Positions 1 to 64,000 of a DNA stretch of 64,000 nucleotides are shown piece after piece. Origin of the DNA: Acidimicrobiaceae bacterium. Its GTDB lineage: Bacteria; Actinomycetota; Acidimicrobiia; Acidimicrobiales; RAAP-2. The position numbers and the translations under genes were made by a program. Every line of letters begins with the position of its first letter. Within the stretch, counting starts at the first letter, position 1. The stretch covers positions 1 through 64,000 of the forward strand of contig DAIEHI010000104.1 in assembly GCA_027355725.1 (NCBI GenBank), read 5' to 3'. The notes beneath the pieces are model-generated. The model was not told the DNA's origin and ran no database searches. It worked only from the letters and a program-made list of their open reading frames with translations.

Positions 1-94
1 TGATAAGATAGGTCCTCGGTCAGCGACGCTGATCGTGTGGGTCGTCAAGTGGGCGGCTCGCAACGGGACCCCCGACTCATAAGGCAAATACGTT

Positions 95-352
95 ATGGCT
101 GAGAAGCAGCAGATCATCAAGGACTTTCAAGCTCACGCAACAGACACCGGCTCGCCCGAGGTCCAGATCGCGATCTTGACGGACCGGATCTCGCACCTCA
201 CCGAGCACCTCAAGGTTCACAAGGGCGACCATCACACGCGCCGCGGACTGATGAAGCTCATTGGCCAGCGTCGCCGCCTGCTCGATTATGTGCAGCGTGG
301 CAATGTCGAGCGCTATCGCGCTTTGATCGGCCGTCTCGGCATTCGTCGCTAG
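95..352 (+). CDS. rpsO: 30S ribosomal protein S15
   Basis: 85 aa; [48 protein letters not shown] is characteristic of S15; followed by pnp as in many bacteria. Confidence 0.97.
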
Positions 353-360
353 CCGAGCAT

Positions 361-383
361 GCACGTCGACGCCGTCGACGTGC
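361..383 (+). promoter_or_regulatory. 10-bp perfect hairpin in the rpsO-pnp intergenic region (gcacgtcgac-gcc-gtcgacgtgc)
   Basis: Inverted repeat read directly; followed by a perfect palindrome tccgaggcctcgga (392-405) and ccagtgg/ccactgg (408-414/441-447). Confidence 0.6.
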
Positions 384-487
384 TCAACACATCCGAGGCC
401 TCGGAGGCCAGTGGAGAACACTCGCACGAGCGAGGGTTGCCCACTGGGATCCGGGCGGAGTGTTGCTAATCAAATAGGAGCAATTCC

Positions 488-2938
488 ATGACCGACGCAA
501 TCCGCGTAAGTAGCCCAATCACGGGTACCGATAAGACCCTGAGTTTTGAAGCTGGCCACCTGGCTCAGCTCGCCGACGGAGCGGTGCTCGCTCGAATCGG
601 CGACACCATCCTGCTCGCGACCGTCGCGGCCGCTCGAAATGTCCGCGAGGGTGTGGATTTCTTTCCTCTCACCGTGGACATCGAAGAGCGTGCGTACGCT
701 GCGGGCAAGATTCCCGGCGCCTTCTTTCGCCGTGAAGGCAAGATCTCAGACCAGGCCGTCCTGATCTGTCGCCTGATCGACCGCCCTCTTCGTCCTTCGT
801 TCCCAAAGGGCTTTCGAAATGAAGTGCAGGTCGTAGGCACCGTCTTTAGTGCCGACCAGGAGAACCCGCACGACATCCTCGCCATCAACGCCGCCTCAGC
901 CGCGTTGATGATCTCGGGTATCCCCTTTGACGGACCCATTGGTGCGGTTCGAATGGCGTACACCACCGATGGCGAGTGGGCGCCGCACCCGACCTTCGCC
1001 GAAGGTGATGCGGCCACATTCGAACTCGTCGTCGCCGGTCGAGCGCTCAGTGACTCTTCGGACACCGACATCGCGATCATGATGGTCGAGGCCGGTGGTA
1101 CCGAGGGTTCGTTTGAGAAGTACGCAGACGGTGCACCCAAGGTCAGTGAAGAGGTGCTCTCAGCGGGTCTTGAAGCCTCGAAGCTCTGGATTCGCGAGGC
1201 GATCAACCTCCAGCGCGAACTCGTCAAGGATTTCGTGGCGGCTCGCGGTCCGATCCAGACCATTGACTACAAGCCCGTCCTTGACTACCAGGACGACGTC
1301 TACGCACGCGTTGACGAGGTGGGCACCAAGGCGCTCGCCGAGGCGAACAGTTTCACGACCAAGACCGCCCGCAATGACGCGTTGAGCGCCGCGACGGCTT
1401 CAATCGTCGAGCAGTTGTCGAGTGAGTTCCCCGAGCGCTTGAGCGAGGTCAAGGCGGCGGTCAAGTCCGTTACCAAGAAGCTCGTGCGCAAGCGCATCGT
1501 CGAAGAGGGCGTGCGAATTGACGGCCGCAGTGTCACCGACATCCGACCATTGTCGGCCGAGATCGACCTGTTCCCGATGACTCACGGCTCGGCGCTGTTC
1601 CAGCGCGGTGAGACCCAGGTGGTCAACGTGACGACGCTCGGCATGCCGCGCATGAAGCAGCAGATCGACTCGATCACCCCTGACGAATTCCGTCGGTACA
1701 TGCACCACTACAACTTCCCGCCGTACTCGGTCGGTGAGACCGGGCGCGTCGGTGCACCCAAGCGCCGAGAAGTTGGACACGGCATGCTGGCCGAGCGCGC
1801 ACTCGTACCAGTACTACCGAGCGAGCAGGACTTCGCCTACACCCTTCGAGTGGTTTCAGACGTTATGCAGTCCAACGGCTCTACGTCGATGGCATCGGTG
1901 TGCGGTTCGACACTCTCGCTCATGGCCGCCGGTGTGCCAATCAAGGCGCCGGTCGCGGGTATCGCGATGGGACTTGTCTACGACGAGGGCAAGTACGTGA
2001 CCCTCACTGACATCCTCGGAGCCGAGGATGCATTTGGCGACATGGACTTCAAGGTGGCTGGCACCTCAGACGCGGTGACCGCCCTGCAACTTGACACCAA
2101 GATCGATGGTCTGCCCGCCGATGTGTTGTCCAAGGCACTCGACCAGGCCAAGGTGGCACGTCTCAACATCCTTGAGGTGATCAAGGGAGCCATTGACGAG
2201 CCGCGCGACCACGTGGCCGAAGTGGCACCCAAGATCGTCTCCATGGAGATTCCGATCGACAAGATCGGCGAGGTCATTGGACCGAAGGGCAAGGTCATCA
2301 ACACGCTCCAGCAAGAGACCGGCGCCGACATCGCCGTTGACGATGACGGCGTTGTGGGTACTGTGACCATTGGCGCGAAGGACGGACGTGCGGTCGAGGA
2401 AGCCCGACGCCGCATCTCGCTGATCCTGGACCCTCCCACGGCGGAAGTGGGCGCGGTCTATCAGGGTCGAGTCGTCAACATCGCTAAGTTCGGTGCGTTC
2501 ATCAGCATCATGCCGGGCCGCGACGGTCTCTTGCACATCTCCAAGATGTCCCCGCTCAACGGTGGCAAGCGTATTGGACAAGTCGAAGACGTCGTTGAAT
2601 TGGGACAAGCCCTCGAAGTGAAGGTCGACGACATCGACCCACAGGGCAAGGTGTCTCTGTCTCTCGCTGGTGAGTACGCCGGCATGGAGTCTGAAGAGAG
2701 CGATGCCCCACGCGGTCCTCGCCCTCCTCGAGACAGTAACGACCGCGCGGATCGCGGTGGACGTGAGCGCGGTGGACGTGATCGCGACGCCGCTCCTGCT
2801 TCTAAGTCGAGTTCCTCGTTCGAGGCCGCATTCGAGGCGGAACTGGCCGGGGAGATCGGTGACCTTGGTCCGAGCAGTCCATCGTTCTCTGACGGTGACG
2901 GTGGTGGGCGCCGCAGCCCGCGCCCGCGCCGCCGCTAG
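488..2938 (+). CDS. pnp: Polyribonucleotide nucleotidyltransferase (PNPase)
   Basis: 816 aa; RNase PH-like repeats, KH (IPIDKIGEVIGPKGKVINTLQQETGADI) and S1 (GAVYQGRVVNIAKFGAFISIMPGRDGLLHIS) domains; Arg/Gly-rich C-terminal tail. Confidence 0.97.
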   Translation: MTDAIRVSSPITGTDKTLSFEAGHLAQLADGAVLARIGDTILLATVAAARNVREGVDFFPLTVDIEERAYAAGKIPGAFFRREGKISDQAVLICRLIDRPLRPSFPKGFRNEVQVVGTVFSADQENPHDILAINAASAALMISGIPFDGPIGAVRMAYTTDGEWAPHPTFAEGDAATFELVVAGRALSDSSDTDIAIMMVEAGGTEGSFEKYADGAPKVSEEVLSAGLEASKLWIREAINLQRELVKDFVAARGPIQTIDYKPVLDYQDDVYARVDEVGTKALAEANSFTTKTARNDALSAATASIVEQLSSEFPERLSEVKAAVKSVTKKLVRKRIVEEGVRIDGRSVTDIRPLSAEIDLFPMTHGSALFQRGETQVVNVTTLGMPRMKQQIDSITPDEFRRYMHHYNFPPYSVGETGRVGAPKRREVGHGMLAERALVPVLPSEQDFAYTLRVVSDVMQSNGSTSMASVCGSTLSLMAAGVPIKAPVAGIAMGLVYDEGKYVTLTDILGAEDAFGDMDFKVAGTSDAVTALQLDTKIDGLPADVLSKALDQAKVARLNILEVIKGAIDEPRDHVAEVAPKIVSMEIPIDKIGEVIGPKGKVINTLQQETGADIAVDDDGVVGTVTIGAKDGRAVEEARRRISLILDPPTAEVGAVYQGRVVNIAKFGAFISIMPGRDGLLHISKMSPLNGGKRIGQVEDVVELGQALEVKVDDIDPQGKVSLSLAGEYAGMESEESDAPRGPRPPRDSNDRADRGGRERGGRDRDAAPASKSSSSFEAAFEAELAGEIGDLGPSSPSFSDGDGGGRRSPRPRRR

Positions 2939-2946
2939 TCCGTAGG

Positions 2947-2997
2947 GGCCGTGTCACTCAGTCGCTCAGGCTGTGTGGCACGGCCTCATCTTTTTTT
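2947..2997 (+). terminator. Rho-independent terminator downstream of pnp
   Basis: ggccgtgtcac ... gtggcacggcc stem (one G-T wobble) followed by tcatcttttttt. Confidence 0.75.
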
Positions 2998-3011
2998 CGT
3001 AGCGTAGGGCG

Positions 3012-5693
3012 ATGCAATCGTCGCCAGCGTCCAGCCCTTGGTGGCGACCGCTTGACCTGAGCGACCGGCGAGCGCTGGCGTTCATGGTGGCGCTACCCAC
3101 TTTTTTGTTCGTCATGCCGGCGCTCTTCGGTCACCCGGCGATCGCCCAAGACAATCTGATCCAGAACTTCCCGTTGCGTGTACTCACCGGTCAGCAATTG
3201 GCGAGCGGTCACCTGCCTCTGTTGAATCCGCTCGCGGACTCAGGCACACCTCTGCTCGGTGGCATGAACGCCGGTTCGTTCTTTCCGCTGACGTTCCTGT
3301 TCGTGGTCCTACCAGGGGTCGCATCGTGGGTGCTCAACCTCATCGCCGTCTACGTCGCCGCGGCACTCGGGGTGTTCGCGCTTCTTCGCTGGCATGGGAT
3401 TCGTACCTTTGCGGCGTTGGTGGCGAGCACGGTGTACGCGTACAGCGGAGCGATGATCGGCCAACTCGTGCACTTAGGCGTGGTGCAGGGCTACGCGATG
3501 CTGCCCTGGGCGATGCTCGTGATGCTCTCGCTCGCCGACGTACTCGAGCGCGAGACGGCATCATCGTGGCGCGTTCGACTGCGGGCGCTGGTGCCGGGTG
3601 TTGCAGGTCTCGGGTTGCTATGGGGACTCACGTTCTTGAGTGGCGAGCCTCGCGCCATTGCCGAGATGCAGTTACTGCTCTTGGTGGTGGGTCCGGCTGT
3701 ATTGATCTTTCGAAGCCCCTGGCAACCAACATCGTGGTCGAATCGTGTGACCTACGTGTTGAGCGTAGGCATTGCAATGGCGTGGGGCGTGATGATCGGC
3801 CTCGCCCAGTTGGTGACTGGCTGGGCGTTTATTAATCAGTCCCAGCGCACTGGACTGACCTACGCCTGGTACGGAGCAGGTTCGCTCGGGGTTCGATGGA
3901 CGAGTCTGTTGCTCATCCCTGACCTCTTCGGCGGCAATGGGATGCTGCACCAGCCGGCGTACTTCGTCAACTACAACCTGCCCGAGGTGACCGGGTACGC
4001 GGGAGTGGTCGCACTGGTCGCACTGGCTGCGTACCTGTCGCGACTCACCCGGCGCGGCTGGCGCGGCGAAGAACGAAAGTGGATGGCCTACTTCGCACTC
4101 GTCGTCGTCGGGCTTTTCGCGTCCTGGGGGAACTTCACGCCGGCCGGTCATCTCTTTCAAGCCATCCCGCTCTATGGCAGCACGCGTCTACAGAGTAGAA
4201 ACATCATCTTGGTGGACTTCGGCGTTGCGGTATTGCTCGGTTGGTTCCTCCAGCGCCTGAGTGAACGAGACTTCGCCGGCGCAGGTCTCATTGGCCGACG
4301 CAAGTGGATCACCTTGTCGCCGGTGATTCTCACAGCAGCGCTCTCGGCGGGCATGATGCTCTTCAGCACCCAGATCATCTCGTGGATCTTGAAGGGGAAT
4401 CCCGTCAATGGACTGCAGTACTTCGAACGTCCGACATTGACGTTGCATCTGATCATCGCGGTGTCGGTGTTCTGGTTGTTGTGGCGTCGATTAGATCGCG
4501 CGAGGTTGCTCAGGTGGCTGACCATCGTGATCGCGGCGGACCTGGTCGTCTTCTCGGTCTTTTGTGCCGACGGTTTCCTATCGGGTCACGCGAACATCGA
4601 ACCCTCTCGTGCTGCGGTGGCCGCCCAGATCGGAGCTGAGGGGCGCTTTGCGCTGGTAGATCCGTCGGGTGCGAACCATTACATGTTCCAAGACCTCGGG
4701 GGAGCCAACCTCAACGTCTTCACCAAGATCCCGAGCGTGCAGGGCTACGGGTCACTGATCGACCAGCTCTACGGCGCGGTCACCGACACGCATCCGCTCT
4801 ACAGCCTTGACGGCTGTCAACTGGCGAAGGGTGTGTACCACCAATTGCGCCTGGCGTCGGTGGTCATCTCGCATGACAAGTTAGCGGCGTTGGTGACGCC
4901 CAGCACGACCGTGCCCACACCGTGCGTGGCCAATCTGCGTTCTACGAGTCAACGTCGGTACTTTGGTCAGTCGATGTCGGTTGGGTCGGTCAGCATCACG
5001 GGGGAACGCGGCGCACCCGTGGCGTCGGGTGAAGTTGTCGCTTGGCTACTTGATGCGAGAAACCAGCCGATGGGAAAGCCGGTGAGCGAAGTTGGCGCGC
5101 CGACAATGACGTTCCACTTTGGTGTGAACTCAGGTGCGGCAGGCGTGCTCATCAGTGCGTCTGATGGCGCGCTCATTACTTCAACGACTGTACGAGTCAG
5201 AGATTCGACCCAGAGTTACCAACTGGACTCGCCGTTTCAAGAGGCGCTGTCCTCTGATGCGTGGCGACTGGTGAAGGTGGAGGGTCCACTGTCATATTTT
5301 CGTGCGACGTCTGTTCGAGCGAGTGCGTGGTTGGGTTCGCACGCGTCGACTTCGCGCATCACCGCCATTCGAGACGCCGCCTGGGGCGACGCGTGGGTCA
5401 CGGTGCACGCCACACATCCGACGGTGCTCAAGCACTCAATGGGATGGATTCCTGGCTGGCGTGCGACGGGTCACAACAACGTTACGGGTGCGACAATTGC
5501 ACTGCACGTGGTGCGTTCAGGGCTGATCCAACAGGTCATCGTCCCCCCAGGGGACTGGACAGTGCACTTCCATTACCATGCGCCGCATATCGCGCTCGGA
5601 CTGATTGGCTCCTTCGTTGGTGGTGTCGCAATGCTCGCAGCGTGGGTGGCCATGTGGACTCGGCTGCGGCGAAGGCCAAAAGCAAAAAGCTAG
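3012..5693 (+). CDS. YfhO-like large multi-pass membrane protein
   Basis: 893 aa, many hydrophobic segments; N-terminal PLRVLTGQQLASGHLPLLNPLADSGTPLLGGMNAGSFFPLT resembles the YfhO family. Confidence 0.65.
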   Translation: MQSSPASSPWWRPLDLSDRRALAFMVALPTFLFVMPALFGHPAIAQDNLIQNFPLRVLTGQQLASGHLPLLNPLADSGTPLLGGMNAGSFFPLTFLFVVLPGVASWVLNLIAVYVAAALGVFALLRWHGIRTFAALVASTVYAYSGAMIGQLVHLGVVQGYAMLPWAMLVMLSLADVLERETASSWRVRLRALVPGVAGLGLLWGLTFLSGEPRAIAEMQLLLLVVGPAVLIFRSPWQPTSWSNRVTYVLSVGIAMAWGVMIGLAQLVTGWAFINQSQRTGLTYAWYGAGSLGVRWTSLLLIPDLFGGNGMLHQPAYFVNYNLPEVTGYAGVVALVALAAYLSRLTRRGWRGEERKWMAYFALVVVGLFASWGNFTPAGHLFQAIPLYGSTRLQSRNIILVDFGVAVLLGWFLQRLSERDFAGAGLIGRRKWITLSPVILTAALSAGMMLFSTQIISWILKGNPVNGLQYFERPTLTLHLIIAVSVFWLLWRRLDRARLLRWLTIVIAADLVVFSVFCADGFLSGHANIEPSRAAVAAQIGAEGRFALVDPSGANHYMFQDLGGANLNVFTKIPSVQGYGSLIDQLYGAVTDTHPLYSLDGCQLAKGVYHQLRLASVVISHDKLAALVTPSTTVPTPCVANLRSTSQRRYFGQSMSVGSVSITGERGAPVASGEVVAWLLDARNQPMGKPVSEVGAPTMTFHFGVNSGAAGVLISASDGALITSTTVRVRDSTQSYQLDSPFQEALSSDAWRLVKVEGPLSYFRATSVRASAWLGSHASTSRITAIRDAAWGDAWVTVHATHPTVLKHSMGWIPGWRATGHNNVTGATIALHVVRSGLIQQVIVPPGDWTVHFHYHAPHIALGLIGSFVGGVAMLAAWVAMWTRLRRRPKAKS

Positions 5694-5702
5694 GGTTGCA
5701 CC

Positions 5703-6473
5703 ATGAAGCGGGTAGCGATTGTCGGCGGCGCGGGTCGCATGGGTCAGGCCATGGCCGAGGGCCTTGGGGCCTTGGCGGACGTGCAGGTAGTGGCGCTCAT
5801 CGACACCCACAAGCCCGGCGACGCCTTTGGTGCACGCTACGAGCGATCATTGAGCGACGTGGACCCTTCTACGCTCGACGTGGTCGTCGACTTCTCCAAC
5901 CCAGAGGGCGTTGTTAGTTCTGCGAATTGGTGCGCGACCAATGCCCGCGGTCTGGTCGTGGGAGCGACGGGGCTTGACTCGGCTCAGATGGCGAGCGTCG
6001 AGGCGGCGAGCATGCGCACCGGGGTCATCATGGCCTCGAACTACTCACTCGGTGCGGCACTCTCCGAGCGGTTTGCCGCCATGGCCGCGCAGTACTTCCC
6101 CCGTGTCGAGATCATTGAGCTGCACCACGACAAGAAGGTTGATGCGCCGTCGGGCACGTCACTGACCAGTGCTCACGCAATTGTCGACGCCCGTCGGCGT
6201 GCCGGACTTGAGCCGCTCGGCGAACCCACTCAACGATTCACATTGCCAGGGACTCGCGGTGGGGATGCGGGAGATGGGGTGAGAATCCACTCCGTTCGCC
6301 TCCCGGGACTCGTGGCGCATCAAGAGATCATCTTCGGTGGACCTGGTGAAGGCCTCACAATTCGCCATGATTCATTCGATCGAGCGAGTTTCGTCCAGGG
6401 TGTCGCGCTCGCAGTTCGAGCCGTTTCCTCCTCGGCGAGGCTCACGATCGGCATCGAAACGCTCCTCGAATGA
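5703..6473 (+). CDS. dapB: 4-hydroxy-tetrahydrodipicolinate reductase
   Basis: GGAGRMGQAMAEGL nucleotide-binding motif; ELHHDKKVDAPSGTSL DapB signature. Confidence 0.95.
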   Translation: MKRVAIVGGAGRMGQAMAEGLGALADVQVVALIDTHKPGDAFGARYERSLSDVDPSTLDVVVDFSNPEGVVSSANWCATNARGLVVGATGLDSAQMASVEAASMRTGVIMASNYSLGAALSERFAAMAAQYFPRVEIIELHHDKKVDAPSGTSLTSAHAIVDARRRAGLEPLGEPTQRFTLPGTRGGDAGDGVRIHSVRLPGLVAHQEIIFGGPGEGLTIRHDSFDRASFVQGVALAVRAVSSSARLTIGIETLLE

Positions 6474-6518
6474 TCGGACCGTTTCGGACGAACGAGGAAT
6501 GACTGGTAGTTTCATACT

Positions 6519-7415
6519 ATGAATTCACCTCGCTTCGGCTCGGTCCTCACGGCCATGGTGACTCCCTTCGGGCCTGATGGTTCCGTTGATTTTGGGGTTG
6601 CGAGCGATCTCGCCCGATTTCTGGTCGATCAAGGCAGCGACGGCCTGGTCATCGCGGGCTCGACCGGTGAGGGCGGATCACTCGACGATGACGAGAAGTT
6701 GGCGCTGTTCTCGTGCGTGGCTGAGAGTGTGACGGTGCCGGTCTTGGCGGGTACGTCCTCATCCAACACCTCGCATTCAATCGCCTTGACCACCAAGGCC
6801 GAGGCGACCGGCGTCGCAGGTATCCTCGCAACAACGCCAGCGTACGCACGCCCCAATCAACAGGGCATTGCGGGCCATCTCGGCGCCATCGCCGAGAGCA
6901 CGTCACTGCCGGTGATGCTCTATGACATACCCGTGCGCACCGGTCGAAAGATTGAAAGTGACACCACCATTGCACTGGTGCGTCAGCACTCGAACATCGT
7001 GGCGCTGAAGGACGCGTCGGGGGACCTCGTCTCGGCCGCGCACACCAAAGCGGTGCTCGGTGATGCACTTGATCTCTACAGCGGCGACGACAGCATGTTG
7101 CTGGCGTTCATGGCCATCGGCGCGGTCGGCATCGTGTCGGTCGCGGCTCACTGGGCCGGCCCAGAGTTCGCGGCGCTCGTTCGCGCCGTCAACGCGGGCG
7201 ACTGGAGTGAGGCGCGCGCCATCAACGAACGGCTCTACGAGAGTTACGATTTCGAGAGCACGCCGCAGTATCCGAACCCTATGCCCTCCAAGGCCGCGCT
7301 TCGTGCGCTCGAATTCAACGTGGGGGAGTGTCGGTATCCCCTTGGCCCCGGCGACAAAGTCCTTGACGCTACGGCGTCAAAGGTAGTCGACAGACTGCGC
7401 TCGCATCGTGGCTAA
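6519..7415 (+). CDS. dapA: 4-hydroxy-tetrahydrodipicolinate synthase
   Basis: GSTGEGGSL, YDIPVRTG, ALKDASGD motifs of DapA. Confidence 0.95.
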   Translation: MNSPRFGSVLTAMVTPFGPDGSVDFGVASDLARFLVDQGSDGLVIAGSTGEGGSLDDDEKLALFSCVAESVTVPVLAGTSSSNTSHSIALTTKAEATGVAGILATTPAYARPNQQGIAGHLGAIAESTSLPVMLYDIPVRTGRKIESDTTIALVRQHSNIVALKDASGDLVSAAHTKAVLGDALDLYSGDDSMLLAFMAIGAVGIVSVAAHWAGPEFAALVRAVNAGDWSEARAINERLYESYDFESTPQYPNPMPSKAALRALEFNVGECRYPLGPGDKVLDATASKVVDRLRSHRG

Positions 7416-9069
7416 GGAATCAGTCCGAGTCACGTTCTTAGGCGGACTCGGTGAGATAGGGCGCAATTGTCTCGCGATCGAACAAGACGGCCGCATCGTG
7501 GTCGTCGACGCAGGGCTCATGTTCCCCGAGCCGAACATGTACGGCGTCGACATCATCCTGCCGGACTTTCGCTGGCTGATCGAGCGACGTGACCGGGTTG
7601 ACGCGATCGTGCTCACCCATGGTCACGAAGACCACACCGGAGCGCTGCGGTACCTCGTGAAGGACATCAACGTCCCCATCTACGGATCGGCGCTGACTCT
7701 CGGTTTCGCTCGCCATCGTCTGAGTGAGGCCAAAGTCACTAAGGACCTCACGTTCATCGAGGTCGCTGATGGAGAGCGTCGTCGCATCGGGCCCTTCGAT
7801 GTCGAGTTCATCCCGGTGACACACTCGGTACCGAGCGCCTACTCGCTGGCGTTTCGAACCAAGGTCGGCATCATTGTCCACTCAGGCGACTTCAAGCTCG
7901 ACCTCACCCCCATTGATGGACGTCGAACGGACATCGCGCGTCTCGCGGCTCTAGGCGACGAGGGCGTGGCGTTGTTGCTGTGCGACTCCACGAACGCCGA
8001 GGAGCCCGGTTTCACCGCTTCGGAGCGCACGGTCGGTGGCGCGCTGCGTCGCCTCTTCCTCGAACGACCCACGCGAAGAATGGTGGTTGCGTGTTTCGCA
8101 AGCCATATCCATCGCGTCCAACAGATCATCGACGTCGCGCTCGAACAGAACCGCAAGATCGCGCTCATGGGTCGCTCCATGGAAGCCAACGTGAAACTCG
8201 CTCGCAAGCTGCACATCCTTCGAGTCGAGACGTCTGATTTCATTGACATTGAGAATGTGGACAGTTACGACCCGGGCGAGGTGTGCGTGATTTGCACGGG
8301 CAGCCAGGGTGAGCCCCTCGCAGCACTGTCCAAACTCTCAAGGGGTGACGCGCGCAACTTCAAAGTGGGTGCAGACGACACCGTCATTCTCAGTTCACAT
8401 CCCATCCCCGGCAACGAATGGTCGGTTGGGCGAGTGATCGATGATCTGCACCGGGCGGGGACTGAAGTGATCCACTCCGGCAACGAACCCGTGCACGCCT
8501 CGGGTCACGCGCGCCAGGGTGAACTGCGCACGTATCACCAACTAGTGCGTCCACGAAACTTTGTCCCGGTTCACGGTGAATACCGCCACATGGTCCATCA
8601 CGCGGATCTAGCGCTCACCATGGGGCTCACCGAGAAGCACATCTTGATCTGCGAAGACGGTGACCAGGTGGAGGTGAGCGCCGCGGGTATTCGCCGTGCG
8701 GGTCAGGTGCCCGCCGGATTCCACTACATCGACGGAAGCGCCGGGGACCTCGACGAGCGACCGCTCGAGGAGCGGCGAATGCTCGCAGAGTACGGGGTCC
8801 TGCAGTTCTCGGCCGGTATTGACGGCGAACGCGGCACGATTGTCCAACCAGTACGGATCAGTGCGCGTGGCTGGTTCGAGGGTGAGCACGACAAGGTGCT
8901 GTTGGATTCGGTGACGGCTGCGGTGCGTGACGCCCTGCAGGCCGCGCTTCGTGATGGTGACCGCGACCCTGGTTCACTCAACAAAGTCGCCCAACGCGCT
9001 GCGGGTCGCCTGCTCGGACAGAAATATCGTCGACAGCCGGTGCTGCTCGCGGCGGTCGTGGTCTTTTAG
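7408..9069 (+). CDS. rnj: Ribonuclease J
   Basis: 553 aa; FLGGLGEIGRNC, LTHGHEDHTGAL metallo-beta-lactamase motifs, beta-CASP region and VPVHGEYRH. Confidence 0.95.
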   Translation: MAKESVRVTFLGGLGEIGRNCLAIEQDGRIVVVDAGLMFPEPNMYGVDIILPDFRWLIERRDRVDAIVLTHGHEDHTGALRYLVKDINVPIYGSALTLGFARHRLSEAKVTKDLTFIEVADGERRRIGPFDVEFIPVTHSVPSAYSLAFRTKVGIIVHSGDFKLDLTPIDGRRTDIARLAALGDEGVALLLCDSTNAEEPGFTASERTVGGALRRLFLERPTRRMVVACFASHIHRVQQIIDVALEQNRKIALMGRSMEANVKLARKLHILRVETSDFIDIENVDSYDPGEVCVICTGSQGEPLAALSKLSRGDARNFKVGADDTVILSSHPIPGNEWSVGRVIDDLHRAGTEVIHSGNEPVHASGHARQGELRTYHQLVRPRNFVPVHGEYRHMVHHADLALTMGLTEKHILICEDGDQVEVSAAGIRRAGQVPAGFHYIDGSAGDLDERPLEERRMLAEYGVLQFSAGIDGERGTIVQPVRISARGWFEGEHDKVLLDSVTAAVRDALQAALRDGDRDPGSLNKVAQRAAGRLLGQKYRRQPVLLAAVVVF

Positions 9070-9914
9070 TTCTCGCTCTTGTCGGGTTCGCCGTGATCAG
9101 CGTTGGTACGCCCAGCGCGCCAGAACGCCTTTGAACTGATGTACTGATCATCGAGGCCCCGATCGAGCAGTGCACTTCGCACGGCTCGAAGCGTCGAGAA
9201 CTCGCCGAACAGGTATGCGTGGCCCTGGTCTTGAGGGAATTCAAAGGCGGCGAGGCCGTTCAAGAGACCCGCTGGATCGTTCTTCGCGCGTCCTCGACGA
9301 TCGACGAAGATGCCGGTGATGCCGATGCCTTCGTCGAACGAAGCAGTCAGCGCGTCGTCGTCGTGGTCGATCTCGACGATGAAGATCGCGCGACCCGGCG
9401 CCTCGATGCTCTGGGCCATTCGATAGAAGGCGCCCAACCCACTTGCGTCGCCAACAAAGACGTGCCAGTCAGCGTCGGGGTCGAGGATGATCTTGCCGCG
9501 CGGACCAACCACGTCCACCAGGTCTCCGGGTTGGGCGTGGCGAGCCCAGGTACAGCCCGGGCCGTCGTGATCGGTCGTGACCCACAGGGTGAGCGTCCCG
9601 GCATCCTCGTCGACGAAGCGCACGGAGTAGCGACGCCGGATGAACTTGCCCGATGAGTCAAGGACGCGGACCATGATGTCATTGCCGGCCACCCCCGCGA
9701 GCGAGGGGTCGCCTTGAAGAGTGACTTCGGCGATCGAGGTGCTGAGCTGGCGTGTTGAGACCACTTGAGCGACGCTGGCGCTGACGCCGAGGCGTGCAGC
9801 GAGTTCGAGTGTTGAGTCATCGGCGAGAGAGTTCACTTTCGCAGCATAATTTGCCTGGCGCACACTACGAACCCATGTTCGGTAAGTTGGATGGTTGTGG
9901 CAGCCGCACGACAC
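9066..9914 (-). CDS. Siderophore-interacting protein family (FAD-binding, SIP-like)
   Basis: RRYSVRFVD, WARHAQPGDLVDVVGPRGK, HVFVGDASGLGAF; true start may lie downstream of the ORF start because it overlaps ftsK. Confidence 0.8.
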   Translation of the reverse strand: MSCGCHNHPTYRTWVRSVRQANYAAKVNSLADDSTLELAARLGVSASVAQVVSTRQLSTSIAEVTLQGDPSLAGVAGNDIMVRVLDSSGKFIRRRYSVRFVDEDAGTLTLWVTTDHDGPGCTWARHAQPGDLVDVVGPRGKIILDPDADWHVFVGDASGLGAFYRMAQSIEAPGRAIFIVEIDHDDDALTASFDEGIGITGIFVDRRGRAKNDPAGLLNGLAAFEFPQDQGHAYLFGEFSTLRAVRSALLDRGLDDQYISSKAFWRAGRTNADHGEPDKSEN

Positions 9915-12311
9915 CAGAAAAAGCCGGTGAAGAAACCCTCGAGATCCTCTTCAGCCAAGGCGAGGTCGAAACCTGAGAATCTAACGCCTTGGCAGCGCCA
10001 CGAGCGTGACATCTGGATTGTGGTGCTCGTCGTCATCGGTCTTCTTGCGGCACTCGCCGAGGCGAGCCTTCTCGGTCCAGTCGGACGGGCGATCTCTGAA
10101 GTCCTGAAGTTGCTCTTTGGCGCGGGGCGATTCTTTCTGCCGCCGCTTCTCGTAGCTCTTGGGATCGCACTCGTGTGGGGAAAGGTCGAGGTCGAGCGTT
10201 CGCGCTTTGCGTGGGGGTTGGCACTCGGACTCGTGAGCGTTTGTGGGCTTGGCGACCTCGCCGGTGGGCGACCTGGTGTACACGCATCGGTAGCGTCGCT
10301 CGGTCATGCGGGCGGCTGGATTGGCGTGCTTATCGGCGGAGGGCTACATCGCGCACTTGGGGTGGGCGGTGCGGTCGTGGTGCTGTTGGCGTTGCTCGTG
10401 ATCGCGGTCATGATTGTCACCGGCATCGGGCTTCGAGCGCTGGTGTCGGGTTCGGTCGCGTTCGTTCGTGCTCTGGGCCGCCTGTTCTCAAAATGGTGGA
10501 CCGCGCGACCAAAGAGCACGCCTCGCTATGGTGACGACGCAAGTGACGACGCGGACCTCGAAGATGATGAACTCGGCGTCGAAGAAGTTCGCGCACCCGC
10601 ACCGTCACCCGAGCCCCCATCGCCGGCGATAACGACACCGGTAGTGCGCGTCCACGACGAGGAGCCGGTCGAATACGACAACGAGGCGATCTACGACGAC
10701 GAGGAATCTGACTATGAGCCCTACGGTGAACCAAGCGACCCTGACGTCGCTTCAGATTCACTAGGCGAAGTCGCGAAACTGCCCATCATGATGAGCGAAT
10801 GGGTCCTGCCGCCCGCGTCGTTGCTGCAAAGAACAAAAGAGCAACGCCAGGATCGCACGGCAACCGAACTCGCTGGTCGCGAACTAGTGGATGCGTTGTC
10901 AGCGCACGGTGTCGAGACGACGCTCGTCGGCTACACCGTTGGCCCGACGGTCACGCGCTTTGAACTTGAACTGGGGCCGGGGGTCAAGGTCGCCCGGGTG
11001 ACGTCGCTCAACAAGGACATCGCGTACGCCATGGCGTCGCCCGATGTTCGTATCCTCGCGCCAATTCCAGGCCGATCGGCAATCGGGGTCGAGGTCCCCA
11101 ATCGCCAGCGATCACTCGTGGCGCTCGGCGACCTACTCGCGGCCGAGGAGTCTGTCGCCGCCACCCACCCTCTTGATGTTCCCATCGGTCGTGACATCTC
11201 GGGAAAGACCGTTGTCGTGAATCTTGGCGAGATGCCCCACGTCCTCATCTCGGGTGCGACGGGGGCGGGGAAGAGCTCGTGCATCAACTCACTGATCACG
11301 TCGCTCGTCATGCGTGCGACCCCGGATCAGGTTCGTCTCTTGCTCATCGACCCCAAACGCGTTGAGATGGGTCAGTACAATGACCTCCCGCATCTCTTGG
11401 CGCCCGTTGTGGTGGATCCAAAGAAGGCTGCAGCCACGCTCGCGTGGGCGGTGAAGGAGATGGAGCGTCGCTACGATCTTCTCGCCGAGTGCGGTGCGCG
11501 CGACATCACGAGCTACCAACAGATGGTGCTGCGTGGTGAGTTGACGCCCGAGGCGACCATTCGAGAACAAGTCGCCGATGCCATAGAGCGGGCGACGGGC
11601 CTGGCGTCAGACGTCGAGGAAGCGCCCGGACCGGAACGACTGCCGTACATCGTGATCGTGGTCGATGAGCTGAACGACTTGATGATGGTGGCCGCGCGCG
11701 ACGTCGAGGAGTCCGTTGTACGTATCGCTCAGATGGCGCGCGCCGTGGGCATTCACCTGGTGCTGGCGACCCAGCGCCCGAGCGTGGACGTCATCACCGG
11801 CGTCATCAAGGCAAATGTTCCCAGCCGCATGGCGTTTGCGGTGTCTTCTCTTGCTGACAGTCGCGTCATCCTCGATCAGGCCGGTGCGGAACGTCTCATT
11901 GGCAAGGGTGACATGCTGCTCGTCACGGCGTCGAGCAATATCGCGCGTCGGCTGCAGTCGCCCTGGGTCTCAGAGGACGAAGTGCGTCGCGTCGTGGAGA
12001 ATTGGAGGGCCCAAGGGGGTCGCCGAGAGACGGTGGTCGCCCTTGACCTCCCCGCGAGCCGATCGACGTCGGGCTCAGGTTCTGGAGACGACGCCGATGA
12101 CGAGATCCTGCGTCAGGCGCGCGAACTCGTCATTCGAACCCAGTCCGGTTCGACATCGATGCTGCAGCGAAAGTTGCGAGTTGGCTTCGCTCGTGCGGGG
12201 CGCATCATGGACCAGCTCGAAGAAGAAGGCGTGGTGGCGCCGGGTGATGGTTCCAAGGCCCGCAAGGTCCTCATCACGCTCGAACAATACGATCAGCAGA
12301 CGTCGCTCTAA
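9891..12311 (+). CDS. ftsK: DNA translocase FtsK/SpoIIIE
   Basis: 806 aa; 4 TM N-terminus, acidic linker, HVLISGATGAGKSSCINS Walker A, C-terminal gamma winged helix. Confidence 0.95.
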   Translation: MVVAAARHQKKPVKKPSRSSSAKARSKPENLTPWQRHERDIWIVVLVVIGLLAALAEASLLGPVGRAISEVLKLLFGAGRFFLPPLLVALGIALVWGKVEVERSRFAWGLALGLVSVCGLGDLAGGRPGVHASVASLGHAGGWIGVLIGGGLHRALGVGGAVVVLLALLVIAVMIVTGIGLRALVSGSVAFVRALGRLFSKWWTARPKSTPRYGDDASDDADLEDDELGVEEVRAPAPSPEPPSPAITTPVVRVHDEEPVEYDNEAIYDDEESDYEPYGEPSDPDVASDSLGEVAKLPIMMSEWVLPPASLLQRTKEQRQDRTATELAGRELVDALSAHGVETTLVGYTVGPTVTRFELELGPGVKVARVTSLNKDIAYAMASPDVRILAPIPGRSAIGVEVPNRQRSLVALGDLLAAEESVAATHPLDVPIGRDISGKTVVVNLGEMPHVLISGATGAGKSSCINSLITSLVMRATPDQVRLLLIDPKRVEMGQYNDLPHLLAPVVVDPKKAAATLAWAVKEMERRYDLLAECGARDITSYQQMVLRGELTPEATIREQVADAIERATGLASDVEEAPGPERLPYIVIVVDELNDLMMVAARDVEESVVRIAQMARAVGIHLVLATQRPSVDVITGVIKANVPSRMAFAVSSLADSRVILDQAGAERLIGKGDMLLVTASSNIARRLQSPWVSEDEVRRVVENWRAQGGRRETVVALDLPASRSTSGSGSGDDADDEILRQARELVIRTQSGSTSMLQRKLRVGFARAGRIMDQLEEEGVVAPGDGSKARKVLITLEQYDQQTSL

Positions 12312-12314
12312 ATC

Positions 12315-13529
12315 GTGTCACGTCGCTTCTCTTCTCGCCGAATGTATCTTCGTGGGCTCTGGACGCGTCTGTTCTCCATGATCCTTGGCGCGGTGCTCGC
12401 TGCAGCGCTGATCATTGGGATGCAGGTGCCGCTGATGCACCCGAGTGCGAAGGCGCGGTTCACGCTGCGCGTACCAGGGACGAGCCAAGCGAACATTGCG
12501 TGGCCCGCGAGCGGGAGTGCTGCGCTGATCGTTCCCTCGCTTGGGGTGACGATGAGCCACAACAACAGTCTCATGCCCATAGCCAGTCTCACCAAGATGA
12601 TGACTGCGTACGTGGTCCTAAAGAAATTGCCACTCGGTATTGGAGAGACGGGTCCGTGCGTCACGGTGAGCGCGAGCGACGTTGCCACCTATGAAGCAAT
12701 GATTCAGACTGACCAATCAAACGTGTTGGTGAGCGCCGGTGAACAGTTGTGCGAGTTCGACCTCCTCGACGGGCTACTCGTGCACTCGGCTAATAACTTC
12801 TCGGTGATCTTGGCAGACATGGTCGCCGGTGACACCACTAACTTCGTCGCTCTGATGAACCAGACCGCCGCGTCCATGGGATTTGTGGGCACGCACTACG
12901 TTGACACGTCGGGTTACGATCCCGGATCTGTGTCGACGGCACTCGATCAGGGGCTGTTGGCCCAACGCCTGATGAGGTCACCGCTCGTACGATCGATCGT
13001 TGGACAGACGAGCGTGACGCTGCCGGTCGCGGGCACTGTTGGCTCCTACACCCCGTATGTTGGCATCGATCACGTCATAGGCGTGAAATCTGGTCGCACC
13101 CTGGCCGCTGGCGGGTGCGACGTCATGGCGATGCAATTTCTTGATGGCACAGTCCTTCGCACCGTGTACTCAGTGGTCCTCGACCAACGTGGGGGAGACC
13201 TCCTTGGACCGGCCGGCGACGCTGCATTGGCGCTGGCCCAGTCGGCGGTTTCGGGAGAGAGACACTTGACCCTTGCCAAGGGTCGCGTCGTCGGTCGAAT
13301 CGGATGGAACGAAACCAGCGCGATAGTCGTTGCTCGCCCAAGTTCCTTTCATTGGTGGCCAGTCCAGGGAAGCTTGCCCGTCTCGGTCAAGTTCAGCCAC
13401 TTCTCATCGGCGATTCACCGAGGCCAGCGCGTTGGCTGGCTCATTGTCCACGCCCGGCGTCTCGAGAGGATCGCGCTCGTGGCGCGCACGAATGTCTCCC
13501 CGCCATCACTGTGGCAACGCCTACGCTGA
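12315..13529 (+). CDS. D-alanyl-D-alanine carboxypeptidase (serine type)
   Basis: SLTK (SxxK), SAN (SxN) and KSG motifs; N-terminal signal/TM segment. Confidence 0.88.
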   Translation: MSRRFSSRRMYLRGLWTRLFSMILGAVLAAALIIGMQVPLMHPSAKARFTLRVPGTSQANIAWPASGSAALIVPSLGVTMSHNNSLMPIASLTKMMTAYVVLKKLPLGIGETGPCVTVSASDVATYEAMIQTDQSNVLVSAGEQLCEFDLLDGLLVHSANNFSVILADMVAGDTTNFVALMNQTAASMGFVGTHYVDTSGYDPGSVSTALDQGLLAQRLMRSPLVRSIVGQTSVTLPVAGTVGSYTPYVGIDHVIGVKSGRTLAAGGCDVMAMQFLDGTVLRTVYSVVLDQRGGDLLGPAGDAALALAQSAVSGERHLTLAKGRVVGRIGWNETSAIVVARPSSFHWWPVQGSLPVSVKFSHFSSAIHRGQRVGWLIVHARRLERIALVARTNVSPPSLWQRLR

Positions 13530-13533
13530 AATC

Positions 13534-14382
13534 ATGCTTGTTAGAGTTCCCGCCAGTTCCGCCAATCTGGGCCCCGGCTTTGACGCCCTTGCCGTCGCGC
13601 TCAATCTCTACGTTGAAGTAGCTCTCGAGCCGGCGGATTCATTCTCGATCACGAGCGAGGGTTTTGGCGCGGGCCGCTTCGACGACGAGCGCCACCTTGG
13701 TGCGGTCGTGGCGGCGCGGGTGCTCGGACACTCGAACTTCTCGATGCACGTGAACTCCGCTATTCCACTCTCGCGAGGCCTGGGATCCTCGGCGGCGCTC
13801 GCGCTCGCCGCCGCCGCGGCGGCCGGTGCGAGCGATCCGCTGGCGCTCGCCACCGAGGTCGACGGTCACGCCGAGAACGCGGCCGCTTCACTGCTCGGGG
13901 GATTGGTCGTGGCGAGTGTGCACGAGCGCGACGGCATCATCGTGCGGCCCTTGGCGCTCGATGACGAGTGGCGTTTCGTTGTGGTGATCCCCGATGAAGA
14001 ACTAGCGACGGTCGACGCTCGTCGCGTTCTGCCGGACTTCGTTCCTTTCGGCGACGCTGTGCACAATCTAAGCGCGATGGGCTTTCTCATCGCCGGGCTC
14101 GCCGATCATCACAGCTTCGTCTCCTCGGCCATGGATGACAACCTGCACCAGCCGTATCGAATGTCGCTCTTACCCTTCGCGCAGCCCTTGCTAGCGACCC
14201 TTCGTGAAGCCGGTGCCTCGGGTTCGTGTTGGTCCGGCGCTGGTTCCACCATGCTCGGGTTGTGTCTGAGCGACACCGCGCAGGACGTGGCCCTCGCAGC
14301 GCGAGAATTCCTCTCGGTCAACTCGGTACCGGGGACGGTGTTGAGTCTCGAAGCGGATCGCACCGGCCTGGTCGTTCTTTGA
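13534..14382 (+). CDS. thrB: Homoserine kinase (GHMP kinase family)
   Basis: MLVRVPASSANLGPGFDALAVALNLY; PLSRGLGSSAALALAAAAAAG; start chosen at ATG 13534, internal to the supplied ORF. Confidence 0.93.
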   Translation: MLVRVPASSANLGPGFDALAVALNLYVEVALEPADSFSITSEGFGAGRFDDERHLGAVVAARVLGHSNFSMHVNSAIPLSRGLGSSAALALAAAAAAGASDPLALATEVDGHAENAAASLLGGLVVASVHERDGIIVRPLALDDEWRFVVVIPDEELATVDARRVLPDFVPFGDAVHNLSAMGFLIAGLADHHSFVSSAMDDNLHQPYRMSLLPFAQPLLATLREAGASGSCWSGAGSTMLGLCLSDTAQDVALAAREFLSVNSVPGTVLSLEADRTGLVVL

Positions 14383-15257
14383 GCCCGACGACATCGCATT
14401 CGAAGCGGGAATCGCTGTTCGGCGTCGGCTTCGTGCTCATGGGTGCCACGATCTTCCCTTGGACGTCAGCCATTGTGCAACCGGTGTTCCTCGTCATCGG
14501 ACCCTCGGCGTCGAGTGCGTGGCGTTTTCTCATCGGCGCGGTCGTGCTGGTCGCATTCACTCGACCGCGAGTGCTCAAGTGGAGTCGTCACCAGTGGGTG
14601 GGGGCAATAGCGCTAGGCGTGTCGACCGCGTTCATGAACATGTCGTTCTACCAAGCAATCGCGAGGATCCCGCTTGGTAGTGCGGTCACCATTGAGTTCC
14701 TCGGCCCTCTACTCGTAGCGGTGCTGGGTAAGCGAACATGGCGACACAGCCTCTTTGCGCTGATCGCGGGATTTGGTGTGGTCGCACTCTCGCATCCTGG
14801 CGGTGGGCTGACCCTCGAGGGTGGCCTCTTCGCCGTGGGCGCGGGTGCCGGGTGGGCTTCGTACCTGTTCGCCTCACATCGTGTCGGGGGTTCGACGACC
14901 GGATTCGGTGGTCTCGCAGTCTCGATGATGATCTCGAGTCTGGTGACCCTGCCCTTCTCAATGGGCTCGGCGATGATCCTCGCTCATCACCCCTACGTCT
15001 TTGGTCGACTGGTCATCGTGGCGGTCGCCTCGATTGTCTTTGGTTTCGGCGCGGAGCTTCAGGCGCTTCGTCGCTTGAAGCCGTCAATCGTGGGCGTGCT
15101 CGTTTCCTTTGAACCCGCTATTGCCTTTGGCGTCGGTTGGGTCCTCCTGAGTGAACACCTTTCGGGTTGGTCACTCGTTGGACTGTGCTCTGTGATCATT
15201 GCGGGTGTTGGCGTGACGCTCGATCAAGCGGGAAATGCTGAGCCGGTCCCGCTGTAG
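14379..15257 (+). CDS. EamA/DMT family transporter
   Basis: ~10 TM segments; typical EamA repeats; likely TTG start overlapping the thrB stop. Confidence 0.85.
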   Translation: MSPTTSHSKRESLFGVGFVLMGATIFPWTSAIVQPVFLVIGPSASSAWRFLIGAVVLVAFTRPRVLKWSRHQWVGAIALGVSTAFMNMSFYQAIARIPLGSAVTIEFLGPLLVAVLGKRTWRHSLFALIAGFGVVALSHPGGGLTLEGGLFAVGAGAGWASYLFASHRVGGSTTGFGGLAVSMMISSLVTLPFSMGSAMILAHHPYVFGRLVIVAVASIVFGFGAELQALRRLKPSIVGVLVSFEPAIAFGVGWVLLSEHLSGWSLVGLCSVIIAGVGVTLDQAGNAEPVPL

Positions 15258-15301
15258 GACGTGCTCTCAGTAGACGGAGTCTGGGCAGCACCGGAGCCGA
15301 C

Positions 15302-16723
15302 GTGGAGGGCCCTATTAGGCTGGAGCGCGTGGTTGCGCCAAAGACCTTCGCCATTCGAACCTTCGGGTGCCAAATGAACGAGCACGACTCCGAACGTCTG
15401 GCTGGGCTCATGGTGGCCGACGGTCTCATACCGGTTGCTTCGGGCGAGGAACCAGACGTGGTCATCTTCAACACCTGCACAATCCGAGAGAACGCCGATC
15501 TCAAGCTCTACAGTGCGCTCGGCCAACTGAAGGCGCAAAAGGAGAATCACCCTGAAATGCAGATCGCCGTAGGCGGCTGCATGGCCCAAAAGGATCGTGG
15601 AGAGATTCTCGAGCGCGCCGGGTGGGTGGACGTGGTCTTTGGCACGCACAATCTGAACTCGGCCCCGGCGCTCCTGCGTCGAGCGCGAAGCGAAGGGCCC
15701 CTGGTTGAAATACTCGACGCGCCTGACCCCGAAGCGAGTCGTGACATGGCGCCCGCGCTGTACGCCGTGCGTGAGTTGGAGTTCGCGGCGTGGATGACCA
15801 TCCAGACCGGTTGTGACAACACGTGCGCGTACTGCATCGTGCCCGCCGTACGCGGGGCAGAGATCAGTCGGCCACTCGCGGACCTGGTTCGAGAGGCCGA
15901 GATGCTCGCGAAGGCCGGCGTCAGTGAGATCACGGTGCTCGGTCAGAACGTGAACTCCTACGGACGCGATATCACCAAGCGAGGGCCGCTCTTTGCCGAG
16001 TTGTTGCGTGAACTTGGAGCTATCAGTGGCATCGAACGCATTCGCTTCACGAGTCCCCACCCCAAGGACCTGCGACCCGAAACAATCGAGGCCATGGCAG
16101 AGATCGATGCGGTTTGTCCGCAACTGCACCTACCTCTGCAATCTGGATCGAACCGGGTGCTTCGCGCGATGCGCCGTGGTTACAGCGCCGAGCGCTACAT
16201 GGAGCGACTCGCGGCGGCGCGCGACGCGATCAGCGACCTCGCTGTCACCACCGACATCATCGTGGGTTTTCCTGGAGAGAGCGACGTCGAGTTCAATGAG
16301 TCTCTCGAGGTCATAGCGAGCGCCGAGTTCGACTCCGCGTACACCTTCATCTTCTCACCGCGATCGGGAACCCGCGCGGCGGAGATGGTAGAAGACTTCG
16401 TGGACGATGATGTCGTAAAGGAGCGCTTCGAACGTCTCAAGCAGGTGCTTGACCGCTCGGCCCTGGCCAAACACCGTCAACGGGTTGGTCAACGCGAGGA
16501 AGTGCTCGTCGAGGGCCCCTCGCGTCGCAACGACCAGATGCTGTCGGGTCGAACTCGCCAGGGCAAACTTGTGCACTTCGCTTCACCAACCGAGCCCCTT
16601 CGAGCGGGTTCTCTCGCCATGGTTGATATCACGTACGCAGCGCCCTACCATTTGCTCGGCGAGCTCTCATCGGTGGTGCGCCCCCCTCGGCATAAGTTGC
16701 GCATTCCCCTGCTCAGCTCGTGA
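15302..16723 (+). CDS. miaB: tRNA-2-methylthio-N6-dimethylallyladenosine synthase
   Basis: TFGCQMNEHDSERL; radical SAM TGCDNTCAYCIVP; TRAM-like C-terminus. Confidence 0.96.
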   Translation: MEGPIRLERVVAPKTFAIRTFGCQMNEHDSERLAGLMVADGLIPVASGEEPDVVIFNTCTIRENADLKLYSALGQLKAQKENHPEMQIAVGGCMAQKDRGEILERAGWVDVVFGTHNLNSAPALLRRARSEGPLVEILDAPDPEASRDMAPALYAVRELEFAAWMTIQTGCDNTCAYCIVPAVRGAEISRPLADLVREAEMLAKAGVSEITVLGQNVNSYGRDITKRGPLFAELLRELGAISGIERIRFTSPHPKDLRPETIEAMAEIDAVCPQLHLPLQSGSNRVLRAMRRGYSAERYMERLAAARDAISDLAVTTDIIVGFPGESDVEFNESLEVIASAEFDSAYTFIFSPRSGTRAAEMVEDFVDDDVVKERFERLKQVLDRSALAKHRQRVGQREEVLVEGPSRRNDQMLSGRTRQGKLVHFASPTEPLRAGSLAMVDITYAAPYHLLGELSSVVRPPRHKLRIPLLSS

Positions 16724-17655
16724 TGAACCACGGCGGCATGGCCGTCGCACTGGTCGGAGCGACAGCGACGGGAAAATCCGCACTGGCCCACGAGATCGCC
16801 CTTGAGCGAGGCGACATCGAAATACTCACTGTCGATGCGATGACTGTCTATCGCGGTATGGACCTCGCTACAGCCAAGCCAACGACCCAAGAGCGCGAAG
16901 AGGTGGAGTATCACCTACTCGACCTGGTGGAGGCGAGCGAGGAGTTCAGTCTCGCCCAGTTCCAATCGCATGCGCGAGATGCTGCCGAAGCAGTGTGGAT
17001 GCTTGGTGGGTCTGTGCTCTACGTCGGCGGTACCGGGCTGTACGGTCGCGCGGTCCTCGACAATCTGGAGATACCCGGTCAGTTTCCTGACGTGCGTGTC
17101 GAACTCGAGCAGATGGCCGAGACCAACCTTGCAGATCTTTACGCTGAACTGGAGCGACTCGACCCGTTATCGGCGAGTCGCATGGAGCCAACCAATGCCC
17201 GGCGCATCGTTCGTGCCCTCGAAGTGACCCGTGGTTCGGGTCGCCGGTTCTCTTCCTTTGGTGCAGGACTGCGCACGTATCCTGCGGTGCGCGTTGTCCA
17301 GGTGGGTCTTCGCGCCGATTTCGAACAATTGGACCGCCGCATTGAGCAGCGTTTTCTCCAGTGGCTGGAAATGGGGCTCGTGGAGGAGGTCTCGCGACTG
17401 TCCTGCGCCCCGGGGGGTCTCAGCCGCACGGCGCGTCAGGCGGTGGGCTACCGCGAAATCCTCCGTCACCTCGAAGATGGCGCAGCGCTCGAGGACTGCG
17501 TGCGCGATGCCATCACCGCGAGCAAGCGCCTCGCTCGTCGACAGCGCTCATGGTTCGAACGCGATCCGAGAATCGAATGGTTTGACGAACCCGAGGGCGC
17601 ACGTGGCCGTCTGCTCGAAGTGCTTAACAGCCCTGACGGGTTCGTGCGAGACTAG
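16720..17655 (+). CDS. miaA: tRNA dimethylallyltransferase
   Basis: VGATATGKSALAHEIA; LTVDAMTVYRGMDLATAKPT; VGGTGLY. Confidence 0.95.
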   Translation: MMNHGGMAVALVGATATGKSALAHEIALERGDIEILTVDAMTVYRGMDLATAKPTTQEREEVEYHLLDLVEASEEFSLAQFQSHARDAAEAVWMLGGSVLYVGGTGLYGRAVLDNLEIPGQFPDVRVELEQMAETNLADLYAELERLDPLSASRMEPTNARRIVRALEVTRGSGRRFSSFGAGLRTYPAVRVVQVGLRADFEQLDRRIEQRFLQWLEMGLVEEVSRLSCAPGGLSRTARQAVGYREILRHLEDGAALEDCVRDAITASKRLARRQRSWFERDPRIEWFDEPEGARGRLLEVLNSPDGFVRD

Positions 17656-17660
17656 AGACA

Positions 17661-18428
17661 GTGGCACTGCGAACTCTTCAGAAATGGCATGGGGCGGGCA
17701 ACGACTTCCTCGTTGACGTCATTGAGCACGGCACGGCAACGTGGTGGAACGCCGAGCGCGCACGTGCGGTGTGCAATCGTTACACCGGCGTGGGTGCCGA
17801 CGGCCTCTTGCTCGCCACGCTCGGTTCGCACGTTGAAATGGTCCTGTTCAACGCGGACGGCAGTATCGCAGAGATGTCGGGCAATGGAATTCGCTGTCTG
17901 GCGGCCGCCGTTCGTCGAGCGACGCACGCAACGTGGTCGAGCCTCACGGTGATGACTGAGGCGGGCGCTCGCGAGGTGTCACTCACGATGAACGTAGATG
18001 GTGGCTACGGCAGTGTGACGATGGGTCTCGTATCATTCGAGCCCGTACTCGAAGGCTCCCTCGGCGTCGCGAACGTGGGCAACCCCCACGTCGTCGTGCT
18101 CGATGACGCGACCTGGAGCGACGCAGAGCGTGAAGCCCGAGCGGCTCAGTTATCCGAACAGATTGGCGGAGCCAACGTCGAATTCGTCACGCCACTCGAC
18201 CGTCGCCGCGTCCGCATCAGAGTCATCGAGCGAGGTGTTGGTTGGACCCTTGCCTGCGGCACCGGTTCGGTAGCCACAGCGGCGGTCTGTCATCGTGAGG
18301 GACTCTGCGAAGATGATGTGATCGTAGAGAATCCCGGTGGACCCCTTCGCGTGCAACTCGCGGACGCGCAGGCGACGTTGTCAGGCCCGGTGCAGTTCGT
18401 TGCGAACATTGAGTGGCTCGAAGTTTGA
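17661..18428 (+). CDS. dapF: Diaminopimelate epimerase
   Basis: KWHGAGNDFLV; MSGNGIRCLAA; ERGVGWTLACGTGSVA. Confidence 0.96.
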   Translation: MALRTLQKWHGAGNDFLVDVIEHGTATWWNAERARAVCNRYTGVGADGLLLATLGSHVEMVLFNADGSIAEMSGNGIRCLAAAVRRATHATWSSLTVMTEAGAREVSLTMNVDGGYGSVTMGLVSFEPVLEGSLGVANVGNPHVVVLDDATWSDAEREARAAQLSEQIGGANVEFVTPLDRRRVRIRVIERGVGWTLACGTGSVATAAVCHREGLCEDDVIVENPGGPLRVQLADAQATLSGPVQFVANIEWLEV

Positions 18429-19705
18429 CGTACGTACCTACGACACTGATTGATCGGAGCTTTCGAGAGAAGATCGTATTGGTGGGCGTGCTCTTTCCAG
18501 GGGTCACCCCCGAGGCACTCGATCGCCAACTCGACGAACTCGCACTTCTCGTTGATACCGCGGGGGCCGACGTTGCAGCGAGAGTCATCCAGCGTCGTGA
18601 CTCACCCGATCCGGCGACATTCCTCGGCTCGGGCAAGGTCCAGGAACTTCGCGACATCTGTCTCGCCGTTGACTCGGACACCGTTGTGTTCGAACACAAC
18701 TTGTCACCGGCGCAGCAACGCAATCTGGAGAAGATACTCGGTCGCACCGCGATTGACCGCACTGCAGTCATTCTCGACATCTTTGCGCAGAACGCTCGCA
18801 CTCCTGAGGGCAAGGCTCAGGTCGAACTGGCCTTGTTGCAGTACCGCCTGCCTCGGCTGCGTCGCGCCGGTGGTTCACTCTCTCAACAGGCAGGTGGCAT
18901 CGGCACGAGAGGACCGGGCGAGACCCAGCTCGAGGTGGACCGGCGCCGACTCGTTCACCGCATCCACCATATTCGCAGTGAGCTAAAGCAGATTGATCGC
19001 ACCAGAGGAGTTCAACGTCAAGGTCGTGAACGCGGACGACATCGCGAGGTGACTTTGGTGGGCTACACGAACGCCGGTAAATCATCGTTGCTCAACGCAC
19101 TCACCGACGCCGACGTCGTGACCGAAAATCGGCTGTTCGTCACGCTTGATCCACGCACGCGCCAACGTCAACTGCCCGGGGGTGAGACGGTACTCTTCAC
19201 CGACACGGTCGGTTTCATCTCGAACCTCCCGCACGAATTGATCGAGGCGTTCATGAGCACCCTCAAGTCAGTCCAACTCGCTGACCTGTTGGTACACGTG
19301 GTTGATGGTGCGAGTGACGACGCGGAACTCCAGATCGCTTCAGTACGAGAGGTCTTGCACGAGATCGGCGCGGACGCAGTACCAGAGCTACTCGTCTTCA
19401 ACAAGGCCGACGTGCCTGGGTCTCGTGCGCGAGACCTCGCCAAATTGCATGAGGGCAGTGTGTGGGTGTCAGCATTGACGGGCGAGAATCTCGACGAGCT
19501 GGTCGCCACGATCGGTGACCGACTTCGAACCGGTGACCGGGTCATCACTCTTCATCTACCGCTCGATCGAGGCGACTTGCTCGCGGCAGCTCATCGAGAA
19601 GGTGAGGTGCTCGACACCAGTATCGAGGATGAATACGTCGTGGTACACGTCGTGCTCGATTCGGTGGGCGTCGCTCGATTCGCAGAATGGAGGGCGGCCC
19701 CGTGA
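18413..19705 (+). CDS. hflX: GTPase HflX
   Basis: GPGETQLEVDRRR; VGYTNAGKSSLLNALT; FTDTVGFISNLPHELIEAF. Confidence 0.95.
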   Translation: MARSLTYVPTTLIDRSFREKIVLVGVLFPGVTPEALDRQLDELALLVDTAGADVAARVIQRRDSPDPATFLGSGKVQELRDICLAVDSDTVVFEHNLSPAQQRNLEKILGRTAIDRTAVILDIFAQNARTPEGKAQVELALLQYRLPRLRRAGGSLSQQAGGIGTRGPGETQLEVDRRRLVHRIHHIRSELKQIDRTRGVQRQGRERGRHREVTLVGYTNAGKSSLLNALTDADVVTENRLFVTLDPRTRQRQLPGGETVLFTDTVGFISNLPHELIEAFMSTLKSVQLADLLVHVVDGASDDAELQIASVREVLHEIGADAVPELLVFNKADVPGSRARDLAKLHEGSVWVSALTGENLDELVATIGDRLRTGDRVITLHLPLDRGDLLAAAHREGEVLDTSIEDEYVVVHVVLDSVGVARFAEWRAAP

Positions 19706-20808
19706 GTTTCGTGCCACCCGCGTATCCCTACGAACGTCTCGATGGGCTGAAGTTGATCGCTTCTCGCCTCGAGGGAGGTGCGATCGACTGTTCGATTGGA
19801 ACTCCTATCGATGCACCGCCGACCGTCGCGCTCGAGGAGTTGGCGCGTGCTACGAACGCTCGTGGGTACCCCTCATCGATTGGATCACCCGAGTATCGCG
19901 GTGCGGCTGCGGCATGGTTCGAACGTCGTTTCGCCGTGTCGCTTAATGTCGAGGACGTTGCGGCGTGTGTGGGGACCAAGGAGTTCGTAGCGTCGCTAGC
20001 GCAGTACTTACACCTTCGAACGCCGAGTCGCGACACAGTTCTCTATCCCGCGATCAGTTATCCGACCTACGCAATGGGTGCGACGCTCGCTGGGCTTCGC
20101 GCGGTACCCGTTCGAACCACCGCGGGTCAGATCGATCTCGATTCGATCAGTCCAGACGACATCGAGCGAGCGCTCGTACTCTGGTCGAATTCGCCATCGA
20201 ACCCGACGGGGATGCTCGACGACCTCGAGGCGGTGGCTGCCTGGGGGCGACACCACGATGTCCTGGTAGTGAGTGACGAGTGCTACGCCGAGTACACGTG
20301 GACGGGCCGCCCGCGCACCATTCTCGAGCACGGGATGCAAGGCGTGCTGGCGTTGCATTCGATCTCCAAACGCTCCAATCTCGCCGGGGTCCGCGCTGGC
20401 TTCTACGCGGGGGACCCCGAAGTCGTTTCCTTCTTGCGCCTAGTACGCCAGCACGCGGGACTCATGGTCCCCGGGCCCGTCCAGGCGGCGGTGGCGCTCG
20501 CGTACCGTGATGACGAGCACGTGGAGCGCCAGCGCGCAACGTATCGTTCTCGACTGGAGTTGTTGCGTGGCGCCTTGGAGGATTTTGGCGTTGAAGCACC
20601 GATGCCCGACGGTGGGTTCTATCTGTGGTGCCACAAGTCCGGACATGACGGATGGCAGTTGGCCGAGGAACTCGCTCGTGTGTCGGGAATTATCGCGAGC
20701 CCCGGTGAACTCTACGGCGAGGACGGCACGCCGTTCGCGCGCATTGCCGTCGTACAACCCGATGAGCGACTCGAACTAGCCGCGTCGCGTTTGAGCAGTT
20801 CAGCGTAA
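19687..20808 (+). CDS. dapC: Succinyldiaminopimelate transaminase (class I/II PLP aminotransferase)
   Basis: SNSPSNPTG, HSISKRSNLAGVRAGF PLP-lysine motif; adjacent to dapD-dapE. Confidence 0.9.
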   Translation: MEGGPVSFVPPAYPYERLDGLKLIASRLEGGAIDCSIGTPIDAPPTVALEELARATNARGYPSSIGSPEYRGAAAAWFERRFAVSLNVEDVAACVGTKEFVASLAQYLHLRTPSRDTVLYPAISYPTYAMGATLAGLRAVPVRTTAGQIDLDSISPDDIERALVLWSNSPSNPTGMLDDLEAVAAWGRHHDVLVVSDECYAEYTWTGRPRTILEHGMQGVLALHSISKRSNLAGVRAGFYAGDPEVVSFLRLVRQHAGLMVPGPVQAAVALAYRDDEHVERQRATYRSRLELLRGALEDFGVEAPMPDGGFYLWCHKSGHDGWQLAEELARVSGIIASPGELYGEDGTPFARIAVVQPDERLELAASRLSSSA

Positions 20809-20829
20809 CGACAGAAGTACGCTGGTCAC

Positions 20830-21654
20830 ATGAGTGATCTTGAAACGCGCATCAACGAATGGTTTGACCACATCGCCGACATGACACCGGAGAACACCGA
20901 GGCGCGTCGAGACGTTGAATTGGTGATCACGAAGCTTGACGACGGTCAGTTGCGCGTCGCCGAAGTCGATAAAGGGGGCGACGTTCTCGTCCACGAGTGG
21001 GTGAAGAAGGCGATCTTGCTTCTCTTCCGACTTCGCTCCATGACCAAGATCGAGGTGGGCCCATTTGAATACTTCGACAAGTTGGACCTGAAGAGTGACT
21101 ACGAACGTCGAGGGGTGCGAGTGTTGCCGGGGGCGTCAGCTCGTCGCGGCAGTTTTCTCAGTCCCGGGGTGATCTTGATGCCGAGCTACGTAAATATCGG
21201 TGCGTGGGTCGGTCCGGGAACGATGGTCGACACCTGGGCCACGGTTGGCAGCTGCGCCCAGATCGGAGCGAATGTCCACCTGGCGGGGGGTGTTGGGATC
21301 GGTGGGGTGCTCGAGCCCGCCAATGCGGTACCCGTGGTGATCGAGGACGGCGCGTTCATTGGTAGTCGGTGCATGATCGTCGACGGTGCGCGCGTCGGCA
21401 AGGGCTCAGTGCTCGGTGCAGGAACGATTCTCAATCCGACAATTCCAGTCATTGACGCCCTCACCGGCGAGGAAGTCTCGAGGGGCTACGTGCCAGACCA
21501 CTGTGTCGCGGTGTCGGCCAATCGGCGTCGCGAATTTCCCGGCGGAGAGTTCTTCCTGCCATGTGTCCTGATTATCAAGCGTCTCGAAGAGGGTGAACAG
21601 CACAACAAAGTCGCGCTCAACGACTTGTTGCGGGATCACGGCGTTCCCACATGA
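20830..21654 (+). CDS. dapD: 2,3,4,5-tetrahydropyridine-2,6-dicarboxylate N-succinyltransferase
   Basis: Left-handed beta-helix hexapeptide repeats; VLPGASARRGSFLSPGVILMPSYVNIGAWVGPGTMVDTWATVGSCAQIG. Confidence 0.95.
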   Translation: MSDLETRINEWFDHIADMTPENTEARRDVELVITKLDDGQLRVAEVDKGGDVLVHEWVKKAILLLFRLRSMTKIEVGPFEYFDKLDLKSDYERRGVRVLPGASARRGSFLSPGVILMPSYVNIGAWVGPGTMVDTWATVGSCAQIGANVHLAGGVGIGGVLEPANAVPVVIEDGAFIGSRCMIVDGARVGKGSVLGAGTILNPTIPVIDALTGEEVSRGYVPDHCVAVSANRRREFPGGEFFLPCVLIIKRLEEGEQHNKVALNDLLRDHGVPT

Positions 21655-22700
21655 GCCGTCTCGACCAAGCCATGGCGCTCGTGCGAATCGATTCGGTGAG
21701 CGGCAACGAGTCAACAATCGCTGAGGTTGTGGAGCGGGCGCTCAGGGAGAACTCACATCTCGAGGTCGAGCGCATCGGGGACAATGTCATTGCGCGCACG
21801 ACCGGCCTGCACGGTACTCGACTCCTCGTGGCTGGACATCTCGACACGGTACCCGGCGACGTCACCGGGGCGCTCATAGAAGGCGACCGACTCACTGGCC
21901 TTGGCGCGTGTGACATGAAAGGTTCGCTTTCGGTGATGCTCGAGCTGGCGCGTGAGGAGAAGTCCCGCCCGGTTGAGGTGACCTGGGTCTTTTACGCGCG
22001 TGAGGAGATTGCTCGAGCGCAGTCAGGCTTGCTCGAGGTGGGCGAGTTACGACCCGACCTATTGCAGGCGGACGCGGCAGTGCTGGCTGAGCCGACGGGC
22101 GGGTTCGTTGAGGCGGGCTGTCAGGGAACCCTTCGCGTGGTGGTTGAATTACGCGGCCGCCGCGCACACACTGCGAGGCCCTTTGTTGGGGTCAATGCGC
22201 TTCACCGACTTGGTGAATTGCTTTCACGCGTCGCTGCCTACGAACCGCGTGTTGTTGAGATCGATGGTGTCACCTATATTGAACAGCTTCAAGCGGTCGC
22301 GGTCGAGGGGGGCATTGCTTCGAACGTTGTGCCTGATCTTGCGCGCTGCACCCTCAATCATCGGGTTGCACCTGATCGAACTCGCGATGACGCGCTGGCG
22401 TGGTTAAGGCACTTCCTTGGTGATTCGCTCGAGGATGGCGACTCGCTCGAGGTTGCGGACTGGGCACCTTCGAGCCCCCCGGCACTTGCTAATGAACGAC
22501 TGAGCGCTCTCGTAGCGCTCTCGCACAGCCCTGCGCGGGCGAAGGTGGGTTGGACCGACGTTGCAACGTTTGCGGATTTGGGCATTGCCGCAACCAATTT
22601 CGGAGCCGGTGATCCCTTGTTGGCTCATCGAAGTGATGAATACGTGACTGCCCAGGAGTTAGATCAGTTCGCCGCAGTTCTGGATACTTGGCTCGGTTGA
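21651..22700 (+). CDS. dapE: Succinyl-diaminopimelate desuccinylase
   Basis: M20 peptidase: VAGHLDTVPGD, GLGACDMKGSLSVML, FYAREEIA; overlaps dapD stop. Confidence 0.93.
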   Translation: MSRLDQAMALVRIDSVSGNESTIAEVVERALRENSHLEVERIGDNVIARTTGLHGTRLLVAGHLDTVPGDVTGALIEGDRLTGLGACDMKGSLSVMLELAREEKSRPVEVTWVFYAREEIARAQSGLLEVGELRPDLLQADAAVLAEPTGGFVEAGCQGTLRVVVELRGRRAHTARPFVGVNALHRLGELLSRVAAYEPRVVEIDGVTYIEQLQAVAVEGGIASNVVPDLARCTLNHRVAPDRTRDDALAWLRHFLGDSLEDGDSLEVADWAPSSPPALANERLSALVALSHSPARAKVGWTDVATFADLGIAATNFGAGDPLLAHRSDEYVTAQELDQFAAVLDTWLG

Positions 22701-22704
22701 GGAG

Positions 22705-23328
22705 TCAGTAACTCCGAAGCACCGAAATGACGCGGCCAAACACCGTGACGTCGCGAGTGTCGAATTCCATTGCTTCAAGACTGCGGTTCTCCGGCTTCAA
22801 GACGGTTCGAGCGCCCTGGGGGAAATAGCGCTTCACTGTCGCCTCGTCGTCATGTATGCCCGCAACCACTATTTCACCGGTCAAAGCAGAACTCTGGCGC
22901 TGGACCACGACGTAGTCACCCGGCAAGATTCCGGCTTCGATCATTGAGTCGCCGCGAACCTGCAGGACAAAACTGTCTCCACGCCCCGCGAACTGCTCGG
23001 GGATTGACATGAGTTCATGGCTTGTCTCTGCGGCAAGCACGCCGGTGCCCGCGGCGACGTCGCCAACGAAAGGGATGTGTCGGATGTGCTGATCAGGAAC
23101 GGGGTTCTCTGCATCGAGGCGCACTGTAAGTGTGCGCGGTTGCTGGGGATTCTTCTCAATGAATCCTGCGTTCTTCAACACCTCAATGTGATTGGCCACG
23201 GTGGCGGGGGACTTGAGGCCAACGTGGTCACCTATTTCACGGATGGTGGGTGGGAAATTTCGCTCACGTTGACATGAGATGATGAATTCGAGGATCTGAC
23301 GACGCATCGGTGTTAGGACTTCTGCCAT
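22705..23328 (-). CDS. lexA: LexA repressor
   Basis: Winged-helix N-terminus (FPPTIREIGDHVGLKSPATVANHIEVLKNAGFI); S24 peptidase VRGDSMIEAGILPGDYVVV. Confidence 0.97.
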   Translation of the reverse strand: MAEVLTPMRRQILEFIISCQRERNFPPTIREIGDHVGLKSPATVANHIEVLKNAGFIEKNPQQPRTLTVRLDAENPVPDQHIRHIPFVGDVAAGTGVLAAETSHELMSIPEQFAGRGDSFVLQVRGDSMIEAGILPGDYVVVQRQSSALTGEIVVAGIHDDEATVKRYFPQGARTVLKPENRSLEAMEFDTRDVTVFGRVISVLRSY

Positions 23329-23342
23329 TGGGCCTCCAGGAA

Positions 23343-23356
23343 CGAACAGTTGTTCG
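23343..23356. promoter_or_regulatory. LexA/SOS box upstream of lexA (CGAACAGTTGTTCG)
   Basis: Perfect CGAAC-N4-GTTCG palindrome 15 bp upstream of the lexA start. Confidence 0.93.
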
Positions 23357-23383
23357 TAGTGTAGGTCATCCCTGATGGGGAGT

Positions 23384-23397
23384 CAAACATTTGTTCG
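23384..23397. promoter_or_regulatory. Second LexA-like box (CAAACATTTGTTCG)
   Basis: One mismatch from CGAAC-N4-GTTCG. Confidence 0.7.
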
Positions 23398-23584
23398 TAG
23401 TGACGAAATCGCGACCGGGATGTCAATTTCCTGTAACAAAGCAAAGGTTTAAGTCTGAAAGTGGCTGCTACTGTTCCACACAGACCAAATCGGTCGCAAC
23501 AATTCTTGTTGCTTTTCGTGATGTCTTCGTGACGGTATCGAAAAGTTTTCAGGGGAACAGAATACAGTTGAGGAGGACGAGCTG

Positions 23585-24769
23585 ATGAAGCTTCGTTTGA
23601 ATAAGACGGTGGCTATGGCCGCGTCGGGTGCTCTGCTGTTGATGGCGGTGCCGGCAATCGGTCTCGCATCAACCTCAGGTGCTGCAGTAAAGGCAAAGCC
23701 GACGTACACCATTGGGTACGAAGGACCGCTGTCGGGTGGTAACCAGCAGTTGGGCTTGAACATGGTGTTCGCCGTTCAGTTGGCAATCAACCAGGCCAAC
23801 GCGACGGGGAAGTTGCCGTTCAAGTTGCAGTTGAAGACGTACGACGATCAAGGTGACCCGACCATCGCACCTACCCAGGCGCAGGCTGCAGTGCACAACA
23901 AGAACCTTGTCGCTTTGGTGGGTCCAGCGTTCTCGGGTGCCACGGCCGCCGCAGAGCCTTACTACAAGGCTGCGCACATCGCCACGGTGAGTCCGTCGGC
24001 AACGCGCGTGTCGCTGGCAACGAGTGGATGGAACAACTTCTTCCGCGTAGTTGCAGACGACGGCGTCCAGGGTCCTGCTGACGCTACGTACATGGTGAAG
24101 AAGTTGGGCAAGAACTCTGTCTACGTCGTTAACGACGGCACTTCTTACGGCCAGGGTGTGGCGAGCGCCTTCGCAACCCAGGCAACAAGCCTTGGCGCCA
24201 CAGTGGCAACCGCCACAGTGCCGGGTACCTCTCAGTGCCAGAACGGTACTGCGTCGGCAACCCAGTACTCAGCCGCAGCAACCCAGGTGGTCGCCAGTGG
24301 AGCGAAGGGCATGTTCTACGGTGGTTACTACTGTGACCTTGGTTTGTTCCTCGGTGCGCTGCAGTCAGCTGGCTACACGGGTGCGATCATGTCAGACGAC
24401 GGTTCACTGTCGCCAGCATTGATCTCGAGCACCACTCCAGCCTCAGCAGCGAATGGCGTGTACTTGACCTGCGCTTGCGCGTCATCGACGAACAAGACCT
24501 TCAACGCCAAGTACCAGGCACTCGCACACTTCAGCGCTGCGAACGCTACGTACGCTCCTGAGTCCTACGACGCTACGAACGCCATCATCAACGCCATGAA
24601 GTCGTTGAAGAAGGTGACTCGAATTGGCATCGTTAATGCATTGCACAAGTTGACCTGGAAGGGTATGACCAAGGTCATCAAGTTCCAGAAGAACGGCAAC
24701 ATCTCGGGCTCAGCTATCTACGTGAACCAAGTGAAGAACGGCGTTATCGTTCAGCTTGGCCTCGAGTAA
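23585..24769 (+). CDS. ABC transporter substrate-binding protein, branched-chain amino acid type
   Basis: Signal peptide, YTIGYEGPLSGGNQQLGLNMVFAVQLAINQAN; LivJ-like fold; followed by LivHMGF-type genes. Confidence 0.9.
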   Translation: MKLRLNKTVAMAASGALLLMAVPAIGLASTSGAAVKAKPTYTIGYEGPLSGGNQQLGLNMVFAVQLAINQANATGKLPFKLQLKTYDDQGDPTIAPTQAQAAVHNKNLVALVGPAFSGATAAAEPYYKAAHIATVSPSATRVSLATSGWNNFFRVVADDGVQGPADATYMVKKLGKNSVYVVNDGTSYGQGVASAFATQATSLGATVATATVPGTSQCQNGTASATQYSAAATQVVASGAKGMFYGGYYCDLGLFLGALQSAGYTGAIMSDDGSLSPALISSTTPASAANGVYLTCACASSTNKTFNAKYQALAHFSAANATYAPESYDATNAIINAMKSLKKVTRIGIVNALHKLTWKGMTKVIKFQKNGNISGSAIYVNQVKNGVIVQLGLE

Positions 24770-24790
24770 CGTACAGAAATTCAGTGTTTG

Positions 24791-24825
24791 AGCGAAGGGC
24801 CGGAGGATTCCTCCGGCCCTTCGCT
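24791..24825 (+). terminator. 17-bp perfect inverted repeat after the SBP gene (attenuator/terminator-like hairpin)
   Basis: agcgaagggccggagga / tcctccggcccttcgct read directly; no following T-tract. Confidence 0.7.
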
Positions 24826-24862
24826 CTTCGCTACACTTTGCAAGCACAATTGAGGGGTCATT

Positions 24863-25825
24863 TTGGGCGGGTTTTGGCATTACTTATTGAGTCACTTGGT
24901 GACACTTCGTCGTGAATTCTGGTATTTGTTCGTCGGTGGCGTCGCGAATGGTTTCCTCTACGGAATGGTGGCGGTCGGCTACACGCTCGTCTACGGAGTG
25001 CTTCGACTCATCAACTTCGCCCACTCGGAGATCTTCATGTCAGGGGGCTTCGCCGGCTACTTCGTGATGAAAGCAATGATTGGCTCCTCGGTTCCGAGTG
25101 GCTTCGCCACGGTGTACTTAATCGTCATAGGCATCGTCGCCGGCGGCGTCGTGGGAGCGATTGTTGCAACATTGCTCGAGCGTGTTGCGTATCGACCACT
25201 GCGTAGACGAAACGCACCCAAACTCGCGTATCTAATCAGCGCCATTGGTTCGTCGTACTTCCTCTTCAACTTGGCAGGTAAGGAATTCGGTCGGTACTCG
25301 ATTTCGGTTCCTCAGCCGTACGTCAATCACACGGTGTTCACAATCTTTGGCGCCCCGGTGCAGCTCTATTACATAGTGATTCTGATCGTCGGCGTCGTAA
25401 TGTTCCTAGGCCTGGACCGAGTAGTTGCGACGACGAAGCTTGGGCGAGGAATCCGCGCAGTGGCCCAAGATGCAGAGACGGCTTCATTGATGGGTGTCAA
25501 CATTGACCGCACTATCGCGATGACCTTCATCGTTGGCGGTGCTCTTGGCGGCGCGGCGGGCTTCTTGTTTGGCCTGGGCACGGGTGTGGTGTTCACCATG
25601 GGCTTCACTCCCGCGCTGAAGGCCTTCACTGCAGCGGTTCTTGGGGGGATTGGAAACCTTCGAGGTGCCATGATTGGTGGGCTGTTGCTGGGCGTGGTCG
25701 AGAGCCTTTCTGTGGTCTTTGTCCAAGCGGCCTACATCGACGTTGTAGCGTTTGGGATCCTGGTGGCGGTCTTGCTGATTCGCCCGACGGGCCTCCTCGG
25801 TGAGCGGTTGGGTCGGGCGGCATAA
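24863..25825 (+). CDS. livH: Branched-chain amino acid ABC transporter permease (LivH-like)
   Basis: ~8 TM; GVLRLINFAHSEIFMSGGFAGY; GRGIRAVAQDAETASLMGVNIDRTI. Confidence 0.92.
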   Translation: MGGFWHYLLSHLVTLRREFWYLFVGGVANGFLYGMVAVGYTLVYGVLRLINFAHSEIFMSGGFAGYFVMKAMIGSSVPSGFATVYLIVIGIVAGGVVGAIVATLLERVAYRPLRRRNAPKLAYLISAIGSSYFLFNLAGKEFGRYSISVPQPYVNHTVFTIFGAPVQLYYIVILIVGVVMFLGLDRVVATTKLGRGIRAVAQDAETASLMGVNIDRTIAMTFIVGGALGGAAGFLFGLGTGVVFTMGFTPALKAFTAAVLGGIGNLRGAMIGGLLLGVVESLSVVFVQAAYIDVVAFGILVAVLLIRPTGLLGERLGRAA

Positions 25826-27168
25826 TGAGGACGCTCTTTCACAACGTGAGCGTTCGTCGACTGATCAGCGCTCTTGCGGTCATGGCGGTGGTTGCGGTAA
25901 TGACCGGTCCCGCCGGTAGCACCGAGACTCCGACGGCGGGATTCACCGGCTCCTTCGCTGAGAAATCGTCTTTCTTCGGTATGTTCGAGACAGTCCGTTG
26001 GGTTCCATTCCTATTTCTCGGCCTCGTTTTCTTCTCAGTGTGGAGTCTGTGGTTGTCGCGGGGTCAGCAGGTAAAAGATGGCGTCGCCAAGGTGTTTGCG
26101 GCGCCGCGCGCGGCAGCTGAGAGACGACCAGTTCGTTGGGGCATCGCAGTGCTGCTCATCGTGGTCGCGCTCATCCTGCCTCACATCATCACCGACCCCT
26201 TCTGGCAGGCGGCCATGGTCGAACAAATTGCGGTCTATGTCTTGCTCGCGGTCGGACTGAATGTCGTCGTCGGTTTTGCTGGACTACTTGACCTTGGATT
26301 CGTGGCGTTCTACGCGATTGGCGCCTATACGACCGCGTGGGTAACTGGAGCTTTGCCGCTGCCTCCGCTCTTTGGAATCCATATGGACCCGTTCTTCGCC
26401 ATTCCGATTGCCATCGTGATCGCGATGTTGGCGGGCATCATCCTTGGCGCGCCGACACTTCGATTGAGGGGCGACTATCTGGCCATTGTGACGCTCGGCT
26501 TTGGTGAGATCATCACGATTTTCGCCAATAATCTCTACGGCATCACGGGCGGATCTCAGGGTACGGCATTGATCCCGCACTTCTCGTTGCACGTTGGACC
26601 GATTAAGTACCTCTGGGGACTCACGCCGGTGCCGTACTATTACTTGACGTTGGTCTTTGTCGTCTTGTTCCTCGCGGCATTCTCTCTCCTAGAGCATTCG
26701 AGAGTGGGCCGTGCCTGGACCGCGATTCGAGAAGACGAGGTGGCCGCTGAATCGGTTGGCATCAACCCCCTCAAATACAAGGTGATGGCCTTCGCCATCG
26801 GCGCCTCAACTGCGGGATTTGCCGGGGTCGTGACGGCGAGTCAGTCAAACAACATCTTCCCGTCAAGTTTCACTTTGTCATTTTCGATCAACATCCTGGT
26901 ACTCGTGATCTTCGGTGGCATGGGTTCCATCTTCGGCGTCGTGCTCGGTGCAATTATCATCCAGACCGGTTCGATGTACCTGTTGCACACCCCACCGGCT
27001 GGGTATCAGCCCTCCGACCTCTATGTCTACTTGGGAGCACTGCTCGTGATGATGATGATCTTTCGTCCTGCGGGCCTCGTCCCCTCCCGTCGCCGTCGTC
27101 GAGAGATTCGACTTTCGGAGGCGGGGGAAGGACACGCCGATGAGGTACTGACAGGAGATCAGCCGTGA
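25825..27168 (+). CDS. livM: Branched-chain amino acid ABC transporter permease (LivM-like)
   Basis: LDLGFVAFYAIGAYTTA; GRAWTAIREDEVAAESVGINPLKYK. Confidence 0.92.
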   Translation: MRTLFHNVSVRRLISALAVMAVVAVMTGPAGSTETPTAGFTGSFAEKSSFFGMFETVRWVPFLFLGLVFFSVWSLWLSRGQQVKDGVAKVFAAPRAAAERRPVRWGIAVLLIVVALILPHIITDPFWQAAMVEQIAVYVLLAVGLNVVVGFAGLLDLGFVAFYAIGAYTTAWVTGALPLPPLFGIHMDPFFAIPIAIVIAMLAGIILGAPTLRLRGDYLAIVTLGFGEIITIFANNLYGITGGSQGTALIPHFSLHVGPIKYLWGLTPVPYYYLTLVFVVLFLAAFSLLEHSRVGRAWTAIREDEVAAESVGINPLKYKVMAFAIGASTAGFAGVVTASQSNNIFPSSFTLSFSINILVLVIFGGMGSIFGVVLGAIIIQTGSMYLLHTPPAGYQPSDLYVYLGALLVMMMIFRPAGLVPSRRRRREIRLSEAGEGHADEVLTGDQP

Positions 27169-27971
27169 GCGACAGGATCTTCGATGTTCAGAACGTCACA
27201 CTTCGCTTCGGCGGCGTGGTGTCACTTAATGACGTGAGCCTCCATCAGAACCGCGGAGAGATTCTCGCGGTGATTGGGCCCAACGGTGCCGGCAAGACAT
27301 CGCTGTTCAATTCTCTGACTGGTGTCTATCAGCCCCAAGAGGGCACAATCACGTTCCTTGGGCGTGACGCCAAGCCAATTTCTATCATTGGCAAGAAGGC
27401 ACACCAAGTGAGCTCCGCGGGCGTCGCGCGCACCTTTCAAGCGTCGAGGATGTTCAGTGCGCTCACCGCATTTGAGAACGTCAAGATTGGTGCTGAATCA
27501 CACCGCGGCATTGGGGTGCTCGGTGCGATGTTGAAGGGCCCCGGCACTCGCAAGGACGAGAAGTCCTCGGACGCCAAGACGTTCAAGTTGTTGGAGTTCG
27601 TTGGCATGACGGAGAAGGCCAATGTGGTTTCCGCTTCACTCTCCTATGGTGACCGGCGCCGACTCGAGATTGCTCGCGGACTCGCGACTGATCCCCAGGT
27701 GCTGCTCCTCGACGAACCCGCGGCCGGAACGAACCCTTCAGAAAAGATCCAACTTACGGAGTTGATTCGAAAAGTGCGCGATGAGATGGGCGTGTCGATC
27801 TTGTTGATCGAACACGACATGAAGCTCGTAATGTCTCTCGCTGAGCGCCTGTACGTCTTGAACTTCGGCGGGGTGATCGCCGAGGGGACGCCAGAAGAGA
27901 TTCGCGCCAACCCAGCCGTCATCGAGGCCTACCTAGGCTCGTCGAGCGTTACGACCGAGGAGCAGGCATGA
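27165..27971 (+). CDS. livG: ABC transporter ATP-binding protein (LivG-like)
   Basis: GPNGAGKTSLFNSLTG Walker A; LSYGDRRRLEIARGL; LLLDEPAAG. Confidence 0.93.
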   Translation: MSDRIFDVQNVTLRFGGVVSLNDVSLHQNRGEILAVIGPNGAGKTSLFNSLTGVYQPQEGTITFLGRDAKPISIIGKKAHQVSSAGVARTFQASRMFSALTAFENVKIGAESHRGIGVLGAMLKGPGTRKDEKSSDAKTFKLLEFVGMTEKANVVSASLSYGDRRRLEIARGLATDPQVLLLDEPAAGTNPSEKIQLTELIRKVRDEMGVSILLIEHDMKLVMSLAERLYVLNFGGVIAEGTPEEIRANPAVIEAYLGSSSVTTEEQA

Positions 27972-28684
27972 TGCTGCAAGTTAATGATGCCGTTGTTCGC
28001 TACGGTGCGATCACCGCGCTTCACGGCATAACCTTCGAGGTGCAAAAGGGAGAGATCGTCACCCTGCTCGGTGCTAATGGTGCTGGAAAATCAACGACGC
28101 TTCGAATGTTGTCGGGACTGCACGCACCGGCTACTGGATCCATTGTCTTCGAGGGCCACGACATCTCCCAGGTCAAGGCGCACAAGTTCATGGAACTGGG
28201 CATCGCCCACGTGCCAGAAGGTCGGCGCATCTTTCCCCAGATGACGGTCGAGGAGAATCTTGAAATGGGCGCTTTCACGAGAAAGGGATCGTTCAGCGAC
28301 GACATGGAACGCATGTACACGACGTTCCCGATCCTAAAGGAGCGACGCAAGCAACTCGGTGGAAACCTTTCTGGGGGTGAGCAGCAGATGCTCGCTATCG
28401 GACGTGCACTCATGGGCAACCCGCGACTGTTGCTGTTGGACGAGCCGTCAATGGGTCTCGCCCCCATGATCATTGAAACGATTTTTCGAATCATCGATGA
28501 GATTCGAGACTCCGGTACTACGGTCTTCGTGGTCGAGCAGAACGCAGCCCAAGCGCTTCGCATCGCCGACCGCGGCTACGTGATGGAAAACGGTCGCATT
28601 GTCTTTGGCGACAAGGCGAGCAACTTGTTGCACGACGAGCGAGTGCGAGCCGTCTACCTGGGCGAGACAGTCGAAGGCGACTAG
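27968..28684 (+). CDS. livF: ABC transporter ATP-binding protein (LivF-like)
   Basis: GANGAGKSTTLRMLSG; LSGGEQQMLAIGRALM; LLLDEPSMGLAP. Confidence 0.93.
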   Translation: MMLQVNDAVVRYGAITALHGITFEVQKGEIVTLLGANGAGKSTTLRMLSGLHAPATGSIVFEGHDISQVKAHKFMELGIAHVPEGRRIFPQMTVEENLEMGAFTRKGSFSDDMERMYTTFPILKERRKQLGGNLSGGEQQMLAIGRALMGNPRLLLLDEPSMGLAPMIIETIFRIIDEIRDSGTTVFVVEQNAAQALRIADRGYVMENGRIVFGDKASNLLHDERVRAVYLGETVEGD

Positions 28685-28688
28685 TCGA

Positions 28689-29183
28689 ATGGCTGATCAG
28701 CCACTGACGTCAAAGGCGCTGCACCCGAGTGCCCAGCGAGTCGCTGCGGCACTGGCGGAGCGTGGCGTACTTGGACCGGTGCATCAGTTCGAAGTGTCTA
28801 CCAAGTCCTCAGCGGACGCCGCTGCGGCGCTTGACTGCGAAATTGGGGCCATTGCGAGCTGTCTCGTATTCATGCTCGACGACGAGCCGATCGTCGTTGT
28901 GAAGAGTGGCGCGAATCGCGTTGACACGAAGCAGTTGGCGCACGTTGCTCGGGGCGTCGGCGTGCGTCAGGCAACTCCAGATGAGGTGCGCGCAGCGACG
29001 GGACAGCCCATTGGCGGAGTCTCGCCGGTTGGATGGCCTGTGGCGCTTCGAGTCTTCATTGACGACACGCTCGGCGGTTACGAACGCGTGTGGTCGGCGT
29101 GTGGAACACCGAACGCAGTGTTCGCCACGACCTATGACGAGCTGGTTCGCCTTACTGAGGCGACGCCGTTGACGCTTCACTGA
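28689..29183 (+). CDS. YbaK/EbsC (ProX-like) aminoacyl-tRNA deacylase family protein
   Basis: AAALDCEIGAIASCLVFMLDDEPIVVVKSGANRVD; QPIGGVSPVGWP; ATG at 28689. Confidence 0.85.
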   Translation: MADQPLTSKALHPSAQRVAAALAERGVLGPVHQFEVSTKSSADAAAALDCEIGAIASCLVFMLDDEPIVVVKSGANRVDTKQLAHVARGVGVRQATPDEVRAATGQPIGGVSPVGWPVALRVFIDDTLGGYERVWSACGTPNAVFATTYDELVRLTEATPLTLH

Positions 29184-29236
29184 TTGACAGCTCCTTCATC
29201 TCATCGCGACCGTTGTGGCTCCTACGAGGAGAGACA

Positions 29237-29968
29237 ATGCAAATGCACAGCGACGCGCAGATTGGGCAGTGTTGGAAGGACTTCGCCGACGTGGTGTCGG
29301 CCGGGATCTCTCGGGTCCTCCTCTATGGCCCACCGGGTACTGGCAAAACGTACGCGGCGCTTCACTTTGGAAGCTCGAGTTCCATGGCGGAACGCCTTGT
29401 GTGCACTGAGGACCTCACGACCGGAGAGATCACGGGCACGTGGATGCCGACTGGCGAGGGGAGCTGGTCGTGGCATGAGGGCCCGGCAATTCGTGCGTGG
29501 AAGGATAACGGGGGTCTGGGTGGTCGACTCGTCGTTGACGAGGTGGACCGCGCGTCGGGCGATGCATTGAGCACGTTGCTCGCCGTCACTGATTCAATGG
29601 AATCTGCGCGTTGGCGAAATCCCGAGAACGGCGAGTGGGTGAGCCCCGGTCCCGAGTTCTCAGTCATCATGACGACCAATGTAGAGGACTTGGCTGCGAT
29701 CCCACCGGCCCTTCGAGACCGTTTCGCGGTAGCGATTCGCATCGATCGACCACACCGTGACGCTCTCGAGTTGCTCAGTGAAGACTTACGACACGCCGCG
29801 CTCGCGAGCTCCATCGCCGAAGGGCCCCGTCGACTGTCGCTTCGTAGTTTCTACGCATTCGATCAACTTCGCCTCCGCCTGGGCCCCGACCGCGCTGCAC
29901 GAATCATCTTTGGCGACGATCGAGCGGAGTCGGTCCTTGATGCACTTCGGATCAGAGCCCTCGAATGA
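29237..29968 (+). CDS. AAA+ ATPase (MoxR-like)
   Basis: VLLYGPPGTGKTYAAL Walker A; RLVVDEVDRASGDALSTLL Walker B; PPALRDRFAV arginine-finger region. Confidence 0.85.
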   Translation: MQMHSDAQIGQCWKDFADVVSAGISRVLLYGPPGTGKTYAALHFGSSSSMAERLVCTEDLTTGEITGTWMPTGEGSWSWHEGPAIRAWKDNGGLGGRLVVDEVDRASGDALSTLLAVTDSMESARWRNPENGEWVSPGPEFSVIMTTNVEDLAAIPPALRDRFAVAIRIDRPHRDALELLSEDLRHAALASSIAEGPRRLSLRSFYAFDQLRLRLGPDRAARIIFGDDRAESVLDALRIRALE

Positions 29969-31311
29969 AGGTGCACGCCTACCCCGAGTTCGTGAGTGAG
30001 CGAGACGATGGATCCCTCGATGGCCCTTGGGAGGTGCGCGAGGGCACTACTTCTCGAGGCGGAGCGAGTTGTGACCTGACGAACCGGATTCTGGAGGTCC
30101 CACTCGGGTCGGGTGACCTCGAGCGATTGGTTCGTGCGCACGAATTGATGCACGTGCGCGTGAGTCCGAGCTCCATTTCGTATCGCGAGGTGCACGACGT
30201 GTCACTGCGTTCTCTCGAGTGTGCTGAGGAACTTCGGGTCAACACGTTGCTCGCCCGAATTGGCTTCACGACAGAATTGTTGAAAGACGGCAGCGAGAGG
30301 TCCGCCGGGTCGCGAGTGGCGAGCGAGGGTGACTGGGGCGAGGCGCTTCGCTTCTTGCTCGCAGTGATCGGCACGGGTGGTGAACGTGAGTACTTGGCTG
30401 GTGTTCGAAAGGTGCAGCCGACTTGGGTCGGAGGTCTTCGCGCGTTGAAGAAGAGGGCGCTCGCAGTTCTGAGTGAGATGAGCACGAACGCGCTGGGCGA
30501 CACGAGCAGCGATGAGGAGGGTTTACCGCTCGGATATGGCGCGTCGGTCGTTATCGCACGCATCGTCGACGCGGCAGCGATGGCGATGGTTCCTGTTGGA
30601 CCGGAGGCGCTTCGACAGTTTCGGCGCTCTCTCGAACCAGGAGGGAGACGGGCGCCATCGGGGCGTTTCGCTGAACTGCGATGGGAGGTCCCCGAGGGAT
30701 TCGAGCGACGTGAACGACTGCTTGCGCGCCGGAGGCACCGTCCAGCGGTGAGCGGGACGGTGATGCGTTATCCCAGCCGACTCCTCACTGACGACGCACG
30801 GCGTGCCTTCGCATCCAAGCGCTCAGGAGCGGGTGGCATTATCATCATCGATCAGTCAGGATCAATGGACATCAACGCAGAGTACCTCGAAAGACTCCTC
30901 GTACGCGCACCCAATGCGCTCATCATCGGTTACAGCCACAAGCCCGGTGATCGAGGCGGCGTGTGCAATGCGTGGGTCCTGGCGACGCGTGGGGTGGTAG
31001 TGGCTTCGCCTCATGCGGGAAACATTGGTAATGGCGTCGACGGCCCCGTGCTTCGCTGGGCGCTCGCTCAACGTGTCAGGGGCGAACCCATCATTTGGGT
31101 CACTGACGGACAGGTGACCGACTCCAATGACCATCCCTGCGCTCAATTGAGCGAGGAGTGTGCCCGGCTGGTCCGCCACAACGGCATTTCCATGGTGCGC
31201 ACGCTTGAAGGGGCCCATTTCGCCCTGACGTGTCACAGGCCCTTCGTAACGTCAGAGTTCGGCAGGGTTGGTCGTAAGTTGGATGAAATCAAGGACTCAG
31301 GAGGGTCATGA
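29965..31311 (+). CDS. VWA-like protein with HExxH metallopeptidase-type motif
   Basis: AHELMHVRVSP (HExxH), ECAEELRVNTLL, DQSGSMD (MIDAS DxSxS), WVTDGQVTD; overlaps the AAA+ gene by 4 nt. Confidence 0.7.
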   Translation: MKVHAYPEFVSERDDGSLDGPWEVREGTTSRGGASCDLTNRILEVPLGSGDLERLVRAHELMHVRVSPSSISYREVHDVSLRSLECAEELRVNTLLARIGFTTELLKDGSERSAGSRVASEGDWGEALRFLLAVIGTGGEREYLAGVRKVQPTWVGGLRALKKRALAVLSEMSTNALGDTSSDEEGLPLGYGASVVIARIVDAAAMAMVPVGPEALRQFRRSLEPGGRRAPSGRFAELRWEVPEGFERRERLLARRRHRPAVSGTVMRYPSRLLTDDARRAFASKRSGAGGIIIIDQSGSMDINAEYLERLLVRAPNALIIGYSHKPGDRGGVCNAWVLATRGVVVASPHAGNIGNGVDGPVLRWALAQRVRGEPIIWVTDGQVTDSNDHPCAQLSEECARLVRHNGISMVRTLEGAHFALTCHRPFVTSEFGRVGRKLDEIKDSGGS

Positions 31312-31334
31312 GCTGATTTCAAAAGTACTTGCAT

Positions 31335-31348
31335 CGAACACCTGTTCG
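31335..31348. promoter_or_regulatory. LexA/SOS box 1 (CGAACACCTGTTCG)
   Basis: Perfect CGAAC-N4-GTTCG. Confidence 0.93.
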
Positions 31349-31360
31349 CTTTAGAATATA

Positions 31361-31374
31361 CGAACAAGTGTTCG
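31361..31374. promoter_or_regulatory. LexA/SOS box 2 (CGAACAAGTGTTCG)
   Basis: Perfect CGAAC-N4-GTTCG; 19 bp before the ATG of the LysM gene. Confidence 0.94.
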
Positions 31375-31393
31375 ATATAAGTCAGGAGTAGCA

Positions 31394-31825
31394 ATGGCCG
31401 CAGTGCAGCAGCTCGAGGAATCGTGGTCTGAGGACGATATCCATGCGCCGTTCCTTCGTATCGTCACATCGACGCCGACCCCACTTCGCACCGGTCCAAC
31501 GCTGGCCGAACGTAGGGCGAGGCGTTCACGGATGCTGGCTCGCCGCCGCCGGACCCTGGTGGGGCTCGCTTTGATTGCGGGAATCATCATCCTTTCGATA
31601 CCTGGTCATGCGTTCGGCGGTATCACGGGATCAGGTTTGCCTACGGACCTTGCGAGCAGTTCGGTCATCGCTTCTGGGACGCAGTACGTGGTCCAACCGG
31701 GAGACACCTTGATGACAATTGCGCGCATGGTCAACCCGATCAATCCCGCTCAAGCGTTTCACGCCCTGACCGACGAACTTGGATCGAGTGTCGTGGTCGC
31801 CGGTGAGCACGTCGTTATCCCGTAA
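31394..31825 (+). CDS. Single-TM LysM protein, YneA/DivS/Rv2719c-like SOS cell-division inhibitor candidate
   Basis: 143 aa: TM (LVGLALIAGIIILSIPG), LysM (YVVQPGDTLMTIARMVNP...GEHVVIP); LexA boxes upstream; nrdR downstream as in mycobacteria. Confidence 0.75.
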   Translation: MAAVQQLEESWSEDDIHAPFLRIVTSTPTPLRTGPTLAERRARRSRMLARRRRTLVGLALIAGIIILSIPGHAFGGITGSGLPTDLASSSVIASGTQYVVQPGDTLMTIARMVNPINPAQAFHALTDELGSSVVVAGEHVVIP

Positions 31826-31848
31826 TTTTCAAGGCATTGGGGTGTATC

Positions 31849-32328
31849 GTGAGTGTCGTGCGCTGTCCCTACTGTGCTGCAGATGATGATCGCGTCGTTG
31901 ATTCGCGCCTGGCTGAGGATGGCGTCGCCATCCGTCGCCGACGCGAGTGTTCGGCATGTGGCCAGCGATATACGACGTTCGAACGAGTGGAAGAAGCCAC
32001 CCTGTTCGTTGTGAAGCGATCAGGCGAGCGAGAGCCCTTCGATCGCGAAAAGATCTTGGCGGGCGTGCGCTCGGCGTGCAAGAACCGACCGGTCGATGAG
32101 GCCACTCTTCAAGAAGTCGTTCTCTCGGTAGACGAGAGCATGCGCTTGTTGAACCGCGATGTCACCAGTGAAGAGGTGGGCGTAGCGACGCTCGAGGCGC
32201 TTCGTCACGTCGATGACGTTGCCTATGTGCGATTCGCTTCGGTCTACAAGGGATTTGAAGGCACCGAGGATTTCGCGCGCGAGATTGGCATGCTCGTAAA
32301 GACCACCGCACCAAAACTGCGCAACTGA
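31849..32328 (+). CDS. nrdR: Transcriptional repressor NrdR
   Basis: VRCPYCAADDDRVVDSRLAEDGVAIRRRRECSACGQRYTTFER zinc ribbon plus ATP-cone. Confidence 0.96.
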   Translation: MSVVRCPYCAADDDRVVDSRLAEDGVAIRRRRECSACGQRYTTFERVEEATLFVVKRSGEREPFDREKILAGVRSACKNRPVDEATLQEVVLSVDESMRLLNRDVTSEEVGVATLEALRHVDDVAYVRFASVYKGFEGTEDFAREIGMLVKTTAPKLRN

Positions 32329-32329
32329 C

Positions 32330-33037
32330 GTGCGAATACTGCGCGTACAGCCGAGATCGGCCATGGCCATCTACGCACACCCCGACGACGCAGACGTCGC
32401 TGCGGGTGGCGTCTTGGCGCAGTGGGCGCTTGAGGGCTGTGCGGTGCATTTGGTGGTCGTGTGCGACGGATCGAAGGGCTCACATGTTCCCCAGGTGGAC
32501 GTTCGCTCACTTCGCGAGGTGCGACGTCAGGAGTTGCAGCTCGCTTCGGATCTGCTCGGTGTGACCACCATCGAGTGCCTCGATCACGTTGACGGTGCCG
32601 TTACCAATGACGACACCCTTCGCTCGACGTTGGTAGGCCTCATACGCCAGCACCGTCCCGAGGTGGTGGTGGGACCCGATCCGACCGCCACGTTCTTCGG
32701 CGGGGTCTACGTGAATCATCGAGATCACCGAGAAACCGGCTGGGCATTACTCGACGCGGTTGCACCAGCTGCGGCGATGCCGCTGTATTTTCCCGACAAG
32801 GGAGAGGCACATCAAGTGCATCAACTGCTGCTGAGCGGTACCCACGAGCCCGACGTGGTCGTAGATGTCGCGCGCACGATCGACACCAAGGTGAAGGCGG
32901 TGCTCGCACACGCCTCACAGATTGCCGGTGATGCAGAGGGCATACGTGATGTCGTCTACGGTCGAGCGGGTCAAGCGGGTCATCCGGTCGGCTTGAGTTT
33001 TGGTGAGGCCTTTCGTAGTGTCGAACTCAGCTTTTGA
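32330..33037 (+). CDS. PIG-L/LmbE family deacetylase
   Basis: AIYAHPDDADVAAGGVLAQW (AHPDD motif); VNHRDHRETG. Confidence 0.9.
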   Translation: MRILRVQPRSAMAIYAHPDDADVAAGGVLAQWALEGCAVHLVVVCDGSKGSHVPQVDVRSLREVRRQELQLASDLLGVTTIECLDHVDGAVTNDDTLRSTLVGLIRQHRPEVVVGPDPTATFFGGVYVNHRDHRETGWALLDAVAPAAAMPLYFPDKGEAHQVHQLLLSGTHEPDVVVDVARTIDTKVKAVLAHASQIAGDAEGIRDVVYGRAGQAGHPVGLSFGEAFRSVELSF

Positions 33038-34355
33038 CGACCCCGGGCTCGACGAAGCGCCGATACTGCATATTGATCTGGATGCGTTCTTTGCCTCAGT
33101 GGAAATCCTCGACGATCCGTCCCTGAAGGGAAAACCGGTTTGCGTGGGTGGCGCGGGGGAGAGAGGGGTGATTGCGAGCGCGAGCTATGAAGCGCGTCGC
33201 TACGGGGTGCGAAGTGCGATGCCCAGTGTCGTCGCGCTCAGAGCGTGTCCTGGGCTCATCATTCTGCCCGGCCGCTTCGAGCGCTACGAGGCATATTCGC
33301 GGCGCTTTCACGACGTCGTGCGTGATCTCACTCCAGACTTTGAGCCCATTGGGCTCGATGAAATGTTCTGTGATCTGAGGAGCCTTCGACGACTGGGCGT
33401 TCGTCCGGTGGCGGCAGCCCAGGAGTTGCGGACTCGAATATCGAATGAATTGGCACTTCGCTGTGGTGTGGGACTTGGCCGCAACAAGCTCTTCGCGAAA
33501 CTCGCTTCCAAGCAGTCCAAGCCACGAATCGTGGGTGGAAGGCTCGTAGAGGGCGCGGGTGTCTTTTGGGTGAGCCCCGAGGTGGAAGAGAAGTGGCTCC
33601 ACGAACTGCCGGTGCGATCACTCTGGGGCGTGGGACCCGCAACGGCATCGAAACTCGAGAAATTGGGGCTGCAGTGGGTTCGAGACCTTGCGCGCGTTGA
33701 CCAGGAGACCTTGGCCCAGCACGTGGGTCCCGCCATGGCTGCATCGCTCTTTGCGTATGCGAAGGGTGAAGATGTCCGTGAGGTGGTGACCGATCGAACG
33801 CTTAAGTCGGTTGGACGTGATCAGACCTTCGCCAAGTCCCTCGAAGGCATCGACGAGGTGCTCGAAATGAGCAAGGCACAGGCGGCCGTCGTGGCGCGCG
33901 CACTTCGCCAAGAGTCTCGGGTGGCGCGCACGATCACCGTTGTGGTTCGATTTGACGACTTGACGAGCATCTCGCGCTCTCAGACCCTCTCGTTCGGCAT
34001 TGATGACGAAGTGTCGATTGCGGCGATCGCCGAGGCACTCTTACAGTCGGTTGAACTGAGACAAGCGGTGCGTTTGCTCGGGATTCACGCATCATCGTTC
34101 ATCGAGCGTGAGAAGAACCAGGTTCAATTGAGTTTTGCGCTTGATGCGAGTTCCCGTGACGCGCGCGAACGAGCAGCAATCCTCTCGCGCCAGCGCCAGA
34201 CCGGTAACGAAGCGCTGCGTGACGCGGTTGATGAGGTTCGTCAGCGATTTGGTCGTTCGGCGTTGGGGACTGCGTCAGAGCTCGGGGACGAGGGTATCCA
34301 CATTGACACGCAGCGCGGGAGTCACGCCTTTGGCCCCGGTGGGGCTACGCGTTGA
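33018..34355 (+). CDS. dinB: DNA polymerase IV (Y-family)
   Basis: ILHIDLDAFFASVEILDDPSLKGKPVCVGG; SYEARRYGVRSAMP; GLDEMFCDL; likely GTG start at 33018 overlapping the PIG-L gene. Confidence 0.92.
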   Translation: MSNSAFDDPGLDEAPILHIDLDAFFASVEILDDPSLKGKPVCVGGAGERGVIASASYEARRYGVRSAMPSVVALRACPGLIILPGRFERYEAYSRRFHDVVRDLTPDFEPIGLDEMFCDLRSLRRLGVRPVAAAQELRTRISNELALRCGVGLGRNKLFAKLASKQSKPRIVGGRLVEGAGVFWVSPEVEEKWLHELPVRSLWGVGPATASKLEKLGLQWVRDLARVDQETLAQHVGPAMAASLFAYAKGEDVREVVTDRTLKSVGRDQTFAKSLEGIDEVLEMSKAQAAVVARALRQESRVARTITVVVRFDDLTSISRSQTLSFGIDDEVSIAAIAEALLQSVELRQAVRLLGIHASSFIEREKNQVQLSFALDASSRDARERAAILSRQRQTGNEALRDAVDEVRQRFGRSALGTASELGDEGIHIDTQRGSHAFGPGGATR

Positions 34356-35388
34356 TTGAGACCAGGGTGCCGATGGGCGTGTGGGGCCAGACGGTCTGGG
34401 CCGAAGCGAATGGCATTTCCACACAGCCGAGACTCTGGGGCCACCCGTAGGTGGAGCGGATGAATCCGTGCAGCGCGTCGCCACCGTTGAAGTAGGAGAC
34501 CCAAGGGATTCCTGGATCGTTGTAGTGGGTACCGTCGGGGTTCGTCCCCGACATGGTCTGGCTGGTGTAGCGCAGGTACACCGGATAGGTGCCAAGGGCT
34601 GTTGGCGCAACCGAGATTCCTGTGTTCACGAGGGTGTGAAACTTCGCCTGGCCGGCGATGTAGAGCGTCAAGGTTTCGGGCGAGCTCTCAGAGACACTTA
34701 CGTAGTTATAGGGGGCGGGGTCAACTTGCCCGTCCTGGACTGCGCTGATCAGAGCACTCCAGGTGACTGGATCAGCGATACCGGTCGTGGGCAGGTTGTG
34801 TTGACTCTGGAAGGTCATGAGTGCGCCGGTCACGAGCACGTTGTCGCTGCCCACCTGCCAGAGCGTGCTCAGCAGTTTTGGAAGACTCGGGTACAGCCAC
34901 GTGAAGGTGCCGACACTTTGGATCGAGGGATCGCTTTGAGTGATGGCGGGCGTGAAACGTACGGGAAGGTAGCCCGCTTCGGCGAGTAGCTGCTCCTCCC
35001 AGGTCACGTTGGTCGCGACGTTGGTGTGCAGGGCCCGAAGTGACGTGAAGGTGCAACTCTTCGCGCAGCGCATCGTCGCCGGCGTCAACACCGTGTAGCC
35101 AACCAGGGGCTGGAACTTGCCAGTGGCGACGGCTTGTACCTCGTGGCTACTGATCTGTTGCCACTTGGTGGCGAGCGCCGGGCGAATCGAGAGCGCGGGC
35201 AACTGCGATGCGTGCACCGGTGTGTTGAAGTGCAGGCGAACAATGGGCATGACGGGGTTCAACGTCGTTGCGACCACGCTCTGGATGCGAATGGATGTAC
35301 TCGTCGCACTCGCGTTGAGCGAGGGAACGAGCACCAGTGTGGCCACGCTCAGAGTCGCGACAGCCACAATCCCTATACGCCTCATCAT
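34345..35388 (-). CDS. L,D-transpeptidase (YkuD) with peptidoglycan-binding-like domain
   Basis: Signal peptide; ALMTFQSQHNLPTTGIADPVTWSAL; HGFIRSTYGWPQSLGCVEM catalytic region. Confidence 0.85.
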   Translation of the reverse strand: MMRRIGIVAVATLSVATLVLVPSLNASATSTSIRIQSVVATTLNPVMPIVRLHFNTPVHASQLPALSIRPALATKWQQISSHEVQAVATGKFQPLVGYTVLTPATMRCAKSCTFTSLRALHTNVATNVTWEEQLLAEAGYLPVRFTPAITQSDPSIQSVGTFTWLYPSLPKLLSTLWQVGSDNVLVTGALMTFQSQHNLPTTGIADPVTWSALISAVQDGQVDPAPYNYVSVSESSPETLTLYIAGQAKFHTLVNTGISVAPTALGTYPVYLRYTSQTMSGTNPDGTHYNDPGIPWVSYFNGGDALHGFIRSTYGWPQSLGCVEMPFASAQTVWPHTPIGTLVSINA

Positions 35389-35439
35389 GATTCCAGACTA
35401 ATCAGGGTGTGATGCCCATAGAGTGTGCGTACGCTGTGA

Positions 35440-35637
35440 ATGGGCGAAGGACTGGTTGAGATGACGGCTTTTAGGGCAGTACTCGTAGTGATCTTGGTAC
35501 TCGTGGTGTTCGTAACCTTCCTTTCGATCATCGGATTCGTCTTCTCGGTGTTTCACCTCCTCATTGAACTTCTCGTGCTGGCGGCCATCGCCTACGTCAC
35601 ATATCTCTTCTTTCGAGGTCGGGCCAAATCGCACTAG
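35440..35637 (+). CDS. Small membrane protein, hypothetical
   Basis: 65 aa with two hydrophobic stretches. Confidence 0.45.
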   Translation: MGEGLVEMTAFRAVLVVILVLVVFVTFLSIIGFVFSVFHLLIELLVLAAIAYVTYLFFRGRAKSH

Positions 35638-35678
35638 TGCCGGGCGCTGGTGTTGCGCCGAGTAGGATGGTCTCTTCT

Positions 35679-35752
35679 GGCGGCGTGGCCGAGCGGTTAG
35701 GCAGGGGCCTGCAAAGCCCCGTACTCCGGTTCGAATCCGGACGCCGCCTCCA
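35679..35752 (+). tRNA. tRNA-Cys (GCA), CCA encoded
   Basis: ggcggcg...cgccgcc acceptor stem; anticodon loop ctGCAaa; T-arm ccggttcgaatccgg; cca 35750-35752. Confidence 0.95.
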
Positions 35753-35901
35753 AGTGAGAGTTAGGTAGCAGTACAGCTTGGCGGGTCAGCTTTCAATGCT
35801 GGCATGTCAAAAAGGCGACCCAATAGAACAGTGATATCGACCGCGCGGGCGGGGCTTGTGCTCATGCTGGCTCAGTGCAGACTCGTGGGCCCTGGCGCAG
35901 G

Positions 35902-36375
35902 TCAGCCTCGTGGGAGCACCACGCTCGCATCCCGGTTGGAGCTGGCGACGATGACGACCTCGTCGGCGCTCAAGGGTTGAGAACACTCACTACAGACCTC
36001 AACGCTCATGGCCTGGTTTCCGCACGCCCTATGGATCATGACAACCGGAGGACCACTGGGCGCGGCGTAACGATCACCCCACTGACGCATGGCGTTAATG
36101 ACGGGCCAGAGGTCTCTGCCCTTCTGGGTCAAGAAGTAGTCGTAACGCGGTGGGTGCACCGAGTAGGCACTTCTCTCCATGACGCCGTTGGCGATGAGAC
36201 TCTCGAGGCGGTGTTGGAGGATATTACGGGCAATGCCGAGGCGCTTTTGAAACGCGTCAAAGCGCGTGACGCCAAGCAGCGCATCACGCACGATCAACAT
36301 CGACCACCATTCGCCCGTCACTTCGAGGCACTGGGCCACTGAGCAGTCCATCTGCGAATAACTCTTTCGTTCCAT
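35902..36375 (-). CDS. HxlR-family winged-helix regulator
   Basis: CSVAQCLEVTGEWWSMLIVRDALLGVTRFDAFQKRLGIARNILQHRLESLIANGVMER. Confidence 0.9.
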   Translation of the reverse strand: MERKSYSQMDCSVAQCLEVTGEWWSMLIVRDALLGVTRFDAFQKRLGIARNILQHRLESLIANGVMERSAYSVHPPRYDYFLTQKGRDLWPVINAMRQWGDRYAAPSGPPVVMIHRACGNQAMSVEVCSECSQPLSADEVVIVASSNRDASVVLPRG

Positions 36376-36394
36376 GGCTCCAGTCTAGTAAGTT

Positions 36395-36415
36395 GCATGA
36401 CAGTATCCACCATGC
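36395..36415. promoter_or_regulatory. Candidate operator between divergent hxlR and MFS genes (gcatg-N11-catgc)
   Basis: Inverted repeat in the short divergent intergenic region. Confidence 0.35.
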
Positions 36416-36428
36416 TAGTGTGAATTTC

Positions 36429-37862
36429 ATGAAGCAACCCCCTTCGGTCCACGTTGCGGACCTGGGAGAGAAACGACTGGCCAGGTTGGTCTTTGTCGTC
36501 ACCTCGCTCGGTGCATTCATGGGTTCGCTTGATCTCTCGATCGTGAACATTGCCTTTCCCGCCCTCGAGCGGAGTTTTTCGCATGATTCAACGGCGGCGC
36601 TCGCGTGGGTGATCACTGCATACTCCATCACATTCGGCTCACTGCTCGTCATCGCGGGACGCACTTCGGATCGATTGGGCAGTCGGCGGGTCTTCAACTT
36701 TGGGCTCGCGGTGTTTTGTGGCGGCTCAATATTGTGCGCGGGAGCCGTCACGGTTCCTCTGCTCGTCGCAGGTCGTGTCATCCAAGGTGCCGGCGCAGCC
36801 GCGATGTTGCCCGCGTCGCTCAGTTTGTTGCTCGGCGCCTATCCGAGTGAGCGGCGAACTCACATTGTCTCTCTGTGGGCTGGTATCGGCGCGCTCGCGG
36901 TCGCCACCGGACCAACGCTTGGGGCCACGCTTGTGAGCGTTGGCGGGTGGCGTTGGGTCTTTCTCGTAAACGCGCCCGTTGGGGTGTTGGCCTACTTCAT
37001 GGGTAGAAGGGTGCTGCGTGAGAGTGCACGAGACCGGTCCCATCACGCCCCTGACTACCTCGGCGCGATACTCATCTTGGGTTCGCTCGGTTCGCTCGTC
37101 CTCGCGATCACCGAAGGTCCAAGTTGGGGTTGGGCTAGCTTGAGGGTGCTCGTGGCTGGGGCAGCGACGATCGTGCTTGGTGCTTGGTTCATCGTGCGCT
37201 GCACCCAGCACCCTGAGCCCGTGCTCGACCTCACTCTTTTTCGCGCGCGAACGTTCGGCGTTGCTAACGCCGCCACGCTCTTGTATGCGGTGGCGTTCTT
37301 CGCGATGCTGCTCGGCAACATCTTGTTTCTCACGAGCGTGTGGCACTATTCGATCATCGTGGCTGGTCTCTGTGTGACGCCGGGGCCGCTCGTGGTGGCA
37401 TCAGTGGCGGGGCCCGCAGGGAGGATCGCGCACCGGATCGGCTTTCGCTCGATCCTGCTCATCGGTACTGCGACATTCGCGCTCGGTCTGATGATGTTCG
37501 CGCTGCGAATTGGGTTGCATCGAGAGTTCCTGACGAGATGGCTCCCTGCAACGCTGGTCATCGGCCTCGGGATTGGCCTGACCTTCCCAGTTCTTGGCGC
37601 CGCAGCGGTGTCGAGTCTCAGGGCCGAACGTTACGCAGTGGGTAGTGCGGTCAATCAGACCGCTCGTCAGATTGGCGGCGCGATTGGTGTTGCGCTGCTG
37701 GTGGTGCTCCTCGGCGCACCAACGAGCAGCGTGATGGCCCTCTCGCGGTTCCATGACCTGTGGTTCTTTTGTGCGTTGATGGCCCTTGCTTCGGGGACTG
37801 CGAGTGCTTTTCTGTCCCGGTCGAGCACTCACGCTTCTTTCGTGACGCCGGGAGTCGACTAG
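36429..37862 (+). CDS. MFS transporter, DHA2-type multidrug efflux
   Basis: GSLDLSIVNIAFPALERSF; WVITAYSITFGSLLVIAGRTSDRLGSRRVF; 14 TM-like; start at ATG 36429. Confidence 0.9.
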   Translation: MKQPPSVHVADLGEKRLARLVFVVTSLGAFMGSLDLSIVNIAFPALERSFSHDSTAALAWVITAYSITFGSLLVIAGRTSDRLGSRRVFNFGLAVFCGGSILCAGAVTVPLLVAGRVIQGAGAAAMLPASLSLLLGAYPSERRTHIVSLWAGIGALAVATGPTLGATLVSVGGWRWVFLVNAPVGVLAYFMGRRVLRESARDRSHHAPDYLGAILILGSLGSLVLAITEGPSWGWASLRVLVAGAATIVLGAWFIVRCTQHPEPVLDLTLFRARTFGVANAATLLYAVAFFAMLLGNILFLTSVWHYSIIVAGLCVTPGPLVVASVAGPAGRIAHRIGFRSILLIGTATFALGLMMFALRIGLHREFLTRWLPATLVIGLGIGLTFPVLGAAAVSSLRAERYAVGSAVNQTARQIGGAIGVALLVVLLGAPTSSVMALSRFHDLWFFCALMALASGTASAFLSRSSTHASFVTPGVD

Positions 37863-37927
37863 GGACCAAAGTCTCTGCTTGAGCGAATACCTGATAGACG
37901 CCATCGAGTTCCCGTAGGTTTGGTGCT

Positions 37928-40309
37928 ATGGCGGGCGAGCGTGGCTCCAGCGTGACTGGGCTCAACAACGAGGAAGTTGAACAGCGCATCCTCGCGGGCC
38001 AGGTGAACGCGGCAGCGCCCTCGACTGGTCGTTCTCTCATCGAGATCGCTCGAGCGAACGTGTTCACTCGCTTCAACGCCATCCTCGGGTCGCTTTTTGT
38101 GGTTGTTGCGTTCGTCGGACCGGTTCAGGATGGGCTTTTTGGCATCGTGCTCGTGGCCAACACCGTCATCGGCGTGTTCCAGGAGTTGCGGGCCAAACTC
38201 ACGCTCGAACGCTTGGCGATTCTGAGTGCCCCGCGCGCTCACGTGCGTCGACGAGACGTGCAAGGTAATGGCGCACTCGACGTGGCGGTGAATGACGTAG
38301 TGCTTGACGACGTGCTCGAACTTCGCCCGGGAGACCAAGTGCCCGTCGACGCGGAGATACTTGAGTCAACCGGACTCGAGATTGATGAATCGCTCCTCAG
38401 CGGAGAGCCTGATGCGGTGTCCAAGTCAGTGGGTGACACGGTGATGTCGGGGAGTTTCGTGGTCGCCGGAAGTGGCGTCGCCCGCGCCACTGCGGTGGGG
38501 GCTGATGCCTACGCCGTTCGACTCCAGGCCGAAGCGGCACGCTTCAGTCTGCTTCGCTCCCAGTTGCAGGAGGGAACCAACTCGATCCTGAGGATGGTGA
38601 CGTGGGTGATGATCCCGGTCGGAGTCGCGTTGGTGGCGAGTCAGCTGCTTCGCAGTCACCAGTCCTTCAGCGATGCGGTGCGAGCCTCGGTGGCTGGGGT
38701 TGGGGCGATGGTGCCCGAGGGACTCGTGCTGCTCACCTCGATTGCCTTCGCAGTCGGGGCGGTGCGCTTGGCCCGCGAGCGCGTGCTCGTCCAGGAACTC
38801 GCGGCGATCGAGGGCCTCGCACGTACCGACGTGCTGTGCATTGACAAGACCGGCACGCTCACGACGGGCAGTTCGACCTTCGAGGCGATCTTTACCGGCG
38901 CGCCCTTCGAAGAGGGGCAACTGCGTGAAGTGCTGAGCGCATTCTGCGCAGCTGATCCGACGCCGAACGCAACGCTCCAAGCCATAAGTGGCGCGCTTGA
39001 CGTCCCACCTGCCTGGGAGATCGAGAGTCAGGTGCCCTTCTCATCGGCGAGGAAGTGGAGTGCGGTCAACTTCGTCGCTCACGGGTCATGGGTCCTCGGC
39101 GCACCGAGCATGGTTATCGCAGAACTGCCCGATTCACTCGCTCGCATTCGCGAGCAACATGAATCCATGGGGCATCGGGTGGTGCTTCTCGCGAGCTGCG
39201 CGGCGCCCGTGGCCAACGATGGGCCACTGGTTCAGGCGGTGGCAGCGGGCCTCATCGTGCTCGCAGAAAAACTCCGAGACGAAGCAGCTTCGACCATTGG
39301 ATATTTGAGCGCCCAAGGAGTGGCGGTCGTCGTGCTGTCAGGCGACGCCCCCGCGACGGTGGGGGCGATTGCTGCCAAAGTGGGTATCTTGAGCATTGGT
39401 GCAGCCCGAGACGCCTCCAAATTGGGTGACGCGAGCGATATGGCAACGGCACTCGAGATGTCCAATATCTTTGGGCGCGTGCGACCCGACCAGAAGGTCG
39501 AGGCAGTGCGGGCACTGCAGTCGCGAGGACACGTGGTGGCGATGATTGGTGACGGCGTCAATGACGTCCAAGCACTCAAGCACGCCGACCTTGGGATCGC
39601 GATGGGCTCAGGCAGCCAGTCCAGTCGTTCGGTGTCACGAATGGTGCTGCTCGACGACTCGTTCGCCGCCGTTCCAAAGGTACTGGCCGAAGGTCGCAGG
39701 GTCGTAGCGAACATCGAGCGCGTCGCGAACCTCTTCGTCACCAAGACCGTCTACGCGTCGTTGCTCGCGCTCAGCGTCGTCCTGCTCGCCATTCCGTATC
39801 CGTTCTTTCCTCGCCACCTCACCATCGTGAGCACACTCACCATTGGTTTGCCGGGCTTCTTTCTTGCTCTGGCGAAGAGTGCCCCGAGGTCGACACCAGG
39901 CTTCGTCACCAAGGTCCTCTCGTTCACGCTCCCCGTGGGCGTCATTACGGGACTCGCGACAGTGGGGGTCTACGAGGCTGCTCGGCTCTCACACGCCACA
40001 ATCGATCAGCAACACACGCTCGCACTGATCGAGTTGTGTGCCCTTGGTTTTGCGGTGTTGGTGCTCGTGGCGCGTCCGCTCAACGTCCTTCGAATTACCC
40101 TGATCGCCACGATGGCAGGAGCGTTCGTCATCTCGCTGAGCATCGGCTGGGCGCGCCGGCTCTTTGCTCTTTCGATGCCCAGCGTCAACCTCACTCTTCT
40201 CGCGCTTCTCGTAGCACTGGGGGCGATCGTGCTCATTCTCGTGACACTCGGGACCACCGTGTGGTGGTCGAAATGGTGGGCTCGACGTACCAGCGCCACG
40301 CATCGCTGA
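37928..40309 (+). CDS. Cation-translocating P-type ATPase, CtpE-like
   Basis: DKTGTLTTG phosphorylation motif; GAMVPEGLVLLTS; MIGDGVNDVQALKHADLGIAMGSGS. Confidence 0.9.
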   Translation: MAGERGSSVTGLNNEEVEQRILAGQVNAAAPSTGRSLIEIARANVFTRFNAILGSLFVVVAFVGPVQDGLFGIVLVANTVIGVFQELRAKLTLERLAILSAPRAHVRRRDVQGNGALDVAVNDVVLDDVLELRPGDQVPVDAEILESTGLEIDESLLSGEPDAVSKSVGDTVMSGSFVVAGSGVARATAVGADAYAVRLQAEAARFSLLRSQLQEGTNSILRMVTWVMIPVGVALVASQLLRSHQSFSDAVRASVAGVGAMVPEGLVLLTSIAFAVGAVRLARERVLVQELAAIEGLARTDVLCIDKTGTLTTGSSTFEAIFTGAPFEEGQLREVLSAFCAADPTPNATLQAISGALDVPPAWEIESQVPFSSARKWSAVNFVAHGSWVLGAPSMVIAELPDSLARIREQHESMGHRVVLLASCAAPVANDGPLVQAVAAGLIVLAEKLRDEAASTIGYLSAQGVAVVVLSGDAPATVGAIAAKVGILSIGAARDASKLGDASDMATALEMSNIFGRVRPDQKVEAVRALQSRGHVVAMIGDGVNDVQALKHADLGIAMGSGSQSSRSVSRMVLLDDSFAAVPKVLAEGRRVVANIERVANLFVTKTVYASLLALSVVLLAIPYPFFPRHLTIVSTLTIGLPGFFLALAKSAPRSTPGFVTKVLSFTLPVGVITGLATVGVYEAARLSHATIDQQHTLALIELCALGFAVLVLVARPLNVLRITLIATMAGAFVISLSIGWARRLFALSMPSVNLTLLALLVALGAIVLILVTLGTTVWWSKWWARRTSATHR

Positions 40310-40369
40310 GACGAGTCGGTACTTCGGCGCTGATGTCGCAGCATTGGTCCTGAGTCTCTCGATACGCTG

Positions 40370-40972
40370 GTGAGCGTGACATTCGAGCGCGTGGAGTTCT
40401 CTGACCTGGTGCTCGTGCGACACGGCCAGAGCAGTTGGAATGAACTACGCCTGGTCCAGGGCCAAAATGACGAGGCTCGCTTGACTGAAAAGGGTCGCGA
40501 CCAAGCACTGCGAGCGGCGGGGGAACTCAGAGCGGAGCACTTTGATCGGATCATCTCGAGTGACCTGACGCGTACGGTGCAGACGGCAGAGATCATTGCA
40601 GAAGTCCTCGGTCTTGAGATCGAACTCGACGTGAATCTGCGTGAACGCTCATACGGTACCGCCGAGGGTGGTTCGCTCGACGCGATCACAGCGGCGATGG
40701 TGGGGGTAAGCGACGGTGTCATCGTGGACGAAGAGGCGAGGGCACCCGGTGGCGAATCGTTACGAGCATTGCGTGAGCGCGCGGGCCACTTCGTTCGAGA
40801 ATCGAGTGAGCGTTGGCCCGAAGAGCGGCTGCTGGTCGTGACCCACGGGGGTACCATTCGAGCGATTCGAAGCTACTGTGCGGGCACCCCCATGCAAGGA
40901 AGCGAATGGGACGCGGTGGCCAATTGCACCATCTGGGCCGTTTCTCGACCGAAGGATGCGACTGGGAGTTGA
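40370..40972 (+). CDS. Histidine phosphatase (phosphoglycerate mutase-like)
   Basis: LVRHGQSSWNELRLVQGQNDEARLTEKGRDQA; VVTHGGTIRAI. Confidence 0.9.
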   Translation: MSVTFERVEFSDLVLVRHGQSSWNELRLVQGQNDEARLTEKGRDQALRAAGELRAEHFDRIISSDLTRTVQTAEIIAEVLGLEIELDVNLRERSYGTAEGGSLDAITAAMVGVSDGVIVDEEARAPGGESLRALRERAGHFVRESSERWPEERLLVVTHGGTIRAIRSYCAGTPMQGSEWDAVANCTIWAVSRPKDATGS

Positions 40973-40979
40973 TGTGGGT

Positions 40980-42200
40980 TCACTCGACGAGGTCGAGCGG
41001 CCCATCAGCGGCGTCGGTGACGAGTGAGGTCTGAATGCCCTGTCGACGCGGAAGGAATGTTGACCAGGTGGCACGGCTTCGACCGGTTACCGCTCGCGCG
41101 AGCGGCGTACGGGCAAAGACGGCGCTGAACAAGAAGCCAATGGAGTACACAATTGCCACCGCAACAATCGGTCCAAGGGGGAACGGCATCGAGATGTTGT
41201 AGTGGTGGAAGATACGCAGCAATATCGGAATCCAGATCATCTGGGAGAGGTAAATGCCATAGGAGTTGTCCGAACCGGACTTCGTGGCGGCGCGGGTACG
41301 GATATTGCGCTTGGGACTGACGAGAAAGACGCCGAGTAGGTAGACACAAAGGATCGCACCGACGGTGTAGGGAATGGCGAACACGGCAAAGGGATTGCCA
41401 CCAGGTCGGATCAACTGGCCGTAAATACCGCCAGCGTTCACGCTATTGAGAAGTATTGCGAGGAGCGCGCTCGCGACGGTGGCGATACGGATGAACCACG
41501 CGTGATCCACGATCCAGCGATGAACGTCGTCGAGGTGCAGGGCCACGACGATGCCCCCGACCAGATAGAGCGGATAGGAGAGGACGAAGCGAGTCTGCCA
41601 GAAGCCCGGTCGGATGAACCCGATCCAGTGTCGCGATACGGCAATGGAGAAGAGAATCTGCCAGGCCAGCGCAATCATCATGATCAGGACATGACGGTTG
41701 CTCCAGCGACGCACCACCTTGAAGAGCAGCGGGAAGAGCACGTAGAACTCAAGGATCACGAGTAGGTAGTACAGGTGGTAGTAACCCTGCCACGTGAGGC
41801 TCCATAGGTGATGCAGGCTCGAAAGGCTGAACGTCGTGGACCAATTGATCGAGTAGTAGGGGAACGACTTGACTGCGTTGAGTTGGATGAACAAGAAGTA
41901 GATGAAGGTCCACGTCAGGTACGGCAGCCCCACCGACATGAAGCGTCGCTGCGAATATTTCTTCCAGTCAATTCGTTGGCTGTCGCGTACGCTGAAGGCC
42001 AGCATGCACGCCGACACGAACAAGAAGGCCTCGCGCGAGAAATGAGTGAGGACCAGACCGTCAATGGTGAGCAGGCCCGCTCCAACGGGTGAGAAGAAGA
42101 TCAACGCGTGGGTGGAGATGACCGCAGCCTGTTTGATCGGCCGCATGGCGTCGATGTGATCGAGACGTTTACGGGTACCGGTCGACGATGATGTGCTCAC
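40980..42200 (-). CDS. Acyltransferase family 3 membrane protein
   Basis: DHIDAMRPIKQAAVISTHALIFFSPV; multiple TM; acyltransferase_3-like layout. Confidence 0.78.
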   Translation of the reverse strand: MSTSSSTGTRKRLDHIDAMRPIKQAAVISTHALIFFSPVGAGLLTIDGLVLTHFSREAFLFVSACMLAFSVRDSQRIDWKKYSQRRFMSVGLPYLTWTFIYFLFIQLNAVKSFPYYSINWSTTFSLSSLHHLWSLTWQGYYHLYYLLVILEFYVLFPLLFKVVRRWSNRHVLIMMIALAWQILFSIAVSRHWIGFIRPGFWQTRFVLSYPLYLVGGIVVALHLDDVHRWIVDHAWFIRIATVASALLAILLNSVNAGGIYGQLIRPGGNPFAVFAIPYTVGAILCVYLLGVFLVSPKRNIRTRAATKSGSDNSYGIYLSQMIWIPILLRIFHHYNISMPFPLGPIVAVAIVYSIGFLFSAVFARTPLARAVTGRSRATWSTFLPRRQGIQTSLVTDAADGPLDLVE

Positions 42201-42264
42201 GAAGTTCCCAGGGCTCTCGTAACGCGTCTCATCACGCTCGGAGCGTAACAGGGGTAACGCACGG

Positions 42265-43815
42265 CTACGAGACGCGGTGCTCTAAGAGGACTGGCACCGA
42301 TTCGCTCGTGAGGAATCGCTTTTGTATCTTGCCAGTGGCGTGTGATGGGAAGTGCTCAACGACGTTGATCGACACTGGGCGGCGAGTGCGCGCGAAGGCA
42401 CTCACGAGAACGTCATGGATTTCCTTCACGGTGATGAGCACATCGTCGAGCGACGTGGCACTGGTGACACCCTCTAGTTGCACGAAGAGCACGGGAACCT
42501 GCCCGTAGACGTCGTGGGGTGCGCCAACGACAGCGCAGGCACTGACTGCGGCGAGACCGAGCACGGATTCTTCAATCTCACGCGGAAAGATCTTCTCGCC
42601 CCCGCGGTTGATGACATCGTCACTTCGTCCAACAAGGAACACGAAGCCTTCGTCGTCAAGGTACCCGAGATCACCGGTGCGCAGCCAGCCCGCATCGTCG
42701 AAGCGGTCCTCGTATCCTTGGGCTTCGTAGTTCGTGATCACCGAACGGCCCTTGATCTCGACGTTGCCAACGACGAATGAGTCGGCGTCGCTCTTGTCAG
42801 TGTGATCGAGTGAGCGAACACGAAGCTCCACTCCAACGGGGCGACCCACCGACCCGATCTTTCGCGTGGCGTCGAGCGGGTTCACGCATATTTGACTGGC
42901 GGCCTCGGTCATTCCGTAGGACTCGACCACCTGAATGTCGGTCGCTGACTCGAACTGGCGAAGCAGCGCCGGCGCGAGAGGGGCCGAAGCGGACCTGATG
43001 AAGCGGACCCGAGAGGGAACGACCTCGTTCTCCTGGAGCGCGACGAGTCGAGAGATAATTGCGGGAACCGCGTTAATCCAGGTGACGCCGAGACTGTCGA
43101 CGAGTGTCCAGAACCCCGTTCGGTGAAAGCGGTCATCGAGTGCGAGCGACGCGCCGCTAACGAGCGTGGCGAGCAGACCGACAACCTCGGCATTGATGTG
43201 CCAGAGGGGAAGCGGGTTCATCCCGCGTTCCGTTGGAGTCAACTCATTATGGGTTGCTATCAATGCGGCAGCGTGCAGCAATTGGCCAACGGGAAGTGCC
43301 ATGACCTTGGGGGTCCCGGTCGTACCGGACGAGGAGAGCAGTACACCCCCACTTTGAGGATCGAACGCCGCGACCCGTGTCGAAGAGCCCTCGCCGTGCG
43401 ACGACGCGTACATGTCATGCCAGCGCACCTTCTGATCAGCGGGGGCACGACGATCACTCACTATGAGCTCGAGGTTCAGAGTCTGAGAACGTTGATTGAT
43501 CTGCTCGCCAGTACTGAGAGCGGCGGTCGGATCAAGGGGTGCGACCCAGACGCCCGCAGCCAGCAGCGAGATAAATGCCTCCGTGAAATCCAGGGGATCC
43601 GCGACGATGAGGCCAACGCGTGCACCGCTGGTGACGCCGAGGGCGCGCAGCGTGTCTTGCCATTCTCGAGTCTTGGTTGCGAGCGTCTCGTAGGTGATTG
43701 TGCGAGGACCGCGCACCTCAAGGACGTAGGTGGCATCGCCGTGGCGAATTGCCTGAGTCTCTACGAGGGAGAGTACTGAGTCGGGCGTCTCGAAGGGGCG
43801 GTTATGCGACATCAC
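42265..43815 (-). CDS. AMP-dependent acyl-CoA synthetase/ligase
   Basis: LLSSSGTTGTPKVM; YGMTEAA; GWLRTGDLGYLDDEGFVFLVGRSDDVINRGGEKIFPREIE; TGKIQKR. Confidence 0.92.
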   Translation of the reverse strand: MMSHNRPFETPDSVLSLVETQAIRHGDATYVLEVRGPRTITYETLATKTREWQDTLRALGVTSGARVGLIVADPLDFTEAFISLLAAGVWVAPLDPTAALSTGEQINQRSQTLNLELIVSDRRAPADQKVRWHDMYASSHGEGSSTRVAAFDPQSGGVLLSSSGTTGTPKVMALPVGQLLHAAALIATHNELTPTERGMNPLPLWHINAEVVGLLATLVSGASLALDDRFHRTGFWTLVDSLGVTWINAVPAIISRLVALQENEVVPSRVRFIRSASAPLAPALLRQFESATDIQVVESYGMTEAASQICVNPLDATRKIGSVGRPVGVELRVRSLDHTDKSDADSFVVGNVEIKGRSVITNYEAQGYEDRFDDAGWLRTGDLGYLDDEGFVFLVGRSDDVINRGGEKIFPREIEESVLGLAAVSACAVVGAPHDVYGQVPVLFVQLEGVTSATSLDDVLITVKEIHDVLVSAFARTRRPVSINVVEHFPSHATGKIQKRFLTSESVPVLLEHRVS

Positions 43816-43823
43816 TCGTCTCG

Positions 43824-44237
43824 TCAGTACATCATCCGAGGATCGTTGTAATGCTTGAACTCCAGCAGGTTCGAAGCGGGATCGCAGATCACGAATGTCT
43901 CGTGCACCTCGACCTTGCCTTCGAATCGATGAACGACGTCGCTGTAGAAGGGGATCGAGCGCTGACGACAGAGTTGGTAGACGGCATCGAAGTCGGCCTT
44001 TTCGCGAAACGTGACACCGAAATGGCGAGGATACATGGGAAGTTGGTCCATGGCGAGGCGGTCATCGGGCTCAGGTGAGAGGTGACAGACAACTTGATCT
44101 CCGAAGAAGTCGAGCGTCACCCGATCATCGTAACGGCGCGCCAACTTGCATCCGAGCTGAGCGACGTAGAACTGGACGGTCGCATCGAGGTCGTACGCTG
44201 GAATCGCCAAGTGAAAGGCGTCGCGACTCTCTCTCAT
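43824..44237 (-). CDS. VOC (glyoxalase/bleomycin resistance) family protein
   Basis: FHLAIPAYDLDATVQFYVAQLGCKLARR; VICDPASNLLEFKHYNDP. Confidence 0.85.
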   Translation of the reverse strand: MRESRDAFHLAIPAYDLDATVQFYVAQLGCKLARRYDDRVTLDFFGDQVVCHLSPEPDDRLAMDQLPMYPRHFGVTFREKADFDAVYQLCRQRSIPFYSDVVHRFEGKVEVHETFVICDPASNLLEFKHYNDPRMMY

Positions 44238-45031
44238 AGAGAATCGCGTTGTGAACTGACGCCCACGGGTTCAAAGTCGAGCAACGTCTCACTGCGAAGG
44301 CCCAGACGAATGGTTTCGAGGCCAATGATTTCCGCGGGGGCAATGTTGCCGAGGTTGACGTCGGTGCCAACGCGGCGCACGAAGAAGCTCTGCAACTCCA
44401 TGGAAGGGGCCTCGAACAGCAACTTGTTGACGTCAATGGGACTGTCGAGGATGTCCTCGACGAGGCCGAAGCGCAGTTCTCCGTTGGGTCGACATATCCC
44501 GCCGTGCCCACTTTCGCGGGTCTCGAGGGTCACGAGTTGCGCACCCGCGTCGATGTCGTCAGTGATGTAGGTGATCCATCGGCTGGGCGCCATGTTCTCG
44601 GAACGAACGTTGTCCTTGGAGCCGACTTCTGAGATGACATTGAAGTCCTTGGCAAGTTCAGCAACGTACTCGGACTTGCGGGCGTCACTCAGGTCAATGG
44701 TCCCATTGGAGACTTCAACGTACTCGGCCCCGTAGTCACGCAACAGTTCGCGGAATTGGTTGAAACGGTTCTGGATGATGTACTTCTCAAAGAGGGTTCC
44801 GCCCATGTAGAACGCGACACCCTCGCTCTGGAGAAGCGCGATCTTCTTGTGCATATCTCGGGTGACCACTGAGGTGCCCCAGCCAAACTTCACGAAGTCA
44901 AGGTGGTCAGAAGTGCTCTCGACGATGTCGGCGAAGTAGTTGTAGGGCAGACCCTTGTCGATCGACATGGTGAATCCCGCTTTTCGCGGCTTGTGGCTTC
45001 GCGCTGGGAGTTGGAGGTGCGTAGGAGCCAT
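44234..45031 (-). CDS. Phosphosulfolactate synthase-like (ComA family)
   Basis: KPRKAGFTMSIDKGLP; DFVKFGWGTSVV; YMGGTLFEKYIIQNRFNQF; YVEVSNGTIDL; EVGSKD. Confidence 0.85.
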   Translation of the reverse strand: MAPTHLQLPARSHKPRKAGFTMSIDKGLPYNYFADIVESTSDHLDFVKFGWGTSVVTRDMHKKIALLQSEGVAFYMGGTLFEKYIIQNRFNQFRELLRDYGAEYVEVSNGTIDLSDARKSEYVAELAKDFNVISEVGSKDNVRSENMAPSRWITYITDDIDAGAQLVTLETRESGHGGICRPNGELRFGLVEDILDSPIDVNKLLFEAPSMELQSFFVRRVGTDVNLGNIAPAEIIGLETIRLGLRSETLLDFEPVGVSSQRDSL

Positions 45032-45298
45032 ACATGTCCATTCTCGTGAGCTCGTCTCTGGTGAAATCTCGTGTGGACTTCAAACGGCTAATACTGATGC
45101 TAAAACTTGACCCTCCGGATTTCTGGGGGAGAGAGTTAGAAAATCGTGAGAATCTTTATCTGATTGGCTCGTGGTCCCCACAACGGTGACAAAAGCGCGC
45201 TTGATACTCTGCAGTAGTGGGACAGTACATCCCGGAGGCTCACATGTGCCATCCATGGCGCCACATTGTATGTGGCACGGTCGCGGCGCTGGGGTGAC

Positions 45299-46798
45299 TC
45301 AACTGGTCTTGATCCAGACGGCTTTTGTTTCGAGGAATTCATCGAGGTGCTCGACGCCGCCTTCACGGCCGTATCCGCTCATCTTGTAGCCACCAAAGGG
45401 GACGGCCGGATCCATGAGGTTGTAGCAATTCACCCATACCGAACCCGCACGAATGGCTTTGGCGAAACGGTGGGCCTTGGAGACGTTCTCGGTCCACACG
45501 CCACTTCCCAGACCGAAGGTGGTGGCGTTGGCTCGACTGATGAGGTCTTCGACATCATCAAAGGCGATCGCCGACACCACGGGACCAAAGATCTCCTCAG
45601 TGGCTACGCGCATCTCGTCGCGAACGTCGGTGAAGATGGTGGGCGCCACAAAGTACCCCTTCGACAGTTCGCCGGCGACGAGACGTTCGCCCCCGACCAG
45701 TACGTTCGCGCCTTCGTTTCGAGCGATATCGAAGTACCCCACGACTCGGTCGAGTTGGGTTTGTGAAACTACCGGCCCCAATTGGACTCCCTCACTCAGA
45801 CCATTGCCGACGCTCAGCCCCTCAGCGAACTTGGCCACTCTCTGCATGAAGTCCTCGTAGATCGATCTTTCGACGAAGAGTCGCGTACCGGCACTGCAGA
45901 CTTGACCTGAGTTGCCAAAGGCCGCGAGTGCAGCGCCCGGGACCGCTTGGTCGAGGTCGGCGTCGGCGAAGATGATGTTGGGTGATTTGCCTCCAAGCTC
46001 GAGGGTGACGCGCTTGAGATTGCCCGCAGATGAACGAAGGATTGCCTGGCCCGTTGCGGTCGACCCGGTGAAGGCAATCTTGTCGACGTCATCGTGTGCC
46101 GCGAGGGCCGCGCCCGCAATCTCGCCTACTCCGGGCACGACATTGAGCACACCATCGGGAAGTCCTGCCTCGAGCAGCAGTTCTCCGAGCAGCAATGCCG
46201 TGAGCGACGCCTCCTCGGCAGGCTTCAGCACCACCGTGCAGCCGGCCGCGAGCGCGGCACCGACTTTCCAGATGAACGCAATGTGCGGATTGTTCCAAGG
46301 GATGATCGCCCCGACCACTCCGACAGGTTCCTTCAGGGTGTAGGTGAGATAGTCCCCGGGAATGGAGTTCTCAATGGTGTCCCCACGCAGCGCGGTGGTG
46401 AGTCCGGCGTAGAAGCGCATCATCCCAACTGCCCGGCGTCGATTCCCCATCGTCCTTGTGAGCGGCATGCCCATGTCAAGCGTGTCGAGTCGCGCGATCT
46501 CATCGTGGCGCGCCTCGACCAGGTCGGCGAAGCGTGAGAGGATCGTCTGGCGATCGAAGGGCTTCATCTTGCTCCATCGGCCGTCGTCGAACGCGCGCCT
46601 TGCCGCAGCGACCGCAAGGTCTATGTCGGTGGCGTCACCCTCGCTGACGCGCGCGAGCATTTCGCCGGTAGCGGGGTTGAGGCTTTCGAACGTGCGACCC
46701 GAAGTCGCATCGACCCATCGTCCGTCGATCAACAGCCGCTTAAGGCCCCCATCGATAAATGCGTGGTGCGATGGTGCAGTTCGCTCGTCGACGCTCAT
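45299..46798 (-). CDS. Aldehyde dehydrogenase family protein
   Basis: IIPWNNPHIAFIWKVGAALAAGCTVVLKPAEEAS; VTLELGGKSPNIIFADADLD; GNSGQVCSAGTRLFV; RBS aaggag before ATG at 46798. Confidence 0.93.
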   Translation of the reverse strand: MSVDERTAPSHHAFIDGGLKRLLIDGRWVDATSGRTFESLNPATGEMLARVSEGDATDIDLAVAAARRAFDDGRWSKMKPFDRQTILSRFADLVEARHDEIARLDTLDMGMPLTRTMGNRRRAVGMMRFYAGLTTALRGDTIENSIPGDYLTYTLKEPVGVVGAIIPWNNPHIAFIWKVGAALAAGCTVVLKPAEEASLTALLLGELLLEAGLPDGVLNVVPGVGEIAGAALAAHDDVDKIAFTGSTATGQAILRSSAGNLKRVTLELGGKSPNIIFADADLDQAVPGAALAAFGNSGQVCSAGTRLFVERSIYEDFMQRVAKFAEGLSVGNGLSEGVQLGPVVSQTQLDRVVGYFDIARNEGANVLVGGERLVAGELSKGYFVAPTIFTDVRDEMRVATEEIFGPVVSAIAFDDVEDLISRANATTFGLGSGVWTENVSKAHRFAKAIRAGSVWVNCYNLMDPAVPFGGYKMSGYGREGGVEHLDEFLETKAVWIKTS

Positions 46799-46933
46799 AG
46801 TGCTCCTTGATCGCGCAGCGCACGAACCAGCGGAGCTCATCAACACCGGGCTAGCCACATCGTTCGAGCGCTGCTAGCTGTTAGGCCAACGATACCGTGG
46901 GATGGAGCGCCGGTTCTTCGCTGTTGAAGCCGT

Positions 46934-47851
46934 CTACCAGGTCGTGGGGAGTTTTGCGACGATGGCCTCGGCGATGGCGCGGTAGCCATCATTGTTGGGA
47001 TGGTCGTCAGGTCCCCATGGTGGGGGAGTGCACATCCAGGTCAACGTACAGGCACTGGCGACGTTCTGTGGAACCACGCCGACGTTGGGGAGTGTCGCGG
47101 GAGAAAGGTTGGCACTCTTGAACTGGCCGGCGATATTTGCAGTGGGAATGTGGGCCGCGGTGTAGATGCTCTCGAGTAGGTCATCCAGTTGAGTCATCAC
47201 CTGGAGCGATTGAGTGGCGGCGGTGATGCTGGTACCACCTTTTAGATAGTGCGCCAAAAACGGGTCGCCGTACTCGAGGCCAACGAAATGCACGTGGGGG
47301 CCGGCGGCGGCCTTCAACTGGTCGAGCACTTTGGGTAAATCGTCGCGTACGTAGGAGATGCCCTGTTCGGCGCACGTCATGTCAATGACCGCAGTGTTGA
47401 GACAGGGGCGCACGTCGTTGAAGCCGAGATCGATGGTGACGAGCCCGACGGAATTGGTATTGGCCTGGAGGAATTTGAGGGCCACTGGCAGCTGGCGATT
47501 TGGCAGGGTGTAGCAGTGGTCACCCGACAAGAGCATTGACTCTGCCGTCTCTCCCGGGCAACCGATTTGGCGCAATTTGAGGTTGACGCCTTTCGCCCTC
47601 TCGAAGGCGACCACATCGTTGGCGTAGCCAGTGTCGGTACGGTGTCCGTTGTGATGGACAATGCCCGTGGGCTGAAAACCGAGCGACGCTGACGCGCCAA
47701 CGTCGAGATAGAAGCCAGAGACGCCCGTCGTGCTCGCTCCCGTCGTGCTCGGCAGGAACACGTGAGTTACGAGCCCCGCACCGATCACGCATACCACCGC
47801 CGCGATCGCAATGACTGCTGGGCCTCTTCGTCTCTTTCTACGATGACGCAT
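46934..47851 (-). CDS. SGNH/GDSL-like hydrolase, membrane-anchored or secreted
   Basis: Signal/TM segment; FYLDVGASASLGF block I; TIDLGFNDVRPC; DDHPNNDGYRAIAEAI. Confidence 0.72.
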   Translation of the reverse strand: MRHRRKRRRGPAVIAIAAVVCVIGAGLVTHVFLPSTTGASTTGVSGFYLDVGASASLGFQPTGIVHHNGHRTDTGYANDVVAFERAKGVNLKLRQIGCPGETAESMLLSGDHCYTLPNRQLPVALKFLQANTNSVGLVTIDLGFNDVRPCLNTAVIDMTCAEQGISYVRDDLPKVLDQLKAAAGPHVHFVGLEYGDPFLAHYLKGGTSITAATQSLQVMTQLDDLLESIYTAAHIPTANIAGQFKSANLSPATLPNVGVVPQNVASACTLTWMCTPPPWGPDDHPNNDGYRAIAEAIVAKLPTTW

Positions 47852-47955
47852 TCGTTCCCCAAATCGTTTTCATTGCCGTCAGTGTCCCGTCACATTGATT
47901 GCGAGTGGGCTACTTCGTGTCTGTGATGAAGAATACGAACGTCACTGCGCACCTC

Positions 47956-47994
47956 GGGCACAACGAATTCAACTATCTTCATCACGTTGTGCCC
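47956..47994. promoter_or_regulatory. 10-bp perfect inverted repeat (gggcacaacg-N19-cgttgtgccc) between divergent genes
   Basis: Read directly in the GDSL/HAD divergent intergenic region. Confidence 0.5.
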
Positions 47995-48054
47995 TCTATC
48001 CTACTGCGGGGTTCAACAAAGTTGAGTCTTAGAATTTAGTGAGTCTGCTCATGT

Positions 48055-48936
48055 ATGGTCTATTGCAGCAATCAAACGTCCGAGGAGTGTCTGCGCGCAA
48101 TGTCACTGACCAAGACTCCACAGGCCAAGTCGCATATTTCCCACGCTCACCAGATCAGCTCGTGGTTGATTGATATGGATGGCGTCCTTGTACGCGAGGA
48201 CCACCCCATCGAAGGGGCGAATCGTTTTCTTGAGTTCCTGCGCACGTCTGAGACGCCATTCCTCGTTCTCACCAACAATTCGATGTTTACCCCTCGCGAC
48301 CTCAGCGCTCGTCTCAAGTGGAGTGGCATTGAAGTCCCCGAGGACCACATTTGGACCTCGGCTCTGGCCACCGCGGTCTTTCTCGATACTCAGCGCCCTA
48401 AGGGTTCAGCGTTCGTGATTGGCGAGGTTGGTCTTACGACCGCACTGCACGAAGTTGGCTACACGCTTTCAGAGATGAATCCCGATTACGTGGTGATCGG
48501 TGAAACGCGTAGCTACAGTTTTGATCGCATCACCAAGGCCATTCGTCTCGTTGCCCAAGGCGCGCGATTCATCGCCACCAATCCTGACCCAACCGGACCA
48601 AGTGTCGACGGCCCGTTACCCGCCACCGGCGCCGTCGCCGCGTTGATTAGTCGTGCAACGGGCAAGGTTCCATATTTTGTGGGTAAGCCGAACCCGCTCA
48701 TGATCAGGTCAGCCCTTCGAGCGCTGAACGCACATTCAGAGACCACCGCGATGGTCGGAGATCGAATGGACACTGATGTGGTCGCGGGACTTGAGGCAGG
48801 GCTGCACACCGTGCTCGTCCTCTCGGGACTCTCCAACGAAGACGCCGCTGAGCACTTCCCATACAGACCTTCGAGGATCGTCAGTTCAGTCGCCGTGTTG
48901 GCTGACGAACTGGAGGCTGAGCAGCACAAGGATTGA
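48055..48936 (+). CDS. HAD-superfamily hydrolase, subfamily IIA (NagD-like)
   Basis: WLIDMDGVLVREDHPIEGA; VLTNNSMFTPRDLSARL; GKPNPLMIRSAL; MVGDRMDTDVVAGLEAGLHTVLVLSG; start may be ATG 48100. Confidence 0.92.
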   Translation: MVYCSNQTSEECLRAMSLTKTPQAKSHISHAHQISSWLIDMDGVLVREDHPIEGANRFLEFLRTSETPFLVLTNNSMFTPRDLSARLKWSGIEVPEDHIWTSALATAVFLDTQRPKGSAFVIGEVGLTTALHEVGYTLSEMNPDYVVIGETRSYSFDRITKAIRLVAQGARFIATNPDPTGPSVDGPLPATGAVAALISRATGKVPYFVGKPNPLMIRSALRALNAHSETTAMVGDRMDTDVVAGLEAGLHTVLVLSGLSNEDAAEHFPYRPSRIVSSVAVLADELEAEQHKD

Positions 48937-48967
48937 CCTCGCGGTTCATGCGCGTGCTCAGGTCACG

Positions 48968-49957
48968 CTACTGAACGGTGACCAAGGTACCGATCGGCGT
49001 GTGGGGCCATACCACTGCGGCGTGCGCGAATGTCATCTCCACGCAACCAAGACTCTGCGGATAGCCGTACTGCGAACGAAGAAAGCCGTGCAGTGCGTCG
49101 CCACCATGGAAATACGAAACCCACGGGATGCCGGTGTCGTGATACTTCGTGCCGTCTGGGTTCGTACCTGACATGGTGGTCGTCGTGTAGCGAAGGTAGA
49201 CCGGGTACGTTCCATTCTGGGTCGGCGATGCCGGTATGCCGGTATTGACTGCCGTGGTGAAGACGATCTTGCCGTTGATGTAGAGCTTCAATTGCTGGGG
49301 GACTCGCTGGCTTACCAGAACGTAACTGTAATTGGTCGGGTCGAAGTGCTTTTCGATGACCGCAGTCACGATTGCGTGCCACGAGGCAGGGCTATTAGCA
49401 CCTGTCGTTGGCAGGTTGTGGTCGGACTGAAACCTCATCAGGGCACCCTCGAGGACCACGTTGTTGGTTCCGACGCTCCACTGCGACTTGAGCGCACCCG
49501 GCAATGACGGAAAGCGCCACACGAATTTTCCCTTTTCGAGTGTCGTACTGAGAGCGGTCGAGATTGGCGTCGCTGGAGTTGTCGTTGTCGTCACGGGCGC
49601 GCTTGTCGTGGTCGTGGTGGAAGTCGTCGAAGTCGAAGTGGTGGTCGATGTTGAGGTCGTGCTTGAAGCCGGTACCGTAGTCGTCGTTGAGGTTGTTGTT
49701 GTGACACTCGTGGGCTGTCGAAGCTCAAGAGGAAGATAGTGAAGCACGGCGAGGAATTGATCTTCGAGTCGTATGGAGAAGGGGACACGAGCCGCGCGCT
49801 GCGCGATCGAGAGTTGTCTCGAGTGCTCCATGGACATCGAAGCCGCTCGCGGCGTCCCGCTCGCGCTCGACAAAGTCGCCGGCGACACCGCCTGGGAAGC
49901 CAACACCGCAGTAGCGATCAGCGATCCCATCAGGTAGGGGGTTCGAGGGGCCTTCAT
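48968..49957 (-). CDS. L,D-transpeptidase (YkuD) with Thr/Ser-rich linker
   Basis: HGFLRSQYGYPQSLGCVEM; LMRFQSDHNLPTTGANSPASW; long Thr/Ser linker after the N-terminal region. Confidence 0.85.
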   Translation of the reverse strand: MKAPRTPYLMGSLIATAVLASQAVSPATLSSASGTPRAASMSMEHSRQLSIAQRAARVPFSIRLEDQFLAVLHYLPLELRQPTSVTTTTSTTTTVPASSTTSTSTTTSTSTTSTTTTTSAPVTTTTTPATPISTALSTTLEKGKFVWRFPSLPGALKSQWSVGTNNVVLEGALMRFQSDHNLPTTGANSPASWHAIVTAVIEKHFDPTNYSYVLVSQRVPQQLKLYINGKIVFTTAVNTGIPASPTQNGTYPVYLRYTTTTMSGTNPDGTKYHDTGIPWVSYFHGGDALHGFLRSQYGYPQSLGCVEMTFAHAAVVWPHTPIGTLVTVQ

Positions 49958-50183
49958 CCCTCGATCTTACTGAGTCGGCGATTTGATCCAATCGCCTCGA
50001 TACTCGAACGACGATGATTCGATAGGACGGGAACATTGGAGCCGCCGCCGCTTCTTGAGTGCGTTATTGACGAATTCACGCCATCTCGATCTTGGGTGAG
50101 CGCCGAAGCGTCGCGTACGAGGGTTTACGATATTTTTAACTTCGACCAGTTGGCGTGTGACACCTGGCTGCAAAGGTTGATGC

Positions 50184-50846
50184 GTGGCACGAAAGTATCT
50201 GCGAGTACCAGAACTCATTGTGGGCTTTGACACTGAGACGACTGGCCTCGATGTCGCCTCCGAGAGGGCAATATCCTACGGATTCTGTGCCTATCACTAC
50301 GGGCAACTTCAATGGAGTGAGCAATTCTTCGTCGTACCTGATCGACCGATCGCTGCCGCAGCGCAACGCGTGCACGGCCTGTCACTCGAGTCGCTCGAGG
50401 AACGACGCTCGACCCACCAGGTGTTCAGTGTGGAAGGTGGGCTCATTCGTGCGGCCGAGATATTGCGAGGATTTCAAGACCAAGGAGCGCACGTCGTTGG
50501 CGCCAACGTCGTGCGCTTCGACATCGAGATGCTGCGTCGTAGTTATCAGTCGGTACTCGGCAAGAACCTGAACGACGATTTTCTCGACGTGTCCTTGCTG
50601 CAGGTCATCGACGTCATCGAACATGACTGGGCGATCGAGCCAGACCGCACGGCGCGTCCTCGCAGGGGCCTTGAGCAACTCTGTCTCTACTACGGCATTG
50701 AACCGGGGGGACATGATGCGCTCAGCGATGCCCGTGCCACAGTTGAGGTGTTCCTCGAACAGGTGGTGCGCAACAACAAGGGCCAGGCCACTTTGAACTT
50801 GGAGGCCCCGTCAATCACTACTGACGATGCTCTCGAAGTCCGCTAA
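50184..50846 (+). CDS. DnaQ-like 3'-5' exonuclease
   Basis: IVGFDTETTGLDVASERAISYGF; VHGLSLESLEE; VGANVVRFDIEML; HDALSDARATVEVF. Confidence 0.9.
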   Translation: MARKYLRVPELIVGFDTETTGLDVASERAISYGFCAYHYGQLQWSEQFFVVPDRPIAAAAQRVHGLSLESLEERRSTHQVFSVEGGLIRAAEILRGFQDQGAHVVGANVVRFDIEMLRRSYQSVLGKNLNDDFLDVSLLQVIDVIEHDWAIEPDRTARPRRGLEQLCLYYGIEPGGHDALSDARATVEVFLEQVVRNNKGQATLNLEAPSITTDDALEVR

Positions 50847-50901
50847 GTGTTGATATCGCGGTATTTCCAAAGTGGTCCAGGTGGTAGGGTTGAAGCCTTA
50901 G

Positions 50902-50978
50902 GGGCCGTTGGCGCAGTCTGGTAGCGCACTTGCATGACACGCAAGGGGTCACAGGTTCAAGTCCTGTACGGCCCACCA
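50902..50978 (+). tRNA. tRNA-Val (GAC), CCA encoded
   Basis: gggccgt...acggccc acceptor stem, cttgc-atGACac-gcaag anticodon arm, acaggttcaagtcctgt T-arm, a-cca end. Confidence 0.93.
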
Positions 50979-51117
50979 CATTGATCTAACAGATTTCCTG
51001 GGATGGTCGAACTCTGAGATGCGCGCAGTGAGTCTTAATTGCTATCAGCACTCAATAGTGCTCGGCCTATTGGTTTAACTTCACGGTTTCGATGGTCCCT
51101 CGGGTAGATTCAGGGTT

Positions 51118-51558
51118 ATGACGCCCCAAGACTTGGCTGACTTGGTATTGCTTCGCAGAGCGCGAGACCGAATGGACCGTGACTACGCCCAGCCTTTGGA
51201 CCTCGCCGACCTCGCCGACACTGCTCTCATGTCGAGCGCACATTTTTCGCGCAGATTCCTGGCCACCTACGGCGAGACGCCGTACTGCTATCTCATGACG
51301 CGACGCATTGAACGAGCGAAGGCGCTCCTTCGACTTGGCGAGTCGGTGACCGATACGTGTTTCGCAGTTGGCTACGCCTCGCTCGGATCGTTTAGCTCGC
51401 GTTTCACAGAGGTGGTGGGTGTGACGCCGTCACAGTACCGTGGGCATGACCATCACGTTCTCGAGGCGATTCCGCCGTGCGTGAGCAAATACATCATGCG
51501 ACCGCGACGGCGAGCCGAAGCCTCTTCGCGCTCGACGTCGTCTCCAGCCGCTCAATGA
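51118..51558 (+). CDS. AraC-family transcriptional regulator
   Basis: Two HTH: LDLADLADTALMSSAHFSRRFLATYGETPYCYLMTRRIERAKALLRLGESVTDTCFAVGYASLGSFSSRFTEVVGVTPSQYR. Confidence 0.9.
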   Translation: MTPQDLADLVLLRRARDRMDRDYAQPLDLADLADTALMSSAHFSRRFLATYGETPYCYLMTRRIERAKALLRLGESVTDTCFAVGYASLGSFSSRFTEVVGVTPSQYRGHDHHVLEAIPPCVSKYIMRPRRRAEASSRSTSSPAAQ

Positions 51559-51642
51559 TCGCACAGGAGGTGAGCAACCTTCGCCAGCGACAAAGCAGGA
51601 TTGGAGAAGTATTCGAGCAACCTCAGCCCTTAGGATTTCGTT

Positions 51643-52041
51643 ATGACAATCTCAGTTTCCTCAATGTTCATCGCGGTCCATGACCTCGACGCAGCGCTCG
51701 AGTTCTACCGTGACGCTCTAGGACTTGAAGTTCGCAACGATGTCGCCGCTGGCGGCTTTCGTTGGGTCACCGTCGGCGCTCCGAGACAGGCGGTTGACAT
51801 CGTGTTGTCTCAACCGCACGGCGGTCGCTCACAGACCGAAGGCGACGCACTCCTAGCGCTCGTGACCCAAGGGTCGTTGCAGGCAGCGATCTTTCGAAGC
51901 GACGATCTCGATGCCACTTTTGAGAAAGTCCGCTCTTCGGGCGCAGAAGTCCTCCAGGAACCAACCGCCCAACCGTGGGGGGTGCGCGACTGCGCCTTTC
52001 GAGATCCGTCGGGCAACCTTGTACGCATTGCCCAGAGCTGA
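51643..52041 (+). CDS. VOC family protein
   Basis: SMFIAVHDLDAALEFYRDALGLEVRND; VLQEPTAQPWGVRDCAFRDPSGNLVRI. Confidence 0.9.
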   Translation: MTISVSSMFIAVHDLDAALEFYRDALGLEVRNDVAAGGFRWVTVGAPRQAVDIVLSQPHGGRSQTEGDALLALVTQGSLQAAIFRSDDLDATFEKVRSSGAEVLQEPTAQPWGVRDCAFRDPSGNLVRIAQS

Positions 52042-52356
52042 ATCCTGTCGTGGTTGGAGGACGTTGGAGTCTCCGCGACGGGTCGACTGAGTGTCCTCTC
52101 CTGGTGCGGGCGACAACGGGTGGCCTCGTGATGATGCCTGACAGATGATGTGATCGACGAGTGCGGCTTGATCGACACGTCGCGGAGGATTGCTTGATCC
52201 GGCAAGTCGAAGGGTCGCGCCGTTCGTAGTTGGTGCCAACGAGAAGCCAGACGAAGTTCCTCACTGAGGGTCAGCTCGTTCCGATCAGTGTTGTGAGTTC
52301 ATGCTTGTTCGAAAGTGAGCCGTTATGGGGTCGCGTTGGCGTGATCAAGGTGCGTA

Positions 52357-53418
52357 GTGTGGACGGCGTACGGCATTGATATCACCCAGGAAGATCGGGA
52401 GGTGCGGCCCGAAGTGAGCGACTCACGATACATGGCACCCCGTCGACTCCGATTGCTTCGTGCACTGTTGGCGTCGCCCGACAGAGCGGGAGGTGCGATC
52501 TCTCTCGCGGTGCTGTGCGGGGTGGTGACGGCGCTCGTCACGAGGACTGTGTCGTCGAGTTCCTTCGTGGTGTTGTTGATCGGAGTTGCGCTCCTCGTCT
52601 TCCAGGTTGGTGTGCACCTCTTGATGATCAAGCGGGTGCCTCGGTGGGTCCTCCACCTTGATCTTGTTATTGACGTGGTGCTGGGAAGCATCATTTGCGT
52701 GCTTGAGCCCCAGGTGGTCACCGAATTCGGGTTCTTCTACTTATGGGCGATCTTCTTCGTCGCCCTTTATTTCTCCATGAGGGTGTTCGTTGCCTACTAC
52801 CTGTTCGTCGCCGGTGCCTACGTCGGCGTGGCCCTCGTGTCGTCGACGCCGCAGCCGGTCATAGATATGGGTGCGCCCATACTGGCCACCGGATTGGTGC
52901 TCGGGCTCATCACTGTCAACCTTGTCGCGCTGCTACGTCAATCGAGTGAGGTGGATGCGCTCACCAAATTGGCGAATCGCAGAGCCTGGGAGCAACGCAG
53001 CGAAGAGGAGTTCGAGCGTGTAAAGAGGAATGGGGGCTCTTTGTCGATGGTCATCATCGACGTCGATGATTTCAAGGAGGTGAACGACCGAGATGGTCAT
53101 TTAGCAGGCGACCGCCTACTTCGAGCGCTGGCTGACGGTTGGAGTCGAGAGGTCCGTGGGGGAGGAGACTTGTTGGCACGAATAGGGGGCGACGAGTTCG
53201 CGTACTTGGCACCAGGCGCGGACGCGCAGCGGATCTCTCTGGTCATCGAGCGGCTTCGACAATCCATGCCCGAAGGGGTTTCGTGCTCGTTCGGAGCCTC
53301 TTCGTGGCGCGGAATTAGTAGTCTGGCGGACTTGACGCGCACGGCCGATGAAGCGATGTACCGAGCGAAGAGCGAACGACGAATAAGCAGGTCCAGCGAT
53401 GTCGCGCGCGGCGCCTAG
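52357..53418 (+). CDS. Membrane GGDEF protein (diguanylate cyclase candidate) 1
   Basis: Several TM then LTKLANRRAWEQRSEEEF...VIIDVDDFKEVND...ARIGGDEFAYL. Confidence 0.9.
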   Translation: MWTAYGIDITQEDREVRPEVSDSRYMAPRRLRLLRALLASPDRAGGAISLAVLCGVVTALVTRTVSSSSFVVLLIGVALLVFQVGVHLLMIKRVPRWVLHLDLVIDVVLGSIICVLEPQVVTEFGFFYLWAIFFVALYFSMRVFVAYYLFVAGAYVGVALVSSTPQPVIDMGAPILATGLVLGLITVNLVALLRQSSEVDALTKLANRRAWEQRSEEEFERVKRNGGSLSMVIIDVDDFKEVNDRDGHLAGDRLLRALADGWSREVRGGGDLLARIGGDEFAYLAPGADAQRISLVIERLRQSMPEGVSCSFGASSWRGISSLADLTRTADEAMYRAKSERRISRSSDVARGA

Positions 53419-53478
53419 ACCAATTCCAGGAGCGGTCGACTCTCGAGTGCAACCATCGACTGCAGGCGTGGGCGCGTA

Positions 53479-54483
53479 GTGGTCGGCTCGCGATTCTCGA
53501 GACATGGGGTATTCAGCGCAGTTCACGACCTGCTCCTAACGCGCGAGAGGTCCATTGGTGCATTCACCCTCCTGGCGTTCTTTGGTGTGTTGTCGGTCAT
53601 ACCCTCGAAGCGCTACGCGGATGGCGCACTGGCAATCCTGAGCGTCGGGATGTCGATTGTCTTTCTTCAATCGGTGGCGCGTCTAGCAGTGGGTGAACGA
53701 TTCCCTCGGTGGACGCTGCACCTGGACCTCATTCTCGACATCATTTTGATTACAACACTTTGTTTGATCACGCCCGGCGTCGAGATCCAGTTCGAGTTCC
53801 TCTATCTCTGGATCATCTTTTACGTCGCACTTTATTTCTCACCCAGATTCCTCTTCGCATACTTAGGCTTGGTTGGGGCGGCCTACGCAATCGTCGCCCT
53901 CACGTCACGCACGCCTCGACATGACTTTGAGATTTTGCTTTCCATGCTCGGAACGGCCCTCGTGTTCGGAATAATCACCGTAGGACTCGCTTCATTGCTA
54001 CGCGAGGCGAGCGAATATGACTCTTTGACCAAACTCGCTAACCGAAGAGCGTGGGAGAAACGAAGCGAAGCTGAGTTCGAGCGGGCTGTGCGCACCTCAG
54101 CACCTCTCTCGATGGTCGTGATTGACATTGATGACTTCAAGTTGGTGAATGACCGCGAAGGACATCACGCCGGCGACGCGCTCTTGTGTTCGCTGGCCGA
54201 CAGCTGGCGACCATTGGTGCGCACGGGCGGCGACTTCGTTGCACGAATCGGTGGTGACGAATTCGGGTATCTGGCGCCCGGGGTGGATGAAGTGACCATC
54301 CAGAACGTGATCGATCGCCTTCGAGCGGCGGTGCCTGCAGGCCGATCGTGTTCATTTGGCGCCGCGTCGTGGGATGGCGTCAGTACCCTGGGTGAACTGT
54401 TTCGTAACGCCGATGAAGCAATGTATCGAGCGAAGCGAGAGCGCAAACTTGGTCGAGACAATCCCTTTCACCTTGGTGACTAG
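53479..54483 (+). CDS. Membrane GGDEF protein (diguanylate cyclase candidate) 2
   Basis: Paralogue of the preceding gene: LTKLANRRAWEKRSEAEFERA...VVIDIDDFKLVND...ARIGGDEFGYL. Confidence 0.9.
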   Translation: MVGSRFSRHGVFSAVHDLLLTRERSIGAFTLLAFFGVLSVIPSKRYADGALAILSVGMSIVFLQSVARLAVGERFPRWTLHLDLILDIILITTLCLITPGVEIQFEFLYLWIIFYVALYFSPRFLFAYLGLVGAAYAIVALTSRTPRHDFEILLSMLGTALVFGIITVGLASLLREASEYDSLTKLANRRAWEKRSEAEFERAVRTSAPLSMVVIDIDDFKLVNDREGHHAGDALLCSLADSWRPLVRTGGDFVARIGGDEFGYLAPGVDEVTIQNVIDRLRAAVPAGRSCSFGAASWDGVSTLGELFRNADEAMYRAKRERKLGRDNPFHLGD

Positions 54484-54558
54484 CCGAGGCCCCGGCAGTG
54501 TCGTCGCGCGCGTCTAACGTGGCGGGCACGCACGCCGCTCGAGAGCGGCGCGACTCTT

Positions 54559-54894
54559 TCAACCTTCTCCGGCCTCTTCAACTGTGAGTTCGGCCGCGGG
54601 GTCCGCTTCGAGACGTTCGTCGGGGATCACTAGACCGCTTCGAACCGATCGACCGTACGTGTCGTCATCGAGTCGAGCCTGAGCACGTTCAATCGCCGCG
54701 AGCCGACTCCGTAGCGTCGCAGTAGTGGCCTCGCCTTCTTGCTCAGCGATGATCGATTCTCCGGCGTCGGTCAGATCACCTTGAGCCGCGGCACTGAGCC
54801 GCTCGGCATTTCCATCGGCACTCAAGTGTTCGAGTAATGACTCCACGCGGAGCCGCTCCGCACTGAGGAGTCCCCGCGCTCGTTCATGATCCAT
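54559..54894 (-). CDS. DksA/TraR-like protein lacking the zinc-finger cysteines
   Basis: Coiled-coil N-terminus, LAAIERAQARLDDDTYGRSVRSGLVIPDERLEADPAAELTVEEA; GGAGG-type RBS (ggagg) before ATG at 54894. Confidence 0.72.
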   Translation of the reverse strand: MDHERARGLLSAERLRVESLLEHLSADGNAERLSAAAQGDLTDAGESIIAEQEGEATTATLRSRLAAIERAQARLDDDTYGRSVRSGLVIPDERLEADPAAELTVEEAGEG

Positions 54895-54959
54895 GGCAAC
54901 CTCCAACTATTTGAGTCGCTACGCCGAGGCTAACCGCGAACTGGCGTCTTCAAGGATGT

Positions 54960-55050
54960 CACTGTCACCAACGCTATTAACTGGGTCAGGTTCCAAGCGC
55001 GAGCGAGGCGAATTCAGCGGGTGTGCCCTTCTCCGCGAGGCTTCGCGCGC
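54960..55050 (-). ncRNA. Possible degenerate TPP-riboswitch-like element
   Basis: Minus strand reads ...gcggagaagggcacacccgctga...ttggaacctgacccagttaatagcg...; matches conserved THI-box segments but lacks a canonical 3' end. Confidence 0.25.
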
Positions 55051-55062
55051 CGAATCGTCGTC

Positions 55063-55338
55063 TCAAGGTCTCTTTGAGTGACCGCGCACGATGGCCCGCG
55101 CCACGATTGCTCCAAGAACTGTGCACACGGGTATCGCGCTCCAGAGCATCCCTTGGGTTTCTCGAACCAGACCGCTGCTTCGCTCGAGCATTGGATTCAC
55201 GAGAAAGTAGACCGCCGATGACAATCCACCGCCAAAGAGCGCGCCGATCATTACGGGCAACGAATTGCCGCGACGTCGACTCCCAGGCGCCCTAGGGCCG
55301 CTCACCAAGGACTGACGCTGACGCTTTTCCTTGCCCAT
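55063..55338 (-). CDS. Small membrane protein, hypothetical
   Basis: 91 aa; basic N-terminus and two hydrophobic segments. Confidence 0.45.
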   Translation of the reverse strand: MGKEKRQRQSLVSGPRAPGSRRRGNSLPVMIGALFGGGLSSAVYFLVNPMLERSSGLVRETQGMLWSAIPVCTVLGAIVARAIVRGHSKRP

Positions 55339-55585
55339 GTGGGTTGATGGATCGCGTCACCGTTCGTCATGCTCCCTCCAAGGATGACACTAGCGATTAT
55401 GGCCAATCGCGAGCGGAGGTGGGGCCATATCTCGATCTCGCACTTAGGAGGTACCCAGCCGGACGCTGCACTCGTTCGAACTGAGAATCGATGCATTAGA
55501 GCGCTGATCAGCTCGTTATTGGCAGTAGATGACGCATACGGGTAAAGGCACTGTTTCATAGTCCTTTGATGGCCGTTTGGCAACG

Positions 55586-55608
55586 TCGAAGTGACAGATT
55601 CACTTCGA
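55586..55608. promoter_or_regulatory. Candidate operator: 9-bp perfect inverted repeat TCGAAGTGA-N5-TCACTTCGA
   Basis: Read directly ~100 bp upstream of the polyamine-type SBP gene. Confidence 0.5.
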
Positions 55609-55710
55609 AGATGAAATGAAAGTGAAGTCATTTGACTCGCGAAAACCCGAGGCTAGTATTCTGCCGAGTCCCAACGTGGAGGCTCGAAAATCCTAAGAAG
55701 GGCGGTATAC

Positions 55711-56874
55711 GTGGCATTTCGAAGCAAAGTAGGTGCGGCATTGGTCGCGGGCACAACGGTCGCCAGCATGGCGATTGTGTCGCTGGCGAGTCCAGTAACG
55801 ATGTCCGGCGCTGCGACCAATGTGAACTGGGCGAAGGTGACTCACCTCACCAAGTCCGGCAACACCTCGATGGCAGCGTTGGTCAAGGCTGCGAAAAAAG
55901 AGGGGAAGTTGAACGTCATCGCCTTGCCACCGAACTGGGCTAACTACGGTCAACTGATCTCCACCTTCCAAAAGAAGTACGGCATCAAGGTCAACTCTGA
56001 GAATCCTGATGGTTCCAGCGCCCAAGAGATAGCAGCATTGGCTGCGGACAAGGGTCGCTCGAACGCTCCCGACGTCATTGACGTAGGCACCAGCTACGCG
56101 CTGACCGCGAAGTCGAGCCACCTGCTCGCGCCCTACAAGGTGTCGACGTGGAACGAGATTCCTGCGGGTCTTAAGGACGCCAAGGGGTACTGGTTCGACG
56201 ACTACGGCGGGTACGTGGCCATTGGCTGTAACTCAGCAACGGTGACGACCTGTCCGACCTCGTTCAAGCAGATGCTCAACGCGACGTCCTCGTCGGGTTA
56301 CAAGATCGGCCTCAACGACAGCCCGCTTAACTCGAACTCCGCTCTCGCGGGTGTTCAGGCCGCGGCGGTTGCGAACGGTGGATCGCTCAGTAACGTGGCC
56401 CCGGGCGTGAGCTACTTCGCGCAGTTGAACAAGAACGGAACCTTTGTGCCGACAATCGCTAACGCGACGACGGTTCAAAACGGTGCAACGAACATTGTGA
56501 TCTGGTGGGACTACCTCCAGGCGAGTGGTCTGAGCACTGCGGTGAAGGGTTGGAAGATCTACGTGCCTTCGGACGCTGTCCTCGGTGAGTACTACTCACA
56601 GGCCATTAGCTCCTCGGCGCCGGATCCGGCTGCGGCTCGTCTGTGGGAGGAGTACCTCTACTCGGTGACAGGTCAGAACCTGTGGCTGAAGGGAATGGCT
56701 CGACCTTCTGAGTTGGCGTATATGCAGGCGCACGGTCAGGCCAACAAGGCGTGGCTGGCGAAGCTGCCCGCACTGCCCGCTAAAGCGAAGCCGCTGTTCC
56801 CGACGACCGCTCAGATCTCAGCTGCCGCGACGGTGATCACAAACACCTGGGCGACGCAGGTCGGTGCTGGCTGA
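55711..56874 (+). CDS. ABC transporter extracellular solute-binding protein (spermidine/putrescine or family 1 type)
   Basis: Signal peptide; KEGKLNVIALPPNWANYGQLISTFQKKYGIKVN; followed by PotBCA-type genes. Confidence 0.85.
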   Translation: MAFRSKVGAALVAGTTVASMAIVSLASPVTMSGAATNVNWAKVTHLTKSGNTSMAALVKAAKKEGKLNVIALPPNWANYGQLISTFQKKYGIKVNSENPDGSSAQEIAALAADKGRSNAPDVIDVGTSYALTAKSSHLLAPYKVSTWNEIPAGLKDAKGYWFDDYGGYVAIGCNSATVTTCPTSFKQMLNATSSSGYKIGLNDSPLNSNSALAGVQAAAVANGGSLSNVAPGVSYFAQLNKNGTFVPTIANATTVQNGATNIVIWWDYLQASGLSTAVKGWKIYVPSDAVLGEYYSQAISSSAPDPAAARLWEEYLYSVTGQNLWLKGMARPSELAYMQAHGQANKAWLAKLPALPAKAKPLFPTTAQISAAATVITNTWATQVGAG

Positions 56875-56887
56875 TTCGTAGCAGGAC

Positions 56888-57832
56888 ATGACTTCATCCT
56901 TGGGAAGTGATGTAGTGACCGCTCCCTCGAGTGCAACCGCACTCGAGGGAGCGGTCACTACGCACCCAACACCATTACGCAAACGACTCATCAGGGCGGG
57001 GAGACCTACGCTCGCGATGGCGCCGTTTCTCATCTATACCTTCCTTGGCCTTGGTATCCCGACCTTGGCCGTCATCAATCTCGCGTTTCGTGACGAAAAC
57101 GGAAAGCTCTCGACCAGCAACCTGCACCTGATCTCTCAGGGCATTTACCGCATTGGTTTCGAGAACAGTTTCAAATTGGCTCTGCTCACATCAATCATCC
57201 CTGGGATCCTCGGGGTCATCCTCGCCTATACGATCCAGACCTCGCGCAGTGGACTCCTTCGCCGACTCGTCGCAACGGCATCGGGGGTCCTCGCGAACTT
57301 CGGCGGCGTCAATCTCACTTTCATGTTCATTGCGACCTTGGGTTCGTCGGGTCTCTTGACCGCCTGGTTGAACGTCATCAAGCTCAACCCCTGGCACTAC
57401 GGCTTCAACCTCTATTCCTTCTATGGCGTGGCATTTGTCTATATGTACTTTCAGATCCCGCTCATGGTCCTTATCATCACGCCGGCTCTTGGGGGGCTTA
57501 GAAAGTCGTGGCGCGAGGCGGCTGAGAACATGGGAGCTTCAACCTTTGGTTACTGGCGCCACGTGGGCATACCAGTGCTCCTGCCCTCGGTGCTCGGTGC
57601 GATGCTGCTCCTCTTTGGCAGCGCCTTCGCCGCCTACGCAACCGCTGAGTCACTGACGACCGGCATCATCGCGCTTGCTCCAATTCAGATCGGCGTGGTG
57701 CTGAACGGCAACGTGGTCGCCGGCCAGACGCACGTCGGATACGCAATCGCCTTTGGCATGTTGGTGATCTTGTCAGTCACGATGATCCTGTACGGACTCG
57801 TGCGAAAGCGAGCGTCGAAATGGCTTCGATAG
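56888..57832 (+). CDS. ABC transporter permease (PotB-like)
   Basis: 6 TM-like; GLRKSWREAAENMGASTFGYWRHVGIPVLLPSVLGAMLLLFGSAFAAYATAE (EAA loop); start codon uncertain. Confidence 0.88.
   Translation: MTSSLGSDVVTAPSSATALEGAVTTHPTPLRKRLIRAGRPTLAMAPFLIYTFLGLGIPTLAVINLAFRDENGKLSTSNLHLISQGIYRIGFENSFKLALLTSIIPGILGVILAYTIQTSRSGLLRRLVATASGVLANFGGVNLTFMFIATLGSSGLLTAWLNVIKLNPWHYGFNLYSFYGVAFVYMYFQIPLMVLIITPALGGLRKSWREAAENMGASTFGYWRHVGIPVLLPSVLGAMLLLFGSAFAAYATAESLTTGIIALAPIQIGVVLNGNVVAGQTHVGYAIAFGMLVILSVTMILYGLVRKRASKWLR
56913..56960. repeat. 22-bp perfect inverted repeat with 4-nt loop between SBP and permease
   Basis: tagtgaccgctccctcgagtgc-aacc-gcactcgagggagcggtcacta. Confidence 0.9.
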
Positions 57833-58680
57833 GCGACTTCATCACTCAAGAAGAGGCAGGTATCGAGCCGCCCATGCCGCTCGCGGGCGCGAGAAAGCGA
57901 CGACGTCGATTCAGTATGTGGCGTTTCATTGTCCTGCTCGTCGCTGGTGCGTATTTCTTGATTCCCATCTTCGCCGGTCTCAAGTTCTCGTTGCAGAACA
58001 TCGCAGGCCGCTTCTCGTTCCAGGCAATCGAGAACCTTCCTTCTGCTCCCGGCTTCTCTTCGGCCTTTTGGCTTTCGATGCGGCTCGCCATTGCCACCCT
58101 GGTCGTCTCGGTGCTCTTGATGGTGCCGACCACTATCTACGTGCATCTTCGACTGCCGCGCATGCGGCGATTGATGGAATTCATCACCATCTTGCCTATC
58201 GTCATTCCACCGATCGTGATCATCGCGGGGATATTGCCGGCGGCACCACTATGGGCGAAGGCCTCTCCCTATCTGTTGAGTTTTCTGTACGTCATCTTGT
58301 CCATGCCGTTCATCTATCGCTCCCTCGACGCGGGGCTCAGCGCCATTGACCTAAAAACCTTGGTTGAAGCGTCGCGCTCGCTTGGCGCCAGTTGGTTGAG
58401 GACCTTGACCCAGGTGATATTGCCGAATTTGCGGCCGGCACTCCTATCGGCGATGGTCTTGACCCTGGCCCTGGTGCTTGGCGAGTTCACGATGGCGAGT
58501 CTGGACCTGTGGTCCACGATCCCGGTGTGGATCGTTCAGTTCAACACCGCCACGGATGGACACGTCCAGACCGCCGCTTCGATGATGGGCCTGGTAGGAA
58601 CGTGGGTGTTTCTCACGGTTATCGTATCCATCGATCGATCTGAGTCGCGCAAATCGCGCAGAAGGACGGGAGCATTGTGA
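57820..58680 (+). CDS. ABC transporter permease (PotC-like)
   Basis: LVEASRSLGASWLRTLTQVILPNLRPALLSAMVLTLALVLGEF EAA loop. Confidence 0.88.
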   Translation: MASIGDFITQEEAGIEPPMPLAGARKRRRRFSMWRFIVLLVAGAYFLIPIFAGLKFSLQNIAGRFSFQAIENLPSAPGFSSAFWLSMRLAIATLVVSVLLMVPTTIYVHLRLPRMRRLMEFITILPIVIPPIVIIAGILPAAPLWAKASPYLLSFLYVILSMPFIYRSLDAGLSAIDLKTLVEASRSLGASWLRTLTQVILPNLRPALLSAMVLTLALVLGEFTMASLDLWSTIPVWIVQFNTATDGHVQTAASMMGLVGTWVFLTVIVSIDRSESRKSRRRTGAL

Positions 58681-59801
58681 CCAACGTCAACGAGGTGGCG
58701 ACCGCGCTACCAGTAGTAGAAGCACGGCCCCCCAGTGGCTCGCGCGTTGAGTTGGACGGTCTCGTTCGCGTTTATGGCACAGTGCGAGCCCTCGACGGTT
58801 TTTCGCTCACCATCGAACCCGGCGAACTGGTTGCCCTGCTCGGTCCTTCCGGGTGCGGAAAGACTACTGTCCTGCGACAAATCGCTGGCTTTGAGCAGCT
58901 CGACAGCGGGCGCGTGATCGTCAATGGACAAGACCTCTCTAACGTCAGTGCCCAAAAGCGTGATATGGGAATGGTGTTCCAGAGTTACTCGCTGTTTCCA
59001 AACATGAATGCGATCAACAACGTGGCGTTCGGACTACGAATGCGCCACCAGCGCTCGTCGCAGCGCCTCGAGAAGGCGGCCGAGGTCCTTGAGATGGTGG
59101 GACTGAGTGATCAGGCGAAAAAGTACCCTCACCAGATGTCCGGTGGACAACAGCAGCGCGTCGCACTCGCGCGCGCGCTCGCGATTGAGCCGCAGGTCCT
59201 CTTACTCGACGAGCCCCTCTCGGCGCTCGACGCCAAGGTCCGAGCTGAACTGCGCGATCAGATCCGCATGCTGCAACAACGCTTGTCGATCACGACGATC
59301 TTCGTCACGCACGACCAAGAAGAGGCGCTCTCGATGGCTGACCGGGTCTGTGTGATGTCCAAGGGTCGCATTGAGCAAATGGCGACGCCCGCGATGCTGT
59401 ACCGACACCCCACGACGGCATTCGTCGCCCAGTTCGTTGGGGTCTCCAGTCGTGTGCCCACGATTTATCGCGACGGGACTGTCGACGTCTTCGGTCAATC
59501 GTGCATGGTTCGAGGTGACGAGCGACCCAATGATGGCGCTGAAGTTGACGTCCTACTACGTCCCGAGGACCTCGCTATTGAGCCCGATCCACAGGGTGCT
59601 GGTTTTGTCACGCACAAGAGCTTCCTCGGTGCCACGACACGCTTGGTGGTGCAGGTTCGTGAGACGTCAGTTCGTATTGATGTTCGAAGCGACCAGGGCG
59701 AAGACCTGGAACTCGGCCAACACGTCAACGTGAAGGTGATCTCGCGCGACGTGCTGGTCGCTGCGCGACTTGAATCAAGCGCTAGTTCTTCGCCGCGCTG
59801 A
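58677..59801 (+). CDS. ABC transporter ATP-binding protein (PotA-like, with TOBE-like C-terminus)
   Basis: LGPSGCGKTTVLRQIAGFEQLDSGRV; MSGGQQQRVALARALAIEPQVLLLDEPLSALDAKVR. Confidence 0.95.
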   Translation: MTNVNEVATALPVVEARPPSGSRVELDGLVRVYGTVRALDGFSLTIEPGELVALLGPSGCGKTTVLRQIAGFEQLDSGRVIVNGQDLSNVSAQKRDMGMVFQSYSLFPNMNAINNVAFGLRMRHQRSSQRLEKAAEVLEMVGLSDQAKKYPHQMSGGQQQRVALARALAIEPQVLLLDEPLSALDAKVRAELRDQIRMLQQRLSITTIFVTHDQEEALSMADRVCVMSKGRIEQMATPAMLYRHPTTAFVAQFVGVSSRVPTIYRDGTVDVFGQSCMVRGDERPNDGAEVDVLLRPEDLAIEPDPQGAGFVTHKSFLGATTRLVVQVRETSVRIDVRSDQGEDLELGQHVNVKVISRDVLVAARLESSASSSPR

Positions 59802-59956
59802 GGGCAAAGACCTAACACGTCGGCGCCGCAGAGAAATGGCGGTGCTGATGAGGACCTAATCCATGGCGAGCGGGTTGTCTCATGTCTCGCACCTTTAATG
59901 AAGAATCAACGTCGTGCCGGGTGATGTGTGCGACGTTCACGCCGTAGCATGGCGAC

Positions 59957-60694
59957 GTGGCGAAACCATTGATTGGCATCACCGGGCGGCGCTGGTCGGC
60001 GAGGACCTTGGGTTCACACCTTCCAAAGGCCATGCAGGATTTGACGTTCGATCTGCACTTCTCTGATTATCCGCGCTCGGTCGCGCTGGCGGGCGGTCTG
60101 CCCGTTGAGTTGACGCGTGACGCTGACGTGTCGGGGATTGTTGAGCGCATGGATGCGTTGGTCTTAAGCGGTGGAGCCGACCTCGATCCGAGTATTTACG
60201 ATGCCCTTCCCGATGAGAATCTCGGACCACTCGAACAGGACCGCGACACATGGGAGATGGCACTCCTTGACGCGGCGCGTGAACGCAAGTTACCGGTGTT
60301 GGCGATTTGTCGAGGATTCCAACTGGTCAACATCGTCTTTGGAGGAACATTGCATCAACACGTTGAGCTCGAAGAGGGTGTCGGGCATCCCCAGTGGGAC
60401 GTGAGCGGACGTAGCGTCACCCACGAGGTTCACGTTGTTGACAACACCATCGCATCGACCCTGTTCCCAGAGGTTCTGGGTGTCAATTCCTTGCATCACC
60501 AGACCGTGGACCTCGTCGGCGAGGGACTCGTGGTCTCAGCAGTGGCTCCAGACGGGGTCATTGAAGGACTCGAGACTCCCGATGGCTCGATCCTGGCACT
60601 GCAGTGGCATCCGGAACTCCTGACGGCGCCCGACCGCTCTTTTGAATGGGTCGTTCGTGAAGCGAGCGCCCGGATGCAGCGCGGAGTCGATTGA
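59957..60694 (+). CDS. puuD: Gamma-glutamyl-gamma-aminobutyrate hydrolase family (class I glutamine amidotransferase-like)
   Basis: LVLSGGADLDPSIYD; LPVLAICRGFQLVNIVFGGTLHQHV; VNSLHHQTVD; LQWHPE. Confidence 0.9.
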   Translation: MAKPLIGITGRRWSARTLGSHLPKAMQDLTFDLHFSDYPRSVALAGGLPVELTRDADVSGIVERMDALVLSGGADLDPSIYDALPDENLGPLEQDRDTWEMALLDAARERKLPVLAICRGFQLVNIVFGGTLHQHVELEEGVGHPQWDVSGRSVTHEVHVVDNTIASTLFPEVLGVNSLHHQTVDLVGEGLVVSAVAPDGVIEGLETPDGSILALQWHPELLTAPDRSFEWVVREASARMQRGVD

Positions 60695-60896
60695 GGTCCT
60701 TTCGGCGAGGGTTCGCGCGTCCCGGCGTTGAGCGCGGTGTCCACTTTTGTCGCCGTCACAACGAATCGAAGAAGGGGTGTCGAGGGCCATGTTGCGTGTC
60801 CTGACCACCACCCGTGGCGATTTCGCGGGTGGGCCATTTCGATAGTATCGCTGGGACGCTGACAAGCATCATGGATGACCCATCCAAGGAGACGCA

Positions 60897-62264
60897 ATGA
60901 CTTCATCAACCCAGGGACGACTCAGTCGCGATGAATTGTTGGGTTTGATCGAACGAGGCGAGGTCGACACCGTCATGCTGGCGATGACGGACATGTACGG
61001 TCGTTTGCAGGGCAAACGTCTGGACGCGTCGTTCTTTGCTGAGGACCTCGTTGGTGGCGCGGTCGAGGGTTGCAGTTACGTATTGGCATCTGACGTTGAT
61101 ATGCGAACCATCGATGGTTTCGCCTTGACTTCGTGGGAGCGCGGATACGGCGACCTCGCGTTTCAAGCTGACGTGTCGACCATTCGACGCGTCCCGTGGC
61201 ATGAAAAGACTGTGATCATCTTCGCCGACGTCGAAACTGTCGCTGGCGCACCAGTGGCACCTTCACCTCGTCAAATACTGAAGCAACAAGTCGCACGCCT
61301 GAGCGAGCACAACTGGCACGGTTTCACTGGCACTGAACTCGAATTCATTGTCTTCAAGGACACTTACGAAGAGGCGTGGAACAGCGGATATCGCGACATG
61401 ACGCCGGTCAACCTCTACAACGTTGACTATTCGCTCCAGGGCACCTCGCGCGTGGAGCCGCTACTCGGGCGCATCAGACGTTCGATGCGCGACGCGGGCA
61501 TGGTCGTTGAGTCCTTGAAGGGCGAATGTAATTTCGGCCAACACGAGATTGCCTTCAAGTACGACCAGCTAGTCGACAAGTGCGACGAGCACGGTCTCTT
61601 CAAGCTCGGCGCGAAGGAGATCGCGGCTCAGGAGGGATTCAGTCTCACCTTCATGGCCAAGTACGATCAACGCGAAGGAAACTCGTGTCATATCCATCTC
61701 TCTCTTCGCGATGATGACGGGCAGCCGGTCTTCGCTGGAACGGGTGAACACGGCTTCTCGCCAGTCTTTGCGCACTTTCTCGCTGGTCAGCTCGCGTACT
61801 CGCGAGAACTCTCGTTGTTCCTCGCGCCCAACATCAATAGTTACAAGCGCTTCGTTGAGGGATCGTTCGCTCCAACCGCGCTGTTATGGGGTATCGACAA
61901 CCGTACGTGCGCATTTCGCGTCGTGGGACACGGGGCATCAATCCGGGTCGAGTGTCGTATTCCCGGTGGTGACGTCAATCAATATCTCGCGGTCTCGGCA
62001 CTCGTCGCGGCGGGTCTGCGTGGGGTGGAGGAGTCGCTCGAACTGCCGCCAGCCTTCGAGGGAAATGCGTACGTCGCCGACGCGCCCCGAGTTCCGACAT
62101 CCTTGCATGAGGCGCTTGAGTTGTTCGACGCGAGCGTGGTTGCGCGAGAGGCCTTTTCTGATGAGGTGGTGGACCACTACGTCCACGCCGCACGCACTGA
62201 GGTCGCAGCCTATGGAGCGGCCGTGACGGACTGGGAACGATACCGAGGATTCGAAAGACTATGA
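60897..62264 (+). CDS. puuA: Glutamine synthetase family protein (gamma-glutamylpolyamine synthetase-like)
   Basis: FTGTELEFIVFKD; GECNFGQHEIAFKY; GNSCHIHLSL; FAPTALLWGIDNRTCAFRVVG; context of polyamine ABC, puuD, ALDH. Confidence 0.85.
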   Translation: MTSSTQGRLSRDELLGLIERGEVDTVMLAMTDMYGRLQGKRLDASFFAEDLVGGAVEGCSYVLASDVDMRTIDGFALTSWERGYGDLAFQADVSTIRRVPWHEKTVIIFADVETVAGAPVAPSPRQILKQQVARLSEHNWHGFTGTELEFIVFKDTYEEAWNSGYRDMTPVNLYNVDYSLQGTSRVEPLLGRIRRSMRDAGMVVESLKGECNFGQHEIAFKYDQLVDKCDEHGLFKLGAKEIAAQEGFSLTFMAKYDQREGNSCHIHLSLRDDDGQPVFAGTGEHGFSPVFAHFLAGQLAYSRELSLFLAPNINSYKRFVEGSFAPTALLWGIDNRTCAFRVVGHGASIRVECRIPGGDVNQYLAVSALVAAGLRGVEESLELPPAFEGNAYVADAPRVPTSLHEALELFDASVVAREAFSDEVVDHYVHAARTEVAAYGAAVTDWERYRGFERL

Positions 62265-63625
62265 AGACACCACTTTCCATCATCAACCCCGCGACGGAGG
62301 AATCGGTCGCCTCGATTGAAATGTTCGATCTCGAACAGACTGACCGCGCAATAGAGCGTGCCCAGAGCGTCTCTGGCGCGTGGCGCGCGGTGACACCCGC
62401 GGACCGCGCACGTTTGCTTCGGCGGTTCTCTGAAGTGGTCGACGCCCATATCGAGGAACTCGCGCGCTTGGAGGTGGCAAATTCGGGCCACACCATCAGC
62501 AATGCGCGCTGGGAGGCGGGCAATGTGCGAGACGTCCTCGCGTATTACTCGGGTGCACCAGAGCGTCACTCGGGACGCCAGATCCCCGTAGCGGGGGGCG
62601 TCGACATGACCTTCTACGAGCCACTCGGGGTCGTAGGGATCATCGTGCCGTGGAACTTCCCCATGCCCATTGCGGGCTGGGGGCTCGCGCCGGCGCTCGC
62701 GGCTGGCAATACGGTCGTGATGAAGCCGGCGACGCTGACGCCACTCACCGCAATGCGTCTGGGCGAGCTGGCTCTGGAGGCTGGGATACCAGAGGGCGTG
62801 TTCCAGGTGCTCCCCGGTGACGGCGCGACCGTTGGGTACCGGTTCGTGACTCACGAAGCGGTGCGAAAGGTCTGTTTCACGGGGTCCAATGCCGCAGGGC
62901 GCGAAGTCATGCGCGGATGCGCGGATCAAGTGAAGCGCGTGACCCTGGAACTGGGTGGTAAGAGCGCGAACATCATCTTTGCTGATAGCGACCTTGAGCG
63001 AGCGGCCGCGAGCGCACCGTACGCGGTGTTCGACAACGCCGGTCAGGACTGTTGTGCGCGCTCGAGAATCCTTGTCGAAGCAAAGGCCTACGACAGGTTC
63101 ATGGAGTTGTTCGAGGTGGCCGTGAAGAACGTGCGGGTTCTTGACCCAACAGATGAGTCGAGCGAGATGGGTCCCCTCATCACCGCCCACCAACGTGAGA
63201 GTGTCGCAGCATTCATTGATGAATCGAACGTGGCTTTTCGTGGCGAGGCGCCGACCGGTCGGGGGTACTGGATGGCCCCAACCGTTCTCGAGACGCCCGA
63301 TCGAAGCTGTCGAGCATTCAACGAAGAGATCTTCGGTCCTGTCGTGTCGGTCGCTCGTTTCGAGGACGAGGCTGAGGCATTGCGGATTGCGAATGAAGGG
63401 CCGTATGGTCTCTCGGGATCGATTTGGACCGGCGACGTTGGCCGGGCGCTGCGCGTTGCACGAGGCGTCGAGACCGGAGCGCTGTCGGTGAACTCGAACT
63501 CTTCAGTTCGATACTCGACACCTTTTGGTGGTTTTAAGCAGTCGGGCATTGGTCGTGAACTCGGTCCCGACGCGCTCAAGAGCTTCAGTGAAGAAAAGAA
63601 TGTATTCATAGCAATGGAGGAATAG
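62261..63625 (+). CDS. Aldehyde dehydrogenase (puuC/gabD-type)
   Basis: IVPWNFPMPIAGWGLAPALAAGNTVVMKPATLTP; VTLELGGKSANIIF; NAGQDCCARSRILV. Confidence 0.92.
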   Translation: MKTPLSIINPATEESVASIEMFDLEQTDRAIERAQSVSGAWRAVTPADRARLLRRFSEVVDAHIEELARLEVANSGHTISNARWEAGNVRDVLAYYSGAPERHSGRQIPVAGGVDMTFYEPLGVVGIIVPWNFPMPIAGWGLAPALAAGNTVVMKPATLTPLTAMRLGELALEAGIPEGVFQVLPGDGATVGYRFVTHEAVRKVCFTGSNAAGREVMRGCADQVKRVTLELGGKSANIIFADSDLERAAASAPYAVFDNAGQDCCARSRILVEAKAYDRFMELFEVAVKNVRVLDPTDESSEMGPLITAHQRESVAAFIDESNVAFRGEAPTGRGYWMAPTVLETPDRSCRAFNEEIFGPVVSVARFEDEAEALRIANEGPYGLSGSIWTGDVGRALRVARGVETGALSVNSNSSVRYSTPFGGFKQSGIGRELGPDALKSFSEEKNVFIAMEE

Positions 63626-64000
63626 TGGGTCGTCTCGACAACAAGGTTGCAGTAATCACGGGAGCCGCGAGCGGTATTGGTCGCGCGACGGCTCGGCGCT
63701 TCTCCGCCGAGGGGGCCAAGGTCGTCGTTGCCGATGTCGCCCAAGACGAGGGGACGCAACTCGCGAACGAAATCGGAGGGAGTTACATACACGTGGACGT
63801 AGCCGACGAGGCGAGCGTCGAAGCTCTGTACAACACGACCGAAGACCTCTACGGCGGCATTGACGTACTCTTTAACAACGCGGGGATCTCTCCCGCTGAC
63901 GATGACTCGATCCTGACCACGGGTCTTGACGCGTGGCGACGAGTGCAGGACGTGAACCTGACCTCGGTGTACTTGTGCTGTCGTTATGGCATCCCTCACC
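63625..64000 (+). CDS. Short-chain dehydrogenase/reductase, truncated by window end
   Basis: GTG start; GRLDNKVAVITGAASGIGRATARRFSAEGAKVVVADV; VLFNNAGIS. Confidence 0.88.
   Translation, partial: MGRLDNKVAVITGAASGIGRATARRFSAEGAKVVVADVAQDEGTQLANEIGGSYIHVDVADEASVEALYNTTEDLYGGIDVLFNNAGISPADDDSILTTGLDAWRRVQDVNLTSVYLCCRYGIPH

Follow-up and report, generated by a model that had tools for sequence, protein, structure and literature searches.

Machines that combine a MoxR ATPase with a VWA-domain protein are widespread, and clients are known for few of them. The part of the NorQD literature drawn on here describes a MoxR ring that takes a VWA finger into its pore, with twisting of the partner (PMC13036017; see also PMC9976466). 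In jumbo phages of group 2.2, a MoxR ATPase is paired with a protein joining an N-terminal metallopeptidase domain to a VWA domain (ASV44729.1/ASV44728.2), and virion assembly was proposed as its role (PMC7824862). MoxR/VWA systems with an N-terminal metallopeptidase-like domain are thus already known, so that the pair studied here, which the preliminary description took as its best candidate for a poorly described system, does not have an unknown architecture. What is remarkable here is how the pair is distributed among phages and where it sits, beside lexA.

The DNA analyzed, referred to as the window, was a stretch of 64,000 nucleotides from an Acidimicrobiaceae bacterium. The features of the pair and of its surroundings were as follows.

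22705-23328, minus strand: lexA, with a LexA box at 23343-23356; 5.9 kb from the pair in this window
29237-29968, plus strand: MoxR/AAA_5-type AAA+ ATPase, 243 aa (ORF list; profile and PDB sequence matches; motifs in 156 homologues)
29327-29350, plus strand: Walker A motif GPPGTGKT (aa 31-38), conserved in 156 homologues
29531-29551, plus strand: Walker B motif VVDEVDR (aa 99-105), conserved in 156 homologues
29965-31311, plus strand: 448-aa partner with an N-terminal gluzincin-like/helical domain (approximately aa 1-225), a linker and a VWA-like domain (approximately aa 256-445) (PHROG 33218; AlphaFold2 pLDDT 87.6)
30139-30153, plus strand: HELMH motif (aa 59-63) in helix 51-66; 30/30 in the genus, 74/78 in the mixed set, 40/45 in the motif-free retrieval
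30226-30243, plus strand: E88-E89-L-R91-V-N93 in helix 81-98, E89 being the proposed third metal ligand (alignment of 78; structure model)
30850-30864, plus strand: MIDAS motif DQSGS (aa 296-300); D, S and S invariant in 78/78
31036-31041, plus strand: V358-D359, with Val at the usual MIDAS Thr position (alignment with DUF2201; counts in 78)
31105-31107, plus strand: MIDAS residue D381 in the segment DGQVTD, 78/78
31335-31374, no strand assigned: two LexA boxes, CGAACACCTGTTCG (31335-31348) and CGAACAAGTGTTCG (31361-31374), between the pair and the LysM gene; exact matches
31394-34355, plus strand: operon of LysM (weak match), NrdR, PIG-L and DinB genes, a neighbour outside the machine (comparison of loci)

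The ATPase gene starts with the ATG at 29237, which has a GGAGAG ribosome-binding site in front of it; a TTG at 29213 is a less likely start. In the Pfam profile search the product matched AAA_5 (PF07728) at 5.5e-17, and its nearest relatives in the PDB were the MoxR proteins NorQ/CbbQ (7.9e-8). The preliminary description had recognized a MoxR-like ATPase from the two Walker motifs and a 4-nt overlap with the next gene, and both readings were correct, the two ORFs sharing the ATGA at 29965-29968. Values of dN/dS of about 0.06-0.17 indicated purifying selection on both genes; in this comparison two outlying values for neighbouring genes, probably from partial or misplaced matches, were ignored. 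The large partner evolves faster than most neighbouring genes. The two genes are a real conserved pair, not a chance arrangement, and constitute a poorly described two-gene machine whose peptidase role is putative. When the proteins were compared with PADLOC, generic AAA matches were obtained for the ATPase and none for the partner. Related ATPases of Gordonia, Microbacterium and Synechococcus phages were considered and rejected, being at most 32% identical and having other neighbours in the four loci read. In phage DSL-LC01, a related ATPase adjoins a gene annotated as cobalamin biosynthesis.

The sole family match of the partner was PHROG 33218, a functionally uncharacterized family from phages (2.5e-21, and up to 3e-45). 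Pfam and PADLOC gave no match, NCBIfam no meaningful one, and searching the PDB by sequence gave none. For the partner and its homologues PF13203/PF09967 did not rise above the cut-off; the VWA_CoxE, CobT and NorD models did not match the partner, and a single homologue of 29 reached 0.074 with VWA_CoxE, which is chance level. PF13203/PF09967, CoxE and CobT were therefore rejected as the family of the partner, the profiles of the N-terminal part also being unrelated. These results indicate that this is not a well-characterized housekeeping pair, and they bear out the earlier view of the system as poorly described. Its claim that a zinc-peptidase-like motif and a VWA domain are joined in one polypeptide also held, with HELMH in the N-terminal and the VWA-like domain in the C-terminal part.

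Among viral structure models (BFVD), the partner matched A0A1B0XTW8 over its full length (5.9e-18), followed by CobT-like VWA proteins. PHROG 33218, by sequence (E values down to 3e-45), and A0A1B0XTW8, by full-length predicted fold, belong to the same family as the partner, but these copies are phage-borne and away from the lexA locus, unlike the window pair. The CobT-like VWA proteins of Gordonia and other phages showed a weak full-length structural likeness to the partner (GMA7, E 1e-6), although they are longer, have about 10% identity and go with ATPases no more than 32% identical. With NorQ/NorD and CbbQ/CbbO the window pair shares the ATPase nearest in the PDB, a VWA partner and the two-gene arrangement, whereas the nitric oxide reductase or Rubisco genes of those systems are absent at the pair, and for NorD, in the portion of the literature cited above, no HExxH domain is described, unlike the partner. 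DUF2201 proteins (PF13203 plus PF09967) resemble the partner in having an HExxH-type N-terminal part, a downstream (A)AD/EE..VN segment and a VWA-like C-terminus. Their VWA domain (PF09967) aligned with that of the partner (hhalign probability 94%, E 1e-7), whereas the N-terminal part (PF13203) did so with a probability below 1%, the second-ligand segment alone aligning. The metal-binding MIDAS Thr of DUF2201 is replaced in the window family by Val, which is Val358 in the partner (Val in 76/78), and the adjoining Asp359 is invariant. The MIDAS had been described as intact; its DxSxS and D381 are indeed kept throughout the 78 sequences, but with Val at the Thr position it is not fully intact.

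By its published description, the jumbo-phage pair (PMC7824862) resembles the window pair in being two phage-borne genes for a MoxR ATPase and a metallopeptidase-VWA protein. The present partner family had no tblastn match in 50,697 phage records, whereas a DUF2201 protein used as the query matched in 530 of the same records, and the published jumbo-phage pair is therefore probably of the DUF2201 kind. Relatives of the large partner in cultured phages and plasmids were also sought with tblastn, and none were found.

The AlphaFold2 model of the whole partner had a pLDDT of 87.6, and residues 1-225 alone 93.4. The N-terminal domain was modelled as three short strands, helix 51-66 carrying HExxH, helix 81-98 carrying EExRxN, and further helices, an order that in the model resembles a minimal gluzincin. 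With Foldseek, the isolated domain model found no zincin in the PDB and nothing better than E 2.5, and the whole model gave only weak matches to VWA proteins, NorD and jannalysin (E 2.0). In 30/30 genus homologues H59, E60, H63, R91, N93, D296, S298, S300 and D381 were invariant. Across 78 genus and phage sequences, E60, R57, R91 and N93 were invariant and both histidines were present in 74; in both the genus and the mixed alignments E88/E89 were near-invariant along with R91 and N93. The HELMH motif and the ECAEELRVN segment singled out in the preliminary description are therefore present and strongly conserved. Since the first viral search patterns contained HExxH, the retrieval was repeated with patterns from the VWA part alone, and both histidines were kept in 40/45 distinct sequences having the N-terminus.

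The exceptions formed two lineages on the tree, both retaining the MIDAS, E60, R57, R91 and N93. In one phage lineage (L172/L173/L194) both histidines are replaced by Arg and E89 by Ala or Thr; in the other (L232) they are replaced by Lys and Arg, and E89 is retained. The joint loss of H59, H63 and E89 in the former suggests from the alignment that the three would share a metal site with E89 as its third ligand, and the persistence of E60 where both histidines are gone suggests that E60 may be structural. The loss of both histidines in two phage lineages makes proteolysis unlikely to be universal. A conditional protease, one of the two roles first suggested, does not fit these lineages, which kept the rest, nor does the confident model of the N-terminal domain find a zincin in the PDB. 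Naturally occurring members that lack the metal site allow remodelling to be told apart from a peptidase function, if there is one.

The partner was present in 31/37 genomes of the window's Acidimicrobiaceae genus, in 0/24 genomes from other families of the order and in 6/397 genomes of a phylum-wide sample, all six in the window's genus. The loci obtained from genome collections (n=80) came almost all from metagenome-assembled genomes labelled Acidimicrobiaceae or Actinobacteria. Six loci labelled Acidobacteria or Saccharibacteria (L031, L044, L059, L075, L095 and L098) were of the Acidimicrobiaceae type, probably from mislabelled or mixed bins. Real absence in all six genus genomes without the partner was rejected, because in three of them the NrdR gene was also undetectable and an assembly gap is likely. 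The other three (G005, G015 and G022; loci L275, L276 and L277) have clean empty sites, that is, the same locus without the pair, and these three losses indicate that the pair is dispensable.

In every genus locus long enough, the gene order was ATPase, partner, LysM, NrdR, PIG-L and DinB, and a pair of LexA boxes lay between partner and LysM in nearly every locus spanning that stretch. In 21 loci, including the divergent lineages L092-L102, lexA and the ATPase gene are immediate neighbours facing away from each other, with one or more LexA boxes in the gap, and in deep lineages of the genus the pair sits exactly between lexA and LysM-NrdR-PIG-L-DinB. The window itself contained four exact LexA-box matches against 0.31 expected and no LexA box directly upstream of the pair. 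The fourth of these matches, CGAACCCATGTTCG at 9868-9881, lies near the start of an ORF at 9891. Between lexA and the pair, at 23585-29183, the window carries a liv (branched-chain amino-acid) transport operon and a ybaK-type tRNA-editing gene, which are probably a later insertion in the window's clade. With lexA and its box 5.9 kb away and the liv operon between, SOS control of the pair in the window is uncertain. The preliminary description was right that SOS genes adjoin the pair, the boxes lying after the pair and before the LysM gene; it missed the abundance of the pair in actinobacterial phages and its insertion between lexA and the divergent operon. The idea that lexA had been lost and that the HExxH protein had taken its place in an IrrE/DdrO-like manner was considered and rejected, because LexA_DNA_bind was matched in 56/61 genus genomes and lexA is present in the window. 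Two further LexA_DNA_bind matches on contigs C8 and C38 of G000 are paralogues or assembly contamination. A literature search on divS, lexA and nrdR found nothing.

Viral contigs encoded the partner at 118 or more places, frequently in large phage contigs. Of the 88 viral loci read, 87 had the ATPase gene directly upstream of the partner gene, and the other was cut short by the end of its sequence. WhiB, a marker of actinobacterial phages, was found in 34/40 pair-bearing viral records; in the control it was absent from 13/14 genomes and present in Corynebacterium. Most of these phages therefore probably infect actinobacteria. In the few phage loci sampled, the neighbouring genes to which a name could be given encoded primase/helicase, helicase loader, HslV-like peptidase, phosphatases and an HA-domain DNA-binding protein; the neighbours read were replication and accessory genes, with no virion genes among them.

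In the unrooted tree the genus sequences neighboured one group of phage sequences, and deeper-branching phage sequences lay outside. As the tree is unrooted, it does not alone establish that transfer went from phage to host; the argument for this direction is that the sister genera checked lack the pair. In these (L279/G226 and L237/G446), the LysM/NrdR operon immediately adjoins lexA, LexA boxes are present and the pair is missing from the site; of the two, only L237 gave a tblastn match for the LysM gene. The pair was thus most likely inserted at this place in the ancestor of the genus. A single capture from phage into the SOS locus of this genus fits best. The family is not modelled in Pfam or NCBIfam; it is common among uncultivated phages of actinobacteria and in one bacterial genus occupies a single fixed site, where it clearly exemplifies the retention by selection of a phage-type machine at a DNA-damage locus of a bacterium.

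We propose that an ancestor of the genus captured the pair once, at a site flanked by lexA and by the divergent LysM-NrdR-PIG-L-DinB operon. The ATPase would, most likely as a hexamer, grip and twist the VWA end of the partner in the manner of NorQ/NorD; a client held between the VWA end and the N-terminal domain would be opened or pulled by ATP hydrolysis. The N-terminal domain may bind a metal through H59, H63 and E89, as in a gluzincin-like HExxH...E site, and in most members would probably clip the client as a conditional protease; in members without the histidines remodelling alone would be left. As the client, a protein of DNA metabolism or of the stress response would be more likely than one of the virion. 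We regard this explanation as a whole, namely a phage-type MoxR AAA+/VWA remodelling machine captured once, with a NorQD-like ring and a metal-binding N-terminal domain, as evenly poised between right and wrong. The fixed place between lexA and the divergent operon makes the question of the client testable.

The N-terminal domain might instead be a pseudo-zincin or carry a structural metal site, so that the client would be remodelled or loaded with metal uncut, as by NorQ/NorD, CobS/CobT and CoxD/CoxE. The closest solved ATPases (NorQ/CbbQ), the lineages that gave up HExxH and kept the other conserved residues, and the lack of a zincin match in the PDB are in keeping with such a chaperone or maturase, but HExxH is retained in most members even by the unbiased retrieval and in all genus homologues, and no gene for a metalloenzyme client lies beside the pair in genus or phage loci; we consider this rather doubtful. 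It is improbable, at a step below, that a phage AAA+ metalloprotease pair was recruited to the SOS control region and there, under certain conditions, cuts or remodels a protein of the DNA-damage response; a LexA-regulated division inhibitor, a polymerase and NrdR would be examples of such a target. If true, this recruitment would place another level of SOS control alongside LexA self-cleavage and Clp-type proteolysis.

A module of phage conflict, which would serve phages in attacking hosts or competing phages and the bacterium in defending itself, seems slightly less probable again. The sharing of the pair between actinobacterial phages and one bacterial genus, the faster evolution of the large protein and the clean loss in three genomes speak for it; the PADLOC results speak against it, and so does vertical inheritance at one constant locus, in which the pair differs from mobile defence islands. 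A defence island was rejected on the fixed locus and the absence of a PADLOC system. Least probable of all, in our judgment, is a machine for virion assembly or processing in phages, with the bacterial copy a remnant or in the service of a prophage-like element: this was proposed for the jumbo-phage pairs (PMC7824862) and large phage contigs often carry the present pair, but the phage neighbours read, from primase/helicase to phosphatases, are of another kind and the chromosomal copy is under selection with no virion genes near. The phage neighbourhoods together with the SOS position in the bacterium point to a role in DNA metabolism or host takeover rather than in virion assembly.

In two loci, L278 (G012) and L091, the partner seems to have lost its interdomain linker in a natural deletion, about 30 residues (222-251) that join the N-terminal domain to the VWA domain. 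Immediately downstream of the pair, about 31 of 49 phage loci carry a convergent gene for a protein with a helicase-associated (HA) domain (PF03457; L189:2967-3488; L112:4015-4398), possibly a third component of the pair in phages, and the L189 gene also encodes a sigma-type HTH. Several phages have a gene for an HslV/proteasome-like peptidase about 8-10 kb downstream of the pair (L181:19331-19951; L159:20494-21105), which in L181 adjoins a metallophosphoesterase gene.
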